Source: Streptomyces spinoverrucosus (GTDB lineage Bacteria > Actinomycetota > Actinomycetes > Streptomycetales > Streptomycetaceae). From it: a stretch of 64,000 nt of DNA. Positions 1 through 64,000 of this stretch are shown here, piece after piece (position 1 is the first letter of the stretch; every line of letters starts with the position of its first letter). The stretch lies in assembly GCF_015712165.1 (NCBI RefSeq), contig NZ_JADPZX010000001.1:5592001-5656000 (forward strand), in the 5' to 3' direction. The notes beneath the pieces are model-generated. The model was not told the DNA's origin and did no database searches. It was given only the letters and a program-made list of their open reading frames with translations. A program made the translations under genes and the position numbers.

Positions 1-488
1 TCCCCGTTTCGGCGTTCACCGACCTGATGGCCCAGGCCCGGGAACGGATCGACATCCTCGTCTACGCAGCCGTATTCCTCCACGAGGCGTACCCGCGGCT
101 GAACGAACTCCTCACCGAACGCGCCGCCGAAGGCTGCACCGTCCGCATCGCAGTCGGGGACGCCGACAGCGACAACGTCCAAGCCCGCGGCCAGGAGGAG
201 CGGTTCGGCCACGGCATCGAATCCCGCTGCCGCCTCGCACTCATGCACTACAGACCGCTCGTCGGCACCCCCGGCATCGACGTCCGCACCCACGGCACCA
301 CGCTCTACAACTCCCTCTACCGCGCCGACGACCAGCAACTCGTCAACGCCCATGTCTGGGGCGTCAACGCCTACGCCGCCCCGGTATGGCATCTTCGTCG
401 ACACGAGACAGGCGGCATGTTCGACACCTACGCCGAGAGCTTCGACGCGGTGTGGGCGACGGCGACGCCAGTACGAGAGGAACGCTGA
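1..488 (+). CDS. C-terminal part of XRE-type regulator with PLD-like domain (5' end outside window)
   Basis: The reading frame is open from the first complete codon at position 3 and ends at 488, so the start lies upstream of the window. The visible 160 or so residues (ERIDILVYAAVFLHEAYPRL, then HGIESRCRLALMHYR and GMFDTYAESFDAVW) match, from memory, the C-terminal half of a Streptomyces family in which an XRE helix-turn-helix is joined to a phospholipase-D-like effector domain. The DNA-binding part is not visible. The downstream NUDIX gene begins 3 bp after the stop, so the two are probably cotranscribed, a pairing I recall as common in this genus. The ligand is unknown. Confidence 0.6.
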   Translation, partial: PVSAFTDLMAQARERIDILVYAAVFLHEAYPRLNELLTERAAEGCTVRIAVGDADSDNVQARGQEERFGHGIESRCRLALMHYRPLVGTPGIDVRTHGTTLYNSLYRADDQQLVNAHVWGVNAYAAPVWHLRRHETGGMFDTYAESFDAVWATATPVREER

Positions 489-490
489 CC

Positions 491-961
491 GTGGCCCGCA
501 CCGAGTACTACGACGACCCCAGCGCACCCCAGCCGAACAGCATGGTCGTCGCCGCATCCGCCGTCGTCACCGACGACCACGGGCACATCCTCCTCCAGCG
601 CCGCCGCGACAACGACCTATGGGCGCTGCCCGGCGGCGGCATGGAGCTGACCGACTCCCTGCCCGGCACGGCCGTCCGCGAAGTCAAGGAAGAGACCGGC
701 CTCGACGTCGAGATCACCGGCCTGGTCGGCACCTACACCGACCCGAAACACATCATCGCCTACACCGACGGCGAGGTCCGCCGCCAGTTCAACGTCTGCT
801 TCACCGCCCGCATCACCGGCGGCCGACTGGAGATCTCCGACGAGTCCACCGAACTCCGGTTCGTGCCGCCCGAAGAGATCGAGCCGTTGCCGATGCACCA
901 CACCCAACGGCTCAGGCTCCAGCACTTCCTGGAACACCGTGAGAAGCCGTACCTGGGCTGA
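491..961 (+). CDS. NUDIX hydrolase
   Basis: This 156-aa protein probably hydrolyses a nucleoside diphosphate linked to another moiety; the substrate cannot be read from sequence. The GTG at 491 is chosen because it follows the previous stop by 3 bp and gives the usual N-terminus (MARTEYYDDPSAP). The NUDIX box is clear, with GGGMELTD leading into AVREVKEETGL. The first glutamate of the consensus G-x5-E is an aspartate, while the REVxEExG metal-binding core is intact. It forms a two-gene unit with the preceding regulator. The first copy of the island's core repeat begins 6 bp after its stop. Confidence 0.85.
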   Translation: MARTEYYDDPSAPQPNSMVVAASAVVTDDHGHILLQRRRDNDLWALPGGGMELTDSLPGTAVREVKEETGLDVEITGLVGTYTDPKHIIAYTDGEVRRQFNVCFTARITGGRLEISDESTELRFVPPEEIEPLPMHHTQRLRLQHFLEHREKPYLG

Positions 962-966
962 ACCGG

Positions 967-1134
967 CTGACGGCAGTAGCTGACGGCAACAACCCCGCAC
1001 AACCACGGACACCCACGCACTTCACCGGACCAGCAAACCACGCTTGACCTGCGAAAAAGCAGGTCGATGGTGCCGCGTAGCACACGTACTATGTGCTGGC
1101 GGGCGCCACGCCAGTCCTCGTACACAACTGCAAC
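967..1134 (+). repeat. Core repeat and toxin-cassette leader, copy 1
   Basis: This begins with TGACGGCAGTAG (968-979) and a second TGACGGCAAC (981-990). It carries an inverted repeat, GACCTGC (1046-1052) and GCAGGTC (1059-1065) around a 6-nt A-rich loop. It ends in DNA encoding the HTYYVLAG...VLVHNCN tail of a pre-toxin/Hint domain. The segment at 8490-8660 has the same parts in the same order. An in-frame TAG (1078-1080) sits just before the HTYY codons, so the toxin frame is not joined to any upstream protein. The nearest identified parts are about 25-60 bp apart and I see no promoter between them. Confidence 0.8.
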
Positions 1135-1527
1135 CACGCGGAGGGGTTCAGCGCCGCTGAGGAAGCACTTGGTGGACTGACGCACAAGCGAAATTCGATC
1201 GGCGGTGCCTTCTACGCACATTCCGAATCGTGGGATGACACTTCGCCAGTCCAGATGGTTTCCGGGCGCCGGAATCTTCCGGACGACTACGTGGACCCGC
1301 CAGGTGCAACCAAGAACGGCGACCACCTGGAGGCCCAAGTCGCGACGCTCATGAGAGAGCGAGGCCTGAAGGAAGGAACCCTGTACCACACTGGGGACTG
1401 GACTTGCCCCATGTGTGCGTCCACGCTTCAGGATATGCTTCCGTCCAAGTCTTCCCTTACTGTCTTCTACAGGAAGAACGGTGAGATTTTCGGCGAGACT
1501 TATTTGAGTCGAGATTGGTGGGACTGA
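1093..1527 (+). CDS. Orphan toxin module, DddA/SCP1.201-like deaminase
   Basis: A 144-residue frame starts at GTG 1093, inside the conserved pre-toxin tail (VLAGATPVLVHNC) that normally ends the Hint region of polymorphic toxins. The rest resembles a zinc-dependent deaminase of the DddA/SCP1.201 class. The catalytic HLE (H78, E80) begins a helix ending MRERGLKEG, and zinc cysteines C105 and C108 lie in DWTCPMC, followed by LPSKSSLTVFY. By family knowledge such domains deaminate cytosine in nucleic acid. No secretion or delivery domain is attached, and a stop codon lies 5 codons upstream. It therefore looks like a displaced C-terminal cassette that needs recombination, or another start, to be used. 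The probable immunity gene follows 6 bp later. G+C is visibly lower than in neighbouring genes. Confidence 0.75.
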   Translation: MLAGATPVLVHNCNHAEGFSAAEEALGGLTHKRNSIGGAFYAHSESWDDTSPVQMVSGRRNLPDDYVDPPGATKNGDHLEAQVATLMRERGLKEGTLYHTGDWTCPMCASTLQDMLPSKSSLTVFYRKNGEIFGETYLSRDWWD

Positions 1528-1533
1528 CATTTC

Positions 1534-2178
1534 ATGGAAAAAGATGTGGTCGACCCGGGAAGTGTCGATATCGCAGCGTTCTTGACCTCATGGTATGGGC
1601 TACCGCAGCCCGTGTCAGGGAAGAGTGATCCTGCGTTTGACTGGATTCCTGATGGTCTCAAGTGGTGCCATGAGATGAGTATGCGATGGGGCGTCCCTCT
1701 CGATGGCGTGAAGCGTCTCCTGCCGCTTTCGGAATTGTCGGAAGAGGAAGGGAAATTCATCTTCATGGCGGACCAAGGGGGGTGGGCCTGGGCTTTTGAC
1801 GGGATGGCGCCGCTGGTCATTTTTGAAGTGAAGGATGATGAGCCATGGCGACAACTTTCCGGAGGGTGGGAGGATTTCTTTCGCTATCACGTCTTCACTG
1901 AGACAATTGAAAATGCGCCATTTGTGCAGTGGTCCTCGGATGTCTCTATGAGTGATGTGGAGCGCGTGCTTGCGTCGTTCCAGGAGATTTCCTTCAGTCA
2001 GTCCAAATGGCCTGGTGAGGGATGGCGTTCGTACATTGCCGACGGAATGATTGCTGATGCGGGTCCAAAGGCAGGTGATTCCGGAAGCTTTGCGGTTACT
2101 CTCGGTGCCAAGTCAGGTGAATCGCTTGAATACTTGAGGCGTTTGAACGGCGTTGACTGGCGAATGCGCAGGAACTGA
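1534..2178 (+). CDS. Probable immunity protein for the adjacent deaminase
   Basis: This 214-aa acidic, tryptophan-rich protein has no signal peptide or membrane segment. I do not recognise the family. Segments such as FIFMADQGGWAWAFD and PWRQLSGGWEDFFRYH resemble the compact cytoplasmic folds used by immunity proteins. Function is inferred from position: it starts 6 bp after the deaminase stop on the same strand and shares its lower G+C and mixed third-position codon use, unlike the surrounding Streptomyces-style genes. This suggests the two travelled together. It is clearly not the Imm1-like protein found beside the second deaminase cassette. Confidence 0.55.
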   Translation: MEKDVVDPGSVDIAAFLTSWYGLPQPVSGKSDPAFDWIPDGLKWCHEMSMRWGVPLDGVKRLLPLSELSEEEGKFIFMADQGGWAWAFDGMAPLVIFEVKDDEPWRQLSGGWEDFFRYHVFTETIENAPFVQWSSDVSMSDVERVLASFQEISFSQSKWPGEGWRSYIADGMIADAGPKAGDSGSFAVTLGAKSGESLEYLRRLNGVDWRMRRN

Positions 2179-2283
2179 AATGGATTACAAGCTCGCCTGA
2201 CCTGCCACGGTGCGGCTGTGGTCGGCGTCCTCCATGGGCACGCGATGTTGACTGGCACGGAAAAGCAGGGCGAGAGGGAGTGT

Positions 2284-2469
2284 ATGGGGAGAAGCGCCGT
2301 GCGGCGGTGTGGGGTTACGGCGGCTGGGGTGCTGTCGGCGGTGTTGCTGGCGGGGTGCTCGGGGGCTGAGGGCGGGACGGGTGGTGAGGATGCGGGGATG
2401 GAGGCCTCCGCGTCGGCGTCGGCTGTTGCGGGTGAGGGCGCGGAGGTTGTGCTGGCGGGTGAGGTGTAG
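2284..2469 (+). CDS. Short lipoprotein, probably truncated
   Basis: The 61 aa starting at ATG 2284 form a lipoprotein signal peptide: a basic n-region (RSAVRRC), the hydrophobic stretch TAAGVLSAVLLAG, then the lipobox cysteine. A G/S/A/E-rich linker of about 35 residues follows and ends abruptly at VLAGEV. Most actinobacterial lipoproteins have a folded domain after such a linker, so this is likely the front end of a larger gene cut off before the terminator-like hairpin at 2520. G+C returns to the chromosomal level here. It may still be expressed as a small surface lipopeptide. Confidence 0.45.
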   Translation: MGRSAVRRCGVTAAGVLSAVLLAGCSGAEGGTGGEDAGMEASASASAVAGEGAEVVLAGEV

Positions 2470-2519
2470 CCTCACACCTCGATTCTGCAACTCTCGCGCT
2501 GGATAGCATTAGCAAAGTT

Positions 2520-2552
2520 GAAGCCCCGTCAGGCACGCCCTGGCGGGGCTTC
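2520..2552 (+). terminator. Rho-independent-like hairpin
   Basis: GAAGCCCCG (2520-2528) pairs perfectly with CGGGGCTTC (2544-2552). An additional inner pairing, CAGG with CCTG, surrounds a short loop. It lies about 50 bp after the truncated lipoprotein and just before core-repeat copy 2. There is no strong U-tract, as is usual for Streptomyces. Confidence 0.65.
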
Positions 2553-2607
2553 TGCGGTGGGTGACGGCAGTAGTTGACGCTGAGGTTGAAAGGCTGAGGT
2601 GACGTGG

Positions 2608-3206
2608 CTACGGGGGCTCCAGCGCCAGTCCGGTCTCGGCGATAAATCCGTCGAGTACTTCGGGTCGGCGTTGGATGCTGCGTAAGCGGTTCTTCACGAG
2701 CGGGGTGAGGTCTTCGACCGCGTGGGGTGCGAGGTTGGCCAGGGACTTCTTCAGATGCGCCCAGACCCCTTCGACGGGGTTGAGATCGGGCGCGTAGGGC
2801 GGCAGCTTGACGACGGTGAGCCAGTCGCTGTTTCGGTCACAGAACTCCCGCAGGACTTTGGCGTGGCGGGTGCTGGCGTTGTCCCAGATTAGGATCAGTG
2901 GGGCACCGCCGAGCTGGCGACGTGTGGTGGTGATCAGTTCGGCGAACTCGCGAGCACGGAAGCCCTTCTTCTCGCCCGTGCGGCCTCGGTACGTTTGCGT
3001 CCGGTAGATCAGACGGGTCTCGCGGCGCGGCCTGACGCAGACCATCCCGGCCATCAGGACCCGGCCCGAGCCCTTCCCGGTCACCTTGATCACCGGAGTC
3101 CGCCCGCGCCGTGACCAGGTCCGGCCCTTCCCGGGCTTCAGGTCCTGCCCTGCCTCGTCCTCGAAGACTATCCACGCGCCCAGGAGCTGGGCCGTCCTCT
3201 TACCCG
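2608..3206 (-). CDS. IS630 transposase, DDE catalytic part (orfB)
   Basis: This is the catalytic half of the transposase, read on the minus strand. It contains the first acidic region GAWIVFEDEAG, the second LILIWDNAS, and the third PPYAPDLNPVEGVWAHLKK, which together give the D-D-E triad and the typical IS630 YAPDLNPVE signature. There is no convincing start of its own near the overlap. The frame continues from orfA by a -1 shift near 3199-3209 (codons around WSRV to KRTAQ). Whether the shift is programmed or an inactivating mutation cannot be decided here. Confidence 0.8.
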
Positions 3207-3671
3207 TGACCACTGCTCCGTCCGCCACGCGGCGACGGCCTGTTCGTCCCGCTCGGCCGCCCGGTGCACGGGCACCTGCGGCGACCAGCCCAGCCGGTGC
3301 AGCAGATACGACACTCCACGCGGGGTGTACGGGTAGCCGAAAAGGCGGTGGATCAGCTCCGCCACCCTCGCAAGGGTCCACCGCTGGTCCTCGCTCCAGC
3401 CGTGCGCGGCCGGGCCGGCCTCCAGCTCGACCTGCAGCCGCTCCGCCTGGTCATCACTGATCTGACACGGAAAGCCGCCGGCTCCCCTGGACACCAGAGC
3501 CGATCCACCGCCCCGACACCAGGCGGCGTGCCAGGCGTACGCCGACTTCCGCGACACCCGTAACCTGCGGGCCACCTCCGGCGGCCGCACCCCCTGCTCG
3601 AACATGTCCGCGGCCTGCAAGCGCACCGCCTCGCGCTTCGCCCGCCCCGCAGCGGTCGCCGCCATCCGCAT
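3168..3671 (-). CDS. IS630 transposase, HTH part (orfA)
   Basis: This 167-residue N-terminal half has a helix-turn-helix (FEQGVRPPEVARRLRVSRKS) and a second winged-helix region ending LIHRLFGYPYTPRGVSYLLH, for binding the terminal repeats. The frame ends shortly after the point where the DDE frame takes over (AAWRTEQWSRV), so a -1 frameshift would give one transposase of about 360 aa. The start at 3671 lies about 60 bp inside the right end of the element. Confidence 0.78.
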   Translation of the reverse strand: MRMAATAAGRAKREAVRLQAADMFEQGVRPPEVARRLRVSRKSAYAWHAAWCRGGGSALVSRGAGGFPCQISDDQAERLQVELEAGPAAHGWSEDQRWTLARVAELIHRLFGYPYTPRGVSYLLHRLGWSPQVPVHRAAERDEQAVAAWRTEQWSRVRGRPSSWARG

Positions 3672-3734
3672 ACCTCATGACGAGGATGTAGCACCGCCAA
3701 CGCCCGCCGTCACCCTGCCCTTTCAACCTCAGCG

Positions 3735-4038
3735 GCAACGGCAACGGTGACGGCAGACGACGACTGCGGTAGCCCCGCTGGTCGTCGGGGCCGGTGTTGG
3801 CCTCCAAGCCGCAGGCGGATGCCGCGATCGCCCCTGGTGTGGCTGCGCACGCGAGGGCACCGACCGAGAGCCCAGTCTGCTGCTAACGGCCAGGCGGAGC
3901 AGGGTAGATGGTGTGACGGAACGAAGTGGAGTGGCTGAGGCCGCCCCGGGTTGCCCGAAGCGCACGGGGCGGGTGATCTGTCGACGCACCCGCCGTCGTG
4001 GCTGACCTTCTGTGGCTGAGCTTGAAGGCGTGACGGGA
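3735..4038. other. Non-coding stretch after the IS
   Basis: About 300 bp lie between the IS right end and the stop of the regulator at 4039. The first 20 or so bases are the other half of core repeat 2. I see no convincing gene, RNA or strong terminator in the rest. Short frames here lack both a ribosome site and recognisable protein content. Confidence 0.5.
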
Positions 4039-5379
4039 TCAGGTGACCAGCGACGGTGGTGCGATCGTCCGTGCTCGGTCGTACAGGTCGCTGGCCGTCG
4101 CGTTCTTCAGATGGGGGCGCAGGAGGCCGAACATAGCCTTCACGCGGTCGTCGGCGCGGCCGGACTGCACCTTGGGGTAGTCGTCGAGGGCCTGGTGCCA
4201 GGTGGCACACGCCGCTTCCAGGTGGCCGAGTTGCAACTGCCGCTCGGCCAGCAGCCCGCGCCGGTGTACGCGTGTGCGCTGGTACGCGCTGGGGCGGAGC
4301 CGGTCGGCTTGTTGCATGGCTTCGACGGCTCCGGCCTTGTCACCGAGTTCGTAACGCACCTGGCTGACGTGGTAGTTGAGCGAAGAGGGGTCATACGAGC
4401 CGAATGCCTTTCCGCGTGACTCGGCACGGTCCATGGCCGCCTCGGCCTCCCGGATGCAGCGCAGCGCTCCCGTACGGTCGCCGGTCTGCGCGGCGGCGTG
4501 CGCCTGCTGGCCGACGAGGAAGGCCCGCATCCGGGGCCCGGCTTTCGGGGAAGCCGCGGCAGCGGCATCGGCCAACTCCATAGCCTTCGCCCCGTGACGG
4601 AGGTCGACCGCCTGGACGCTCATGCCCCGCAGGGTGGTGCAGTACGTCAGGTGGTCCTCGGCAGCGCCAGCCAGCTCCAGAGCCTTGACGTAGTAGCGCT
4701 GCGCGAGACCGTGCAGCCCTTCGTCCACGGCCATGTAGCCGGTCAAGTAGAGCAGGTCCGAGGCGGCGGACAGCATCGCCTTGCGTACGTCCTCGGGTGC
4801 GTCGGCACGCAGGTAGGAGGCCACGGTGTTGACCATGAACGAGGCCGCCATGGGGCGGGCGTGGCGGCCGCCGAACTCGTCGTCCAGCTCCGAGAGACGC
4901 TCGGTCATGGCGACGACCATGTCCACTTCGTTCATGCCGATGCGGGTCGTGCGGCCAGACTGGACGGCGTCGGCACGCCCGACCACATCAGGCCAGCCGG
5001 GAATGGTGACGGCCACGGAGAACAGGCCGGCACCCAGGACACTGCGGCGGGACGGGTCCATATCCAGCCTCCCCAGGTCGATCACCCCTTCCACGGTATC
5101 CGCAGCCGCGGAGGAGCGATCGCGTGGAACCGGCAGCCCGGCCTCGGCATGGGTGACGGGGCGGCCGAGGCGGCGGGAGAGAGCTTCGAGGATGCATCCG
5201 CGCACCGCGCCGCGAGGGACGGTGCCTCCGAGCCAGTGGCTCACTGCCGACTCGTCGTAGCGCAGGGGGATTCCGGTCTCGGTGCCGACGCGGTTCACCG
5301 CCCGCGCGAACTGGTGGTGAGTCCAGCGGCTCTCGGTGAGCAGGCGCCCGAGCGCCACGTTCGGTTCACGCTTGGCCAT
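4039..5379 (-). CDS. HTH/TPR-repeat transcriptional regulator
   Basis: This 446-aa protein has an N-terminal XRE-like DNA-binding region (LGRLLTESRWTHHQFARAVN to DESAVSHWLGGTVPRG). A twin-arginine-like stretch, DPSRRSVLGAG, follows, then from about residue 150 a long helical array of TPR-like repeats (LYLTGYMAVDEGLHGLAQRY, AQTGDRTGALRCIREAEAAM and others). Streptomyces encodes many such peptide- or metabolite-sensing regulators. It is divergent from the small-gene operon starting at 5529 and shares a 150-bp intergenic region with it, so it probably controls that operon. The ligand is unknown. Confidence 0.75.
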   Translation of the reverse strand: MAKREPNVALGRLLTESRWTHHQFARAVNRVGTETGIPLRYDESAVSHWLGGTVPRGAVRGCILEALSRRLGRPVTHAEAGLPVPRDRSSAAADTVEGVIDLGRLDMDPSRRSVLGAGLFSVAVTIPGWPDVVGRADAVQSGRTTRIGMNEVDMVVAMTERLSELDDEFGGRHARPMAASFMVNTVASYLRADAPEDVRKAMLSAASDLLYLTGYMAVDEGLHGLAQRYYVKALELAGAAEDHLTYCTTLRGMSVQAVDLRHGAKAMELADAAAAASPKAGPRMRAFLVGQQAHAAAQTGDRTGALRCIREAEAAMDRAESRGKAFGSYDPSSLNYHVSQVRYELGDKAGAVEAMQQADRLRPSAYQRTRVHRRGLLAERQLQLGHLEAACATWHQALDDYPKVQSGRADDRVKAMFGLLRPHLKNATASDLYDRARTIAPPSLVT

Positions 5380-5528
5380 GCCATCAACTCCCCGTGACCT
5401 TGCGAACTTTCAAGGCTTTCAAGTCCTGGCGCTGCGGCAACGGTACCGCTGAGCGTGGTCGTGCGGTTGCGTAGAGGCAGCAGGCAACGGCGAGTCCTCG
5501 CCGCAGCCGTCGTCTGAAGGGCTGAGGG

Positions 5529-5756
5529 ATGAGAAGCGAAGCACGGGCCCGTCTGGCCCGGATGACCGAGGAGCGGGGCATGGACGGGGTGTTGAGGATC
5601 GACACCTACGAGGGCGCGGACCTGCCGCCGGGTTCGAACCGGTTCTCGCCGTGTCTCTGCCCGCAGCACGGCAGTGCCACGCCCGAGTACGGCGCGGAGA
5701 AGCTGAGCGTCGCAGTACGCGAGGCCAACCAGCGCAGCCGCGGAGAGCGGCTGTGA
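5529..5756 (+). CDS. Small conserved-looking protein with CLCP motif
   Basis: A 75-aa protein preceded by a purine-rich GCTGAGGG site just before ATG 5529. The sequence has DGVLRIDTYEGADLPPGSN followed by FSPCLCPQHG, a closely spaced cysteine/histidine cluster that could bind metal. I recall similar short proteins beside HTH/TPR regulators in Streptomyces but cannot name a family. It is the first gene of the putative peptide operon and overlaps the next gene by 4 bp (GTGA), which implies translational coupling. Confidence 0.6.
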   Translation: MRSEARARLARMTEERGMDGVLRIDTYEGADLPPGSNRFSPCLCPQHGSATPEYGAEKLSVAVREANQRSRGERL

Positions 5757-5866
5757 ACCGGTTAGCCGCAGCCGTCGGCCGTTACGCCGGACCGCTCCTG
5801 ATCATCACCATCTCGGTATCGGTCGGCTTCGTCCTGGGCGTGGCCGCCGCATCCCCACCCACCTGA
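5753..5866 (+). CDS. Tiny single-pass membrane protein
   Basis: A 37-aa peptide starts at GTG 5753, overlapping the previous stop. After the basic start MNRLAAAVGRYAG comes one hydrophobic helix (PLLIITISVSVGFVLGVAAA), ending SPPT. It is likely coupled to the 75-aa protein. Function is unknown; within a peptide-producing locus it could help export or membrane anchoring, but this is only inference from position. Confidence 0.5.
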   Translation: MNRLAAAVGRYAGPLLIITISVSVGFVLGVAAASPPT

Positions 5867-6036
5867 CTCCTCCCCGTCACGCATCCAGGCTCCCCACCTG
5901 TGACGAGGGAGGGCCCGCCGCCGGATGCGGTGGGCACCCCGCCCGGCTGCCTTCTTCGCAAGGGTCCGGCAGCCGGACGGGTCCAACTCCGCAGCATCCG
6001 CTGCGAAGTCCACTGAAAACCGTAAGGGAGAAAACG

Positions 6037-6156
6037 ATGAATGTGGACGAGCTGTTCACCGGCGACCTGACCACTGGCGTCCCGGCCGTCGAGGCCACGC
6101 TGCTCGACAAGATGCCGGGCGGTGGCGACAACAACGGCGACCACTGCAGCAAGTGA
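6037..6156 (+). CDS. RiPP-like precursor peptide (39 aa)
   Basis: ATG 6037 follows a strong ribosome site, AAGGGAG, at 7-nt spacing. The 39-residue product begins with an acidic leader-like part, MNVDELFTGDLTTGVP then AVEATLLDK. It ends in a compositionally distinct tail, MPGGGDNNGDHCSK, rich in Gly, Asp and Asn with a single Cys. It sits directly before an asparagine-synthase-like enzyme and a methyltransferase, enzyme types found in peptide-modification pathways. A perfect 15-bp hairpin separates it from them, a common way to make precursor transcript exceed enzyme transcript. It lacks the leader signature and the B-type protease of lasso peptides. The peptide role is inference from size, layout and context. 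Confidence 0.6.
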   Translation: MNVDELFTGDLTTGVPAVEATLLDKMPGGGDNNGDHCSK

Positions 6157-6172
6157 TCCAGGGCTGACGCCA

Positions 6173-6206
6173 GGCGGGGCGGGGCCGTACGCGGCCCCGC
6201 CCCGCC
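6173..6206 (+). terminator. Perfect 15-bp hairpin (attenuator/terminator) after the precursor gene
   Basis: GGCGGGGCGGGGCCG (6173-6187) pairs without mismatch with CGGCCCCGCCCCGCC (6192-6206) around the 4-nt loop TACG. It starts 17 bp after the precursor stop and ends 23 bp before the next start. Its strength suggests partial termination or RNA 3'-end protection inside the operon. Confidence 0.75.
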
Positions 6207-6229
6207 GCACGACACCGGAAAGGGACGAC

Positions 6230-7702
6230 ATGCTGTCGATGCGTCTGCGCCTGGCCGATCTCCAGGAGCCCAAGTGGAGATCGCAGGGCGGCCGTTGGAC
6301 CAACGGCGAGAGCTGGATCGAGCCCGTAAACGTGTCCACGTTGGTCACGGAGGTCAGCGACGGCCAGGCACCACGCGTACGGGTCCGCGTGAAGGAGTGC
6401 AAGCGGGACGAGGCCGACTACGTCGAACTCACCATGGAGCCCGGACAAGCCCGCCTGGCGGCGGGCGCCTTCGGCACAGCCCCGCTCTATCTGACAGAAA
6501 AGGCCGGCGAGCTGCACGCCTCGTGGGACCTGACACTGCTGCGGCCGCATCTGCGGGCCGACCGTCTGGTGCCGCGCGTTGTCGCCCGAACGCTGACGAG
6601 GCAGCACCGCTACACGTCCGAGACGCTTTTCGAAGGCGTCTACCGCCTCACCGAACGGGCAGCGGCCACGTTTACTCCTTCGGGACTCAGCATCCACTAC
6701 CCCGACCCCGCCGAACACGTACTTGAGCCACGTACCCTGCGGCCCGGCGTTGATCCACTCATGGCTCTCGACGAGTTGTTGGCCGAGGTGATTCACCAGG
6801 CGCCGACGGCATCCGGATGCGTGGGCGTCGAACTGTCCGGCGGCGCGGACTCCGGGAACGTCGCCCTGGCCGTGAAGGCGGCCCGTTTTCCCGAGGTGTA
6901 CAGCTTCGGCCTGCTGGTGGGAGGAAGCACCGGCAGGCAGCAGTGCGAGCGGCGTCGGATCCTTGTGGAGCACTGTGGCTTCCGGGACACGGCCATCTCC
7001 GCCATGCAGCATCCACCCTTCTGCGCTGGAGGCGTGCGCGATCTGTGCAAGCCGCATGACCCGGCGGGAGCGTTCTATCAGGAGGCGTTCGATGTCGTGC
7101 GCGAGCAGGCAGCCGCCCAGCGGTGCGAGGTCATGTTCACCGGCAGCGGCGGCGACGAGATCAACGCCCACCACTCCAGGACACAGGCAGAACTGCCGAC
7201 ACCCGAACCCGTACCATGGCTCGGAGTCAAGGCAGCCCGAGCACTCGCCGAGGTGAACGAGCATCTGGCACCCATCCCGGTACTGCCCGTACCGACCCTG
7301 ATGGCGTTCGGGATGCACAACCCCGGATTCCTCCGGGCCGGAATCTGGCCAGTGAGCCCGCTGGTGCACCCGCGGATTGTGCGGTTCATGGAGCAACTGC
7401 CGCGCGAGCACAAGCGCGGCAAGGCGCTGTTCCGCGACCGGATCAGACGGGCCGGGGTACCCGAGTGGGTGGCCGCGCCGGCCGAACCGGAGAACTTCCT
7501 GGCCGTTCTGGAAAAGGGCCTGCGTTCCTACGGTTTGCCCGTACTGGATGACATGCTGAAAGAGTCCATCCTGGTGGACCTCGGCTACGTTGATGGGAAG
7601 GCTCTCGCCAAGGCGCGGAGGGACGCCGACGCTGCGCCGGTCGTCCCCGACCTGCTGTGCGATGTGCTCGCCCTGGAGGTCGGACTGCGAAGCCTCATGT
7701 GA
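6230..7702 (+). CDS. Asparagine-synthase-like amidotransferase/ligase
   Basis: This 490-aa protein is predicted to activate a carboxylate by adenylation for amide or amidine formation. The C-terminal synthase domain has the PP-loop ATP-binding motif SGGADS (residues about 203-208) and a second loop, FTGSGGDEINAHH. The N-terminal 190 residues resemble a degenerate glutaminase fold: the protein starts MLSM and lacks the catalytic Cys2, so it may not use glutamine. Lasso-peptide cyclases share this layout. ATG 6230 is chosen from the AAAGGGA site just upstream. The stop overlaps the methyltransferase start. The likely substrate, by position, is the 39-aa peptide. Confidence 0.75.
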   Translation: MLSMRLRLADLQEPKWRSQGGRWTNGESWIEPVNVSTLVTEVSDGQAPRVRVRVKECKRDEADYVELTMEPGQARLAAGAFGTAPLYLTEKAGELHASWDLTLLRPHLRADRLVPRVVARTLTRQHRYTSETLFEGVYRLTERAAATFTPSGLSIHYPDPAEHVLEPRTLRPGVDPLMALDELLAEVIHQAPTASGCVGVELSGGADSGNVALAVKAARFPEVYSFGLLVGGSTGRQQCERRRILVEHCGFRDTAISAMQHPPFCAGGVRDLCKPHDPAGAFYQEAFDVVREQAAAQRCEVMFTGSGGDEINAHHSRTQAELPTPEPVPWLGVKAARALAEVNEHLAPIPVLPVPTLMAFGMHNPGFLRAGIWPVSPLVHPRIVRFMEQLPREHKRGKALFRDRIRRAGVPEWVAAPAEPENFLAVLEKGLRSYGLPVLDDMLKESILVDLGYVDGKALAKARRDADAAPVVPDLLCDVLALEVGLRSLM

Positions 7703-8445
7703 CCAGCCCCGACACGGAAGCCGAGCACGTGGAAGCCACCAACCTCCTGTACCGCGATCCGGCACTCTACGACGTGGTCCAGTCCGACAGCACGAGCGCC
7801 GGAATGTGCCAAACCCTGATCGAGCGGCACAGGCCGGATGCCCGGACCCTGGTCGACTTCGGATGCGGTACCGGGCGAGACCTGGAGATCTTGGCCAAGC
7901 GCTTCGAGTGCATCGGCGTGGACCTCCAGCCCGGCATGGTCGACTACGCCCACCAGGCCCGGCCGGGGCTGGACATCCGCACCGGCGACATGCGCACCGT
8001 GCGACTCGGCAGCCGCATGGACGTGGTGACCTGTATGGGCAACAGCCTCGCCTACGTGCACGACAACGAGGCGATCAGCCAGGTCTTCGCCACCTTCGCC
8101 GCCCACGCCCGGCCAGGAGCGCTCCTCGTGCTGTGTTCCCCCGTCGCCCCGATCACCCGGACCGAGCCGACCACCGCCACGGTCGACACCCCGACGGGCC
8201 CCGCGACCGTCACCATCCGCCACACGTGGGACCTGCGGACCCAGATCAACACCATGCACCGGCACTGGAGTCTCCCCTCGGGCGACGAGGCCCGAGACGA
8301 GATCCGCAGACGCGTCCTGTACCCCCGCGAACTGGAACGCTATGCGGAGGGCGCCGGCTTCGAGGTCCTGGACATGCTCGACGGCACAGGGACAGGGCTT
8401 ACCGGCCCCACCGCATACACGGTGGCCCGACAAACTCCGCGGTGA
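7699..8445 (+). CDS. SAM-dependent class I methyltransferase
   Basis: This 248-aa protein starts at GTG 7699, overlapping the synthase stop. Motif I, LVDFGCGTGRDLEIL, and the acidic residue ending the next strand (CIGVDLQPGMV) define the SAM pocket, followed by VTCMGNSLAYV and a C-terminal substrate-binding half. It resembles the small-molecule/peptide methyltransferases of glycine-sarcosine/UbiE type. Coupling to the synthase suggests it modifies the same product. Core-repeat copy 3 begins 45 bp after its stop, so the locus ends here. Confidence 0.78.
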   Translation: MTSPDTEAEHVEATNLLYRDPALYDVVQSDSTSAGMCQTLIERHRPDARTLVDFGCGTGRDLEILAKRFECIGVDLQPGMVDYAHQARPGLDIRTGDMRTVRLGSRMDVVTCMGNSLAYVHDNEAISQVFATFAAHARPGALLVLCSPVAPITRTEPTTATVDTPTGPATVTIRHTWDLRTQINTMHRHWSLPSGDEARDEIRRRVLYPRELERYAEGAGFEVLDMLDGTGTGLTGPTAYTVARQTPR

Positions 8446-8489
8446 CCAGCGGGAGACGAGCAACGGCACCAGCACCAGCCGCCCGGCCC

Positions 8490-8660
8490 CTGACGGCAGT
8501 AGCGACGGCAACAACCACGGATTTCCCCGCACAACGACGGACACCAGCGGAACGCAAATCACGTGCTGACCTGCAAAGAAGCAGGTAGAGCGGGTCCGCG
8601 CAGCACACGTACTATGTGCTGGCAGGCGCCACCACACCGGTACTCGTTCACAACTGCAAT
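8490..8660 (+). repeat. Core repeat and toxin-cassette leader, copy 3
   Basis: This has the same parts as the 967 copy: TGACGGCAGTAG (8491-8502), CGACGGCAAC, a run with GACGGACACC, then the inverted repeat GACCTGC (8568-8574)/GCAGGT (8581-8586) with a 6-nt A-rich loop. It then enters the HTYYVLAG...LVHNCN coding tail. An in-frame TAG (8586-8588), 10 codons before the toxin GTG, again prevents fusion to upstream sequence. The two leaders differ by small substitutions and a short insertion, so they are related but not recent duplicates. Confidence 0.8.
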
Positions 8661-9083
8661 GTTGGTGATATCGCTGACGGGCTTCCGGCGCGCGCGAGTG
8701 GTGACCCCGCGGTCGGGCAGGTCGTGAATATCGGCGACTCGGGCGCGTCCAGGGTGGGGGCTCCGTTCAAGAGCGGGCACTCTTCCTCTTCGGATGACAT
8801 CAACCAGTTCCTGATGGATTCACCGGACATAGCGAATCCGGCGAGTGGGCCCCATGCGTCAATCACTCACGTGGAGACCAAGCTTGCTTGGCGTATGCGA
8901 CAAGCTGGCGTAACGTCACTAGATGTCGTGATCAACCATTCTGGCGGACCTTGCACGGGAAGGTTCTCGTGCTCGTCAGCGGTCCCGGCGATCCTTCCCC
9001 AAGGTTCGAGCATGACGGTCTGGTTCAGAGGCGCAGCGGGTAGCGTGCAGAGCGTCACGCTCCATGGCCGGGCGCGGGGATGA
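8616..9083 (+). CDS. Second orphan toxin module, DddA/SCP1.201-like deaminase
   Basis: A 155-residue frame beginning inside the pre-toxin tail (LAGATTPVLVHNC). The deaminase core is recognisable: THVETKLAWRMR gives the catalytic H85 and E87, followed by LDVVINHSGGPC. Zinc ligands are C113 and C119 (PCTGRFSC), then AVPAILPQGSSMTVWF. This spacing of the PC...C pair fits the SCP1.201/DddA class better than the first cassette does. As there, no delivery domain precedes it. The next gene, 18 bp downstream, encodes an Imm1-like protein, the immunity type I associate with this toxin group. Confidence 0.78.
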   Translation: MLAGATTPVLVHNCNVGDIADGLPARASGDPAVGQVVNIGDSGASRVGAPFKSGHSSSSDDINQFLMDSPDIANPASGPHASITHVETKLAWRMRQAGVTSLDVVINHSGGPCTGRFSCSSAVPAILPQGSSMTVWFRGAAGSVQSVTLHGRARG

Positions 9084-9101
9084 TCAGGAAAGTGAGGGGC
9101 C

Positions 9102-9659
9102 GTGTTTCTGAGCGTATTTTTCAAGGGCGAGTGGCGCTACGCCGAGAGTCCGGTCGAGACGTCACGGCTTGTCGTCGAAGTCATGGAGGGCTTGCAGGGG
9201 GAAGAGGAGGCTGAAGGCTCCTACTATCCCGGCGAAGATGCCTGGTTCTGCATTGCTGATCGACGGCATAGCGAAACCGACCCGGTGGCGGCGAGCAATC
9301 TGCGCGTGGCCATCAATCGACGCCATGGGTATGGGGCTCTGGTCTGGTTCGTTGATGAGAAATTCCCTAAAGGGGGAGGGGTTTATGATTCTGTTTGGAT
9401 TTCCGATAATCCCGAACCTCTTGATTTCGATCCACGCGTTGTGTCGGATCCTGGGTATCCGCTCTTCCATGACCCGACCAGCACTCTGCCGGTCTCCCGA
9501 ATTCAGGCTGCGGTGGAGGAATTCTGTCGACTGCGTTCGGGGAATCGACCTGAGTGCATCAACTGGGTTGCCGGTCACATGAACGGGCAGCGCCTCGACC
9601 GGCCGTCCGTGGTCGAGGTCGTCGAGGATCCAGAAATCGACTGGGACAGCCTCCGATAG
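9102..9659 (+). CDS. Imm1-family immunity protein
   Basis: This 185-aa protein starts at GTG 9102 after a GAGGGG site. It opens with FFKGEWRYAESPVE, then a central YGALVWFVDEKF and VYDSVWISDN, and ends with ECINWVAGHMNGQRLD, which matches my memory of the Imm1 pattern in Streptomyces. Imm1 proteins neutralise deaminase toxins, so it should protect against the preceding gene product in the cytoplasm. Codon usage is less G+C-rich in its middle part, as in the first cassette. Core repeats or IS remnants flank the gene pair on both sides. Confidence 0.8.
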   Translation: MFLSVFFKGEWRYAESPVETSRLVVEVMEGLQGEEEAEGSYYPGEDAWFCIADRRHSETDPVAASNLRVAINRRHGYGALVWFVDEKFPKGGGVYDSVWISDNPEPLDFDPRVVSDPGYPLFHDPTSTLPVSRIQAAVEEFCRLRSGNRPECINWVAGHMNGQRLDRPSVVEVVEDPEIDWDSLR

Positions 9660-9734
9660 CTGCGTCCCACCGTGCCCGGTGGTGCGGCTGCGAGCTTGGC
9701 GCAGTCCTGGCCTTGCTCAGATGCCGTGAGCTGA

Positions 9735-9790
9735 CGCTGAGGTTGAAAGGGCAGGGTGACGGCGGGCGTTGGCGGTGCTACATCCTCGTC
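9735..9790 (+). mobile_element. 56-bp remnant of the IS630 element end
   Basis: This stretch equals, base for base, the reverse complement of the IS right end at 3679-3734: terminal repeat plus the start of the upstream region of orfA. Beyond 9790 the match stops abruptly. The base pairs just outside the terminus read CTGA, like the TTGA beside the full element, so both insertions used the same kind of site. Only one end remains; the rest was deleted. Confidence 0.85.
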
Positions 9791-9984
9791 GGGTCGTTGC
9801 CGTCGTCGCTGGTCGGCTCCTGGCCGGCAGGACCGTCGAGCCCGGTGCTGCGGGTGTCGATGGCGTCGCGCTGGAGGCGGAGTCGGACATGGGCGTAGAC
9901 GGTGGCTGTGACGCCGGTGGGGGCGTGGCCGAGGAGTTCCTTGATCACGCTCGCGGCGGCGAATCCTCGTGTCAGCAGGTGGGA
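9778..9984 (-). pseudogene. C-terminal fragment of a tyrosine recombinase (integrase)
   Basis: Read on the minus strand, this frame encodes ASVIKELLGHAPTGVTATVY then AHVRLRLQRDAID, the C-terminal signature of actinophage/ICE tyrosine integrases, with the catalytic LLGH histidine and the VYAH tyrosine. There is no catalytic domain upstream of it. The last codons (TRM, stop) come from the IS remnant, showing that the insertion cut the gene's 3' end. It is the only trace of the enzyme that may have built this island. Confidence 0.75.
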
Positions 9985-10060
9985 GCGCCCGTATGCTGGC
10001 CACGTACCGCCTGCTGAGGTCACACCGAGACTTGCCGGTCGGACGAGGAGGTGAAAGGGC

Positions 10061-10624
10061 ATGAGCGTTGCCATTGACCACACCGGGCCCTGGACCGTAG
10101 CCGATGTCCTGGCCCTGCCCGAAGACCGCACGATCCGCTACGAGCTGCTGGGGGAGTCGCTCGTGATGTCCCCCGCACCTGGCGTCCGTCACCAGCGGGC
10201 CTCTTTCCGCCTCCACGTCGCCCTGGACGCGGCCGCTCGGGCCGTCGGCGCGCCGGTGGAGATCCTGGAGGGCGTCAACGTCGTCCTGCCGTCCGGACTG
10301 GTCGTGCCCGACCTGGTCGTGGCCGACGCCGGCGCGACTGCCGAGGACCCCGCCACCGTCGACATCGACGCGGTCCAGCTTGTCGTCGAACTCGTCTCCC
10401 CCGGCAACCGCACCATGGACCGCAAGGTCAAGCCCATGCTGTACGCGGAGGCCGCCGTCCCGCGCTTCTGGCGCGTGGAGTTCGACCCGGCCCCGATGCT
10501 CGCCGTCTACGAACTGGAAGGCGGCCGGTACGTGGAGCGGGCGACCGCACTCGCGGGCGCGACCACCAACCTGGACGCCCCGTTCCCCGTTGCGATCGAC
10601 CCGGCTGGACTCACCCGGCAGTAG
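10061..10624 (+). CDS. Uma2-family (DUF820) nuclease-fold protein
   Basis: This 187-aa protein follows a GGAGGTGA ribosome site. Uma2 proteins have a PD-(D/E)XK-type nuclease fold. Here YELLGESLVMSPAP opens the domain, SGLVVPDLVVAD supplies the acidic PD motif, and VQLVVELVSPGNRTMDRKVK supplies the ExxS/K part. Such genes are numerous in Streptomyces and often sit on mobile islands; their physiological role is unknown. Core-repeat copy 4 begins 2 bp after its stop. Confidence 0.85.
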   Translation: MSVAIDHTGPWTVADVLALPEDRTIRYELLGESLVMSPAPGVRHQRASFRLHVALDAAARAVGAPVEILEGVNVVLPSGLVVPDLVVADAGATAEDPATVDIDAVQLVVELVSPGNRTMDRKVKPMLYAEAAVPRFWRVEFDPAPMLAVYELEGGRYVERATALAGATTNLDAPFPVAIDPAGLTRQ

Positions 10625-10626
10625 AT

Positions 10627-10680
10627 GCCGTCTGACGGCAGCGCTGACGGGCAACCGGACCCGTCAGTGGCGGACACCAG
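10627..10680 (+). repeat. Core repeat copy 4 (degenerate), island right border
   Basis: CTGACGGCAG and CTGACGGGCAACCGGAC followed by GGCGGACACCAGCGG correspond in order to the core of copies 1 and 3. It lies at the junction with ordinary chromosome (LysR/EamA genes). Confidence 0.5.
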
Positions 10681-10940
10681 CGGGAGGGTCTCTATCGCTG
10701 GAACAGGTCGTCAGGGCCTACCCTCGGCCGTTTCCGCGCCACGACAAGGGACGCCCACCGGCCGTGGTGGAGATGGAGGACAGTCCGCAGCCACGTGGTT
10801 GGAGGGCCTGCAGGCCAAGGCGGCGGATCCCAGCGCCCTGTCGGCTGCGGGCCACCACCAGATCGCCCAGCACCAGTTCGCCGAAGTCCGGAACGTCCTC
10901 GTGGCCCGAGGGGTTCCCCCGAGCAGCAGCCGCGCGAACG
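10681..10940. other. Intergenic region at the island border
   Basis: This stretch of about 260 bp between the last core repeat and the LysR gene holds no gene that I recognise. One frame (around 10785-10930) has a protein-like composition without a start or ribosome site and may be a worn gene fragment. Confidence 0.35.
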
Positions 10941-11867
10941 TCAGGCCCCCTGAGCACCCCGCCGCCCCGACACCCCCGCCCAGTGGGCCCGCAGGGTGCG
11001 TACCGTCTCCGCGATCGCCGGACGGCGGGCCGCGCCCTCGCGCCACAGCGCGTACAGGCGGCGTACGGGCAGCGGGTCCAGCGCCACCTCCACCACCCCC
11101 TCCGGCAGCGGACCCCGCCCCAGTCGGGGGATCAGGGCGACGCCCAGGCCCGCCGCGACCAGGGCGACCAGCGTCGGGTTCTCCTCCGCCGTGTGGACGA
11201 GGTCCGGCTCGTGGCCGGCCGTGCGCAGGGTGCGGACCAGCCAGTCGTGGCAGACCCGGCCCGGCGGTTGGCACACCCACCGCTCACCGCCCAGTTCCTC
11301 CCGCCGTACGGCCGTACGCCCCGCGAAGGGGTGACCCGAGGGCACGAGCAGGTCGCACAGGTCGTCCCCGATGACCGCCTGCTCCACACCCGCCGGGGCG
11401 GGCAGCGGCGCGATGTCCCAGTCGTGGGCGACGGCGACGTCGACGGCGCCCTTGGCCACGAGGTCGACCGACAGGTGCGGGTCGACCTCGGTGAGCCGGG
11501 CGTCCAGGGCCGGGTGCCGCTTCGCCAGGTCGGCGAGGACGGGCGGCAGCAGCCCGCGCGCCGCCGACGGGAACGCCGCCACGCTCAGCCGCCCGGCGGG
11601 CAGCCCCCGCCGCTCCTCCAGCTCGGTCTCCGCCCGCTCCACGATCGCCAGCAACTCACCCGCGACGGCGACGAGTTGATGCGCCTCGGCGGTCAGCCGT
11701 ACACCCCGACCCTCCCGCTCCAGCAGGACCGTCCGCGTCTCCCGTTCCAGCTTGGCGATCTGCTGGGAGACGGCGGACGGCGTGTAGCCGAGCGCGGCGG
11801 CCGCGGCGCCGACCGTGCCGTGGACGGACACGGCGTGCAGGGCGCGCAGGCGTTGCAGGTCGAGCAT
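10941..11867 (-). CDS. LysR-family transcriptional regulator
   Basis: The 308-aa form starting at ATG 11867 (MLDLQRLRALHAV) is preferred, since LysR proteins begin just before the HTH; an ATG 5 codons upstream is possible. The winged HTH spans residues 3-60 (HGTVGAAAAALGYTPSAVSQ), followed by the effector domain (RLSVAAFPSAARGLLPPVL, HPFAGRTAVRREEL, LVAAGLGVALIPRL). It is divergent from the EamA exporter gene, a classic arrangement in which LysR controls its neighbour in response to the transported compound. The ligand is unknown. Confidence 0.88.
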   Translation of the reverse strand: MLDLQRLRALHAVSVHGTVGAAAAALGYTPSAVSQQIAKLERETRTVLLEREGRGVRLTAEAHQLVAVAGELLAIVERAETELEERRGLPAGRLSVAAFPSAARGLLPPVLADLAKRHPALDARLTEVDPHLSVDLVAKGAVDVAVAHDWDIAPLPAPAGVEQAVIGDDLCDLLVPSGHPFAGRTAVRREELGGERWVCQPPGRVCHDWLVRTLRTAGHEPDLVHTAEENPTLVALVAAGLGVALIPRLGRGPLPEGVVEVALDPLPVRRLYALWREGAARRPAIAETVRTLRAHWAGVSGRRGAQGA

Positions 11868-11964
11868 GGTCCCTCCGGTCATCCCCAGTGCTTAGCGTTG
11901 CTTCATCCAACCATGCAGCAAACATCGCTGGTGCTTCATGATCGGGCGGGCGATCCTCGTCGGT

Positions 11965-12879
11965 ATGCGCCCTGCCCATCTCCTCCTCGCCGCCCTCGTC
12001 GCCGCCGTCTGGGGCGTCAACTTCACCGTCATCGAGATCGGCCTCGATCACTTTCCGCCCCTCCTCTTCTCCGCCCTGCGTTTCCTGGTGGCCGCAGTCC
12101 CCGCCGTGTTCCTCGTGGGGCGGCCGAAGGTGGCGTGGAAGTGGATCGTGGCAGTGGGACTCGCCCTCGGCGTGGCGAAGTTCGGGCTGCTGTTCGTGGG
12201 GATGGACGCGGGGATGCCGGCCGGGCTGTCGTCGCTGGTGCTGCAGATCCAGGCCGTGTTCACAGCGTTGATCGCCTTCCTCGCGCTGGGCGAACGGCCC
12301 ACCGGCATCCGGGCGCTGGGGATGCTGGTGGCCCTCGGCGGCATCGCAGTCGCCGCCGTCGACGAAGGCACCTCCGGCCCCCTCACCGCCTTCGCCCTGG
12401 TGATCGCCGCGGCGGCCTGCTGGGGCGCCTCCAACGTCCTCACCCGCAAAGCCGCACCCCCGGACGCGCTCAACTTCATGGTGTGGGTCAGCACGGTCCC
12501 CGTCCTGCCCCTCCTCGCCCTGTCCCTCCTCCTGGAGGGCCCCACCAGGGACTACGACGCCCTGCGTGCCCTCGACTGGCAGGGCGCAGGCACCGTCGTC
12601 TACGTCGCCTGGGTCACCACGGTGTTCGGCTTCGGCGCCTGGGGCTGGCTGCTGCGCCGCCACCCGGCCTCCACCGTCGCGCCCTTCTCGCTGCTGGTCC
12701 CGGCCTTCGGCATGACGTCGGCGGCGGTGTTTCTCGGCGAGTCGATGACGCCGCTGCGCTGGTGCGCGGCCGTGCTGCTGGTGGGCGGCGTGGCTCTGAC
12801 CTCGGTTGCGCCCCGGCGATCTCTGGCGGTCCATGCCGTGGACCGCCCGGCACGCCCGGTGGACGCGAGCCGGTCATGA
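11965..12879 (+). CDS. EamA/DMT-family transporter
   Basis: This 304-aa integral membrane protein from ATG 11965 has about ten hydrophobic helices arranged as two EamA repeats (first: LLAALVAAVWGVNFTVIEIG to ALGMLVALGGIAVAA; second: AFALVIAAAACWGASNVLTR to LLVGGVALTS). Members export amino acids or other metabolites. The cytoplasmic tail is basic. It is probably regulated by the divergent LysR protein. An in-frame start 9 codons upstream is less likely because it would add residues before the first helix. Confidence 0.85.
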   Translation: MRPAHLLLAALVAAVWGVNFTVIEIGLDHFPPLLFSALRFLVAAVPAVFLVGRPKVAWKWIVAVGLALGVAKFGLLFVGMDAGMPAGLSSLVLQIQAVFTALIAFLALGERPTGIRALGMLVALGGIAVAAVDEGTSGPLTAFALVIAAAACWGASNVLTRKAAPPDALNFMVWVSTVPVLPLLALSLLLEGPTRDYDALRALDWQGAGTVVYVAWVTTVFGFGAWGWLLRRHPASTVAPFSLLVPAFGMTSAAVFLGESMTPLRWCAAVLLVGGVALTSVAPRRSLAVHAVDRPARPVDASRS

Positions 12880-13089
12880 CGGCACCACCTACCGGTTCGA
12901 CGCCCGCTCACCGTCCGGGCGGCGGGCGTCCAGCGCGGCGAGGTGACGGTCCCCGGCCTCGGGAAGGGCGCGCTCCTGGGCGCCCTGGCCTTCGTCGGCG
13001 TTCCCGGCTTCCACGAGGCGTTCGCGGAGCTGCGCGGCCGCCTGCTCGGCTGACCGGGTCCGCGGCCGACCCCCGAGGCGGGGGCGAGA
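12880..13089 (+). other. Gene-like remnant after the transporter
   Basis: The frame directly after the EamA stop stays open to TGA 13051-13053 and reads, near its end, RGEVTVPGLGKGALLGALAF and PGFHEAFAELRGRLLG. That looks like the tail of a real protein but has no start or ribosome site. I do not recognise the family; it is probably the 3' remnant of a deleted gene. Confidence 0.3.
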
Positions 13090-13890
13090 TCAGGCCGAGT
13101 CGTTGAGCAGACGGGCCAGGTGCTCGTGGCCCGCGCCCAGCAGCTCGGGCAGCGGGGCCGCCGCCTCGTACCAGCGCTTCTCGTACTCCCAGCACAGCCA
13201 GCCGTCCCAGTGGTGCCGGGAGAGGAGCTCCACGGTCTCGGCCAGCGGGAGGACTCCGGCGCCCAGCGGCAGCGGGGTGGTGTCGTCGGCGGAGGCGATG
13301 TCCTTGACCTGGACATAGCCGAGGTACGGGGAGAGGGCCGCGTAGGTCTCCGAGGGCTGTTCGCCGCCCAGCCAGGTGTGCATCACGTCCCACAGCGCCC
13401 CGACCTGGCGGTGGCCGACCAGGCCCAGGATCCGGATCGCGTCGGCGCCGGTGCGGTGCGAGTCGTGGGTTTCGAGCAGGATGCGTACACCCGCCTCGGT
13501 GGCGTACTCGGCGGCCGTGCCCAGGCGGCGGGCGGCGGTCGCGTCGGCCTCCTGCGGAGTCTGCTCCGCCGTACCGCCGGGGAAGACCCTCACGTACGGG
13601 GCGCCCAGGTCGCGGGCCAGGTCGAGCAGGGCGCGCAGCTCGCCCAGCACGGGCTCGTCGTCGCCCGGCGCGGCCACGCGCGCGTACCCCGCGATGCCGA
13701 GCAGCTCGACGCCGGACGCCTTGAACTCGGCGGCGGTGTCCGCCCGTTCGGCGGCCCCGATGCCGGGGTGCACCGGCTCCTCGGGGTGCGCACGCAGCTC
13801 CACACCGTGGTAGCCGTGCTCGGTCGCGAGTCGGAGGACGTCCGGCAGGGGGAGGCCGGGGACACCGAGGGTGGAGAACGCCAGCTTCAT
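13090..13890 (-). CDS. Sugar phosphate isomerase/epimerase (xylose isomerase-like TIM barrel)
   Basis: This 266-aa protein starts at ATG 13890 (MKLAFSTLGVPGLPLPDVLR). It has the AP-endonuclease-2/TIM-barrel pattern: GYHGVELRA, VRILLETHDSHRTG (metal-binding Glu), GALWDVMHTWLGGE, YVQVKDIAS and WDGWLCWEYEKRW with the final metal-binding Glu. The family isomerises or epimerises sugars and inositols; the exact substrate is unknown. It is probably monocistronic; the next minus-strand gene upstream ends 32 bp away. Confidence 0.85.
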   Translation of the reverse strand: MKLAFSTLGVPGLPLPDVLRLATEHGYHGVELRAHPEEPVHPGIGAAERADTAAEFKASGVELLGIAGYARVAAPGDDEPVLGELRALLDLARDLGAPYVRVFPGGTAEQTPQEADATAARRLGTAAEYATEAGVRILLETHDSHRTGADAIRILGLVGHRQVGALWDVMHTWLGGEQPSETYAALSPYLGYVQVKDIASADDTTPLPLGAGVLPLAETVELLSRHHWDGWLCWEYEKRWYEAAAPLPELLGAGHEHLARLLNDSA

Positions 13891-13922
13891 GTATCCAGCT
13901 TCATACACACGGCCCCTTCCCG

Positions 13923-14855
13923 TCACTCCGGTGTCCCTCGCAGGTTCACGCGCCAGTCCTGGCCCACCAGGTCCTTGCCGAACGAGCGGTGCGGCTTCTC
14001 GGCGACGAGGACGAAACCGTGCCGCTGGTAGACGCGGCGGGCGGCGGTCAGGACGTCGTTCGTCCAGAGCACCAGGTCGCGGTAGCCGACCCCGCGCGCG
14101 AAGTCGATGACCGACCGCACCAGCCGGTCGCCGATGCCGAGACCCCGCGCGTCCGGTTCGACCAGCAGCAGACGCAGCCGAGCGGTGGCGGGCGCCTCGT
14201 CCCGTACGCACATCACACACCCGACCGGCCGTCCGTCCAGCTCGGCGATCCACACCCGCTCCAGGTGCGGGTCGTGGTCCTCGGCGAAATCCGCGACGAT
14301 CCGGGCGACCAGCCCCTCGTAGTCGGTGTTCCAGCCGTACTCGGCGGCGTACAGCGCGGCGTTGCGCTGCACGATCCAGCCCAGGTCGCCGGGGCCGGGC
14401 TCGCGCAGCACCACGTCCTCGGGGCGCGGTGCCCGCTCGGCGCCCAGGATCGCCCGTACCGTCCGCAGCGCCTCGGCGAGCCGCCCCCGCTCCTCGGGCG
14501 GCACGTGGGCCACCAGCGCCCCGACCGTCTCCCGGGCCCGCTCGTCCAGCAGGTCTGCGGCTTCGCGGCCGCGCGCCGTGAGGGTGATCCGGCGGCGGCG
14601 CGGATCCCGCTCCGAGGGCGCCCGCTCGATCAGCCCGTCCTGCTCGAACTTGTTCAGGATCCGGCTCAGATACCCGGCGTCCAGATGCAGTTCTGTGCGC
14701 AGGTCGGCGGCGTCCGTGCGCGGGGAGTGCGCGAGCTCGTACAGGACGCGGGACTCGGTGAGGGTGTACGGGGCGTACAGGTGGCGGCCGTAGTCGAGGG
14801 CGCCGATGAGGTTGGTGTAGAAGCGGTTGAAGGAGCGGATGTCCTGGACGGTCAT
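13923..14855 (-). CDS. Bifunctional MarR-type regulator / GNAT acetyltransferase
   Basis: A 310-aa fusion. Residues 1-145 form a MarR winged helix (YTLTESRVLYELAHS, LHLDAGYLSRILNKFEQDGL, ERDPRRRRITLTARG). Residues 150-310 form a GNAT domain with the acetyl-CoA loop in RGLGIGDRLVRSVIDFA and the C-terminal RRVYQRHGFVLVAEKPH. This fusion is widespread in actinobacteria and suggests a regulator that acetylates a small molecule or protein it senses. A short palindrome at 14883, upstream of the start, could be its own operator. Confidence 0.88.
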   Translation of the reverse strand: MTVQDIRSFNRFYTNLIGALDYGRHLYAPYTLTESRVLYELAHSPRTDAADLRTELHLDAGYLSRILNKFEQDGLIERAPSERDPRRRRITLTARGREAADLLDERARETVGALVAHVPPEERGRLAEALRTVRAILGAERAPRPEDVVLREPGPGDLGWIVQRNAALYAAEYGWNTDYEGLVARIVADFAEDHDPHLERVWIAELDGRPVGCVMCVRDEAPATARLRLLLVEPDARGLGIGDRLVRSVIDFARGVGYRDLVLWTNDVLTAARRVYQRHGFVLVAEKPHRSFGKDLVGQDWRVNLRGTPE

Positions 14856-14882
14856 GATCGGCCCCGAAAGCTCTGGGATGGT

Positions 14883-14893
14883 TGACTCAGTCA
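14883..14893. promoter_or_regulatory. Candidate operator upstream of the MarR/GNAT gene
   Basis: TGACTCAGTCA is a perfect odd-centred palindrome, located 28 bp upstream of the start codon of the MarR-type gene, where an autoregulatory site would be expected. Confidence 0.35.
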
Positions 14894-14948
14894 GAGGTTT
14901 CCCTGGGTCGAGCCTAGGCCGATGCCGCTCCCTCGTCCATGCCCCCGC

Positions 14949-15536
14949 CTACTCCGCGGCGGCCCGCCGGTAGACGCACACCTGCGTGCCCGTGGTCGAG
15001 GCGGTCGTCGAGACCAGCTCGAACGCGGTCTTCGTACCGTCCTCCGGGAAGATCGACTTGCCGCCGCCGAGCATCACCGGCATCACGATCAGCCGCAGCT
15101 CGTCCACCAGCTCCTCGCTCAGCAGCGCGCGGACCAGCGTCGGGCTGCCCATGATCAGCAGGGTGCCGTCCTCGGACGCGCGCAGCTTGGCCACGGCCTC
15201 CACGCCGGTCAGGCGCGTGGTGTTGTTCCAGGTGAGGTCGGCGTCGGTGAGGGTGCTGGAGACGACGTACTTGGGCAGGGCGTTCAGCCGGTCCGCGAAG
15301 GGGTCCCCGGCCCGCTCGGGCCACGCCTGCGCCATCACCGACCACGTACGCCGCCCGTACAGCACCGCGTCCGCGTCCGTCAGCGCCGCGTCGAAGGCGC
15401 CGCCCACGACCTCGGGGTCGAAGAACGGGTGTGTCCAGCCGCCGTGCGCGAACCCGCCGTCGGTGTCCTCCTCCGGACCGCCGGGCGCCTGCACGACACC
15501 GTCGATGCTGATGAATGCGGTGGCCACGATGCGCAT
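14949..15536 (-). CDS. Dihydrofolate reductase-like protein (RibD C-terminal family)
   Basis: This 195-aa protein has the DHFR/RibD reductase fold: ATAFISIDGVVQAPGG at the N-terminus, DAVLYGRRTWSVMAQAWP (NADPH-binding helix region), SEDGTLLIMGSPTLVRALL and LIVMPVMLGGGKSIFPEDG. Such stand-alone paralogues are common in Streptomyces and reduce unknown substrates with NADPH. It lies between the MarR/GNAT gene and the secreted hydrolase, with no obvious operon partner. Confidence 0.88.
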   Translation of the reverse strand: MRIVATAFISIDGVVQAPGGPEEDTDGGFAHGGWTHPFFDPEVVGGAFDAALTDADAVLYGRRTWSVMAQAWPERAGDPFADRLNALPKYVVSSTLTDADLTWNNTTRLTGVEAVAKLRASEDGTLLIMGSPTLVRALLSEELVDELRLIVMPVMLGGGKSIFPEDGTKTAFELVSTTASTTGTQVCVYRRAAAE

Positions 15537-15658
15537 GGGAGTCTCTTCCTTCGTTCGATGATCACCGGCTCTCGGCGGTGACGTTCGCTGCGATTCTTAC
15601 GGCGGTAGGACCGGGGAGCGAGCGAAAACTCATCGCCGGCGGCGGATCCGTTCGCGGC

Positions 15659-15694
15659 GGGAATCCGGCCGGGAGCCGTCCCGGCCGGATTCCC
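15659..15694 (-). terminator. Strong hairpin terminator of the secreted hydrolase gene
   Basis: GGGAATCCGGCCGGGA (15659-15674) and TCCCGGCCGGATTCCC (15679-15694) form a perfect 16-bp stem with a 4-nt loop, 15 bp beyond the hydrolase stop codon. It may also insulate the DHFR-like gene promoter. Confidence 0.8.
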
Positions 15695-15709
15695 GGGCGT
15701 CGGATGCCG

Positions 15710-18496
15710 TTACGAGGCGTCGCGCACCGTTCCGGTCAGTGCCGGACCCTGCGGCAGGCCCTCGTCGTCGGCCTGCTGCAGGACGACGTGCTCGGCGGGC
15801 TCGGCGACCTGGTCGCGGATCGTCGGCACGGTGGCCTCCGTGCTCAGCTCACCGGACGGGACCTGTGCGTAGTAGCCGAAGAAGTCCAGCTTCGACAGCG
15901 GGACCTCCCCGTCGGGCACCTCACCGACCCAGTCGCGCAGCCACTCGGGGTCGACGTCCTTGGTGGACAGCTCCGGACGCCCGTCGGTCGGCCGCGCCAG
16001 CAGCGTCGTGCCCAACTCCACGTCCGCGGGCTCGGACAGCGACACCTTCCAGCGCAGCGGCTGTCCCTCGGTGACGTCGTCGGCGACCGGCGTCACGTCG
16101 ACCTTCGGCATCGGGTCGTCGTCGAGGACGGTGACGCCACCGCCGTACGAACCGATGACCGTGCCGCGCACCGCCTTCACCGCCACGTCGTGCGAGACGC
16201 CCCAGGAGAAGCGCTTGTTGCCCTTCACCGTCACCGTCACCTTGGCGCTCTGCTGCCCGGGGCGCAGGGTCACGAGGCGGTGCCGCAGCGCCTGGGTGGC
16301 GGGGTCGGCGACGTACATACGGATCGTGCCGGTGCCCGGGCCGGTGACACGGACGGGCACCTGGTAGGTGCGCTCACCGGAGTCGCCCTCGTCGACCGTC
16401 GTACGGCCGATGTCGACCCGCGTCAGGGCGGTCGGCCGTACCTCGGGGGTGCCGGGGCGCCAGGCGTGGGCGTCCATGAGCCAGGCCTGGCCCGAGCGGG
16501 AACGCGGCGTCAGTTCGAGGGAGTTGACGCGGGACAGGTCGAGACCGGCGTTGCGTGCCGCGGTGAGTGACACGCGGCGCTCCTGCGCCCAGTAGGAGGC
16601 GGTGCGCTCGCTGCCCGGCACGCCGTCCACGCGCACCTGACCGAGCTTGGCGCGCTTGCCGGCCGCGTCGGTGACGGTGACGTCGAGGCGGGTGCCCTTG
16701 CTGTTCGGCGGCACGAACACACGCAGCGCCAGGCTCTGGGCGCCCTTGAGGGAGACGGGCTTCTCGGTCCGCACGCGGGTCACGGCACCCGGCGCGGACC
16801 ACTTGAGCGCGACCGCGCGGCGACCCTGCTCGCGCTCCGGCCACCAGCGCGCGAAGTGCGGTGACGCACCGTTCGTGTCCGGGTCCAGGCAGACGGTACG
16901 CGGGTCCGAGTCGACCGCGTTGCACAGCCGCCCGCCGGTCACCTTCACCTGGCCGTCGGGCAGGAACCCGGCGCCCCGCCCCGCGCCCACCGCGTGCGTG
17001 AGGACGCGGGCGGGATCGGCGGAGGGGGCGCGGCGGCCGGTGCCGTCGATCAGCTGACGCACCCGGTCGTCACCGGCGACGAACAGCCGTGCGGCGGCGG
17101 CGATGTAGGTGGCGCCGGCGCGGTGCTGCTGCCGGGCGGTGAGGCGGGTGGCGGTGCCCGTGGAGCAGACCGGGTCGCGGCTCTCGGGGTCCTCCCAGAA
17201 GTCGTCGCTCGCGGGCGCCTTGGCCTCGCCCGGCGTCCACTCGCTGTTGAAGAAGTTGTGGTTGGCGCCGATCATGTAGACCGAGCTGTGCAGGGCCTTG
17301 CCCCGGCTCACGCCTCGGGTGCCGTCGGCGTACACCTGACCCTGGAGGTCGGAGACGTCGCCGTCGCAGCCCGGCAGGATCGTCAGCGACGGCACGTCCG
17401 GCACCGGGTTCTGGCCGAAGATGGTCGGGCCGATGAGGACGGTGCCGCGGATCGTCCAGCGGGCCCGCCCCGGCTGCCCGTCCTGCCCGGCCGGCGGCGG
17501 GTAGAGGCTGTCCATGGCGGCGCGGGAGACGCCCTCACCGCCGCGGGAGTGACCCACCAGCAGGACGCGGGACAGGTCGGCCTTGGGCGCTTTGCGTACG
17601 GCCGCGGGGGCGCCGGCCGGCCTGGTCGCCCAGTCCGCCCAGCGCGCCAGGTGGGCGCGCACCAGCGAGGAACGGCCCTGCGCGCCCGCGTCCTCGATGC
17701 CGCCGTCCTGGCCGTTGATGCCGTTGGCGGAGATGGAGACCGTGACATAGCCCTGGGAGGCCAGCAGCTTCTGGTCCCTCAGGTAGCCGCGGTGGCTGGG
17801 GATCGGCTTGGCACCGGCGGCGCAGGGCCAGTCGATGGTGACGGCCTCCTCGCCCTGGCCGGGGACGTAGCAGGTGGCGTGCCGGCCGTGCAGGAACAGG
17901 GCCACGGGGCGCTTGCCGGTGGCGCCCCTGGGGGCGACGACGACACCGCGCATCTCGATCGGCTCGCGGTAGCCGGGCAGCCGGATCGGGTCGAGCGTGT
18001 ACTCGCCGGTGGTGGTGGCGAAGCCGCCCGGCCTGCCCGGGTCGACAGCTCCCGCGGGCAGCTGGGGCGGCGGCTGCACGGCACGGGACCGGGCGCCGCC
18101 GCCCGCGACGTCCTCCCGGTCCAGCCGACGCCCACCCGCAAGGACCTGAAGGCCCATCAGGTCGGCGGGCCCGGCGTTCTCCAGCGGCAGCCGGAAGGTA
18201 CGGCCGTCCTCGTCCTGTTCCGGTACGCCGACCAGCCCGTCGTCCGTGTGGAACTCGACCCGCGCGTCACCCGGCGGCACCCGCCTCGGTGAGCGCCACT
18301 CCAGGGTGTTGCCCTCGTCCGTGGTGGTGATCCGCCAGCCGGGCGGCAGTTCACCGCCGTCGTTGTCCGACGCCGTGACGGCACCGGGCGGCCGGGGCGC
18401 GGCCTGGGCCAGGGCGGGCGTCACTCCCGCCAGTGTCACCGCCGCGACAGCGGCGGCCCATATTCTCCGGGCACGTATCAAGAACCCTCTCCTCAA
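15710..18496 (-). CDS. Large secreted alpha/beta-hydrolase with C-terminal beta domains
   Basis: A 928-aa exported protein. The signal peptide has two arginine clusters (MRRGFLIRARR), a hydrophobic core and a likely cut after LAQA. Residues about 180-480 form an alpha/beta-hydrolase with the oxyanion-side FLHGRHATC, the nucleophile elbow GHSRGGEG near residue 317, and a late histidine in GANHNFFNSEW. The C-terminal 250 residues look like beta-sandwich modules, including a Calx-beta-like end (TEGQPLRWKVSLSEPADVEL). The paired cysteines suit an extracellular enzyme. The substrate is unknown; lipase/esterase-type activity is the best guess. It is transcribed alone. Confidence 0.75.
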   Translation of the reverse strand: MRRGFLIRARRIWAAAVAAVTLAGVTPALAQAAPRPPGAVTASDNDGGELPPGWRITTTDEGNTLEWRSPRRVPPGDARVEFHTDDGLVGVPEQDEDGRTFRLPLENAGPADLMGLQVLAGGRRLDREDVAGGGARSRAVQPPPQLPAGAVDPGRPGGFATTTGEYTLDPIRLPGYREPIEMRGVVVAPRGATGKRPVALFLHGRHATCYVPGQGEEAVTIDWPCAAGAKPIPSHRGYLRDQKLLASQGYVTVSISANGINGQDGGIEDAGAQGRSSLVRAHLARWADWATRPAGAPAAVRKAPKADLSRVLLVGHSRGGEGVSRAAMDSLYPPPAGQDGQPGRARWTIRGTVLIGPTIFGQNPVPDVPSLTILPGCDGDVSDLQGQVYADGTRGVSRGKALHSSVYMIGANHNFFNSEWTPGEAKAPASDDFWEDPESRDPVCSTGTATRLTARQQHRAGATYIAAAARLFVAGDDRVRQLIDGTGRRAPSADPARVLTHAVGAGRGAGFLPDGQVKVTGGRLCNAVDSDPRTVCLDPDTNGASPHFARWWPEREQGRRAVALKWSAPGAVTRVRTEKPVSLKGAQSLALRVFVPPNSKGTRLDVTVTDAAGKRAKLGQVRVDGVPGSERTASYWAQERRVSLTAARNAGLDLSRVNSLELTPRSRSGQAWLMDAHAWRPGTPEVRPTALTRVDIGRTTVDEGDSGERTYQVPVRVTGPGTGTIRMYVADPATQALRHRLVTLRPGQQSAKVTVTVKGNKRFSWGVSHDVAVKAVRGTVIGSYGGGVTVLDDDPMPKVDVTPVADDVTEGQPLRWKVSLSEPADVELGTTLLARPTDGRPELSTKDVDPEWLRDWVGEVPDGEVPLSKLDFFGYYAQVPSGELSTEATVPTIRDQVAEPAEHVVLQQADDEGLPQGPALTGTVRDAS

Positions 18497-18620
18497 CTCC
18501 TCGAACCGGAGACGCCGTTGTCGCGGTCGCCTCTCGTGCAGGAGGAGGCTGTGGAGGTTCTGTGGGTTGCCCGGGCGCGGGGAACCGGCCTCGATGAGGC
18601 CGATCCCGTCGAGGTCATTC

Positions 18621-18640
18621 TGTAACTACTAGTATGTACA
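18621..18640. promoter_or_regulatory. Imperfect dyad upstream of the tautomerase gene
   Basis: TGTAACTACTAGTATGTACA has the perfect core TACTAGTA with flanking TGTA/TACA arms. It lies between the divergent hydrolase and tautomerase genes and looks like a regulator site or part of a promoter. Confidence 0.35.
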
Positions 18641-18686
18641 GTCGGGGGCTCGTGCAGGGCCCCTGTGGCGCACAGAGAGGACTGCC

Positions 18687-19073
18687 ATGCCGCTGGTCCG
18701 CATAGACGCACTCGGAACAGATGTGACGCACCTTCAGGCGATCGGCGACGCCGTGCACGAGGCCCTGATGGAGACCCTTGGCATCCCGCCCGACGACTAC
18801 TTCCAGATCCTGACGGCCCACGACGGCACGCACGGCACCCTCCGCTACGGCGACTACCTCGGAGTGCGCCGCGACGCCGGAATCGTCTACATCGCCATAA
18901 CGCTCCGCGCGGGCCGCGAACCGGACAGGAAACGGGCGTTGTACCGCCGTATCGCCGAACTCGCCGAGACACATGCGGGAGTCGAACCCCGCAACGTCTT
19001 CGTCACCCTCACCGAGAACGGGGACGCCGACTGGTCTCTGGGGTACGGGGAGGCGCAGTACGCGCCGCGGTGA
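18687..19073 (+). CDS. Tautomerase/MIF-superfamily protein
   Basis: This 128-aa protein starts MPLVRIDALG; the proline right after the initiator Met is the catalytic base of the 4-oxalocrotonate tautomerase superfamily. LQAIGDAVHEALMETLGIPP and VYIAITLRAGREPDRKRALY match the usual beta-alpha-beta repeat. Family members act on small keto/enol acids. A GAGAGGA site precedes the ATG. The gene is short and isolated, with no pathway partners visible. Confidence 0.85.
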   Translation: MPLVRIDALGTDVTHLQAIGDAVHEALMETLGIPPDDYFQILTAHDGTHGTLRYGDYLGVRRDAGIVYIAITLRAGREPDRKRALYRRIAELAETHAGVEPRNVFVTLTENGDADWSLGYGEAQYAPR

Positions 19074-19088
19074 AGCGGGGGGTTGCCC

Positions 19089-20135
19089 TCAGCTCCGCGG
19101 CGCCCCCGTGGACCCCCGCACCATCAACTCCCCCCGCACCGTGGCGATCCCACCCGGCGGCGGCTCCTCGCGGCCCATGGCGATCCGTCCCGCCCGTGCC
19201 CCCGCCTCCGCCAACGGCAGCCGCACCGTTGTCAGCGCGGGCACCGCGTCGATGCTGAACGGCAGGTCGTCGAACCCGGCGACCGAGACGTCCTCCGGGA
19301 TCCGCCGCCCCGACTCCCGCAGCGCGGCGCACGCCCCCAGCGCCACGGAGTCGTTGGCGGCGACCACGGCCGTGAGGGACGGGTCGCGGCGCAGCAGCTC
19401 CAGCGTGGCCTCGTAGCCGGACCGGCGGTCGTAGCGGCCGTGGACCGTCCAGCGCGGGTCCTCCGGGATCCCCGCCGCCTCCAGCGCGGCCCGGTGCCCC
19501 TCCAGCCGGTGCCGGGTCGTGGTCCGTTCCTCCGGTCCCGCGATGTAGCCGAGCCGTCGGTGGCCGAGACCGATCAGATGCTCCGTCAACTGCCGTCCGC
19601 CGCCCCGGTTGTCGAAGGTCAGCGCCACCGCCCGGGTCTCCGGCGCCGGCGGCCGCCCGCACAGCACGACCCGCGTCCCGGCCTCGGTCAGCTTGCGCAG
19701 CTTCGCCGACACCGCCGCCACATGCGCGGCGTTCTCGACGGCACCACCGGTGAGGACGACGGCCGCGGCGCGCTGCCGCTGCAACAGGGTCAGGTACGTC
19801 AGTTCGCGCTCGGGGGAGCCGCCCGTGTTGCACACGACCGCCAGCCGTTCGCCGCCCGCTCTGCCGCCCGGACCGCCGATCTCCGACTGGATCGCGCTCG
19901 CCATGATCCCGAAGAAGGGGTCGGCGATGTCGTTCACCAGGATGCCGACCAGGTCGGAGGTGGCCGCGGCGAGCGCGCTGGCGGGGCCGTTGAGGACGTA
20001 GTCCAGCTCGTCGACCGCCTTGAGCACCCGCTCGCGGGTGGATGCGGCCACCGGGTAGTTCCCGTTCAGCACGCGCGACACCGTCGCGGGCGAGACCTGG
20101 GCGCGGGCCGCCACGTCCGCCAGGGTCACCGTCAT
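19089..20135 (-). CDS. LacI-family regulator of the adjacent sugar operon
   Basis: This 348-aa protein starts at ATG 20135, preceded by CCGGAGGACG. The HTH (LADVAARAQVSPATVSRVLN) plus hinge region are followed by a periplasmic-binding-like domain (VGILVNDIADPFFGIMASAI, GLGHRRLGYIAGPEER, VAANDSVALGACAAL, VAGFDDLPFSID). It is divergent from the oxidoreductase/DUF993/isomerase operon and a LacI-type palindrome (AAGCGCTT) lies between them, so it very likely represses that operon until the sugar-derived inducer binds. Confidence 0.88.
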   Translation of the reverse strand: MTVTLADVAARAQVSPATVSRVLNGNYPVAASTRERVLKAVDELDYVLNGPASALAAATSDLVGILVNDIADPFFGIMASAIQSEIGGPGGRAGGERLAVVCNTGGSPERELTYLTLLQRQRAAAVVLTGGAVENAAHVAAVSAKLRKLTEAGTRVVLCGRPPAPETRAVALTFDNRGGGRQLTEHLIGLGHRRLGYIAGPEERTTTRHRLEGHRAALEAAGIPEDPRWTVHGRYDRRSGYEATLELLRRDPSLTAVVAANDSVALGACAALRESGRRIPEDVSVAGFDDLPFSIDAVPALTTVRLPLAEAGARAGRIAMGREEPPPGGIATVRGELMVRGSTGAPRS

Positions 20136-20273
20136 CTCGTCGTCCTCCGGTAGCGCGTCCTGTGTCTTTCCGCGTTGACCATAAGGCCACCGAACCTCGT
20201 TGTTCGCCCCCTCGAACAACTCAAGAAGGTCACACCCTTGTCCGGACCCTTGCTCAGAGGCTAGCTTCTCCGT

Positions 20274-20287
20274 AGAAAGCGCTTACT
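20274..20287. promoter_or_regulatory. LacI-type operator
   Basis: AGAAAGCGCTTACT contains the perfect AAGCGCTT palindrome with the central CG step that LacI-family hinge helices recognise. It sits 42 bp upstream of the oxidoreductase GTG and 139 bp from the regulator start. Confidence 0.65.
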
Positions 20288-20328
20288 GAATGGCTTACTG
20301 CCTACTAGTCGCAGCGAGAGGGACCCAC

Positions 20329-21480
20329 GTGAACCGCAAGACGGTGCGTATCGCCATGAACGGCGTGACCGGGCGCATGGGCTATCGCCAGCACCTCGTC
20401 CGCTCCATCCTGGCCCTCCGTGAACAGGGCGGCCTCGACCTCGGCGACGGCACCGTGCTGTGGCCCGAGCCCATCCTCGTCGGCCGCCGCGAGCACGCCC
20501 TGCGGGCGCTCGCCGACCGGCACGACCTGGAGCACATCTCCACGGACGTCGACACGGTCCTCGCCGACCCGACCGTGGACATCTACTTCGACGCCCAGGT
20601 CACCTCCGCCCGCGAGGAGGCCATCAAGAAGGCGATAGCGGCCGGCAAGCACGTCTACACCGAGAAGCCGACGGCCACCGGACTGGAGGGCGCGCTGGAG
20701 CTGGCCCGCCTCGCGCAGAACGCGGGCATCAAGCACGGCGTCGTCCAGGACAAGCTGTTCCTGCCCGGCCTGCTGAAGCTGAAGCGGCTCATCGACGGCG
20801 GCTTCTTCGGCCGCATCCTGTCCGTGCGCGGCGAGTTCGGCTACTGGGTCTTCGAGGGCGACTGGCAGCCCGCCCAGCGCCCGTCGTGGAACTACCGCGC
20901 CGAGGACGGCGGCGGCATCGTCGTGGACATGTTCCCGCACTGGGAGTACGTCCTGCACGAGCTGTTCGGGCGGGTGAGGTCCGTCCAGGCCGTCGCCACC
21001 ACCCACATCCCGCAGCGCTGGGACGAGAGCGGCAAGCCCTACGACGCCACCGCCGACGACGCCGCGTACGGCATCTTCGAACTCGACGGCGGGATCATCG
21101 CCCAGATCAACTCGTCCTGGGCCGTGCGCGTCAACCGGGACGAGCTGGTCGAGTTCCAGGTGGACGGCACCGAGGGCTCGGCGGTCGCGGGCCTGCGCAA
21201 CTGCCGCGTCCAGCACCGCAGCGCCACCCCCAAGCCGGTGTGGAACCCGGACATCCCGGCCACCTACGCCTTCCGCGACCAGTGGCAGGAGGTGCCGGAC
21301 AACACCGAGTTCGACAACGGTTTCAAGGCCCAGTGGGAACTGTTCCTGCGGCACGTCTACGCCGACGCCCCCTACCACTGGGACCTGCTCGCCGGCGCCC
21401 GCGGCGTCCAGCTCGCCGAACTGGGCCTGAGGTCCTCGACCGAGGGCCGCCGTCTCGACGTACCGGAGATCGCGCCGTGA
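20329..21480 (+). CDS. Gfo/Idh/MocA-family oxidoreductase
   Basis: This 383-aa NAD(P)-dependent sugar dehydrogenase starts at GTG 20329 (MNRKTVRIAMNGVTGRMGYR, with the nucleotide-binding glycines). The family signature HVYTEKPTA is present. The C-terminal half (GGGIVVDMFPHWEYVLHELF, then FELDGGIIAQINSSWAVRVN) forms the substrate-binding sheet. It is the first gene of a LacI-controlled operon, overlapping the next gene by 4 bp. Together with DUF993 and a sugar isomerase it probably oxidises a sugar or cyclitol; the identity is unknown. Confidence 0.88.
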   Translation: MNRKTVRIAMNGVTGRMGYRQHLVRSILALREQGGLDLGDGTVLWPEPILVGRREHALRALADRHDLEHISTDVDTVLADPTVDIYFDAQVTSAREEAIKKAIAAGKHVYTEKPTATGLEGALELARLAQNAGIKHGVVQDKLFLPGLLKLKRLIDGGFFGRILSVRGEFGYWVFEGDWQPAQRPSWNYRAEDGGGIVVDMFPHWEYVLHELFGRVRSVQAVATTHIPQRWDESGKPYDATADDAAYGIFELDGGIIAQINSSWAVRVNRDELVEFQVDGTEGSAVAGLRNCRVQHRSATPKPVWNPDIPATYAFRDQWQEVPDNTEFDNGFKAQWELFLRHVYADAPYHWDLLAGARGVQLAELGLRSSTEGRRLDVPEIAP

Positions 21481-22628
21481 CCATCCGACTCCCTGACGCA
21501 CACGGGGGCCTGCGCACCTACGAACCCCGTTCCGAGCCCCTCGCCGTCGCCCCCGGCGCGGCCTTCTCCAGCCGTACGGTCTTCTCCGCCGCCCATGTCG
21601 TCGCCGACCCGTTCGCCGACGTCACCCCGGACTCGCCCGCCGCGATCGACTGGGACGCCACGCTCGCCTTCCGCCGCCATCTGTGGTCCCACGGGCTCGG
21701 CGTCGCCGAGGCGATGGACACCGCCCAGCGGGGGATGGGCCTGGACTGGGCCGGAGCGGCCGAACTCATCCGCCGGTCCGCTGCGGAGGCCAAGGCGGTC
21801 GGCGGCCGGATCGCCTGCGGTGTGGGCACCGACCAGATCGCCGCCGGGTCGCTGGGGCAGGTCCGCGCGGCGTACGAGGAGCAGCTCGCGGTCGTGGAGG
21901 AGTCCGGCGCCCAGGCGATCCTGATGGCCTCGCGGGCCCTGTGCTCCGCCGCGACCGGCCCCGAGGACTACCTGGAGGTGTACGGCCACCTGCTGCGCCA
22001 GACCTCCGAGCCGGTGATCCTGCACTGGCTCGGCCCGATGTTCGACCCGGCGCTGGAGGGCTACTGGGGCTCACCGGACCTCGACGCGGCCACGGACGTC
22101 TTCCTCGACGTCATCGCGGCCCACCCGGACAAGGTCGACGGCGTCAAGATCTCCCTGCTGGACGCCCAGCGCGAGATCGACCTGCGCCGACGGCTGCCGA
22201 ACGGCGTCCGCTGCTACACCGGCGACGACTTCAACTACCCCGAGCTGATCGCGGGCGACGAGCAGGGCTTCAGCCACGCCCTGCTCGGCATCTTCGACCC
22301 GCTGGGCCCGCTGGCGGCCCAGGCGGTACGGGTCCTGGACACCGGCGACGTGAACGGTTTCCGCGCGCTGCTCGACCCTACCGTCGAACTGTCCCGGCAC
22401 CTCTTCCGGCCCCCGACCCGTTTCTACAAGACCGGCGTGGTCTTCCTGGCCTGGCTGGCCGGCCACCAGACACACTTCACCATGGTCGGCGGCCTCCAGT
22501 CGGCCCGCTCCCTGCCGCACTTCGCCCGCGCCTACGAACTCGCCGACGGTCTGGGCCTGTTCCCCGACCCGAAGCTGGCGGAGGAGCGGATGAAGACCCT
22601 GCTCGCGCTGTACGGGGTGACGCAGTGA
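21477..22628 (+). CDS. DUF993 protein, dihydrodipicolinate-synthase-like aldolase fold
   Basis: This 383-aa protein starts at GTG 21477, overlapping the oxidoreductase stop. It has TIM-barrel features of the DapA superfamily (SGAQAILMASRALCSAATGP, EPVILHWLGPMFDPALEGYW) and a lysine in KVDGVKISLLD at the place of the Schiff-base lysine. DUF993 genes accompany oxidoreductase and isomerase genes in actinobacterial sugar operons, so it may cleave or dehydrate the oxidised product. No experimental function is known to me. Confidence 0.8.
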   Translation: MTIRLPDAHGGLRTYEPRSEPLAVAPGAAFSSRTVFSAAHVVADPFADVTPDSPAAIDWDATLAFRRHLWSHGLGVAEAMDTAQRGMGLDWAGAAELIRRSAAEAKAVGGRIACGVGTDQIAAGSLGQVRAAYEEQLAVVEESGAQAILMASRALCSAATGPEDYLEVYGHLLRQTSEPVILHWLGPMFDPALEGYWGSPDLDAATDVFLDVIAAHPDKVDGVKISLLDAQREIDLRRRLPNGVRCYTGDDFNYPELIAGDEQGFSHALLGIFDPLGPLAAQAVRVLDTGDVNGFRALLDPTVELSRHLFRPPTRFYKTGVVFLAWLAGHQTHFTMVGGLQSARSLPHFARAYELADGLGLFPDPKLAEERMKTLLALYGVTQ

Positions 22629-23461
22629 GCGCCGCACTCGAGCGTTTCAGCATCAACCAGATGACCGTGAAGCAGCTGAGCCTGCCCGAACTGGTCGAGG
22701 CGTGCGTCCAGTTGGAGATCGGCAACGTGGGCCTGTGGCGCGAGCCGGTCCAGTCGTACGGTCTGGAGGCGACCGCCAAGCTGGTCCGGGACGCGGGACT
22801 GACGGTGACGACGTTGTGCCGCGGCGGCTTCTTCACCGCGATCGACCCGCAGGAGCGGGCCGGCGCCCTGGCCGACAACCGGCGCGCGATCGACGAGGCG
22901 GCGACGCTGGGCACGGACACCCTGGTCCTGGTCTCCGGCGGCCTGCCGCCGGGCTTCAAGGACCTGCACGGCGCGCGGGAACGCATCGCGGACGCGCTCG
23001 CGGAACTGGGCCCGTACGCGCAGCGGCACGGCGTACGCCTCGCGATCGAGCCGCTGCACCCGATGTACGCCTCCGACCGCTGCGTGGTCTCCACCCTCAC
23101 GCAGGCCCTCGACCTCGCGGAACGCTTCCCCGCGCAGCAGGTCGGCGTCACCGTGGACACGTACCACATCTGGTGGGACGACACGGCCCCGGAGCAGATC
23201 GCCCGGGCCGGCGCCGGCGGCCGTATCCACACCTTCCAACTCGCCGACTGGACCACCCCGTTGCCGGAGGGTGTCCTGAACGGCCGCGGTCAGATCGGCG
23301 ACGGCTCGATCGACATGCGGGAGTGGAAGGGATACGTGGATGCGGCCGGGTACTCCGGGCCGATCGAGGTGGAGCTCTTCAACGAGGGGCTGTGGGCGCG
23401 GGACGGGCGGGAGGTGCTGACGGAGACCGCGCAGAGGTTCGTACGGAACGTGATGTCGTGA
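22625..23461 (+). CDS. Sugar phosphate isomerase/epimerase (IolE/IolI-like TIM barrel)
   Basis: This 278-aa protein starts at GTG 22625, overlapping the DUF993 stop. The metal-site pattern of the xylose-isomerase-like family is complete: GVRLAIEPLHPMYASDRCV, VGVTVDTYHIWWDD, GRIHTFQLADWTTPLPEG and GPIEVELFNEGLW with the terminal Glu. As the last gene of the operon it probably interconverts the keto-sugar made by the oxidoreductase. A perfect terminator hairpin follows within 10 bp. Confidence 0.85.
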   Translation: MSAALERFSINQMTVKQLSLPELVEACVQLEIGNVGLWREPVQSYGLEATAKLVRDAGLTVTTLCRGGFFTAIDPQERAGALADNRRAIDEAATLGTDTLVLVSGGLPPGFKDLHGARERIADALAELGPYAQRHGVRLAIEPLHPMYASDRCVVSTLTQALDLAERFPAQQVGVTVDTYHIWWDDTAPEQIARAGAGGRIHTFQLADWTTPLPEGVLNGRGQIGDGSIDMREWKGYVDAAGYSGPIEVELFNEGLWARDGREVLTETAQRFVRNVMS

Positions 23462-23469
23462 GTCGGAGA

Positions 23470-23509
23470 CCGGCCCGGCCCGGGATCGAGTGGTCCCGGG
23501 CCGGGCCGG
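23470..23509 (+). terminator. Terminator of the sugar operon
   Basis: CCGGCCCGGCCCGGGA pairs perfectly (16 bp) with TCCCGGGCCGGGCCGG around an 8-nt loop, starting 9 bp after the isomerase stop. Confidence 0.8.
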
Positions 23510-23512
23510 ATC

Positions 23513-23544
23513 CGTCAGCCGGTCAGCCGGTCAGCCGGTCAGCC
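23513..23544. repeat. Short 8-bp tandem repeat
   Basis: Four successive units of (C/G)GTCAGCC lie between the terminator and the stop of the converging carboxymuconolactone-decarboxylase gene. This looks like a slippage tract with no coding role. Confidence 0.6.
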
Positions 23545-23573
23545 GATTCGGCCGGTCGGCCGAGCGCGGCGGC

Positions 23574-24059
23574 TCAGCTCGTCATGGCGGCGAACATGCC
23601 GGGCTCGTAGGAGCCGCCCTTCTGGTGCACGATCACGGCGAGCCGGTTGGCCGCGTTGATCAGGGCGACCAGGGCGACCAGCGCGGCGACCTGGTCGTCG
23701 TCGTAGTGCTTGCGCACCTGGTCCCAGGTCTCGTCGGACACGCCCTGGTGGGCGTCGGCGAGCCGGGTGCCCTCCTCGGCGAGCGCCAGCGCGGCCTGCT
23801 CGGCCTCGGTGAACACGGTGGACTCGCGCCAGGCGGCGACCAGGTTGAGCCGGACGGCGGTCTCACCGGCGGCCGCGGCCTCCTTGGTGTGCATGTCGAC
23901 GCAGTGGCCGCAGCCGTTGATCTGGCTGGCCCGCAGGGACACCAGTTCCTGCGTGGACCTCGGCAGCGTCGACTGGTGGATCAGCAGGCCGGCGCCTGCG
24001 AACCGCTTGGCGAACCTGGCGGCGAGCTCGTTCTCGAACAAGTTGAATCGGGCGTCCAT
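23574..24059 (-). CDS. Carboxymuconolactone decarboxylase/AhpD-like protein
   Basis: This 161-aa protein starts at ATG 24059. The redox/metal motif INGCGHCVDMHTKEA contains the CxxC with the following histidine typical of the AhpD-like alkylhydroperoxidase/CMD family; the C-terminal ALINAANRLAVIVHQK is also characteristic. It is divergent from an ECF41 sigma-factor gene. In that group the partner is typically a CMD, oxidoreductase or epimerase (COE) gene controlled by the sigma factor, and an ECF41-like promoter lies upstream (24101-24127). Its substrate is unknown. Confidence 0.88.
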   Translation of the reverse strand: MDARFNLFENELAARFAKRFAGAGLLIHQSTLPRSTQELVSLRASQINGCGHCVDMHTKEAAAAGETAVRLNLVAAWRESTVFTEAEQAALALAEEGTRLADAHQGVSDETWDQVRKHYDDDQVAALVALVALINAANRLAVIVHQKGGSYEPGMFAAMTS

Positions 24060-24100
24060 GACTTCGTCCTCACTCGTGGTGTCGCATCGGACGAACACGA

Positions 24101-24127
24101 GATGCCGGTAACCCGGTCCCCGTGACA
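24101..24127 (-). promoter_or_regulatory. ECF41-like promoter for the CMD-like gene
   Basis: On the minus strand, TGTCACG is followed after 16 nt by CATC, close to the ECF41 consensus TGTCACA-N16-CGTC. It lies about 40-70 bp upstream of the CMD start. Confidence 0.5.
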
Positions 24128-24172
24128 GTTCTCGCGACGGGCGACGGTGTGACGTGCGCCACCGCTCCTGGA

Positions 24173-24199
24173 TGTCACAAAGCCGCGGCGATGGGCGTC
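24173..24199 (+). promoter_or_regulatory. ECF41 promoter for the sigma-factor gene
   Basis: TGTCACA (24173-24179), a 16-nt spacer and CGTC (24196-24199) match the published ECF41 consensus exactly. It lies 44-70 bp upstream of the sigma gene, implying positive autoregulation. Confidence 0.75.
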
Positions 24200-24242
24200 T
24201 GGTGCGCGTGGACTGTCGAGAGCGAGCAGACAGGAGCAGCCG

Positions 24243-25175
24243 GTGAACAGCGGACGCGCACAGGACACGGCGGGGCGCTCGGCGGGCGGCGGACGCACGG
24301 ACCCCGCCACCGAGGCGTTCGTCACCCACCGCAATCTGCTGTTCACCGTCGCCTACGAGATGCTCGGCTCGGCCGCCGACGCGGAGGACGTCCTGCAGGA
24401 GACGTGGCTGCGGTGGGCGGGCGTCGACCTCGGCACGGTACGGGACCAGCGCGCGTACCTGGTCCGGATCACCACGCGCCAGGCGCTGACCCGGCTCCGC
24501 ACGCTCGGCCGCCGCAAGGAGTCCTACGTCGGCTCCTGGCTGCCCGAGCCGTTGCTGACCGCGCCGGACGTGGCCGAGGACGTCGAGCTGGCCGACAGCG
24601 TCTCGATGGCGATGCTGCTGGTGCTGGAGACGCTCACGCCCACCGAGCGGGCGGTGTTCGTGCTGCGCGAGGTGTTCGACCTCGGGTACGACGAGATCGC
24701 CGAAGCCGTCGAGAAGAGCCCGGCCGCCGTCCGCCAGATCGCGCACCGGGCACGGGCGCATGTGGCGGCCCGCCGGCCGCGCGGGGTCGTTACCCCCGCC
24801 GAAACCCGCGACGCGCTCCACGCCTTCCAACGGGCCGTCGAAACGGGCGATCTGCAGGGCCTGCTCGACATCCTCGCGCCGGACGTCGTCCTCGTGGGCG
24901 ACGGCGGCGGAGTCAGGCAGGCCGTCCTGCGGCCGGTCGTGGGGGCGGACAAGGTGGCCCGCCTGCTGGCCGCCGGGCTGGGCAGGCTCGCGGCCGGGGC
25001 GGCGCTGCGGCCGGCGCAGGTCAACGGCCACCCGGCGCTGGTGCTCCGGCTCGACGGCGAGCTCGACACCGTCATGGCGGTCCGCGTCGACGACGGCCTC
25101 ATCACCGGCCTGTACGCCGTCCGCAACCCCGAGAAGCTGTCACACATGCACCGGGCGACGGCCCTTCGCCGCTGA
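24243..25175 (+). CDS. ECF41 (SigJ-type) RNA polymerase sigma factor
   Basis: A 310-aa sigma factor. Region 2 (FVTHRNLLFTVAYEMLGSAA to DAEDVLQETWLRW) and region 4 (LTPTERAVFVLREVFDLGYD, then VEKSPAAVRQIAHRARAHV) are followed by the fused SnoaL-like C-terminal domain of about 110 residues that serves as a built-in regulator in this group. The motifs DGGGVRQA and RNPEKL, diagnostic of ECF41, are present. It is divergent from the CMD-like gene, and both promoters match or resemble the ECF41 sequence. There is no separate anti-sigma gene, as usual for the group. Confidence 0.92.
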   Translation: MNSGRAQDTAGRSAGGGRTDPATEAFVTHRNLLFTVAYEMLGSAADAEDVLQETWLRWAGVDLGTVRDQRAYLVRITTRQALTRLRTLGRRKESYVGSWLPEPLLTAPDVAEDVELADSVSMAMLLVLETLTPTERAVFVLREVFDLGYDEIAEAVEKSPAAVRQIAHRARAHVAARRPRGVVTPAETRDALHAFQRAVETGDLQGLLDILAPDVVLVGDGGGVRQAVLRPVVGADKVARLLAAGLGRLAAGAALRPAQVNGHPALVLRLDGELDTVMAVRVDDGLITGLYAVRNPEKLSHMHRATALRR

Positions 25176-25204
25176 GCCGGCACCCTCCGACACTGGGACA
25201 GGCC

Positions 25205-26440
25205 CTAGGGACGGATCCCGTCACAGGCGATGGGCAGATGGCGGGGCCCGCGCAGCACGGCGTTCTGCCGGTACGGGGGCGGGTCCTCCAGCAGGCGTGG
25301 GTTCTCCAGTCTGCGGGCCAGTTCCGACAGGGCGAGCTGGGCCTCCAGCCGGGCGAGCGGTGCGCCGAAGCAGCTGTGGATGCCGCTGCCGAATCCGAGG
25401 TGCTCGATGTCCCGGCGGTCCGGGTCGAAGCGGTCCGGATTCTCGAACCGCTTCGGGTCGCGGTTGCCGGACGCGATCACCAGCCAGAGGGAGGCGCCCT
25501 TGGGGATGGTGACGCCTTGGACCTCGATGTCGGTGAGGGGGGTGCGCTGCGGCAGCAGTTGCACGGGCGGCTCGAAGCGCAGCAGCTCCTCGACGATGGG
25601 CACCGCGAGCCCCGGTTGCGCACGCAGCCGCCGCAGGACGTCCGGGTTGCGCAGCAGGGTGAGCATGCCGTTGGTGACGAGGTTGACGGTGGTCTCGTGC
25701 CCCGCGATCAGCAGCAACGCCGCCGTGCTGAGCAGTTCCATCGTGGCCATGGCGCCGTCCGGGCCCTCGGCCGTCGCCAGATGGGAGAGCATGTCGTCCC
25801 TGGGGTGCTTGCGGCGCTCCTCGATCAGCCCGGCCAGGTACATGCCCAGCTGCATCCGGGCGTCGTTCGCCTCCTTGCCCCGCTCGCCGGGATCGGCGTC
25901 CGGATCGGGATCCAGGCTCGCGGCGATGGTGTCGGCCCAGGTGTGGAAGCGCGCCTCGTCCTCGCGCGGCACCCCGAGCAGCCGGCAGATCACCGTCACC
26001 GGGAAGGGGTACGAGAACTGCTCCACCAGGTCGATGCGGCCCGGGTCGCCGATGCCGTCGATGAGGCCGGAGACGATGTCGCCGAGTTCGCCGCGCATCC
26101 CGTCGATCCGGTGGGGGGAGTGCGGCGGGCCGAAGGGCCGGTTCGTCATGCGGCGCAGCCGGTCGTGTTCGGGCGGGTCGAGCCGTAGGAAGCTCGGCGG
26201 CAGGGTGTTCCCCTCCTCGGCCGACTCGGCCAGCGGGTCAGAGGCGGTCGAGGCCAGATTGCGGGCATCGGAGCTGATGCGGGGGTCGTGCAGAAGGCTG
26301 CGGATCTCGTAGTAGGTGCTGACGACGTACGGCCCGTCGGCGTCGTGGTGGACCGGCGTCCTGCGCAGCTCCTCGTAGATCGGGTACGGGTTGGCGCGGT
26401 TGGCGTAGTCCAGGATCTGATGCAGCGGCGATTGCGTCAT
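25205..26440 (-). CDS. Cytochrome P450
   Basis: A 411-aa soluble bacterial P450. It has the I-helix oxygen-activation motif LLIAGHETT, the K-helix EELLRFEPP, and the heme-binding loop FGSGIHSCFGAPLAR with the axial cysteine. Length and motifs are complete. It is the last gene of a minus-strand operon that also encodes a [3Fe-4S] ferredoxin and a ferredoxin reductase, so its electron supply is local. The substrate cannot be inferred; no biosynthetic enzymes are adjacent. Confidence 0.92.
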   Translation of the reverse strand: MTQSPLHQILDYANRANPYPIYEELRRTPVHHDADGPYVVSTYYEIRSLLHDPRISSDARNLASTASDPLAESAEEGNTLPPSFLRLDPPEHDRLRRMTNRPFGPPHSPHRIDGMRGELGDIVSGLIDGIGDPGRIDLVEQFSYPFPVTVICRLLGVPREDEARFHTWADTIAASLDPDPDADPGERGKEANDARMQLGMYLAGLIEERRKHPRDDMLSHLATAEGPDGAMATMELLSTAALLLIAGHETTVNLVTNGMLTLLRNPDVLRRLRAQPGLAVPIVEELLRFEPPVQLLPQRTPLTDIEVQGVTIPKGASLWLVIASGNRDPKRFENPDRFDPDRRDIEHLGFGSGIHSCFGAPLARLEAQLALSELARRLENPRLLEDPPPYRQNAVLRGPRHLPIACDGIRP

Positions 26441-26464
26441 CGTGTGTCCTCGTGGCCGTGCGGG

Positions 26465-27856
26465 TCAGTGCGCGGGGGTGAACGTCATGCGGCGGTCGGC
26501 CGGCGAGTATCCGCTGAGGGTCACCGTGGGACCGTGGGTGGGCAGCGACGGGTCGGGGAAGTCCGCGTCGATCGGCCGCTGCCCGTCCGGGCGCCGGTCG
26601 ACCAGGGGGAACGGCGGCGGGAACGGCGCGGTGGTCTCGATCAGATGCTGGTAGAACGGCAGCCACCGGGCATGGTCGAAGGCGACCGCGCCGATGACGC
26701 GCCCCTGGTACCCGTAGACGCCGACGAACCGGCGGTCCGTGAGCGAGCCCTGCGCGACGAGGATCTCCGTTCCCATCGACGGCACCCCGACCGACTTGAT
26801 GTTCACGCCGAACTGCGAGGACCAGAACGCCGGCACCCACATGTGGGGGAGGCGGTCGGCGCTCTCGCTGAGCATGTTGTGCGCCGCGATCTCGGCCTGG
26901 CAGACGGCGTTGCCCCAGTGCTCCAGGGACAGGAACTGGTAGCCGAACAAGGGGTGCGGGGACCGGGCGACGTCGCCCGCGACGTAGATGTCGTCGGTCA
27001 CGATGCCGCGGATGTCGAAGGCGCGGCAGCCGGCGTCGCAGGCGATGCCGCGCGGGCCGGCCCCCAGTCCGGACCCGGCGAGCCACTCGGTGTTGCGGGT
27101 GGCGCCGAGCGAGACGACCACCACGTCGGTCTCGACGGTGGAGCCGTCGGACAGATGCGCCGCCCGCACCCGCCCTGCGGCGTCGCCCTCCAGGGCGGTC
27201 ACCATCACTGCGCACCGCAGGTCCACGCCGTGCTCGCGCTGGAGTTCGGCGGCGACCGCGCCGACCACTCCGCCGAGTGCACCGACCAGGGGCGCCGCCG
27301 CGCGTTCGGCGACGGTGACGGCGATGCCGCGTTCACGGCAGGCGGAGGCGATCTCCGAGCCGGTGAACCCGGCACCGATGACGAAGACCCGCCGGGGGCC
27401 GTCGGCGAGCCGCCGCGTGAGCGCCGCGCTGTCGTCGCGGGTGCGCAGCACGAAGACACCGTCGAGTTCCGCCTCGTCCGGGCGCGGCCACGGTCGCGCC
27501 CGCACACCGGTGGCGATCAGCAGCCGGTCGTACGGCACCTCGTCACCGTCGGCCAGCCGCACCCGTCGGGCGGCCATGTCCAGACCGGTGGCCGCCACGC
27601 CGAGCCGCCACGTCGCGTCGAGGTCTCGGCGTCTGGGCAGTGCGGTGCGGTCGGCGGTGGTCACGCCCAGCAGCACCTGCTTGGACAGCGGGGGCCGGTC
27701 GTACGGCTCGTGGGGCTCGTCGCCGACCATCGTCAGGGAACCGGCGAAGCCCTTCTCGCGCAGGGTCTCCGCAGCGCGCAGGCCCGCCAGCGAGGCGCCG
27801 ACGACGACGATACGGCCCTCGCGCCTGAGTCTTTCCAGGGAGCCGTCACCGTTCAT
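26465..27856 (-). CDS. FAD-dependent ferredoxin reductase
   Basis: A 463-aa member of the class that includes putidaredoxin reductase. The FAD motif IVVVGASLAGLRAAETLREK lies at the N-terminus, followed by YDRPPLSKQVLLG. The NAD(P)H motif is VIGAGFTGSEIASACRERG, the second FAD motif is DIYVAGDVA, and a reductase C-terminal domain closes the protein. It should pass electrons from NAD(P)H to the ferredoxin encoded just upstream, whose gene it overlaps by 11 bp. The proline-rich C-terminal extension (about 40 residues) is longer than usual. Confidence 0.9.
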   Translation of the reverse strand: MNGDGSLERLRREGRIVVVGASLAGLRAAETLREKGFAGSLTMVGDEPHEPYDRPPLSKQVLLGVTTADRTALPRRRDLDATWRLGVAATGLDMAARRVRLADGDEVPYDRLLIATGVRARPWPRPDEAELDGVFVLRTRDDSAALTRRLADGPRRVFVIGAGFTGSEIASACRERGIAVTVAERAAAPLVGALGGVVGAVAAELQREHGVDLRCAVMVTALEGDAAGRVRAAHLSDGSTVETDVVVVSLGATRNTEWLAGSGLGAGPRGIACDAGCRAFDIRGIVTDDIYVAGDVARSPHPLFGYQFLSLEHWGNAVCQAEIAAHNMLSESADRLPHMWVPAFWSSQFGVNIKSVGVPSMGTEILVAQGSLTDRRFVGVYGYQGRVIGAVAFDHARWLPFYQHLIETTAPFPPPFPLVDRRPDGQRPIDADFPDPSLPTHGPTVTLSGYSPADRRMTFTPAH

Positions 27857-28091
27857 CGGACACCGCCTCGGGCGGTGCGTCCACGGCGTCGACGAGGATG
27901 GCCTGGACAGGGCAGGCGGCGGCGGCCTGGGCCAGCTTCTCGCGCTGTGCCGCGTCGGCCTCCGGGTGGTACAACAGCGCTTCCTCGCCGTGCATGGCGA
28001 AGACCTCGGGTGCGAGGAACGCGCACTGCGCGTAGCCCTGACAACGGTTCAGGTCGACGACAAGCCTCACCAAGGGATCCGTCCTCTCCAT
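27846..28091 (-). CDS. [3Fe-4S]-type ferredoxin
   Basis: An 81-aa ferredoxin with the cysteine pattern of P450 partners: C-x5-C in NRCQGYAQCAFLAPEVF and a final CP in AAACPVQAI. The missing fourth cysteine (Ala in its place) indicates a [3Fe-4S] cluster. It is the first gene of the operon and overlaps the reductase, so ferredoxin, reductase and P450 form a complete electron-transfer unit. Confidence 0.9.
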   Translation of the reverse strand: MERTDPLVRLVVDLNRCQGYAQCAFLAPEVFAMHGEEALLYHPEADAAQREKLAQAAAACPVQAILVDAVDAPPEAVSDER

Positions 28092-28203
28092 GGTCCCGGC
28101 CCCCGCACGACCATCCTCGGCGTCCGGGTCGGCCGCGGCGACGAGGAGGAGACCGTTGGAGTGAACGCCTGGAAGGAACGTCTGAGGTGAACGCCGGTCC
28201 GGC

Positions 28204-28842
28204 TCAGGTCGCGGCGGCGGGCCGTGCGTCGGCGGGCCGGCGGCCCCACAGCATGTTGAGGCTGACGATCAGCGCCCAGGCCGGGAAGACCAGCTCCGAC
28301 CACGGCAGGCTCGCCCCCACCACGAGCAGCGTCAGACCCGCGAGGTAGCCGAGGACGACGAGCGGGCGCGGCAGGGCGCCGAGGCGGCGGCCGATGGTCG
28401 AGGTGGTGAAGATGAACACCGCGGCCATGCGCAGCCCGTACGTGGTCAGCAGGGTGTAGGCGAAGTGGCGGCCGAACGGCGACTGCTGCTGCGTCTCGTC
28501 GAGCACGGTAGCCGCCGCGGCGGCACTGCCGAACAGCATGGCGACGAAGACCAGCCCGCTCCCCATGAACACGGTGGACACGAACCGGTCCTCACCCGCA
28601 CCGGCCTGCTCGCGCAGGGCACCCATGAACCACAGGAAGGCGATCCCGGCGAACGGCAGCAGCGCCAGCGCCGTCTGCACGGCGCTCCGCTGCCCGGCAT
28701 CGACGGCGACCTCGGGCCCACCGGCGCCGCCGGGCAGGGCGAGGCGCACCAGCACGATCGCCGCGGCCATCAGGAGCGCGAACACGACCCCGGCGATCCC
28801 GGCGGCCCGGGGCGTCCCGAGGCGCTGGTGCTTGTGCCCCAT
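28204..28842 (-). CDS. Integral membrane protein of unknown function
   Basis: This 212-aa protein from ATG 28842 has five to six hydrophobic helices: IAGVVFALLMAAAIVLVRLA, TALALLPFAGIAFLWFMGAL, VFMGSGLVFVAMLFGSAAAA, then TYGLRMAAVFIFTTSTIG, VVLGYLAGLTLLVVGASLPW and VFPAWALIVSLNMLW. There are no catalytic motifs. I recall similar conserved membrane proteins in actinobacteria but know no role. It is transcribed alone between the P450 operon and the ribose operon. Confidence 0.7.
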   Translation of the reverse strand: MGHKHQRLGTPRAAGIAGVVFALLMAAAIVLVRLALPGGAGGPEVAVDAGQRSAVQTALALLPFAGIAFLWFMGALREQAGAGEDRFVSTVFMGSGLVFVAMLFGSAAAAATVLDETQQQSPFGRHFAYTLLTTYGLRMAAVFIFTTSTIGRRLGALPRPLVVLGYLAGLTLLVVGASLPWSELVFPAWALIVSLNMLWGRRPADARPAAAT

Positions 28843-29110
28843 GGTCCCTCGCTTTCTGTCCGTACCTCTCCCGTACAGACAGCAGCAATCCCCGAACTCC
28901 CGCCACCGGGGACCGCTCGGACGACGACCTCGGTCGCCCGGCAAGAATTTCTTACCGAAGGCCGCAACCGTTCCCGGCCGTCGTGGGTCGTACTTGGAGT
29001 CAGGGCTTCTGTAGGGGGGATCCGGGGGGATCGCGGGGGGTTCTGACGGGAGGGGAGAGCCGAGGGGGCCGGTCCGTCGACCGGCCCCCTCCATGCGTGC
29101 CGACCAGGCC

Positions 29111-29172
29111 TAGGGCCTGTTGCGAAAGCGGCCGCCCTCCGGGCGACGAGGCCACTTTCGCAACAGGCCCTA
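29111..29172. terminator. 62-bp palindrome at the end of the ribose operon
   Basis: TAGGGCCTGTTGCGAAAG (29111-29128) is repeated inverted at 29155-29172, an 18-bp perfect stem. Inside is a smaller GC-rich hairpin (GCCC/GGGC). The right arm supplies the TAG stop codon of rbsD. It can act as a bidirectional terminator. The arm sequence resembles termini that I recall recurring in Streptomyces genomes, so it may also be a small mobile repeat. Confidence 0.65.
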
Positions 29173-29559
29173 GAAGAAAACCCCGCAGCGCAGCAGCACA
29201 TTCGCGTACGGCGACGCCTCCCCCGTGCGGACGACCAACCGCGCGTCTCCCGACAACTCCTTGAGACGGGCGTGCGGTACGAGGTCGAGCTCGGGGAAGC
29301 GCCCGTCCAGCAGTGTCGCCGCCGCCGGATTGGCCCGCCGTACCTCCGTCGCCGCGGTCGCGCCCTCCACGACCAGCTCGGCCAGCAGCCCGTCCAGCAC
29401 CTCGGCGAAGGACGGCACCCCGGCCCGGAAGGCCAGGTCGACGACGCGTGGCCCGCCCGGGATCGGCATCCCGGCGTCACACACCAGCACCCCGTCCCCG
29501 TGCCCCAACTCGGCGAGCGCCCCGGCGAGATGACGGTTGAGGATCCCGGCCTTCTTCAC
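29170..29559 (-). CDS. rbsD: D-ribose pyranase
   Basis: This 129-aa enzyme speeds the conversion of beta-pyranose to beta-furanose ribose so that ribokinase can use it. MKKAGILNRHLAGALAELGH carries the catalytic His20, followed by GDGVLVCDAGMPIP. The C-terminal TGEASPYANVLLRCGVFF is the usual family ending. It is the last gene of the ribose operon and overlaps rbsK by 4 bp. Confidence 0.93.
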   Translation of the reverse strand: MKKAGILNRHLAGALAELGHGDGVLVCDAGMPIPGGPRVVDLAFRAGVPSFAEVLDGLLAELVVEGATAATEVRRANPAAATLLDGRFPELDLVPHARLKELSGDARLVVRTGEASPYANVLLRCGVFF

Positions 29560-30545
29560 AGGGAACCGCCTCCCGAAGACGCGCCGGGTGAGCTGCCCGG
29601 CCCCTGGCCGTGGGTCCGGGGGTTGTCCCCCGGATCAGCAGCGCACAGCGCGTCGACCTCTTCCGGCGTCGGGTACGACTCCTGCGCCCCCGCCTTCGTC
29701 ACCGCCGCAGCCCCGACCCGCGCCGCGTACGCCGCCGCCTCCGGCAGCGCGTCACCCTGCCCCAGCCGCCAGGCCAGCGCCGCCGTGAAGGCGTCGCCCG
29801 CGCCGGTGGTGTCGACCGCGTCCACCGTCACCGAGGGCACCTGGGCCACGCCCTGCGCGGACGCCACCAGCGCACCCTGCGCACCCAGCGTCACGACCAC
29901 CGAACGCGGCCCGCGCGCCAGCAGGATCCGCGCCCAGTCGGCGGGGTCGTCGCCGACCAGCGCGTCACCGAGGATCACCCTCGCCTCGTGCTCGTTCACG
30001 ATCAGCGGATCGCACGCCGCCAGCACCTCCGGCGGCAACGGCCGCGGCGGCGACGGGTTCAGCACGAACCGGCTGCCGGGCGCGAGATTCCGTACCGCTT
30101 CCAGCACCGTCTCCAGCGGAATCTCCAGCTGCGTCGAGACGACCCGGGAGGCGTGGAACAGACTTCCCGCCGCCCGCACGTCCGCCGGCGTGAGCCTCCC
30201 GTTCGCCCCCGGCGACACCACGATGCTGTTGTCGCCGGACGGGTCCACGGTGATCAGCGCGACGCCGGTCGGCGCACCCCCGACCAGCACGCCCACCGTG
30301 TCCACCCCGGCCGCCCGCTGCGAGTCGAGCAGCAGCCGGCCGTACGCGTCGTCACCGACCCGGGCCAGCAGCGCCGTACGGGCCCCCAGCCGGGCGGCCG
30401 CGACCGCCTGGTTGGCGCCCTTGCCGCCCGGATGGACGACCAGATCGGACCCGAGCACCGTCTCCCCGGCCCCCGGCCGCCGCTCCACCCCGATCACGAG
30501 ATCGGCGTTGGCCGACCCGATGACGAGGAGGTCGTAGTCGTACAT
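29556..30545 (-). CDS. rbsK: Ribokinase
   Basis: This 329-aa PfkB-family kinase phosphorylates ribose with ATP. Ribose-binding GGKGANQAVAAARLGA and the catalytic/anion-hole motif VDTTGAGDAFTAAL are intact, as is the N-terminal VIGSANADLVIGVER. The C-terminus has a low-complexity Gly/Ser/Pro extension of about 25 residues absent in most ribokinases. The gene lies between the fused permease/binding-protein gene and rbsD. Confidence 0.93.
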   Translation of the reverse strand: MYDYDLLVIGSANADLVIGVERRPGAGETVLGSDLVVHPGGKGANQAVAAARLGARTALLARVGDDAYGRLLLDSQRAAGVDTVGVLVGGAPTGVALITVDPSGDNSIVVSPGANGRLTPADVRAAGSLFHASRVVSTQLEIPLETVLEAVRNLAPGSRFVLNPSPPRPLPPEVLAACDPLIVNEHEARVILGDALVGDDPADWARILLARGPRSVVVTLGAQGALVASAQGVAQVPSVTVDAVDTTGAGDAFTAALAWRLGQGDALPEAAAYAARVGAAAVTKAGAQESYPTPEEVDALCAADPGDNPRTHGQGPGSSPGASSGGGSL

Positions 30546-30603
30546 GGAAGGTCTCCCCCAATAGCCGTACGCAATAGGTAACGTGAGTCGCAGCCGCCAG
30601 CCG

Positions 30604-32559
30604 TCAGCCCTTGAAGTCGGTCACGTTCTGCTTCGTGACCACCTTCACCGGCACCTTCACCGTCGCACTCACCTTCTCGCCCTCCGCGGCCCGCAGGGCG
30701 TTGTCCACCGCGATCCGGCCGAGTTCCGTCGGCTGCTGGGCCACCGACGCGTACAGCGTCCCGGCCTCGACCGCCTTCAGCCCGTCCGGCGTGCCGTCGA
30801 AACCGACCACCTGCACCGACGTACCGGCCTTCGACCCCAGCGCCTTGATCGCGCCGAGTGCCATCTCGTCGTTCTCCGCGAAGACACCGTCGATGTCGGG
30901 GTGCGCCTGGAGGAGGTTCGTCATCACGTCGAGGCCCTTGGTGCGGTCGAAGTCGGCCGGCTGCTTGGCGACCACCTTGATGCCCGGGTAGGCCTTCAGC
31001 CCCTCGGCGAAGCCCGCGCCGCGCTCCCGGCTGGCGGAGGTACCGGCCTGACCCTGCAGGATCACGATCGTGCCCCGACCGCCCAGCTTCTCGGCGAGCG
31101 CCTCGGCCCCCAGCTTGCCGCCCTCGACGTTGTCGGACGCGACGAGCGCGGCCGTCTCCGCCTTGTTGACGCCCCGGTCGACGCCGACGACGGGAATGCC
31201 GGCCTGGTTGGCGGCCCGTACGGAGGGACCCGCCGCGTCCGAGTCCACCGGGTTGACGATGATCGACGACAGGCCCTCACTGGTGAAGTTCTGCAACTGG
31301 TTCGCCTGCTGCGACGCGTCGTTCTGCGCGTCCGTCACGGTCAGGTCGACGCCGAGCTTCTTCGCCTCGGCCTCCGCGCCCGCCCGGATCTGCACGAAGA
31401 AGGGGTTGTTGAGCGTCGACAGCGACAGCCCGACCTTCTGCTGCGCGGCCGTCGACGAACCGCTGTGCAGCAGCGAGGTCGCCCCCACGACCGCCGCCGC
31501 GACCACGGCGGCAAGGAGATACGTCACCGTCTGCTTGCCCTTGCTGCCACCCCCACCGGCACCCACCGGAGTCGCCCCCGCCTTGCGCCGCACGGTGTCG
31601 AGCAGCACGGCCAGCGCGATCACCACACCGATGACCACCTGCTGCCAGAAGGCGGACACCGAAAGGAGGTTGAGGCCGTTGCGCAGCACCGCCAGGATCA
31701 GCGCACCGATCAGCGTCCCGGACGCCTTGCCGGTACCGCCCGCGAGTGAGGCACCGCCGATGACGACGGCCGCGATGGCGTCCAGCTCGTACCCCTGCGC
31801 GGCCTGCGGCTGCGCGGAGGACAGCCGGGAGGCGAGCACGATGCCCGCGGCGGCGGCGAACAGCCCGGACAGCGCGTAGATGGCGAGCTTCTGCTTCTTC
31901 ACCCGCAGCCCCGACAGCCGCGCCGCCTCCTCGTTGCCGCCGATCGCGTACATGGACCGTCCGAGGTACGTCCGCCCCAGCACGAACGCCGTGATCAGCC
32001 CCATCACGACCATCACCAGCACGGGCACCGGCAGCCACCCGCCGAGCGTGTCACCGAGGTGCGAGACCGACTCCGGAAAAGCGATCGGCGAGCCCTGCGA
32101 GATCACCAGCGACAGCCCGCGCGCCACGGACAGCATGGCGAGCGTCGCGATGAACGGGGGCAGTTTGCCGTACGAAATCAGGAAACCGTTCACCAGCCCG
32201 CACACGACACCCGTGGCGACGGCGAGGACCACCGCCAGCACCACCGGCACGCCCTCACTGGTGGCGCTCCACGCCAGCACGGTCGCGGACAGCGCCGCCA
32301 CCGAACCCACCGACAGATCGATGCCCGCCGACACGATCACGAACGTGACACCGAAGGCGAGGATGGCGGTGACGGCGGCCTGGACGCCGATGTTCAGCAG
32401 GTTGTCGGCGGTCAGGAAGTCCCCCGACAGCGCCGACAGCGCGACCACGAGGACGATGAGCGCGGTGAGCGCCCCGTTGTCGAGCAGCAGCCGGCGCAGC
32501 CCGCCGGGGCCGGAGGCGCCACCCGCGCCCGCGGAGCTCTTGAGCGTGTCAGTGGCCAC
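30604..32559 (-). CDS. Fused ribose ABC permease and substrate-binding protein (RbsC-RbsB)
   Basis: This 651-aa polypeptide combines two normally separate subunits. Residues 1-340 are an RbsC-type permease with about ten helices (VTFVIVSAGIDLSVGSVAAL, YAIGGNEEAARLSGLRVKK, AAVVIGGASLAGGTGKASGT). A Gly/Lys linker (GAGGGGSKGKQ) and one more helix near residue 350 lead to a periplasmic-binding domain (residues 370-651: VGLSLSTLNNPFFVQIRAGA, GVFAENDEMALGAIKALG, VQVVGFDGTPDGLKAVEAG). The binding domain would thus be tethered outside the membrane and needs no signal peptide or lipid anchor. Start overlaps rbsA by 11 bp. Confidence 0.9.
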   Translation of the reverse strand: MATDTLKSSAGAGGASGPGGLRRLLLDNGALTALIVLVVALSALSGDFLTADNLLNIGVQAAVTAILAFGVTFVIVSAGIDLSVGSVAALSATVLAWSATSEGVPVVLAVVLAVATGVVCGLVNGFLISYGKLPPFIATLAMLSVARGLSLVISQGSPIAFPESVSHLGDTLGGWLPVPVLVMVVMGLITAFVLGRTYLGRSMYAIGGNEEAARLSGLRVKKQKLAIYALSGLFAAAAGIVLASRLSSAQPQAAQGYELDAIAAVVIGGASLAGGTGKASGTLIGALILAVLRNGLNLLSVSAFWQQVVIGVVIALAVLLDTVRRKAGATPVGAGGGGSKGKQTVTYLLAAVVAAAVVGATSLLHSGSSTAAQQKVGLSLSTLNNPFFVQIRAGAEAEAKKLGVDLTVTDAQNDASQQANQLQNFTSEGLSSIIVNPVDSDAAGPSVRAANQAGIPVVGVDRGVNKAETAALVASDNVEGGKLGAEALAEKLGGRGTIVILQGQAGTSASRERGAGFAEGLKAYPGIKVVAKQPADFDRTKGLDVMTNLLQAHPDIDGVFAENDEMALGAIKALGSKAGTSVQVVGFDGTPDGLKAVEAGTLYASVAQQPTELGRIAVDNALRAAEGEKVSATVKVPVKVVTKQNVTDFKG

Positions 32560-34069
32560 GGGAGGCCTCCGTTCCGTTCTTGGGTGTACTTACGGCGAGC
32601 GCCATCACGGCGTCCTGGGTCGCCTCGTCGGCGGTGAGTTCGCCCGCGATCCGCCCCTGCGCCATCACCAGCACCCGGTCGCTCATACCGAGCACCTCGG
32701 GCAGATCGCTGGAGATCATCAGGACGGCGGCGCCGGCGGCCGTCAGTTCGTTGACGAGCTGGTAGATCTCGACCTTGGCGCCGACGTCGATCCCGCGCGT
32801 CGGCTCGTCGAGGATCAGCACCTTGGTGTCGGCCAGCAGCCACTTGCCGATGACGACCTTCTGCTGGTTGCCGCCGGACAGGGTCCGCACATGCTGCCCG
32901 AGCCCGGCCATCCGCACCCCGAGCTGCCCCGCGATCCGCGCGGCGGCCTCGCGCTGCCCCTTGAGGTCGACGAGCCCCGCGCGGGTGGCCTTGCGCAAGG
33001 TGACCAGCCCCAGGTTCTCCTCGACGGAAGCGTCGAGCACGAGCCCCTGCCCCTTGCGGTCCTCGGGCACCAGCCCGATCCCGGCGGCCATGGCGGCGTT
33101 GACGTCATGGCGCTTGACGTCCGTACCCGCGACCTTCACGGCCCCCTTGTCGTACGGATCGGCCCCGAACACGGCCCGCACGACCTCCGTACGACCCGCC
33201 CCGACGAGCCCCGCGATCCCGACGACCTCACCGGCCCGCACCTCGAAACTCACGTCATGGAAGACCCCGTCCCGCGTGAGCCCCTCGACGGTCAGCAGCG
33301 CCGCCCCCGCATCGGCCCGCTCCCGCGGATACTGCTGCTCGATCGACCGCCCCACCATGAGCCGTACGAGCTCGTCCTCATCGGTGGAGGCGGGCACCTG
33401 CCCGACGCTCCTCCCGTCGCGGATGACCGTCACGCGATCCCCGAGAGCGGCGATCTCCTCCAGGTGGTGGGTGATGAACACGACCCCGACACCGTCCGCA
33501 CGCAGCTGCCGCACGATGGCGAACAGCTTCTCGACCTCCTCGGTGGTGAGCACGGCGGTCGGCTCGTCCATGATGAGCACGCGCGCGTCGAGACTGAGCG
33601 CCTTGGCGATCTCGACCATCTGCAGCCGGGCGATACCGAGTTCACGCACCCGCGCGCGTGGGGACACGTTCACGCCCACGCGCGCGAGCAGCTCCTCGGC
33701 GTCGGCCTCCATCCGCTTCCGGTCGATCATCCCGAACCGCCGGGGCTGCCGCCCCAGAAAGATGTTCTCCGCGACGGACAGATCGGGAACGAGATTGAAC
33801 TCCTGGTAGATGGTGGCGATCCCGAGCCGCTCGGAGTCCTGCGCACCGTTGACGCGCACCTCCTCACCACCCACCAGGATCCGCCCGGCATCGGGCGTGT
33901 AGGCACCGGAGAGCATCTTGATGAGCGTGCTCTTGCCGGCCCCGTTCTCACCGAGCAGCACATGCACCTCACCCCGGCGCAGATCGAAGTCGACGCCGTC
34001 CAGCGCGACCACGCCGGGGAAGGTTTTGCGGATGCCCTCGATACGCAGCAACTCGTCCGGGTCGCTCAC
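32549..34069 (-). CDS. rbsA: Ribose ABC transporter ATP-binding protein
   Basis: A 506-aa double ABC ATPase of the monosaccharide importer type. The first half has Walker A GENGAGKST, signature-region LGIARLQMVEIAKAL and Walker B VLIMDEPTAVL; the second half has the degenerate phosphate loop GLVGAGRTE, LSGGNQQKVVIGKWL and VLILDEPTRGID. GTG 34069, after a GAAGGAG site, is preferred over an upstream in-frame GTG because it overlaps the rbsR stop (GTGA) and starts the domain directly. Confidence 0.92.
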   Translation of the reverse strand: MSDPDELLRIEGIRKTFPGVVALDGVDFDLRRGEVHVLLGENGAGKSTLIKMLSGAYTPDAGRILVGGEEVRVNGAQDSERLGIATIYQEFNLVPDLSVAENIFLGRQPRRFGMIDRKRMEADAEELLARVGVNVSPRARVRELGIARLQMVEIAKALSLDARVLIMDEPTAVLTTEEVEKLFAIVRQLRADGVGVVFITHHLEEIAALGDRVTVIRDGRSVGQVPASTDEDELVRLMVGRSIEQQYPRERADAGAALLTVEGLTRDGVFHDVSFEVRAGEVVGIAGLVGAGRTEVVRAVFGADPYDKGAVKVAGTDVKRHDVNAAMAAGIGLVPEDRKGQGLVLDASVEENLGLVTLRKATRAGLVDLKGQREAAARIAGQLGVRMAGLGQHVRTLSGGNQQKVVIGKWLLADTKVLILDEPTRGIDVGAKVEIYQLVNELTAAGAAVLMISSDLPEVLGMSDRVLVMAQGRIAGELTADEATQDAVMALAVSTPKNGTEASRGH

Positions 34070-35103
34070 GACGTACTCCTTCGTACGGGGGACAGGGGCG
34101 GTACGACTGAGGGGGGCTCGCCGCACGAGCGGCGTACGACGAGACGGGCGGGCAGGGTTACGGACTCACCCGGCCGCCCCTCGATCCGGGCGACCAGCGC
34201 GCGCACGGCGGCACGCCCCAGCTCGCCGGTGGGCTGGGCGATGGCGGTGACCGGCGGATCGGTGTGCACGAACCACCGGATGTCGTCGAAGGCGGCGAGC
34301 GCGACGTCGTCGGGCACACGCAGCCCACGCGCGCGTACGGCGTCCAGCGCGCCCAGCGCCATCAGGTTGTCGGCGGCGAAGACGACCTCGGGAGGCTCGG
34401 GCAGATCCAGGAACCCCTCGGTGACCCGCCGCCCGCTGTCGGCCTGGAAGTCGCCCTGGCCGATGTAGGCGTCGGGAAGGTCGAGGCCGTACGCGCCGAG
34501 CGCCTCCCTGAAGGCCTCCACACGCTCCCGTCCGGTCGTGGTGGCCGCCGGGCCCGCGATGATCGCGAGCCGCCGGTGCCCGAGGCCGTACAGATGGGCG
34601 ACGAGGTCGCGCACAGCGGTCTCTCCGTCGGCACGCACCACCGGCACGTCCACACCCGGAATCCACCGGTCCACGAACACCATCGGCGTCCCCGCGCGCA
34701 CGGCGTCCAGCATCAGCGGCGAGCCGCCGTCGGTGGGGGAGACGAGGAGGCCGTCGATACGGCGGTCCAGCAGGTTCCGTACGTGGTGGTCCTGGAGGTC
34801 GGGCCGCTCGTCGGCGTTCCCGATGATGACGCTGTAGCCGAGCGCACGGGCCTCCTCCTCGACGGAGCGGGCCAGCTCGGTGAAGTACGGGTTCAGCACG
34901 TCGCTGATGACCAGGCCGAGCGTGTGGGTTTGGTCGGTGCGCAGGGAACGGGCGACGGCGTTCGGGCGGTAGCCCAGCGTCTCGACGGCGGCCAGCACGC
35001 GCGTGCGTGCGACCGCGCTGACCGACGGGTGCTCGTTCAGGACCCGCGAGACCGTGGCAACGGAGACGCCGGCCTCGGCGGCGACGTCCTTGATGCTCGC
35101 CAT
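34066..35103 (-). CDS. rbsR: LacI-family repressor of the ribose operon
   Basis: A 345-aa regulator: HTH and hinge IKDVAAEAGVSVATVSRVLN to YRPNAVARSLR, then a ribose-binding-like sensor domain (LGLVISDVLNPYFTELARSV, GLGHRRLAIIAGPA, FAADNLMALGALDAV, LAAFDDIRWFVH). It is the first gene of the operon it probably controls. Two identical operator-like sites lie just upstream of its start, implying autoregulated repression relieved by ribose. Confidence 0.88.
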   Translation of the reverse strand: MASIKDVAAEAGVSVATVSRVLNEHPSVSAVARTRVLAAVETLGYRPNAVARSLRTDQTHTLGLVISDVLNPYFTELARSVEEEARALGYSVIIGNADERPDLQDHHVRNLLDRRIDGLLVSPTDGGSPLMLDAVRAGTPMVFVDRWIPGVDVPVVRADGETAVRDLVAHLYGLGHRRLAIIAGPAATTTGRERVEAFREALGAYGLDLPDAYIGQGDFQADSGRRVTEGFLDLPEPPEVVFAADNLMALGALDAVRARGLRVPDDVALAAFDDIRWFVHTDPPVTAIAQPTGELGRAAVRALVARIEGRPGESVTLPARLVVRRSCGEPPSVVPPLSPVRRSTS

Positions 35104-35120
35104 CGCCGGTCCACCTCCTC

Positions 35121-35170
35121 GTGGAATCGATTACACAGATGCGCGTAGGGAGGATTGGAATCGATTACAC
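35121..35170. promoter_or_regulatory. Two LacI-type operators of the ribose operon
   Basis: TGGAATCGATTACAC occurs twice (35122-35136 and 35156-35170), 34 bp apart, each with the palindromic core AATCGATT and central CG. The positions, 18-67 bp upstream of the repressor start, fit promoter occlusion with cooperative binding. Confidence 0.75.
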
Positions 35171-35372
35171 GGGGGGCTGGCAAGGGGTGGGGCGAAGAGC
35201 GAGACCGGATCGTGACCTTCCGGTGAGTGTCCTGTTCCAGGGTGACCGGCGGTCGGCCCTGTAGCTGGGTTGTGACGGAAGGCGGTTGCAGGTGCGATCG
35301 GCGCTGCATGAACATGGTGAGCGCAGAAACGTCTGGTGGAGTCAATTCGCGTCTGGGGGAGGCGGGTTCGGT

Positions 35373-35699
35373 ATGAAGTTCGACATGGGTACGCAGACGT
35401 TGTCGTCGCTGATGCGTGAGTCGCGTGGTTCGAGTGATGATCTCGGCACGTTGATCCGTCAGTTGGTGCAGGCGGCGCAGCCGTTGGAGGGGAAGTTCAA
35501 CGGCACCGGTCGGGCGATGTTCGACCAGTTCAAGGCGCGGGCGGATGAGATCACGAGTGAGCTGAATGGGTCGTTGTCGGCGATCCTGGGTGGTCAGTCG
35601 GGTATGGAGTCGGCGTTCAGCTCCGGCGATCAGGAGCAGGGTGACAATGCGCGGCAGCAGATGGCGGCCGCGAACTTTGATGCGGCGCGGTTCCGTTAG
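35373..35699 (+). CDS. WXG100-like type VII secretion substrate
   Basis: This 108-aa helical protein from ATG 35373 follows a GGGGGAGGC site. The helix-turn-helix hairpin of WXG100/ESAT-6 proteins is visible (LMRESRGSSDDLGTLIRQLV, turn KFNGTGRAMFDQFK, second helix). The turn has FNG instead of WxG. It is the first gene of a three-gene set typical of Streptomyces type VII-linked toxin loci. Codons favour G and T at third positions more than the neighbours do. Confidence 0.7.
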   Translation: MKFDMGTQTLSSLMRESRGSSDDLGTLIRQLVQAAQPLEGKFNGTGRAMFDQFKARADEITSELNGSLSAILGGQSGMESAFSSGDQEQGDNARQQMAAANFDAARFR

Positions 35700-35746
35700 G
35701 TCGTCGGGTTGGTTGGTTCGGTTTTCTTGACGGGGAGTGGTGTGTG

Positions 35747-36061
35747 ATGGCGGGTGCTGGTGCGGATCGTCGGTCGTATGACACGGGTGCGTCGACGGAT
35801 GCTCAGGCGAACATTCAGACGGTGATCGGCCGGCTGGAGGAGGTCATCGGTCAGCGCGATCGTCAGGTGAAGGCAGCGATGGCGGACTTCACGGCGGATG
35901 GTGTGGCGGATGAGTATCACGGCAAGGAGCAGCGGTGGAACCGTGCTTCGCAGGAGGTGCGGAACATCATCCAGTTGTTGAAGACGACGTTGGAGAAGAA
36001 CGACGGTACGGCGCAGTCGACGTTGTCGCGGGCGAAGGCGGCGGTGGACAACATCGGCTGA
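35747..36061 (+). CDS. ESAT-6/WXG100-like protein
   Basis: A 104-aa helical protein; ATG 35747 is chosen, with a GTG one codon earlier also possible. Two long helices (NIQTVIGRLEEVIGQRDRQV, QEVRNIIQLLKTTLEKNDGT) flank the turn FTADGVADEYHGKEQRW, again without a strict WxG. It probably pairs with the preceding protein as a secreted heterodimer or chaperone for a large toxin. Codon style matches that gene. Confidence 0.7.
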   Translation: MAGAGADRRSYDTGASTDAQANIQTVIGRLEEVIGQRDRQVKAAMADFTADGVADEYHGKEQRWNRASQEVRNIIQLLKTTLEKNDGTAQSTLSRAKAAVDNIG

Positions 36062-36063
36062 GG

Positions 36064-36105
36064 CTGGTGACTGGTGACTGGTGACTGGTGACTGGTGGCT
36101 GGTCG
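36064..36105. repeat. 7-bp tandem repeat
   Basis: Four perfect CTGGTGA units are followed by two imperfect ones (CTGGTGG, CTGGTCG), directly after the stop of the ESAT-6-like gene. The 7-bp unit sits just upstream of the truncated third gene and could vary in length by slippage. Confidence 0.85.
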
Positions 36106-36131
36106 CTGGGTTTGGTTTACGGGGGTTTGTG

Positions 36132-36242
36132 GTGTCCGGGTGGGATCTGAAGCCGCAGGGTATTTCGGGTGTGCTGAAGACGACGGGTGAGACCGCGTCG
36201 GACTTCGAGAAGTACGGGGACGCCCAGCTCCGTTCTGCGTGA
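36132..36242 (+). pseudogene. Truncated DUF6507-like gene
   Basis: GTG 36132 starts VSGWDLKPQGISGVLKTTGE then TASDFEKYGDA, the N-terminal signature of a protein I associate with DUF6507 and with this WXG100 gene order. After about 31 residues the similarity ends, and the frame stops five codons later (QLRSA). Normally the protein is about 100 aa and precedes the toxin gene, so a deletion joined its 5' end to unrelated DNA and removed the toxin. Confidence 0.6.
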
Positions 36243-36291
36243 ACTGCCACCATATGCGGAACGACGTGGACAGCCTGCACGGCAGGTTCAC

Positions 36292-36640
36292 ATGGGACAG
36301 CGGTTGCTGTACTGCGTGGAGCCTTTCACAGGCGAAGTAGAAGAATATCTGGGTGGTGCTCGCGTCAGCCTGGAAAACTACGTCGATGGTCTGTCGGACG
36401 GCCCAAGCTGGGAGTGGTACAAGGACGGCACACTCCGGTCGCAGGGGATGACGCGCGGGGGCGCCCTGTCGGCGTCTCGCGGGAGTGGCATCCGAACGGC
36501 ACGCTCGCTTCCGAGAGAGTGTTCGCCGACGACGGTACGATCATGCTCTCGGGTATGGCGCAAAGAGGACGGTGAAATCGGAGAGAAACCCGACGCCTTG
36601 GGTGTCGAGGTCGTTCCGAAGAGGGCCCCTTCTGCGTCAG
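36292..36640 (+). pseudogene. Frameshifted YwqK/MORN-type antitoxin remnant
   Basis: The first frame from ATG 36292 reads GQRLLYCVEPFTGEVEEYLG, then VDGLSDGPSWEWYKDGTLRS, a MORN-like repeat of YwqK-family antitoxins. The continuation appears in another frame (from about 36459) as GRPVGVSREWHPNGTLASER and VFADDGT, then returns to the first frame as WRKEDGEIGEKP. At least two frameshifts are therefore needed to restore one protein. This is consistent with loss of the matching toxin. Confidence 0.6.
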
Positions 36641-36758
36641 CTATTCCCGCCTGTTGCATTCCTTGGTGATTCACATGCGCCGCATCGGCATCGGTGCCCT
36701 CGAAGTGAGCTCTGCAGCCGATCCACCCAGGCTCATCTCGATCGCTACGCTCACCCCC

Positions 36759-37379
36759 ATGGGTCTGGACATCACCGTGATGATCGCCGACGCGGCGTGG
36801 CTGGAGGGTGTCCCGCCCAGCGAACGGCTGCCGCTGTTGAGAGGCGCCTGGTACGACGACGAGACGGGTTTCTGGGGCTGGGACGCCACGCCGGCGGCAG
36901 AGGGAGACTGGCTGTGGCCGCAGGGGCCCAACGGCGTCTGCTTCGGCGTGTATGAGTTCCGGAACACCTGCGGCTCGTTCAAAGCCCACTTCTGGGCTGG
37001 GGAACGCTGGGAGTCCGCTCGCGACCACGTTGATTCCCAACTGCGCGCCGAGTTGGACACCTTGCTTCTCGGACTGATCTGGAACGGGCTGGACGGAGAG
37101 GCGGAGCACGTCGACTTCGGCTTCTTCAGCGACGACGGCCCCGGTTTCTACGGCGTACTGCTAGCACGAGCACCGGACAACGTACGGAAACTGGCGGGTA
37201 CTTGGGAGCGAGTACGGCCCCGCCTGGACGGCGTGGAGCAGGCCTTCACCGAACACGCCGCGCTTTCCCATGGCTGGGTGCACGACTTCCGCGCGTTCAA
37301 AGCCCTGCTGGAGGAGTGGGGCTACGTCCTGACCGAAGCCGCCCGGCGAGGCTGGTGCGTTGTGGGGCTCAGCGAATAA
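36759..37379 (+). CDS. Conserved hypothetical protein beside the toxin remnant
   Basis: This 206-aa cytoplasmic protein starts at ATG 36759 (MGLDITVMIADAAWLEGVPP); the 35 in-frame residues before it look non-coding. It is rich in Trp, Asp and Glu (AWYDDETGFWGWD, DFGFFSDDGPGFYGVLLARA). I recall similar Streptomyces proteins near type VII/toxin loci and an immunity-like role is possible, but no family name or activity can be given. Its frame is intact, unlike its upstream neighbours. Confidence 0.55.
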   Translation: MGLDITVMIADAAWLEGVPPSERLPLLRGAWYDDETGFWGWDATPAAEGDWLWPQGPNGVCFGVYEFRNTCGSFKAHFWAGERWESARDHVDSQLRAELDTLLLGLIWNGLDGEAEHVDFGFFSDDGPGFYGVLLARAPDNVRKLAGTWERVRPRLDGVEQAFTEHAALSHGWVHDFRAFKALLEEWGYVLTEAARRGWCVVGLSE

Positions 37380-37461
37380 GCCAGAAATCACCCGGAATGC
37401 CCGAAGCTATCGGGGTCACACGGGACCACACGGGATCACCCGGAATCACGGCGACGTGCCC

Positions 37462-37865
37462 TCACGTCACCCGCAACCCCACCTTCACCAACAGCCCCTC
37501 CCGACTGACCAACAGCTCCGGCACGTCCTCCTCGTAGAACCTCACCTGCCCGAAGCCCCCCGGCCACCGCACATGAGCGGCCAGGACCCCCAGCAGCGCA
37601 TCGAGCTCCGGCAGGAGCTCCGCGTGGATCTCCTGCGTGCGGTCAGCGCCCAGTGGCCGTCGGGAGCCTGGAGCAGCTCGCCGCTCAGGACGCCGCCGAT
37701 CTTCGCGGCGGGCCCGCGCTCCGCGAGGAGAGGGAACAGCTCCGGCGAGGCGTCGACCGGTTCCGTCCCGCCGAGGCCGAGGTGTCATCGCAGCACGTCG
37801 AGCACATCGCCCGGAACCGTCGGCGAGAGATCGAGCGCCAGCTCAACAGCGAACATGTCAGCCAT
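37462..37865 (-). pseudogene. Conserved gene inactivated by a nonsense codon and a frameshift
   Basis: Starting at ATG 37865 on the minus strand the frame reads MADMFAVELALDLSPTVPGD then VLDVLR, stops at TGA (37785-37787) where TGG (Trp) would be expected, and continues in the same frame as HLGLGGTEPVDASPELFPLL and GELLQAPDGHWALTAR. It then shifts frame into QEIHAELLPELDALLGVLAA, HVRWPGGFGQVRFYEED and a normal-looking end. The pieces join into one plausible protein of about 133 aa that I recall as a conserved Streptomyces family of unknown role. Confidence 0.6.
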
Positions 37866-37934
37866 GACGGAAGTCCAGGTCCGCGAAAAACAGAGCCTCC
37901 CCCCACTGTCACCCCCCACCGGTACCGTCGGATC

Positions 37935-40187
37935 ATGTCCACCCAGTCCGCACCCGCCCCCGACGAACGACGACTCGCCGTCCTCGAAGGCGTCCTCGAA
38001 CGGATCACCTACGCCAACGAGGAGAACGGCTACACGGTCGCCCGCGTCGACACCGGCCGAGGCGGCGGCGACCTCCTCACGGTCGTCGGCGCGCTGCTCG
38101 GCGCGCAGGTGGGGGAGTCGCTGCGGATGGAGGGAAGGTGGGGCTCCCACCCGCAGTACGGCAAGCAGTTCACCGTCGAGAACTACACGACCGTCCTCCC
38201 GGCCACCGTCCAGGGCATCCGCCGCTACCTCGGCTCCGGGCTGGTCAAGGGCATCGGACCGGTCTTCGCCGACCGGATCACACAGCACTTCGGGCTCGAC
38301 ACCCTCACGATCATCGAGGAGGAGCCCAAGCGCCTCATCGAGGTCCCCGGCCTCGGCCCCAAGCGGACCAAGAAGATCGCCGACGCCTGGGAGGAGCAGA
38401 AGGCCATCAAGGAGGTCATGCTCTTCCTCCAGACCGTCGAGGTGTCCACCTCCGTCGCCGTGCGCATCTACAAGAAGTACGGCGACGCCTCCATCTCCGT
38501 CGTGAAGAACCAGCCGTACCGCCTCGCCGCCGACGTCTGGGGCATCGGCTTCCTCACCGCCGACAAGATCGCCCAGTCCGTCGGCATCCCGCACGACAGC
38601 CCGGAGCGCGTCAAGGCGGGCCTGCAGTACGCCCTTTCACAGTCGACGGACCAGGGGCACTGCTTCCTGCCCGAGGAGCGGCTCATCGCCGACGCCGTCA
38701 AACTGCTCCAGGTCGACACGGGCCTCGTCATCGAGTGCCTCGCCGAGCTGGCCGCGCCCGCCGAGGACGGCGAGGACCCCGGTGTCGTACGGGAAAAGGT
38801 CCCCGGCCCCGAGGACGGCGAGCCCGTCACCGCCGTCTACCTCGTCCCCTTCCACCGCGCCGAACTCTCCCTCTCCGCCCAGCTCCTGCGTCTGCTGCGT
38901 ACCGGCGAGGACCGCATGCCCGGCTTCCACGACGTCGCCTGGGACAGGGCACTGGCGTGGCTGAAAGGCCGTACCGGCGCCGACCTCGCCCCCGAGCAGG
39001 AGGCCGCCGTCAAGCTGGCGCTGACGAAGAAGGTCGCGGTCCTCACCGGCGGTCCCGGTTGCGGCAAGTCCTTCACGGTGCGGTCGATCGTGGAGCTGGC
39101 CCGCGCCAAGAAGGCCAAGGTCGTCCTCGCCGCCCCGACCGGCCGTGCCGCCAAGCGCCTCGCCGAGCTCACCGGCGCCGAGGCCTCCACCGTCCACCGG
39201 CTCCTCGAACTCAAGCCCGGCGGAGACGCCGCCTACGACAAGGACCGCCCCCTCGACGCCGACCTCGTGGTCGTCGACGAGGCCTCCATGCTGGACCTCC
39301 TCCTCGCCAACAAGCTCGTCAAGGCCGTCCCGCCCGGCGCCCACCTCCTCTTCGTCGGCGACGTCGACCAGCTCCCCAGCGTCGGCGCGGGCGAGGTGCT
39401 GCGGGACCTCCTCGCCGACGGCAGCCCCGTCCCCGCCGTCCGCCTCACCCGCGTCTTCCGGCAGGCCCAGCAGTCCGGCGTGGTCACCAACGCCCACCGG
39501 ATCAACGCCGGACAGCACCCCGTCACGGACGGCATGAAGGACTTCTTCCTGTTCGTCGAGGACGACACGGAGGCCGCCGGGCGGCTCACCGTGGATGTGG
39601 CGGCTCGTCGTATTCCGGCCCGGTTCGGGCTCGACCCGCGCCGGGACGTCCAGGTGCTCGCGCCCATGCACCGGGGGCCCGCCGGCGCCGGCACGCTCAA
39701 CGGACTCCTCCAGCAGGCCATCACCCCGGGCCGCCCCGAGGTGCCGGAGAAGCGGTTCGGCGGTCGGGTTTTCCGCGTCGGCGACAAGGTCACCCAGATT
39801 CGCAACAATTACGAGAAGGGCAAGAACGGTGTCTTCAACGGCACCGTGGGCGTGGTCACCTCGCTCGACCCGGTCGACCAGCGCCTCACGGTACTGACGG
39901 ACGAGGACGAGGAGGTTCCGTACGAATTCGACGAACTGGACGAACTGGCACACGCCTACGCGGTGACCATCCATCGTTCGCAGGGGAGTGAATACCCGGC
40001 GGTGGTCATCCCGGTGACCACGGGCGCCTGGATGATGCTCCAACGCAACCTGCTCTACACGGCGGTCACCCGCGCCAAGCGGCTGGTCGTCCTCGTCGGT
40101 TCCCGCAAGGCGATCGGCCAGGCGGTGCGCACGGTGTCGGCGGGACGCCGCTGCACGGCCCTGGACTTCAGGCTCGCGGAAAAATGA
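37935..40187 (+). CDS. recD2: RecD2-type ATP-dependent DNA helicase
   Basis: This 750-aa SF1B 5'-3' helicase is typical in length for RecD2 of organisms using AdnAB rather than RecBCD. The N-terminal OB/HhH region (residues 1-330) includes GIGPVFADRITQHFG and VPGLGPKRTKKIADAWEE. The motor has Walker A LTGGPGCGKSFT, motif II VVVDEASMLD, a GDVDQLPSVG loop and motif VI YAVTIHRSQGSEYPAV. It probably unwinds DNA in repair or replication-fork handling. ATG 37935 is used. It is preceded by a disrupted gene on the other strand and transcribed alone. Confidence 0.92.
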   Translation: MSTQSAPAPDERRLAVLEGVLERITYANEENGYTVARVDTGRGGGDLLTVVGALLGAQVGESLRMEGRWGSHPQYGKQFTVENYTTVLPATVQGIRRYLGSGLVKGIGPVFADRITQHFGLDTLTIIEEEPKRLIEVPGLGPKRTKKIADAWEEQKAIKEVMLFLQTVEVSTSVAVRIYKKYGDASISVVKNQPYRLAADVWGIGFLTADKIAQSVGIPHDSPERVKAGLQYALSQSTDQGHCFLPEERLIADAVKLLQVDTGLVIECLAELAAPAEDGEDPGVVREKVPGPEDGEPVTAVYLVPFHRAELSLSAQLLRLLRTGEDRMPGFHDVAWDRALAWLKGRTGADLAPEQEAAVKLALTKKVAVLTGGPGCGKSFTVRSIVELARAKKAKVVLAAPTGRAAKRLAELTGAEASTVHRLLELKPGGDAAYDKDRPLDADLVVVDEASMLDLLLANKLVKAVPPGAHLLFVGDVDQLPSVGAGEVLRDLLADGSPVPAVRLTRVFRQAQQSGVVTNAHRINAGQHPVTDGMKDFFLFVEDDTEAAGRLTVDVAARRIPARFGLDPRRDVQVLAPMHRGPAGAGTLNGLLQQAITPGRPEVPEKRFGGRVFRVGDKVTQIRNNYEKGKNGVFNGTVGVVTSLDPVDQRLTVLTDEDEEVPYEFDELDELAHAYAVTIHRSQGSEYPAVVIPVTTGAWMMLQRNLLYTAVTRAKRLVVLVGSRKAIGQAVRTVSAGRRCTALDFRLAEK

Positions 40188-40383
40188 TCGATCAAACGAG
40201 TCGTAAAGGTCACAGAGCACTTCCGGATGGGGAATCAACCGGGCAGGATGGCAGGTTGGCGGCACTGAGTGCCGCCTATAAGCCCAATGGTCGACCCCGA
40301 GTGCACTCTCCTGAGCCAAATGGGGGATGGTAGAGACAGTCAGGGCACCTCGAAGATGAGGCACTACGTCGGTGAGGGAAGAC

Positions 40384-41673
40384 GTGAGCGACAACTCTGT
40401 AGTACTGCGGTACGACGGCAGCGAGTACACCTACCCGGTGATCGACAGCACCGTCGGGGACAAGGGCTTCGACATCGGAAAGCTCCGGACCCAGACCGGT
40501 CTCGTGACCCTGGACAGCGGTTACGGCAACACCGCCGCCTATAAATCCGCCATCACCTATCTGGATGGCGAGGCCGGCATCCTCCGCTACCGCGGTTACC
40601 CGATCGAGCAGCTGGCCGAGCGCTCCACCTTCCTGGAGGTGGCCTACCTGCTGATCAACGGTGAGCTGCCGACCGTCGACCAGCTCACCGGCTTCAGGAA
40701 CGACATCACGCAGCACACCCTGCTGCACGAGGACGTCAAGAACTTCTACAAGGGCTTCCCCCGCGACGCCCACCCGATGGCCATGCTGTCGTCGGTCGTC
40801 TCGGCGCTGTCCACCTTCTACCAGGACAGCCACAACCCGTTCGACGAGCGGCAGCGCAACCTCTCCACCATCCGCCTGCTCGCCAAGCTCCCGACGATCG
40901 CGGCGTACGCGTACAAGAAGTCGATCGGTCACCCGTTCGTCTACCCGCGCAACGACCTCGGTTACGTCGAGAACTTCCTGCGCATGACCTTCTCGGTCCC
41001 CGCCCAGGAGTACGAGCTCGACCCGATCGTGGTCGCCGCGCTGGACAAGCTGCTGATCCTGCATGCGGACCACGAGCAGAACTGCTCGACCTCCACGGTC
41101 CGCCTGGTCGGCTCCTCGCAGGCGAACATGTTCGCCTCGATCTCCGCCGGCATCAACGCCCTGTGGGGCCCGCTGCACGGCGGCGCCAACCAGTCCGTGC
41201 TGGAGATGCTGGAGGGCATCCGCGACTCCGGCGGTGACGTCGACTCCTTCATCCGCAAGGTGAAGAACAAGGAGGACGGCGTCCGTCTGATGGGCTTCGG
41301 CCACCGGGTCTACAAGAACTTCGACCCGCGCGCCAAGATCATCAAGGCTGCCGCGCACGACGTCCTGTCCGCCCTCGGCAAGTCCGACGAACTGCTGGAC
41401 ATCGCGCTGAAGCTGGAGGAGCACGCGCTCTCCGACGACTACTTCGTCTCGCGCAGCCTCTACCCGAACGTCGACTTCTACACCGGTCTGATCTACCGGG
41501 CGATGGGCTTCCCGACCGAGATGTTCACGGTCCTGTTCGCCCTCGGCCGGCTGCCGGGCTGGATCGCCCAGTGGCACGAGATGATCAAGGAGCCGGGCTC
41601 CCGTATCGGCCGCCCGCGGCAGATCTACACGGGCGTCGTCGAGCGCGACTTCGTCCCGGTCGAGGAGCGCTGA
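40384..41673 (+). CDS. gltA: Citrate synthase
   Basis: This 429-aa type II citrate synthase condenses acetyl-CoA and oxaloacetate in the TCA cycle. GTG 40384 (MSDNSVVLRYDG) follows GAGGGAAG. Catalytic residues are in place: HADHEQNCSTSTVR and GPLHGGANQSVLEML (histidine regions), GFGHRVYKNFDPRAK, and the aspartate in SLYPNVDFYTGLIYRAMG. The ordinary length and motifs indicate the housekeeping enzyme. It is monocistronic, with two hairpins right after the stop. Confidence 0.95.
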   Translation: MSDNSVVLRYDGSEYTYPVIDSTVGDKGFDIGKLRTQTGLVTLDSGYGNTAAYKSAITYLDGEAGILRYRGYPIEQLAERSTFLEVAYLLINGELPTVDQLTGFRNDITQHTLLHEDVKNFYKGFPRDAHPMAMLSSVVSALSTFYQDSHNPFDERQRNLSTIRLLAKLPTIAAYAYKKSIGHPFVYPRNDLGYVENFLRMTFSVPAQEYELDPIVVAALDKLLILHADHEQNCSTSTVRLVGSSQANMFASISAGINALWGPLHGGANQSVLEMLEGIRDSGGDVDSFIRKVKNKEDGVRLMGFGHRVYKNFDPRAKIIKAAAHDVLSALGKSDELLDIALKLEEHALSDDYFVSRSLYPNVDFYTGLIYRAMGFPTEMFTVLFALGRLPGWIAQWHEMIKEPGSRIGRPRQIYTGVVERDFVPVEER

Positions 41674-41679
41674 TCCCCC

Positions 41680-41709
41680 GCGGCCGCCTGACGCACAGCA
41701 GGCGGCCGC
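41680..41709 (+). terminator. Citrate synthase terminator
   Basis: GCGGCCGCCTG and CAGGCGGCCGC form an 11-bp perfect stem with an 8-nt loop, 6 bp after the stop codon. Confidence 0.85.
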
Positions 41710-41750
41710 ATCCAGCGGAGCACGGCACCCGCACTCCGTACTGATATGCA

Positions 41751-41803
41751 GAAGGCGCCCCGGTACGCCGGTCCCCCCACGGGCCGACGACCAGGGCGCC
41801 TTC
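41751..41803. terminator. Second hairpin after citrate synthase
   Basis: GAAGGCGCCC (41751-41760) is repeated inverted as GGGCGCCTTC (41794-41803), enclosing further GC-rich pairing. It could back up the first terminator or terminate transcription from the other direction. Confidence 0.6.
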
Positions 41804-41809
41804 CCATGT

Positions 41810-42268
41810 CCCGGTGCGGATTCCCCCCACGGGATCCGGCCGGGCGTCTGTGAGGACCAGCGCCTGAATCGCTGTTACTGCATATCGCGGTACTGCGGTG
41901 CTGCCGCTGCGGTCTGCCGGGACAGCGCACGCTGGGAGGGCCGCTCAAAGCTTCCCGGTGTACGTGTCCCGGCAACGCATCTCTGAGGAAGTCCCCCAAG
42001 ACATCCCCAGATGCCAGGCGGCGCCCCCCAAGACGCCCTCTGACATCGCCAACTTAGACCTTCGAACCCCTTCGATGGTTACGTTCACATCACTGTGATC
42101 TGCGTCTCTTGCATATGTCCCGTTAGATACGCAAGAGGCCCGATACGAAGAACGGGGCTCAAGCGTAAGGATGATGCGCGAGCCTTGTGAAGAGCTTATG
42201 TGAGGCTCGCGTCGGACTGAAGGGGATCCAGCCTTTTCAGTGGAACGTCCGGGCTCGAACGTCCGGGC
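41810..42268. other. 460-bp intergenic region without a recognised gene
   Basis: This lies between the citrate synthase terminators and copA. It is less GC-rich than its surroundings and contains a repeated CCCCCCACGGG motif at its left edge and an A+T-richer hairpin (42106-42137). A direct duplication of GAACGTCCGGGCTC (42243-42270) runs into the copA stop. No open frame with a ribosome site is convincing. A small RNA is possible but not shown. Confidence 0.4.
42106..42137. other. Hairpin in the copA/citrate synthase intergenic region
   Basis: CTCTTGCATAT (42106-42116) and ATACGCAAGAG (42127-42137) pair over 11 positions with one mismatch around a 10-nt loop. It is unusual for its lower G+C. 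It may be a regulator site or part of a small transcript. Confidence 0.35.
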
Positions 42269-44533
<2,265 letters not shown>

Positions 44534-44623
44534 GTCCGACTCCGACTCCAAACGACGGACCGGGCCGTACGGGGCCGATCTGTGGTCGGTCCTCCGGTAC
44601 GGCCCGGGAAGGGGAAGCGTGCT

Positions 44624-44863
44624 TCAGGCGCGGCCGACCAGCTCGAAGCCGGCCTCGTCGACGGCCGCGCGCACGGCCTCCTCGTCCAGGGCGGTCGCGG
44701 AGACGACCGTTACCTCGCCGCCGGCCGCGACGGCCTTCACCGAACTGACACCGGGCAGCTGCGAGATCTCGCCGGAGACGGCGCCCTCACAGTGTCCGCA
44801 GCTCATCCCGCTCACCTTGTAGACGGCGGTGACGGAACCTGTGGTGTCGGTCTGCGCGGTCAT
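44624..44863 (-). CDS. CopZ-like copper chaperone (heavy-metal-associated domain)
   Basis: A 79-aa single-domain protein from ATG 44863 with a GAGGAGAA ribosome site. The Cu(I)-binding loop VSGMSCGHCEGAV lies near residue 20 and the rest has the beta-alpha-beta ferredoxin-like pattern (ISQLPGVSSVKAVAAGGEVT). It should deliver copper to CopA, encoded 90 bp downstream on the same strand. The CsoR-type site upstream suggests copper-induced expression. Confidence 0.88.
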   Translation of the reverse strand: MTAQTDTTGSVTAVYKVSGMSCGHCEGAVSGEISQLPGVSSVKAVAAGGEVTVVSATALDEEAVRAAVDEAGFELVGRA

Positions 44864-44930
44864 GTGGTTCTCCTCGTCGAGGCAGGTGGGACTGACGGGA
44901 CCCAGGAGGGCCTCCGTACACTCCACACTA

Positions 44931-44947
44931 TACCCCTAGGGGGTACT
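44931..44947. promoter_or_regulatory. CsoR-like copper operator
   Basis: TACCCC-TAG-GGGGTA (44932-44946) matches the actinobacterial CsoR recognition pattern of inverted TACCCC/GGGGTA. It lies 68 bp upstream of the chaperone start and overlaps the end of the membrane-protease gene. No csoR gene is in the window. Confidence 0.75.
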
Positions 44948-45886
44948 TCTCCAGGAGGGGGCGCGGCGCGCCAGCGACCGCGCCCAGGCGAGGCCGAGCA
45001 GCGCCACGGCGACCAGTCCGCCGACCGAGAGCAGCGTGAACAGGTGCCGCTGCGCCTCGGTGGGGTGCGGGATGTAGCCCTCGGCGAACAGCTGCCCGGC
45101 GAGCCCGGTCCCGGTCAGCCGGACCACCAGCCAGACGGCGATGCCGTGGGTGGAGTCCCACAGGGTGTGCAGCAGGGCCACGCCGAGATACGTCGCGGCG
45201 GCCGCGCCGGTGAGGCGGAAGCGTCCGTAGGGGGAGCGGCAGGCGAGCAGCACACCGCCGGCGATCGCCGTCCACAGGCCGTGGCCGAAGGGCGCGAGCA
45301 CCCCGCGCAGGATCTCGGTCTCCAGCAGCGCCCTGAGATCGATGCCCCCGGCGGAGACGGCCGCGTTGAACGCGTACCCGGCGCTCTCCAGGGCCGCGAA
45401 GCCGAAGCCGACGGTCGCGCCCAGCACGAGCCCGGCCCGCATCCCCCGGATCCGGGTCTGCCGGCGCAGTACGAACATCAGCGCGCCCAGCTTCATCGCC
45501 TCCTCGATGAGACCGACGCCCGCGAACATCGACAGGGACGGGTGCAGCAGGTAGTACTCCATCAGCGAGGCGCCCAGCACCCCGAGCGTCCCGCCGGTCA
45601 GGAAACAGCCGAGGATCACGCTGACGCCCAGGTCACGGCCGTGTCGTTCGTACGCCCACAGTACGAAGGTCACGGGGGCCAGGAAGCTGCCGAGCAGGAT
45701 GAGGGTGGGCAGGAGGGTGGTGTTGCCGGTCCCGTAGGTGGCGAGCGCGGTCAGCGCCCAAAGTGCCAGCCCGCCCCAGAGGCAGCGCCGCCACAGGCCC
45801 GCACGGATCCGGGGGTACGACGGTGGTGGTTGCTGCGGGCCGGGGATGCGGGCCCGGGGCGCGCCGGGCGGCGGGGAGTGGGTCAC
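44936..45886 (-). CDS. PrsW-family intramembrane metalloprotease
   Basis: This 316-aa membrane protein starts at GTG 45886 (MTHSPPPGAPRARIPG); an upstream in-frame ATG is less likely. About eight helices follow a proline-rich cytoplasmic N-terminus. The family motifs are present: LIEEAMKLGALMFV (EExxK), GFGFAALESAGYAF and LLHTLWDSTHG, supplying the metal ligands. PrsW-type proteases cleave membrane proteins such as anti-sigma factors; the target here is unknown. Its 3' end overlaps the copper operator. Confidence 0.85.
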   Translation of the reverse strand: MTHSPPPGAPRARIPGPQQPPPSYPRIRAGLWRRCLWGGLALWALTALATYGTGNTTLLPTLILLGSFLAPVTFVLWAYERHGRDLGVSVILGCFLTGGTLGVLGASLMEYYLLHPSLSMFAGVGLIEEAMKLGALMFVLRRQTRIRGMRAGLVLGATVGFGFAALESAGYAFNAAVSAGGIDLRALLETEILRGVLAPFGHGLWTAIAGGVLLACRSPYGRFRLTGAAAATYLGVALLHTLWDSTHGIAVWLVVRLTGTGLAGQLFAEGYIPHPTEAQRHLFTLLSVGGLVAVALLGLAWARSLARRAPSWRSTP

Positions 45887-46087
45887 GGCGGGTCCCTCGT
45901 ACTCCTGTGGTGCTCCTGCGGGAGTGATTTGTCCGAACCATATGTGGGTGCGGCGTATGTCGCAGTCCGGCAAAGGGGAGTGAGGGGTGCTCAGCGTCCG
46001 GGCCGGGGTGGAAGTCCCTCTGGGGTGCGGGCGCTTTCGTCCTGCGCCCGCCGGGCATCGCGGGCGGGCCTCGGGCGGTGTGGGACC

Positions 46088-46744
46088 TCAGGAGCGGCGA
46101 GCGGCGGCCAGCGGTTCGAGGTAGCGGATCAGGGTGTTCTTCAGCTCCTGGACGTACGCCTCACGCTCGGCGCCCCCGTGGGCGAGGATCAGTTCCAGGC
46201 CCGCCTTGTAGATGCCGAGGCACATGTGCGCGGTGCGGGTGACGTCGGCCGGGGGCGTGCCGGGCAGGAGTGAGGTGAGGAGCGTCTCGACGCGCAGCAG
46301 CAGGGTCGCGTGCAGCGCGTCGTGCTCCTCGGCGATCCGGCCGGGGATGTCGGGGCCGTGCATCAGCGCGAAGAACACCGGGTGCCGGCAGTTGAAGGCG
46401 ATGAACCGGTCGACGGCGGAGTCGATGGCCTCCGCCACCGGGGTAGCGGGGTCGACGGGCGCGAGCGCCTCGCCGTACATCTCCCGCATCTCGTGCATCA
46501 GCCGGTCGCCCAGCTCGATCGCGATCGCTTCCTTGTTCGGGAAGAACTGGTAGAGCGTGCCCGGTGAGACACCTGCCTCGCGGGCGATGGCGTTGGTGCT
46601 GGCAGCCGTGTAGCCGGTGGTGCAGAAGACGGAGGCCGCGGCCTCCAGCAACTGGGCGATACGGCGCTCGCCGCGCGCCTGACGACGGCGCGGGCGGGGC
46701 TCCGCCGTCGACTCCTGCGTCGGCTTCTCGGTCTTCTCGGGCAC
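46088..46744 (-). CDS. TetR-family regulator
   Basis: A 218-aa repressor. The HTH lies at about residues 30-75 (QLLEAAASVFCTTGYTAAST, IAREAGVSPGTLYQFFPNKE), followed by a mainly helical ligand domain. It is divergent from the MMPL transporter gene, and two matching inverted repeats cover the promoter between them, so it likely represses both genes. The ligand would be the transporter's substrate or an inducing lipid or drug. Confidence 0.9.
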   Translation of the reverse strand: MPEKTEKPTQESTAEPRPRRRQARGERRIAQLLEAAASVFCTTGYTAASTNAIAREAGVSPGTLYQFFPNKEAIAIELGDRLMHEMREMYGEALAPVDPATPVAEAIDSAVDRFIAFNCRHPVFFALMHGPDIPGRIAEEHDALHATLLLRVETLLTSLLPGTPPADVTRTAHMCLGIYKAGLELILAHGGAEREAYVQELKNTLIRYLEPLAAARRS

Positions 46745-46771
46745 GCGTTATCCCCAGCTCTCCGAAGGCGA

Positions 46772-46830
46772 TTGACAAACGCGAGTGGTCGCTCGCATTC
46801 TGTTGGAACGCGAGCGATCTCTCGTGTTTT
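46772..46830 (+). promoter_or_regulatory. Promoter with two TetR-type operators
   Basis: A good -35 box, TTGACA (46772-46777), precedes CATTCT by 18 nt. Two related dyads overlap or follow it: ACGCGAG-TGGTCG-CTCGCA (about 46779-46797) and ACGCGAG-CGATCT-CTCGTG (about 46808-46826). Both share the GCGAG/CTCG arms with a 6-nt centre. Confidence 0.7.
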
Positions 46831-46917
46831 CCAGTGTATGGCCATGGCCGACCCATGCCCCCTGCCCGAGCGAGCCCGGGCGGGCGGTACGGGTCATGGT
46901 GAAGGGGACACCGCACG

Positions 46918-49155
46918 ATGACCGAAGTCAACACACCACCGCGAGCACCGCGCCCGGGGGGCTGGACGCGCCTGGTGACCGCCCGGCCCCGCCTGTCGCT
47001 GTTCGCGGCCCTGGTGCTGACCGTGCTCGCGGTGCTGGCCGGCAGCGGCGTCGCCGAGCGGCTGGGCAGCGGCGGCTGGGAGGACCCGGACGCCCAGTCG
47101 ACGTACGCGACCAAGGCACTGGAGCGCGAGTTCCCCGACTCCCAGCCGAACCTGCTGCTGCTCGTGGACGCCGGCCGGGCCTCGGTGGACGATCCGGCCG
47201 TCACCGCGGCGGCCGGGCGCCTCGCCGAGCAACTGGCCGCAGAGAAGGGCGTGGTGGGCGTCGGCTCCTACTGGCAGTCCAGGTCGCCGGCCCTGCGTGC
47301 GGAGGACGGGCACGAGGCGCTGATCGCCGCCCGGATCACCGGCGACGACAAGACCGCCGGAGAGACCCTGGAGCGCATCGCACGCTCCCTGCGCGGGACA
47401 CACGGCCCGGTGGAGGTCAAGATCGGCGGCCTGGTGACGGTACGGCACGAGATGCAGACGATCATCCAGGAGGACCTGACCCGGGCCGAACTGATCGCCC
47501 TGCCGGTCACACTGGTGCTGCTGGTGATGGTCTTCGGCAGCGCGGTCGCGGCCCTGCTCCCGCTGGGCATCGGCATAGCGGCGATCCTGGGCACGAACGC
47601 CGTACTGCGCGGCCTGACCGAGTTCACCGACGTCTCGGTCTTCGCACTGAACCTCACGACGGCACTGGGCCTGGGCCTGGCCATCGACTACGCGTTGTTC
47701 ATCGTCCGCCGCTTCCGCGAGGAACTGTCCACGGGCGCCGACCCGTTGACGGCTGTGGGCACGACCCTGCGCACCGCGGGCCGCACGGTCCTGTTCTCCG
47801 CGCTCACGGTCGCGGTCTCGCTGGCGGCGATGCTGCTGTTCCCGCAGTACTTCCTGCGGTCCTTCGCCTACGCCGGGATCGCTGTGGTCCTGCTCGCAGC
47901 GGCGGCCGCACTGATCCTGCTGCCGGCGGCCCTGGTGCTGCTCGGCCACCGGGTGAACGCACTGGACCTGCGCCGCCTCTTCCGGCGCGGCAGGCAGCCC
48001 ACGCCGACGGGCGAGGCAGGTGGCGCCTGGGGCCGCACGGCGTCGCTGGTGATGCGCCGGGCCCCCTTCTTCGCGATCGGCACCACTGCGGTGCTGCTCC
48101 TGCTCGGACTGCCCTTCCTGGGCGTGAAGTTCGGCACGGCCGACGACCGCCAGCTGCCGGCCGGCGCCGAGTCCCATGTGGTGCAGGAACACATCAGGGA
48201 CGGCTTCCCGGGCAGCCCCGGCGGCGGCCTGGAGGTGCTGGCCGAGGGCGCGGCGACCGAGGCACAGTACGCCGACTACAAGGAGCGGATCGCCGCGCTG
48301 CCGGACGTGCTCCGGGTGGACGGCCCCCTGGTGCAGGGCGACTCGGCGTACTTCACGGTGCTGCCGAAGGGCGAGGCGGTCGACGAGCCGGCCCAGCGTC
48401 TGGTGGACGAACTGCGCGCGACGCGGGCCCCGTTCGACACCAGCGTGACCGGCACGGCGGCGGTCCTGGTCGACTCCAAGGACGCGATAGGCGAACGCCT
48501 GCCCTGGGCCCTGGCCTTCATAGCGGCCGTCACCCTGTTCCTTGTCTTCCTCCTCACCGGCAGCGTGCTGATACCGGTCCAGGCGGTGGTCCTCAACGCC
48601 CTCAGCCTCACGGCGATGTTCGGCGCGGTCGTCTGGGTCTTCCAGGACGGCCACCTCTCCGGCCTGCTCGGCTTCACCAGCCCCGGCTCCATAGAGACGA
48701 CCCTGCCCGTGCTGATGTTCTGCGTGGCGTTCGGCCTCTCCATGGACTACGGCGTGTTCCTGCTGTCCCGCATCAAGGAGGAGTACGACCACACGGGCGA
48801 CCACGACCGGGCCGTCCGGCACGGCCTGCAGCGCACCGGCGGGCTGATCACGGCGGCGGCGGTCATCCTGGCGGTCGTGATGGTCGCCATCGGCACCTCC
48901 CGCGTCACCAACACCAAGATGCTCGGCCTGGGGATAGCCCTGGCGGTCCTGATGGACGCGATGGTGGTCCGCAGCCTGCTGGTCCCGGCGGTGATGCGCC
49001 TGACCGGCCGCACCACCTGGTGGGCCCCGGCCCCGCTACGCCGGTTCCACGCCCGGTTCGGGCTCAGCGAGGGGGAGTCGGCGGCGCCGGTGGCGGAGAC
49101 CGGACGGGACGAGGAGGAGCAGCGGGTGCGGGACAAGGTGGGGGCTGGGGGGTGA
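46918..49155 (+). CDS. MMPL/RND-family transporter
   Basis: A 745-aa membrane transporter with two repeated halves, each with an extracytoplasmic domain after the first helix and a bundle of five or six helices. The proton-relay regions are clear: TALGLGLAIDYALFIVRRFR in the first half and FGLSMDYGVFLLSRIKEEYD in the second, each with the conserved Asp-Tyr pair. Actinobacterial MMPL proteins export lipids, antibiotics or other hydrophobic compounds. It is controlled by the divergent TetR gene. The charged C-terminal tail is cytoplasmic. Confidence 0.9.
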   Translation: MTEVNTPPRAPRPGGWTRLVTARPRLSLFAALVLTVLAVLAGSGVAERLGSGGWEDPDAQSTYATKALEREFPDSQPNLLLLVDAGRASVDDPAVTAAAGRLAEQLAAEKGVVGVGSYWQSRSPALRAEDGHEALIAARITGDDKTAGETLERIARSLRGTHGPVEVKIGGLVTVRHEMQTIIQEDLTRAELIALPVTLVLLVMVFGSAVAALLPLGIGIAAILGTNAVLRGLTEFTDVSVFALNLTTALGLGLAIDYALFIVRRFREELSTGADPLTAVGTTLRTAGRTVLFSALTVAVSLAAMLLFPQYFLRSFAYAGIAVVLLAAAAALILLPAALVLLGHRVNALDLRRLFRRGRQPTPTGEAGGAWGRTASLVMRRAPFFAIGTTAVLLLLGLPFLGVKFGTADDRQLPAGAESHVVQEHIRDGFPGSPGGGLEVLAEGAATEAQYADYKERIAALPDVLRVDGPLVQGDSAYFTVLPKGEAVDEPAQRLVDELRATRAPFDTSVTGTAAVLVDSKDAIGERLPWALAFIAAVTLFLVFLLTGSVLIPVQAVVLNALSLTAMFGAVVWVFQDGHLSGLLGFTSPGSIETTLPVLMFCVAFGLSMDYGVFLLSRIKEEYDHTGDHDRAVRHGLQRTGGLITAAAVILAVVMVAIGTSRVTNTKMLGLGIALAVLMDAMVVRSLLVPAVMRLTGRTTWWAPAPLRRFHARFGLSEGESAAPVAETGRDEEEQRVRDKVGAGG

Positions 49156-49406
49156 CGGGGACTGTGGTGGGTGCGCGGTGAGGTGGGGCTGGGGGATGAG
49201 GGGCAGGGCGGTGGCCGCGCGGCGAGGTCGCGGTCGGAGGAGGGCGGGGACGGGCGGTGGGTGCGCGACAGTCGTTGTGGGCGGAGGCTAGCGTTCCGTC
49301 AGGACCCGGGCCGTGTGCGCCGACGTCTTGAGCGAGGCGAAGGGCTCAGGACCCGGAGAGCATGAAGAACCCAGGTCCTGGACAAGGCGAAGGCGAGGGG
49401 TGACGG

Positions 49407-50450
49407 ATGCGGGCTGTGGTGTTCGAGCGGTTCGGGGAAGCCGCCGAGGTGCGGGAGGTGGCCGACCCTCGGCCCGCGGAGCACGGGGTCGTGGTGCGGG
49501 TCGAGGCCACCGGGCTGTGCCGCAGCGACTGGCACGGCTGGCAGGGCCACGACCCGGACATCACGCTGCCCCACGTGCCCGGGCATGAACTCGCCGGTGT
49601 CGTCGAGGCGGTGGGCGCCCGGGTGACCGGCTGGCGGCCCGGCGACCGGATCACCGTGCCGTTCGTGTGCGCCTGCGGCACCTGCCCCTCCTGCGCCGCC
49701 GGCGACCAGCAGGTGTGCGAGCGGCAGACGCAGCCCGGCTTCACGCACTGGGGCTCCTTCGCCCAGTACGTGGCGCTGGACCACGCCGACGTGAACCTCG
49801 TCGCCGTCCCGGACGGCATGACCTTCGCGACGGCGGCCTCGCTGGGGTGCCGGTTCGCGACGGCGTTCCGGGCGGTCGTGCAGCAGGGCCGGGTGGCGTC
49901 GGGGGAGTGGGTCGCGGTGCACGGGTGCGGGGGAGTGGGCCTGTCGGCCGTGATGATCGCGGCGGCGTCCGGGGCGAGGGTCGTCGCCGTCGACATATCG
50001 CCCCAGGCCCTCGACCTGGCACGGAAGTTCGGGGCGGCGGAGTGCGTGGACGCGGCCCGCACCGAGGACACGGCGACCGCGATCCGGGACCTCACCGGTG
50101 GCGGCGCCCACCTCTCCCTCGACGCCCTCGGGTCCCCCGCCACGTGCGCCGCCTCCGTCAACGGCCTGCGCCGGCGCGGCCGGCACGTCCAGGTCGGCCT
50201 GCTCCCCTCAGCCACGGGCACGACTCCCGTCCCCATGGCCCGCGCGGTCGCCCTGGAGCTGGAACTGCTGGGCAGCCATGGCATGGCTGCCCATACCTAC
50301 CCGCCGATGCTGGAGTCCGTCCGGGCGGGCACCCTGCGCCCCGACCTGCTGGTGACCGCGACCATCCCCCTGGACGCGGCCCCGACCGCACTCGCCGCAC
50401 TGGGCAGCGCACCGGGGGCGGGCGTGACGGTCATCGAGCCGTGGAGTTGA
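49407..50450 (+). CDS. Zinc-dependent alcohol dehydrogenase
   Basis: A 347-aa medium-chain dehydrogenase. Catalytic zinc ligands are in [10 protein letters not shown] and [11 protein letters not shown]. The structural zinc lobe has four cysteines ([18 protein letters not shown]). The NAD(P) fold is [20 protein letters not shown], with an Asp after the second strand (VVAVDIS) that favours NAD. The substrate is unspecified. The 250 bp upstream hold no gene; the ribosome site is GAGGGGTGACGG. Confidence 0.9.
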
Positions 50451-50517
50451 CGCCGGGGCCTTTCACCGGAGACAGGTCTCCCTCATCGTGCCAGTTTCTG
50501 ACAATGGAAACGCTACG

Positions 50518-50640
50518 TTGCATTCATGAAGCAGGCAATTTACTCGTTGCGCATCGCCGTCATCAACCCACTTCGCAGCCAGAGATCATTGCAATGGTCT
50601 TGAATTCAATGCAACAACCTCAAGCCTGTTCATTGCAACT
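50518..50640. promoter_or_regulatory. Cluster of TTGCA-type sites upstream of the HTH/MarR gene
   Basis: Four related motifs fall within 125 bp: TTGCATTC (50518), the perfect palindrome CATTGCAATG (50587-50596), CAATGCAAC (50607-50615) and CATTGCAAC (50631-50639). The region is much more A+T-rich than its surroundings. The repeated half-sites suggest cooperative binding by the regulator encoded at 50695 or a related protein. Confidence 0.6.
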
Positions 50641-50694
50641 GATGGAAAGCGGGCGTTATGGTGGGGACGCCGCAGACCGCGAAGGAGACCCGCG

Positions 50695-51429
50695 ATGCCG
50701 GGAGGCAGACTCACCCAGCAGGAACGCCAGCAGATCGCGCTGGGACTGGCTGACAGCCTCGCCTACGCGGAGATCGCCAGACGCCTCGACCGCCCGACCT
50801 CGACCATCACACGCGAGGTCTTGCGCAACGGCGGCCCCACGGCCTACCGCGCCGACCTCGCCCACCGCGCCACCGAACGCCGCGCCCACCGCCGCAGGAA
50901 GGCCGCGGCCCGGGACCCCCACACACCCCCGCAGGCGTACGGACGCGACGCCGAAGCGGTGCGCGAGTACGAGGAGACGTTCACCACCGTCTTCATGCAA
51001 TCGGGCCTGCCGAAGATGACGGCCCGGGTGCTGGCCGGCCTCTACACCACCGACGCCGGCAGCCTCACCGCCTCCGAACTCGCCGGACGCCTCCAGGTCA
51101 GCCCGGCATCCGTCTCCAAAGCCGTCACGTTCCTCGAAAGCCAGGGCCTCATCCGCCGGGAACGCGACGAACGGCGCCGCGAACGCTACGTCGTCGACGA
51201 CGACGTCATGTATCAGTCCACGATGGCCGGCGCCCGATCCACCGCCCACCTCGGCGAGGTCGCCCGGCAGGGTGTGGGCATCCTCGGCCCCGGCACCCCG
51301 GCCGCCGCCCGCCTGGAGAACATCGCCCGCTTCGTCGACTTCATCTCCGAGAGCATCGCCCGCGCCGCGGACCAGGCCCGCGAGATCCTCCACACGAAAC
51401 CCGAAGGCTCCTCGGACAGCGCTACCTGA
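50695..51429 (+). CDS. Regulator with IS30-like HTH fused to a MarR/GbsR domain
   Basis: This 244-aa protein has two DNA-binding modules. Residues 1-70 resemble the N-terminal HTH of IS30-type transposases (LTQQERQQIALGLADSLAYA, EIARRLDRPTSTITREVLRN, then a basic ERRAHRRRKAAARD). Residues 85-244 are a MarR/GbsR-type winged helix (LTASELAGRLQVSPASVSKA, LESQGLIRRERDERRRERY). I recall such fusions in Streptomyces; the effector is unknown. The TTGCA-type sites upstream suggest autoregulation. A perfect terminator follows. Confidence 0.8.
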   Translation: MPGGRLTQQERQQIALGLADSLAYAEIARRLDRPTSTITREVLRNGGPTAYRADLAHRATERRAHRRRKAAARDPHTPPQAYGRDAEAVREYEETFTTVFMQSGLPKMTARVLAGLYTTDAGSLTASELAGRLQVSPASVSKAVTFLESQGLIRRERDERRRERYVVDDDVMYQSTMAGARSTAHLGEVARQGVGILGPGTPAAARLENIARFVDFISESIARAADQAREILHTKPEGSSDSAT

Positions 51430-51472
51430 GCCACCTTCAGCGAGCCGGCGGCACCCCAGCCCGCGCACGACC

Positions 51473-51496
51473 GTGCCCCACGCGAACGTGGGGCAC
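51473..51496. terminator. Bidirectional terminator hairpin
   Basis: GTGCCCCACG and CGTGGGGCAC form a 10-bp perfect stem capped by a stable CGAA tetraloop, placed between converging genes (HTH/MarR gene and the small HTH gene). Confidence 0.85.
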
Positions 51497-51535
51497 CACG
51501 GACACCTCACCGAACGGCCCCTCACCGGCAGCCGC

Positions 51536-51736
51536 TCAGTCCGCATGCCTCCCGCGGTTGCGCGGCCGGGAGGCGACCCAGGCGCGGACGGTGTCCGCGT
51601 ACCAGTACGGCTTGCCGCCCTCCACATGGTCGGGCGGGGGCAGCAGCCCGTGCTTGCGGTACGACCGCACGGTGTCCGGCTGCACCTTGATGTGCGCCGC
51701 GATCTCCTTGTACGACCAGAGCATTTGGTCGGTCAT
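51536..51736 (-). CDS. Small MerR/excisionase-like HTH protein
   Basis: A 66-aa single-domain protein: WSYKEIAAHIKVQPDTVRSY RKHG gives the helix-turn-helix and LPPPDHVEGGKPYWYADTV the wing. This size and pattern are shared by AlpA-type excisionases and BldC-like developmental regulators. No integrase is adjacent, so a stand-alone regulator is more likely. A good GGGAGGTG site precedes the ATG. Confidence 0.75.
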   Translation of the reverse strand: MTDQMLWSYKEIAAHIKVQPDTVRSYRKHGLLPPPDHVEGGKPYWYADTVRAWVASRPRNRGRHAD

Positions 51737-52022
51737 GAGTGCACCTCCCTGCGCGTGCCGCGGCGGCGGCCGGGGGCGGCCGTCAGGGGGAGCCGGGCGC
51801 TGCGCTGGCGATCATTCACCACGCCTGTGCCCCGTCAACGACGGAGAGTGACGGCAGGGGAGCGGCTGTGGACGGGGTGTGACGCGCGGCCCGCGTACAC
51901 CGGACATGCGTGACAAGGGAGTGGCGTTTGTGACAGAGGTGAAGCAAACGCGCACGCCGGCCCCTCGGGCGGGGCGCGTTGACATCAAGGCGCCGCCACC
52001 GCAACTCACCTGCACTGGTCCG
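51737..52022. other. Intergenic region before the iol promoter
   Basis: Nothing recognisable as a gene lies between the small HTH gene and the iol control region. Frames here lack ribosome sites; a few inverted GC repeats are present but not strong. Confidence 0.4.
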
Positions 52023-52069
52023 AATGTCTGGACAAACTATTGACAGGCCGCACGCCCGGAGACTAGAAA
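52023..52069 (+). promoter_or_regulatory. Promoter and operator of the iol operon
   Basis: AATGTCTGGACAAA (centre TGTC-TG-GACA) is a dyad directly upstream of a -35 box TTGACA (52040-52045) and, after 18 nt, TAGAAA (52064-52069). The start codon of iolC is 50 bp downstream. The dyad is a plausible GntR/IolR-type site. Confidence 0.6.
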
Positions 52070-52119
52070 CCGTCAGAGAGCCGCCGACGAAGGCGCGACG
52101 GGAACGCGAAGGGATCTCG

Positions 52120-53121
52120 ATGGCGTACGACCTGATCACCATGGGGCGGATCGGCGTGGACCTCTACCCGCTGCAGACCGGCGTTCCGCTCCCACAGGTG
52201 ACGTCCTTCGGCAAGTTCCTCGGCGGATCCGCGACCAACGTCGCCGTGGCCGCCGCCCGCCTGGGCCGCCGTACCGCGGTGATCACCCGCACCGGCGACG
52301 ACCCGTTCGGCACCTATCTGCACGAGGCGCTGCGGGACTTCGGTGTCGACGACCGCTGGGTCACGCCGGTGCCCGGACTGCCGACCCCGGTCACCTTCTG
52401 CGAGGTCTTCCCGCCGGACGACTTCCCGCTGTACTTCTACCGGCAGCCCAAGGCCCCCGACCTGGAGATCGACGCCCACGAGCTGGACCTCGACGCCATC
52501 CGCGCGGCGAGCATCTTCTGGGTCACCGGCACCGGCCTGAGTGAGGAGCCCAGCCGTACGGCGACCCTCGCGGCCCTCGCCCACCGCGGCAAGTCCGACA
52601 CCACGGTCTTCGACCTCGACTGGCGCCCCATGTTCTGGCGGGACCCGGACGCGGCCCGCCCCTTCTACGCCGAGGCCCTGAAGCACACCACCGTCGCCGT
52701 CGGCAACCTCGACGAGGTGGAGATCGCCACCGGCGTCCGCGAACCGCACGCGGCAGCCGCGGCACTCCTCGACGCCGGTGTGTCCGTCGCCGTGGTCAAG
52801 CAGGGCCCCAAGGGTGTCCTCGCCGTCAGCGGCGCGGGCGAGTCCGTCGAGGTCCCCCCGCTGCCGGTCGACGTCCTCAACGGCCTCGGCGCCGGTGACG
52901 CCTTCGGCGGCTCGCTCTGCCACGGCCTGCTGGCGGGCTGGGACCTGGAGAAGACCATGCGGCACGCCAACGCCGCCGGCGCCATCGTCGCCTCCCGCCT
53001 GGAGTGCTCCTCCGCGATGCCCACCCAGGCCGAGGTGGACGCGGCGCTCACCGCAGGCGCCGTACGCACGACACAACCCGACACTTCGGCCCCCGCCCAC
53101 TCCACGGGAGCCACCCAGTGA
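52120..53121 (+). CDS. iolC: 5-dehydro-2-deoxygluconokinase
   Basis: A 333-aa PfkB-family kinase that phosphorylates the ring-opened inositol intermediate. ATG 52120 (MAYDLITMGRIGVDLYPLQT) is the usual IolC start; the longer upstream frame is non-coding. LGGSATNVAVAAARLGRRTA binds substrate and LNGLGAGDAFGGSLC is the catalytic motif with the Asp base. It is the first gene of an inositol operon and overlaps the next gene by 4 bp. Confidence 0.92.
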   Translation: MAYDLITMGRIGVDLYPLQTGVPLPQVTSFGKFLGGSATNVAVAAARLGRRTAVITRTGDDPFGTYLHEALRDFGVDDRWVTPVPGLPTPVTFCEVFPPDDFPLYFYRQPKAPDLEIDAHELDLDAIRAASIFWVTGTGLSEEPSRTATLAALAHRGKSDTTVFDLDWRPMFWRDPDAARPFYAEALKHTTVAVGNLDEVEIATGVREPHAAAAALLDAGVSVAVVKQGPKGVLAVSGAGESVEVPPLPVDVLNGLGAGDAFGGSLCHGLLAGWDLEKTMRHANAAGAIVASRLECSSAMPTQAEVDAALTAGAVRTTQPDTSAPAHSTGATQ

Positions 53122-53999
53122 CCGTCGACATCGCGGACCTCGTCCGCACCCGCACCCACCGCCCCGAGGCCATCGGCGAAGCCGCCGCCCGCCGCGTCCG
53201 CCGCCCGCTGCTCAACGCGAACGGCCGCCTCATGATCGTCGCCGCCGACCACCCGGCCCGTGGCGCGCTCGGTGTCGGTGACCGCAAGCTGGCCATGGCC
53301 AACCGCGCCGACCTGCTCGAACGCCTCTGCCTCGCGCTCAGCCGCCCCGGCGTCGACGGCGTCCTCGCCACCGCCGACATCCTCGACGACCTGCTGCTGC
53401 TCGGCGCCCTCGACGACAAGGTCGTCATGGGCTCGATGAACCGCGGCGGCCTCCAGGGCGCCCGCTTCGAGCTCGACGACCGGTTCACCGGCCATCGCCC
53501 CGAGGACATAGCGCGCCTCGGGTTCGACGCCGGCAAGCTGCTGCTGCGCATCGACTACGACGACCCGGGCTCCCTGACCACCCTGGAGTCCACGGCCCGG
53601 GCCATCGACGCCATGGCGGCGCACCGGCTGCCCGTCTTCGTCGAGCCGTTCATCAGCCGCCGGGACGCCGACGGGCGGCTGCGCAACGACCTGTCCGCCG
53701 ATGCCGTCACCCGGTCCATCGCCATCGCCTCGGGCCTGGGCGGCAGCTCGGCGTACACCTGGCTGAAGGTGCCCGTCACCGCGAACCCCGACGACATGGC
53801 CCAGGTCATGGAGACCACGACCCTGCCCGCCGTGCTGCTGGGCGGCGACGTCAGCGACGACCAGGACAGTGCGTACGAGAAGTGGCGCGGCGCCCTCCAA
53901 CTCCCCACCGTGCGGGGGCTGGTGGTCGGCCGGTCGCTGCTGTACCCGGCGGACGGCGATGTGGCCGCCGCCGTGGACATCGCCGTAGGACTGCTGTGA
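53118..53999 (+). CDS. Aldolase-like (beta/alpha)8 protein of the inositol operon (Cgl0159 type)
   Basis: This 293-aa protein starts at GTG 53118, overlapping iolC. RLMIVAADHPARGALGVG, FVEPFISRRDADGRLRNDL, YTWLKVPVTANPDDM and LLGGDVSDDQDSAYEKW follow the order of a class-I-type aldolase barrel, with a lysine at the expected Schiff-base strand. Actinobacterial iol operons carry this type of gene (named after a Corynebacterium protein) where others have IolJ, so it likely cleaves the phosphorylated product of IolC. This is inference from context and fold. Confidence 0.75.
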   Translation: MTVDIADLVRTRTHRPEAIGEAAARRVRRPLLNANGRLMIVAADHPARGALGVGDRKLAMANRADLLERLCLALSRPGVDGVLATADILDDLLLLGALDDKVVMGSMNRGGLQGARFELDDRFTGHRPEDIARLGFDAGKLLLRIDYDDPGSLTTLESTARAIDAMAAHRLPVFVEPFISRRDADGRLRNDLSADAVTRSIAIASGLGGSSAYTWLKVPVTANPDDMAQVMETTTLPAVLLGGDVSDDQDSAYEKWRGALQLPTVRGLVVGRSLLYPADGDVAAAVDIAVGLL

Positions 54000-54006
54000 G
54001 GGCCGC

Positions 54007-54828
54007 ATGAGCAACGAGTTGTACGTCCCGAAAGGCACCACCGCCGACCCGTACTACGCGCTCGACATCGACCCCAAGCTGGCCGGCTGGACCCACAGCA
54101 GCCTGCGGATCGTCGAGTTGGAGGCGGGCGGTACGCACACCTTCACCACCGGGGACAGCGAGTGGATCGTGCTGCCCCTGCAAGGTGGTTGTACCGTGCA
54201 AGTTGCTGACGCGGTGTTCGAACTGCTGGGCCGGGAAAGCGTCTTCGCCGGAGTGACCGACTTCGCGTACGTGCCCCGTGACGCCCAGGCACAGATCACC
54301 TCCGGCGCGGGAGGCCGCTTCGCCCTGGCAGGAGCGAAGTGCGAGCGACGACTCCCCGCCCGCCACGGCCCCGCGCCGGAGGTACCCGTCGAACAGCGCG
54401 GCAGCGGCACCTGCACCCGCCACGTGCGCAACTTCGCCTCCGCCGACGCCTTCGAGTGCGACAAGCTCATCGCCGTCGAGGTGATCACCCCCGGCGGCAA
54501 CTGGTCCTCGTACCCACCGCACAAGCACGACGAGCACCGGCCGGGCGAGGAGTCGGAGCTGGAGGAGATCTACTACTTCGAGATCGACGGCCCCAACGGC
54601 TTCGGCTACCAGCGCGTGTTCCCCTCGCGCGAGGGCGGCGCCGACGTGCTCGCCGAGGTCCGCACCGGCGACGCCGTCCTCGTCCCCGACGGCTGGCACG
54701 GGCCGTCCATCGCCCAGCCCGGCCACGACATGTACTACCTGAACGTCATGGCGGGACCGGGGCAGACCCGGGAGTGGCGGATCTGCTTCCACCCGGCCCA
54801 CGTAGAAAGCACAGGGGGGTACCGATGA
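54007..54828 (+). CDS. iolB: 5-deoxy-glucuronate isomerase
   Basis: This 273-aa cupin enzyme converts 5-deoxy-glucuronate to 5-dehydro-2-deoxy-gluconate. The C-terminal cupin metal motif is seen in SSYPPHKHDEHRPGEESELE and ends with GWHGPSIAQPGHDMYYLNVM, supplying the His/Glu ligands; the N-terminal cupin (ELEAGGTHTFTTGDSEWIVL) lacks them, as in the family. It lies 7 bp after the aldolase-like gene and overlaps iolD by 4 bp. Confidence 0.93.
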   Translation: MSNELYVPKGTTADPYYALDIDPKLAGWTHSSLRIVELEAGGTHTFTTGDSEWIVLPLQGGCTVQVADAVFELLGRESVFAGVTDFAYVPRDAQAQITSGAGGRFALAGAKCERRLPARHGPAPEVPVEQRGSGTCTRHVRNFASADAFECDKLIAVEVITPGGNWSSYPPHKHDEHRPGEESELEEIYYFEIDGPNGFGYQRVFPSREGGADVLAEVRTGDAVLVPDGWHGPSIAQPGHDMYYLNVMAGPGQTREWRICFHPAHVESTGGYR

Positions 54829-56702
54829 CCACCAGGCTCACGGTCGCACAGGCGCTCGTACGCTTCCTGACCGCCCAGTACACCGAGCGGGACGGCGTAC
54901 GGCAGCGGCTCATCGGCGCCACTTGGGGCATCTTCGGCCACGGCAACGTCGCCGGACTCGGCCAGGCGCTGGTCGAGTACGCCGACGACATGCCCTACCT
55001 CCAGGGCCGTAACGAGCAGGCCATGGTGCACGCGGCGGTCGGCTACGCCCGCCAGTCCAACCGCCTGTCCACGCACGCCGTGACCACCTCCATCGGCCCC
55101 GGCGCGACGAACCTGGTCACCGGCGCCGCCCTCGCGACCATCAACCACCTCCCGGTGCTGCTGCTGCCCGGCGACATCTTCGCCACCCGCCCCGCCGACC
55201 CGGTCCTGCAGCAGCTCGAAGTGCCGTACGCGGGTGATGTGTCGGTCAACGACAGCCTGCGCCCGGTGTCCAGGTACTTCGACCGCGTCACCCGCCCGGA
55301 AGCCCTGATGCCGGCGGCCTTGCAGGCCATGCGTGTGCTCACCGACCCGGTGGAGACGGGCGCGGTCACCCTCGCGCTCCCGCAGGACGTGCAGGCCGAG
55401 GCGTACGACTGGCCGGAGGACTTCTTCGCCGAGCGCACCTGGGTGGTACGCCGGCCGGGCGCCGATCCGACCGAACTCGCCGAGGCCGTGACCACGATCA
55501 GGGCCGCCCGGCGTCCGCTGCTGATCGCCGGCGGCGGCGTCCACCACAGCCGTGCCGAGGGCGCCCTCGCCGAGTTCGCCGAGGCCACCGGCATCCCGGT
55601 CGCCTCCACCCAGGCCGGCAAGGGCTCGCTGCCGTACGACCATCCGCAGGACGTCGGCGGCATCGGCCACACCGGCACCGCGACCGCCGACGAACTGGCT
55701 CGCACGGCCGACCTGGTGATCGGCGTGGGCACCCGCTACACCGACTTCACCACCGCTTCCGGAACGCTCTTCGCAGGCCCGGACGTCCGTTTCCTCAACC
55801 TCAACATCGCCGCCTACGACGGCCACAAGCTCGCCGGATCGCCCCTGATCGCGGACGCGCGCAGCGGCCTGGAGGAGCTGACCGAGGCGCTTCAGCTGCA
55901 CGACCACCGGGTCCCGGAGGCGTACGTCACCGAGTACACCGAGGGCAAGGAGCGCTGGGAGCAGCGCGTCGAGGCCGCCTACGAGGCCGCCGAGCCGGAC
56001 GTACGGCCGACGCAGCCGCAGGTGCTGGGCGCGCTGGACGCCCTGGTGGACGAGACGGACGTGATCATCAACGCGGCCGGCTCGATGCCGGGCGACCTGC
56101 ACAAACTGTGGCGGGCCCGGTCGTTCGACCAGTACCACCTGGAGTACGGCTACTCCTGCATGGGCTACGAGATCCCGGCCGCGATCGGCGTGAAGCTGGC
56201 CGCGCCGGACCGGCCGGTGTGGGCGCTGGTCGGCGACGGCACCTATCTGATGATGCCGACCGAGATCGTGACCGCCGTGCAGGAGGGCATCGCGATCAAG
56301 GTGCTGCTGGTGCAGAACCACGGCTACGCGTCCATCGGCGGGCTCTCCGAGGAAACCGGCGCAGAGCGTTTCGGCACCGCCTACCGCTACCGCGCGGGCG
56401 ACGGCACGTTCTCCGGCGCCCCGCTCCCCGTGGACCTGGCCGCCAACGCCGAGAGCCTCGGCATGCGGGTGCTGCGCGCCCGCACCGTGGCCGACCTGCG
56501 CTCGGCGCTCGCCGAGGCGCGGGCCTCCGACACACCCACATGTGTCTACGTCGAGACCGAAACGGCAGACACAGTGTCGGGCGCGCCCGAGGCGCAGGCC
56601 TGGTGGGATGTACCTGTGGCCGAGACCGCGACCCGACCGTCGGCGGTGAAGGCCCGTGAGCTGTACGAACGGCACGTCTCGACCCGACGCCGCCATCTGT
56701 GA
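54825..56702 (+). CDS. iolD: 3D-(3,5/4)-trihydroxycyclohexane-1,2-dione hydrolase
   Basis: A 625-aa thiamine diphosphate enzyme that opens the cyclitol ring. The catalytic glutamate region is YLQGRNEQAMVHAAVGYARQ, and the ThDP/Mg site is LVGDGTYLMMPTEIVTAVQE, ending in NHGYASIGGLSE. Length and three-domain structure match IolD. ATG 54825 overlaps iolB. It is followed 14 bp later by mmsA. Confidence 0.93.
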   Translation: MTTRLTVAQALVRFLTAQYTERDGVRQRLIGATWGIFGHGNVAGLGQALVEYADDMPYLQGRNEQAMVHAAVGYARQSNRLSTHAVTTSIGPGATNLVTGAALATINHLPVLLLPGDIFATRPADPVLQQLEVPYAGDVSVNDSLRPVSRYFDRVTRPEALMPAALQAMRVLTDPVETGAVTLALPQDVQAEAYDWPEDFFAERTWVVRRPGADPTELAEAVTTIRAARRPLLIAGGGVHHSRAEGALAEFAEATGIPVASTQAGKGSLPYDHPQDVGGIGHTGTATADELARTADLVIGVGTRYTDFTTASGTLFAGPDVRFLNLNIAAYDGHKLAGSPLIADARSGLEELTEALQLHDHRVPEAYVTEYTEGKERWEQRVEAAYEAAEPDVRPTQPQVLGALDALVDETDVIINAAGSMPGDLHKLWRARSFDQYHLEYGYSCMGYEIPAAIGVKLAAPDRPVWALVGDGTYLMMPTEIVTAVQEGIAIKVLLVQNHGYASIGGLSEETGAERFGTAYRYRAGDGTFSGAPLPVDLAANAESLGMRVLRARTVADLRSALAEARASDTPTCVYVETETADTVSGAPEAQAWWDVPVAETATRPSAVKARELYERHVSTRRRHL

Positions 56703-56716
56703 AGGAGTAACTGGTC

Positions 56717-58219
56717 ATGACGAAGATCGTCAACCACTGGATCGGCGGCAAGACCGTCGAAGGCGCGTCGGGCACGTTCGGTCCGGTCACGGACCCGGCG
56801 ACCGGCGCGGTCACCACGAAGGTCGCGTTCGCCTCGGTCGACGAGGTGGACGCGGCGGTCGCGGCCGCGAAGGAGGCGTTCGCGACCTGGGGACAGTCGT
56901 CCCTGGCCCAGCGCACGTCGATCCTGTTCAAGTTCCGCGCCCTGCTGGACGCGCACCGCGACGAGATCGCCGAGCTGATCACCGCCGAGCACGGCAAGGT
57001 GCACTCCGACGCCCTCGGCGAGGTGGCGCGCGGCCTGGAGATCGTCGACCTGGCCTGCGGCATCAACGTCCAGCTGAAGGGCGAGCTGTCGACGCAGGTG
57101 GCGAACCGGGTCGACGTGGCCGCGATCCGCCAGCCGCTCGGCGTGGTCGCCGGCATCACGCCGTTCAACTTCCCCGCGATGGTGCCGATGTGGATGTTCC
57201 CCATCGCCATCGCGACCGGCAACACCTTCGTGCTGAAGCCCTCGGAGAAGGACCCGTCGGCCTCCGTCAAGATCGCGGAGCTGCTCGCCGAGGCGGGCCT
57301 GCCGGACGGTGTCTTCAACGTCGTGCACGGCGACAAGGTGGCCGTCGACCGCCTCCTGGAGCACCCGGACGTCAAGGCGGTGTCCTTCGTCGGCTCCACC
57401 CCGATCGCCCGCTACATCCACACCACCGCCTCCGCGAACGGCAAGCGCGTCCAGGCTCTCGGCGGCGCCAAGAACCACATGCTGGTCCTGCCGGACGCCG
57501 ACCTGGACGCGGCCGCCGACGCCGCCGTATCCGCCGCGTACGGCTCGGCGGGCGAGCGCTGCATGGCCATCTCGGCCGTCGTCGCGGTCGGTGCGATCGG
57601 CGACGAGCTGGTGGAGAAGATCCGCGAGCGCGCCGAGAAGATCAAGATCGGCCCCGGCAACGACCCGACCTCCGAGATGGGCCCGCTGATCACCAAGGTC
57701 CACCGCGACAAGGTGGCGTCCTACGTCGAGGGCGCGGCGGCCGAGGGCTGCGAGGTCGTCCTCGACGGCACCGGCTACACCGTCGACGGCTTCGAGGACG
57801 GCCACTGGATCGGCATCTCCCTGCTGGACAAGGTGCCGACCAGCGCGAAGGCCTACCAGGACGAGATCTTCGGCCCCGTCCTGTGCGTGCTGCGCGCGGA
57901 GACCTACGAGGACGGCCTGGCGCTGATCAACGCCTCCCCGTTCGGCAACGGCACCGCGATCTTCACCCGGGACGGCGGCGCCGCCCGTCGCTTCCAGCTG
58001 GAGGTCGAGGCCGGCATGGTCGGCGTGAACGTCCCGATCCCGGTCCCCGTCGGCTACCACTCCTTCGGCGGCTGGAAGGACTCCCTCTTCGGCGACCACC
58101 ACATCTACGGCAACGACGGCACGCACTTCTACACCCGCGGCAAGGTCGTCACCACCCGCTGGCCCGACCCGGCCGACGCCCCGGCGGGCGTGGACCTGGG
58201 CTTCCCGCGCAACCACTGA
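56717..58219 (+). CDS. mmsA: CoA-acylating methylmalonate-semialdehyde dehydrogenase
   Basis: A 500-aa aldehyde dehydrogenase of the IolA/MmsA type, oxidising malonate semialdehyde from inositol (or methylmalonate semialdehyde from valine) to acetyl- or propionyl-CoA. The NAD site is ITPFNFPAMVPMWMFPIAIA; ALGGAKNHMLVLPDAD and the catalytic cysteine in GSAGERCMAISAV are intact. It uses a GAAGGAG site 12 bp after iolD, completing the lower inositol pathway. A strong hairpin follows. Confidence 0.93.
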   Translation: MTKIVNHWIGGKTVEGASGTFGPVTDPATGAVTTKVAFASVDEVDAAVAAAKEAFATWGQSSLAQRTSILFKFRALLDAHRDEIAELITAEHGKVHSDALGEVARGLEIVDLACGINVQLKGELSTQVANRVDVAAIRQPLGVVAGITPFNFPAMVPMWMFPIAIATGNTFVLKPSEKDPSASVKIAELLAEAGLPDGVFNVVHGDKVAVDRLLEHPDVKAVSFVGSTPIARYIHTTASANGKRVQALGGAKNHMLVLPDADLDAAADAAVSAAYGSAGERCMAISAVVAVGAIGDELVEKIRERAEKIKIGPGNDPTSEMGPLITKVHRDKVASYVEGAAAEGCEVVLDGTGYTVDGFEDGHWIGISLLDKVPTSAKAYQDEIFGPVLCVLRAETYEDGLALINASPFGNGTAIFTRDGGAARRFQLEVEAGMVGVNVPIPVPVGYHSFGGWKDSLFGDHHIYGNDGTHFYTRGKVVTTRWPDPADAPAGVDLGFPRNH

Positions 58220-58230
58220 CGGGCACCCCA

Positions 58231-58268
58231 CCCGCCCCGCGTACCGCGAGCGCGGTATGCGGGGCGGG
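58231..58268 (+). terminator. Terminator of the iol operon
   Basis: CCCGCCCCGC and GCGGGGCGGG form the outer stem; TACCGC/GCGGTA continues it to a GAGC loop, with one unpaired base on each side. Confidence 0.8.
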
Positions 58269-58347
58269 CGTCGTACTCCCGTGGGATGGCCCGGGGTTCA
58301 GACCGTAGCTGTCATAGGCCGACAGGTTCGCCGCGTACCGTTGACGC

Positions 58348-60995
<2,648 letters not shown>

Positions 60996-60999
<4 letters not shown>

Positions 61000-61856
61000 G
61001 CACCCCCGTTCTCACCGACGTCGCCTCCGGCTACCGGGCGGGCCGCACCCTGCCCCTGCGGGTGGAACTGGTCCGCCAGCTCAAGCGGCGCCGCACGCTG
61101 GTCATGTTCTCCATCCTCGCCCTCCTGCCGTTCGTGCTGGTCGTCGCCTTCGCGATCGGTGGCGAGCCGGACGGCGGCGGCGACCGGATCACGCTGATGG
61201 ACACGGCCACCGCGTCGGCGGGCAACTTCGCCGCGGTGAACCTGTTCGTGTCGGCGGGCTTCCTGCTGGTGATCCCCGTCGCCCTGTTCTGCGGGGACAC
61301 CGTCGCCTCCGAGGCCGGCTGGTCCTCCCTGCGCTATCTGCTCGCCGCTCCCGTGCCCCGGGCGAGGCTGCTGTGGTCCAAGCTCGTCGTCGGGCTCGGC
61401 CTCAGCCTGGCCGCCATGGTGCTGCTGCCCCTCGTCGCGCTGGCCGTCGGCACCGCCGCCTACGGCTGGGGCCCGCTGCAGATCCCCACGGGCGGGGCGC
61501 TCGACGCGGGCACGGCGGCGCAGCGGCTGGTGGTGGTCGTGGCGTACATCTTCGTGTCCCAACTGGTCACCGCCGGGCTGGCGTTCTGGCTGTCCACCAG
61601 GACGGACGCGCCGCTCGGCGCGGTGGGCGGCGCGGTCGGCCTGACCATCGTCGGCAACGTCCTCGACGCGGTCACCGCCCTCGGCGACTGGCGGCACTTC
61701 CTGCCCGCGCACTGGCAGTTCGCCTGGGCGGACGCCGTACAGCCCGAACCGCAGTGGTCCGGCATGATCCAGGGCACCGCGATATCCATAACGTACGCAC
61801 TGGTGCTGTTCGCCCTGGCCTTCCGGGGTTTCGCCCGCAAGGACGTGGTCTCCTAG
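60996..61856 (+). CDS. ABC transporter permease
   Basis: This 286-aa membrane protein starts at ATG 60996, overlapping the hydrolase-ATPase stop. Six predicted helices follow an N-terminal amphipathic region (LPLRVELVRQLKRRRTLVMF), in the ABC-2 style (SILALLPFVLVVAFAIGG, FLLVIPVALFCGDTVASEAG, LAAMVLLPLVALAVGTAAYG). It forms the transport channel for the ATPase half of the preceding protein. Confidence 0.88.
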
Positions 61857-62015
61857 GTCTCCGGAAGATCACCTACCGGTCTCGGCGGGCCCCCGCCGTA
61901 GCCCCTTCGAGACGCAAGCGCAACGCTTCGTCACGCACATTCCGGCCCCCTGTGCCGTCACAGTCACAGACGTCGACGTTCGACGGACGGTCAACGGACA
62001 CAGGGGGCACGCGAG

Positions 62016-63563
62016 ATGAAGCGACACCGGATACGGCGGCTCAGCGGGGCGCTGCTCGCCCTCACCACGGCGGGCGGCCTGCTCCTCACCGGCTGCGGCG
62101 CGGGCGGCACCGGCGACGGGAGCGGAGCGGACAGCGCGGAACGGGCCGACGGCTTCCCGGCCCCGGCCCCGCCCGCCCCCGACTCCGGGGAGGTGAGCGG
62201 CGAGCAACGGCAGGACGGCACGTCGGGCGAGTTCGCGCCCGCGCCCGACTATCTCTCCACCTTCGCGCTCGACGTCGACACGGCCTCGTACGGCTACGCC
62301 CGCCGCACCCTCGCCGAGGGCCGCCGCCCGCACCCGTCGACGATCCGCCCGGAGGAGTTCGTCAACAGCTTCCGCCAGGACTACGAACGCCCCGGCGGAA
62401 ACGGTTTCTCGGTGACCGTCGACGGCGCCCGTACCAGCGCCGAGGACTGGTCCCTGGTCCGCGTCGGCCTCGCCACCCGCCCGGCCGAGAACGAAGGTGA
62501 GCGCCCGCCCGCCGCCCTCACCTTCGTCCTCGACGTCTCGGGCTCGATGTCCGAACCCGGCCGACTCGACCTCGCCAAGGAGTCCCTCGGCGTGATGACC
62601 GACCGGCTGCACGACGACGACTCGGTCGCGCTCGTCACCTTCAGCGACGAGGCCGAGACGGTCCTGCCGATGACCGCGCTCGGCGGCAACCGCGGCCGGA
62701 TCCACGACGCCATCTCCGCTCTGGAGGTGCAGCAGTCCACCAACCTCGGCGCGGGCGTGGAGACCGGTTACGCGACAGCCGTCGAGGGCCTGCGCGAGGG
62801 CGCGACGAACCGGGTCGTCCTCGTCTCCGACGCCCTCGCCAACACCGGCGACACCGACGCCGACACGATCCTGGAGAACATCGCCGGTGCCCGCCGCGAG
62901 CACGGCATCACCCTCTTCGGCGTGGGCGTCGGCAGCGACTACGGCGACGATCTCATGGAACGCCTCGCCGACCGGGGCGACGGCCACACGACGTACGTCT
63001 CCACCGCCGAGGAGGCCCGCGAGGTCTTCTGCGAGGAACTCCCGCGGCACATCGACCTCACCGCCCGCGACGCCAAGGCGCAGGTCGCCTTCGACCCGGA
63101 GACCGTCGACCGGTTCCGCCTGATCGGCTACGAGAACCGCGAGGTCGCCGACGAGGACTTCCGCGACGACCGCGTCGACGGCGGCGAGGTCGGCCCCGGC
63201 CACACGGTCACCGCCCTGTACGCCGTCCGCACCAAGCCCGGCGCCGACGGCCACCTCGCCACGGCCACCGTCCGCTGGCTCGACCCCGACACCCGCGCCC
63301 CGCACGAGGAGTCCGGCCAGGTGGAGACGGCGGCCCTCGACGACTCCGTCCGCGGCGCGTCCCCCCGCTTCCAGGTCACGGCGGTGGCCGCCTACTTCGC
63401 CGACGCCCTCCGCCGCGAGGACAGCCGCTTCACCCCACTGCCGGGCGCCCCTGGCATCCACGCACTCGCCGAGCACGCGGACGATCTCGCGCGGCGGACG
63501 GAGGACGAGGCGGTGCGGGAGCTGGCGTCCGCCATCGATCAGGCTCAGGGCATCGCGTACTGA
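62016..63563 (+). CDS. VWA-domain lipoprotein (YfbK-like)
   Basis: A 515-aa lipoprotein: the signal peptide ends in LLLTGC, and a Gly/Ala/Pro-rich linker follows. The N-terminal YLSTFALDVDTASYGYARRT is the YfbK-type prefix. The von Willebrand A domain has the MIDAS motif FVLDVSGSMSEPGRLDLAKE, the threonine in QSTNLGAGVETGY and VVLVSDALANTGDTD. The C-terminal domain (RFRLIGYENREVADEDFRDD, AAYFADALRRED) is conserved with it. The protein is membrane-anchored outside and likely mediates metal-dependent protein contacts. Partners are unknown. Confidence 0.88.
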   Translation: MKRHRIRRLSGALLALTTAGGLLLTGCGAGGTGDGSGADSAERADGFPAPAPPAPDSGEVSGEQRQDGTSGEFAPAPDYLSTFALDVDTASYGYARRTLAEGRRPHPSTIRPEEFVNSFRQDYERPGGNGFSVTVDGARTSAEDWSLVRVGLATRPAENEGERPPAALTFVLDVSGSMSEPGRLDLAKESLGVMTDRLHDDDSVALVTFSDEAETVLPMTALGGNRGRIHDAISALEVQQSTNLGAGVETGYATAVEGLREGATNRVVLVSDALANTGDTDADTILENIAGARREHGITLFGVGVGSDYGDDLMERLADRGDGHTTYVSTAEEAREVFCEELPRHIDLTARDAKAQVAFDPETVDRFRLIGYENREVADEDFRDDRVDGGEVGPGHTVTALYAVRTKPGADGHLATATVRWLDPDTRAPHEESGQVETAALDDSVRGASPRFQVTAVAAYFADALRREDSRFTPLPGAPGIHALAEHADDLARRTEDEAVRELASAIDQAQGIAY

Positions 63564-63670
63564 CGAAAGCCCCACAGCCAAGTGTCCGCGCACGACCCAT
63601 TGACCTTTCCTTACTTCCGAGTAAGTTGACCTTGCGTCAACAATGAGTGAACCGGCACACGGGAGCCGTC

Positions 63671-64000
63671 ATGGGCGTACGCGGGGATCTGAAGCGGGCC
63701 AGGCAGCGCACCGACCTGTCGGCCCGCGGCAGGATCGAGCTGATCAGGGACGAGACCGGCACCGTGCGCGAGGCGCACGCCCTGCCGCTGGCCGAACGCC
63801 CCACCGGCGGCAGCATCGCCGACATCCCGTACACCAACGCGGCCGAGGCCCCCGACGCCGCCGTACTGCGCCGCAGAACGGCGGACGGCACCTGGGAACC
63901 GGTCACCGCCGCCGCCTTCGCCCAGGAGGTCACCGCCGTCGCCAAGGGCCTGATCGCCGCCGGTCTGGAACCCGGCGGCCGGGTCGCCGTCATGTCCCGC
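63671..64000 (+). CDS. Acyl-CoA synthetase, AMP-dependent (3' end outside window)
   Basis: ATG 63671 follows a GGGAGCC site and the frame stays open to the window end (110 codons). DIPYTNAAEAPDAAVLRRRT, TAAAFAQEVTAVAKGLIAAG and LEPGGRVAVMSR are the N-terminal pattern of long-chain fatty-acid-CoA ligases (FadD type), which adenylate and thioesterify carboxylic acids. The catalytic AMP-binding motifs lie beyond the window, so the exact class is not certain. Confidence 0.8.
   Translation, partial: MGVRGDLKRARQRTDLSARGRIELIRDETGTVREAHALPLAERPTGGSIADIPYTNAAEAPDAAVLRRRTADGTWEPVTAAAFAQEVTAVAKGLIAAGLEPGGRVAVMSR

Follow-up and report, generated by a model that had tools for sequence, protein, structure and literature searches.

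A candidate ribosomal peptide cluster in Streptomyces with an AsnB-type ligase and a Lys-x5-Asp precursor

Organisation and genomic setting of the cluster

The window, a 64,000-nucleotide stretch of a Streptomyces chromosome (G000:C1:5592001-5656000), contains at 4039-8445 the small cluster shown in Table 1. A preliminary description listed a divergent HTH/TPR regulator, two coupled small proteins, a 39-aa peptide, a perfect 15-bp hairpin, and coupled asparagine-synthase-like and methyltransferase genes; the regulator, both small open reading frames (ORFs), the 39-aa peptide, the hairpin, and the synthase and methyltransferase genes, which overlap by GTGA, are all present as described. We likewise find no B protein among the six cluster proteins, no ATP-grasp or LanM-like enzyme in profile searches of the same six, and neither a YxxP motif nor any Tyr in the leader of the 39-aa peptide.

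Table 1. Features of the cluster, in coordinates of the window.
Feature	Position	Strand	Basis or remark
NsdA-family HTH/TPR-like regulator, 446 aa	4039..5379	-	Divergent; NF053720 458.8 bits, cut-off 75
75-aa protein with CLCPQH stretch	5529..5756	+	ORF
37-aa protein, GTG start	5753..5866	+	ORF; 4-nt overlap with 75-aa gene
39-aa precursor peptide	6037..6156	+	Leader about residues 1-23; conserved core DKMPGGGDNNGDHC, residues 24-37
Proposed ring ends in precursor	Lys25 6109-6111, Asp31 6127-6129	+	K-x5-D conservation
15-bp hairpin, loop TACG	6173..6206	+	Between precursor and synthase; read from sequence
AsnB-type ligase, 490 aa, proposed Lys-Asp cyclase	6230..7702	+	PF00733; AlphaFold2 model; alignments
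Class I SAM methyltransferase, 248 aa, proposed amine N-methyltransferase	7699..8445	+	PF13649 51.8 bits; model; fold matches

The 75-aa protein had no family matches in profile searches; tblastn finds counterparts 64-100% identical to it in most loci with an intact 5' part, and NZ_CP108010 annotates it as a 58-aa version. Counterparts of the 37-aa protein (68-94% identical by tblastn) occur in most clade-1 loci, and judged by eye it is probably a single membrane helix. A GC-rich stem lies between the peptide and the synthase in both of the diverged clades described below, with differing sequences. Among 16 sequences, 4 of the 13 main-stem pairs are changed on both sides in a compensatory manner and 3 show a break or gap in one or more sequences; no T-run is evident by eye beside the hairpin. 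We suggest that it acts as a partial terminator or RNA stabiliser, keeping the precursor above the enzyme.

Beyond the cluster block, few ORFs are common to the window and 30 other loci, and the commonest of them, integrase-like as named by eye, is found in 10 of the 31. One cluster copy is carried by a conjugative plasmid of Streptomyces sp. NBC_00334, where it is flanked by integrase and transposase genes, and we infer that the cluster is a mobile cassette.

Conservation of the precursor peptide and of Lys-x5-Asp

When 392 Streptomyces genomes were scanned, 43 had a synthase match at E <= 1e-10, and a full-length synthase with 63-100% identity was present in 20 genomes (12 near the window and 8 in a second clade). 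The 39-aa peptide was found at E <= 0.01 in all 20, and we conclude that it is a genuine gene which every full-length close homologue keeps; one copy (G382) is frameshifted and split over two frames. None of the seven genomes whose close synthases (59-89% identity) are all incomplete or interrupted yielded it (G085, G093, G167, G198, G285, G338 and G361); some of these perhaps represent assembly-cut contigs. The synthase at L067 is interrupted and no precursor is recognisable there, and G006 has the peptide without a synthase, with an altered and truncated tail and a broken regulator. By tblastn, the peptide adjoins the synthase in 47 of 60 loci, a set that includes the window itself (L001) and reaches several genomes twice; the tail is identical in all 47, in a shifted frame in L014 and L041.

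It had been proposed to ask whether leader and tail are conserved differently, and they are. A comparison of 27 distinct DNA versions shows amino-acid differences at 13 of 22 leader positions and synonymous differences in 5 of 15 tail codons; this codon comparison required the tail in its pattern, and the invariance of the tail rests instead on tblastn and on a leader-only scan (below). The second clade has a synthase about 65% identical to that of the window and a different protein as its regulator, and its tail DKMPGGGDNNGDHCS is unaltered. In database relatives the end after the Cys is variable (SK, S, KTA, QTTA, IK, and K in P0169), and there are rare single changes within the tail (KMPRGGD, and one deleted Gly). 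The tail is nearly invariant, but because of these variable ends its conserved portion is DKMPGGGDNNGDHC and not the earlier proposed MPGGGDNNGDHCSK. We are confident that the 39-aa ORF and the adjacent ligase constitute a RiPP-type precursor with its ligase.

All of the 12 distant Streptomyces loci (L069-L080; synthase 31-42% identity) have another short peptide core upstream, encoded by a different ORF that keeps the K-x5-D spacing (e.g. ...YTKKQGSSDTQTETDDI, ...REKPQESSDQGRFED, ...YKKTSGSSDGAKTYDTTAT and ...ETKKFSGNSDTNTERDEHE), although we note that the upstream-ORF scan giving these cores was filtered on that motif; the leader of L076 is out of frame with its core. Homologous loci without a precursor-like small gene had been named in advance as refuting the proposal, and on this test the 20 close homologues and the 12 distant loci speak in its favour. 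With the window synthase as query, matches across the phylum were confined to 2 of 396 genomes, each a Streptomyces, and the members outside this genus come from a plasmid collection (47 records matched, 15 examined) that also supplies two further Streptomyces loci. The proteobacterial synthases from these records are 25-31% identical to the window synthase. Their peptide cores are ...PKRRLPGDSATLTYL... in Mesorhizobium, ...PKVRLPGDSATLMYYL in M. amorphae, ...PKGPFPSDSANEGYL and ...EKAPFPNDSANQGYL in Bradyrhizobium, ...MKPYLGDDSRWY... in Xanthomonas sacchari and, in five copies, ...IKGGKPGDMDKLDV in Rhizobium; the L127 copy is frameshifted. In Xanthomonas, Mesorhizobium L116 and Rhizobium the peptide has an annotated gene immediately upstream of the synthase. 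In Bradyrhizobium and M. amorphae the precursor ORF is unannotated and was selected from several candidates upstream with prior knowledge of the motif.

Lys-x5-Asp is common to all 11 family representatives, and the next commonest combination of residue pair and spacing occurs in 7. In 2000 rounds of shuffling the tails, K-x5-D was present in no more than 7 of the 11; a wider test of 45 residue pairs at 11 spacings stayed at or below 8 of 11 in 150 shuffles. The background of the motif among small ORFs of the same loci, with the precursors counted in, is 36/2148 and 15/404. Searching with a profile of 12 precursors gave 58 proteins at E <= 10, and those with an NCBI or JGI name are each called hypothetical protein. 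The core Lys is present in 57 of the 58, the Asp in 55, a leader Phe in all, a leader Pro in 54 and K-x5-D in 54, with Lys and Asp the most constrained core residues; this set is supporting and not independent, as the profile contained the motif and several matches are query sequences. The four K-x5-D misses are two frameshifts (P0173 and P0177), an altered stretch (P0171) and the Gly deletion of P0169, which gives K-x4-D.

The leader-only scan, with a pattern lacking the core motif, returned 40 distinct ORFs, of which 34 contain K-x5-D. The six without it are one frameshifted precursor (L014/L041), four clade-2 ORFs located 569-656 nt upstream in loci that also contain the real precursor, and one unrelated Rhizobium ORF. 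The pattern was unmatched in 35 loci, including edge-cut or deleted loci, intact precursors that it missed (L019, L020, L031), and the L077-L089 group, in which the leader reads VQ.PA. The pathway first described as a precursor with an AsnB-type enzyme and a methyltransferase is supported, and is refined to a wider family reaching Proteobacteria. This peptide family, spanning Streptomyces and Rhizobium-type bacteria, seems to be undescribed, and we found no description of an AsnB-type ligase with a Lys-Asp precursor in a library of open-licence papers. The combination of an F..VP leader and a K-x5-D core would provide a motif for genome mining among genes now called hypothetical protein.

The ligase, the methyltransferase and the proposed chemistry

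The window synthase matches PF00733 (30.7 bits, cut-off 21), scores 37.2 bits against TIGR01536 (cut-off 267.1), and in its AlphaFold2 model is predicted to fold like beta-lactam synthetase, carbapenam synthetase and AsnB. A search of PDB sequences with the single synthase sequence gave nothing useful, and a profile search gave weak matches, the best being beta-lactam synthetase (E 0.0025). None of 98 synthases starts with the Met-Cys that would provide a glutaminase cysteine. Beta-lactam and carbapenam synthetases, which catalyse ATP-driven intramolecular amide formation, similarly combine the AsnB fold with an inactive glutaminase half, but they act on small molecules and are 14-19% identical to the window synthase over the aligned part. 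No natural fusion of synthase and precursor was recognised among the synthases fetched. Separately, P0042 resembles a partial synthase-methyltransferase fusion and was left out of the evidence.

The preliminary description allowed that the enzymes might amidate, cyclise or crosslink the tail. Because Lys25 and Asp31 are the residue pair common to distant relatives, cross-linking is likely and amidation less so. On balance we favour the interpretation that the cluster makes a ribosomal peptide in which the AsnB-type ligase joins Asp31 to the side chain of Lys25; we judge this side-chain bond somewhat more probable than its alternatives together, and it is the best-supported chemistry, ahead of a lasso-like ring, other activation of Asp, or a peptide that is not a substrate. 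The 39-aa precursor would be recognised through its leader (the F..VP region), the ligase would activate the Asp31 side chain at the expense of ATP, and the Lys25 side-chain amine would attack the activated Asp31 to form a macrolactam over the seven residues KMPGGGD. As a Lys side chain would be the nucleophile, in place of an N-terminus newly generated by cleavage, a lasso-type B protein would be unneeded. A family needing only a precursor and a ligase would constitute a compact biocatalyst for peptide stapling. The K-x5-D conservation is compatible with a graspetide-like side-chain-to-side-chain linkage. With graspetides, or omega-ester-containing peptides (PMC13097080), the cluster would share the proposed amide between Lys and an acidic side chain, formed on a peptide whose leader is still attached, although the ligase here is AsnB-type and not ATP-grasp.

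The model of the methyltransferase (pLDDT 87.4) is closest to aminosugar N-methyltransferases (TylM1, DesVI and CalS10), and its fold matches include the RiPP methyltransferases CypM and CgnL; the window enzyme shares 17-29% identity with these five. We therefore propose that it N-methylates an amine. Such an activity would require an unblocked amine, possibly an N-terminus exposed by cleavage, and no protease is known at the cluster; after ring closure, the methyltransferase might modify either an N-terminus bared in this way or the His within the DHC end. The gene is present in both clades having the DHC end, and around the distant synthases L054-L057, L059 and L060 it was not found out to ~1.5 kb. 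In other members there is a GNAT acetyltransferase (L078 and L116 above the cut-off, L072 below) or an ABC transporter, identified by Pfam in L113 and from the annotation in L114. A daptide reading was dropped, NF041820 scoring 33.5 bits against a cut-off of 175, as were aspartimide and sugar-tailoring readings after being weighed.

Among ribosomal peptides, AsnB-type ligases are known as the lasso cyclases, which work with a leader peptidase. The cluster resembles lasso peptide systems (NF033535, NF033561, NF033537) in having a conserved short precursor beside an AsnB-type ligase without glutaminase function, and probably in forming a macrolactam through an Asp side chain; unlike them it has no B protein, no YxxP leader, and an invariant Lys as the probable nucleophile. 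Scores are far under the lasso cyclase cut-offs (11.8 bits against 525 for NF033535), although the true lasso cyclase of this genome itself scores 248 bits with NF033561, below the cut-off of 300, and a model cut-off alone is a weak test. Between that cyclase and the window synthase there is no BLASTP similarity (E 0.39). At the position corresponding to the Lys of the lasso cyclase TKD motif, the window synthase has Pro and several relatives have Arg, so the active site may differ; Lys is present there only in Mesorhizobium, Xanthomonas and Bradyrhizobium. The 39-aa peptide has no NCBIfam matches, and the genome's own lasso precursor matches NF033521 at 27.7 bits (cut-off 19). The genome's only B1/B2 matches at E <= 0.001 sit 3.36 Mb from the cluster.

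With these B1 and B2 proteins available elsewhere in the genome, a divergent lasso or an unthreaded lariat could be envisaged, in which cleavage ahead of the core, by a protease whose gene lies elsewhere, exposes an alpha-amine that is joined to Asp31 or Asp35, giving a ring of seven (K25-D31) or eight (G28-D35) residues. Rings of seven to nine residues are usual in lasso peptides, and K-x5-D would also fit if the cut falls just before Lys, but an invariant Lys as residue one is unusual for these peptides, and the spacing of Asp35 is not fixed, the second Asp lying 4 to 6 residues after the first in relatives. Some members are distantly like lasso cyclase models (L116, NF033561 39.5 bits, cut-off 300); however, the core plus end is merely 12-15 residues, and together with the lack of a local B protein and of YxxP, and the dissimilarity to the genome's lasso cyclase, this leads us to regard such a product as unlikely.

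We consider it a little less likely again that Asp31 is activated with no bond to Lys, yielding amidation to Asn, hydroxyamidation, an aspartimide or attack by another nucleophile, with Lys25 serving for recognition. The missing glutaminase cysteine argues against this, and it leaves unexplained why the Lys is as invariant as the Asp at a fixed spacing.

Regulatory context

Of 11 Streptomyces regulators tested within ~5 kb of the synthase, that of the window included, nine exceed the NsdA-family cut-off, a count that was not blind, as the other ten were chosen by hand as the nearest regulator-like ORF within <=~5 kb; L077 and L079 have other HTH proteins in this position. Chance proximity is unlikely because the window genome has just 14 NsdA-family genes above the cut-off in 8.85 Mb. 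In four of five Rhizobium records (L122, L123, L126 and L128) the peptide gene is immediately preceded, in the same orientation, by an AHL synthase gene; in L117 such a gene lies ~2.4 kb away on the opposite strand. The nearby NsdA-family HTH/TPR regulator suggests candidate autoregulation or signalling, and both the Streptomyces and the Rhizobium contexts fit a putative signalling role; in Streptomyces, the product would probably feed back on the nearby HTH/TPR regulator. RRNPP-type quorum sensing (PMC10075063) likewise has an HTH and TPR-like regulator beside a short peptide gene; the receptor here is of the NsdA family and not classical RRNPP, and the peptide is proposed to be enzymatically cyclised.

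More tentatively, these loci may represent an undescribed RiPP class across Actinomycetota and Proteobacteria in which lasso-cyclase relatives without a B protein staple Lys to the Asp six residues on, the stapled and tailored peptide serving in Streptomyces as a signal for the nearby NsdA-family TPR receptor, and the same chemistry lying directly behind an AHL synthase on Rhizobium symbiosis plasmids; we offer this as a speculative possibility. A family of this kind would also offer, for the NsdA-type TPR regulators of Streptomyces, a role open to direct testing.

Least probable, and in our view improbable, is that the ligase acts on a small molecule, as many AsnB relatives do, and that the short ORF encodes a peptide with a regulatory or accessory function, such as a ligand that the TPR regulator would bind in unmodified form: the nine of 11 loci with an NsdA-family regulator near these genes would fit, but K-x5-D tracks the synthase in proteobacterial loci with no such regulator annotated alongside, the regulators, methyltransferase, GNAT and transporter change between members while the peptide is retained, and the residues most constrained in its core are the Lys and the Asp.

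Loci with a missing central region

In three of the loci carrying relatives of the synthase (L027, L043 and L068), the regulator and synthase genes are each truncated at the ends that face one another, and the small-gene and peptide region is absent between them, suggesting a recurrent internal deletion.

Variant small genes, leaders and gene neighbors

In the second clade, a 41-aa membrane-like ORF (L062 6267-6392) lies 5' of the peptide gene in place of the 37-aa ORF of the first clade, to which it is unrelated. The precursor at locus L019 (7109-7255) has the leader segment GDLIT in three tandem copies. Plasmid pRL10 of Rhizobium johnstonii 3841 contains an AHL synthase gene, a 52-aa peptide with the K-x5-D spacing and an AsnB-like gene (L126 1146-5326), with nifH and nifD immediately following; the AsnB-like gene is annotated as shorter than its relatives. 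The Streptomyces spinoverrucosus genome itself also encodes a complete lasso peptide cluster elsewhere.

Toxin-like and mobile-element-like ORFs around the cluster

The starts of both deaminase-like ORFs (LVHNC) resemble the terminal part of a larger secreted protein, and the Imm1-like gene comes after the second of them. These ORFs look like orphan polymorphic-toxin cassettes on the flanks of the cluster. The recombinase-like ORF gave no match in a Pfam search, and ORFs similar to it are found near the cluster in 10 of the 31 sources. The two IS630-like ORFs overlap each other and lie a short way past the regulator gene.

Features flanking the cluster and the lasso cluster elsewhere in the same genome
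Feature	Location	Basis or detail
DddA-like deaminase-family short ORF	window 1093-1527	PF14428, 43.4 bits
IS630-type transposase-like, two halves	window 3168-3671 and 2608-3381 (-)	by eye
DddA-like deaminase-family short ORF	window 8616-9083	PF14428, 71.1 bits
Imm1-like immunity gene	window 9102-9659	PF14430, 35.5 bits
Tyrosine recombinase-like C-terminal end	window 9778-10131 (-)	by eye
Lasso peptide cluster, complete	L129 7811-10589, at ~2.24 Mb in the genome	precursor, cyclase, B1, B2
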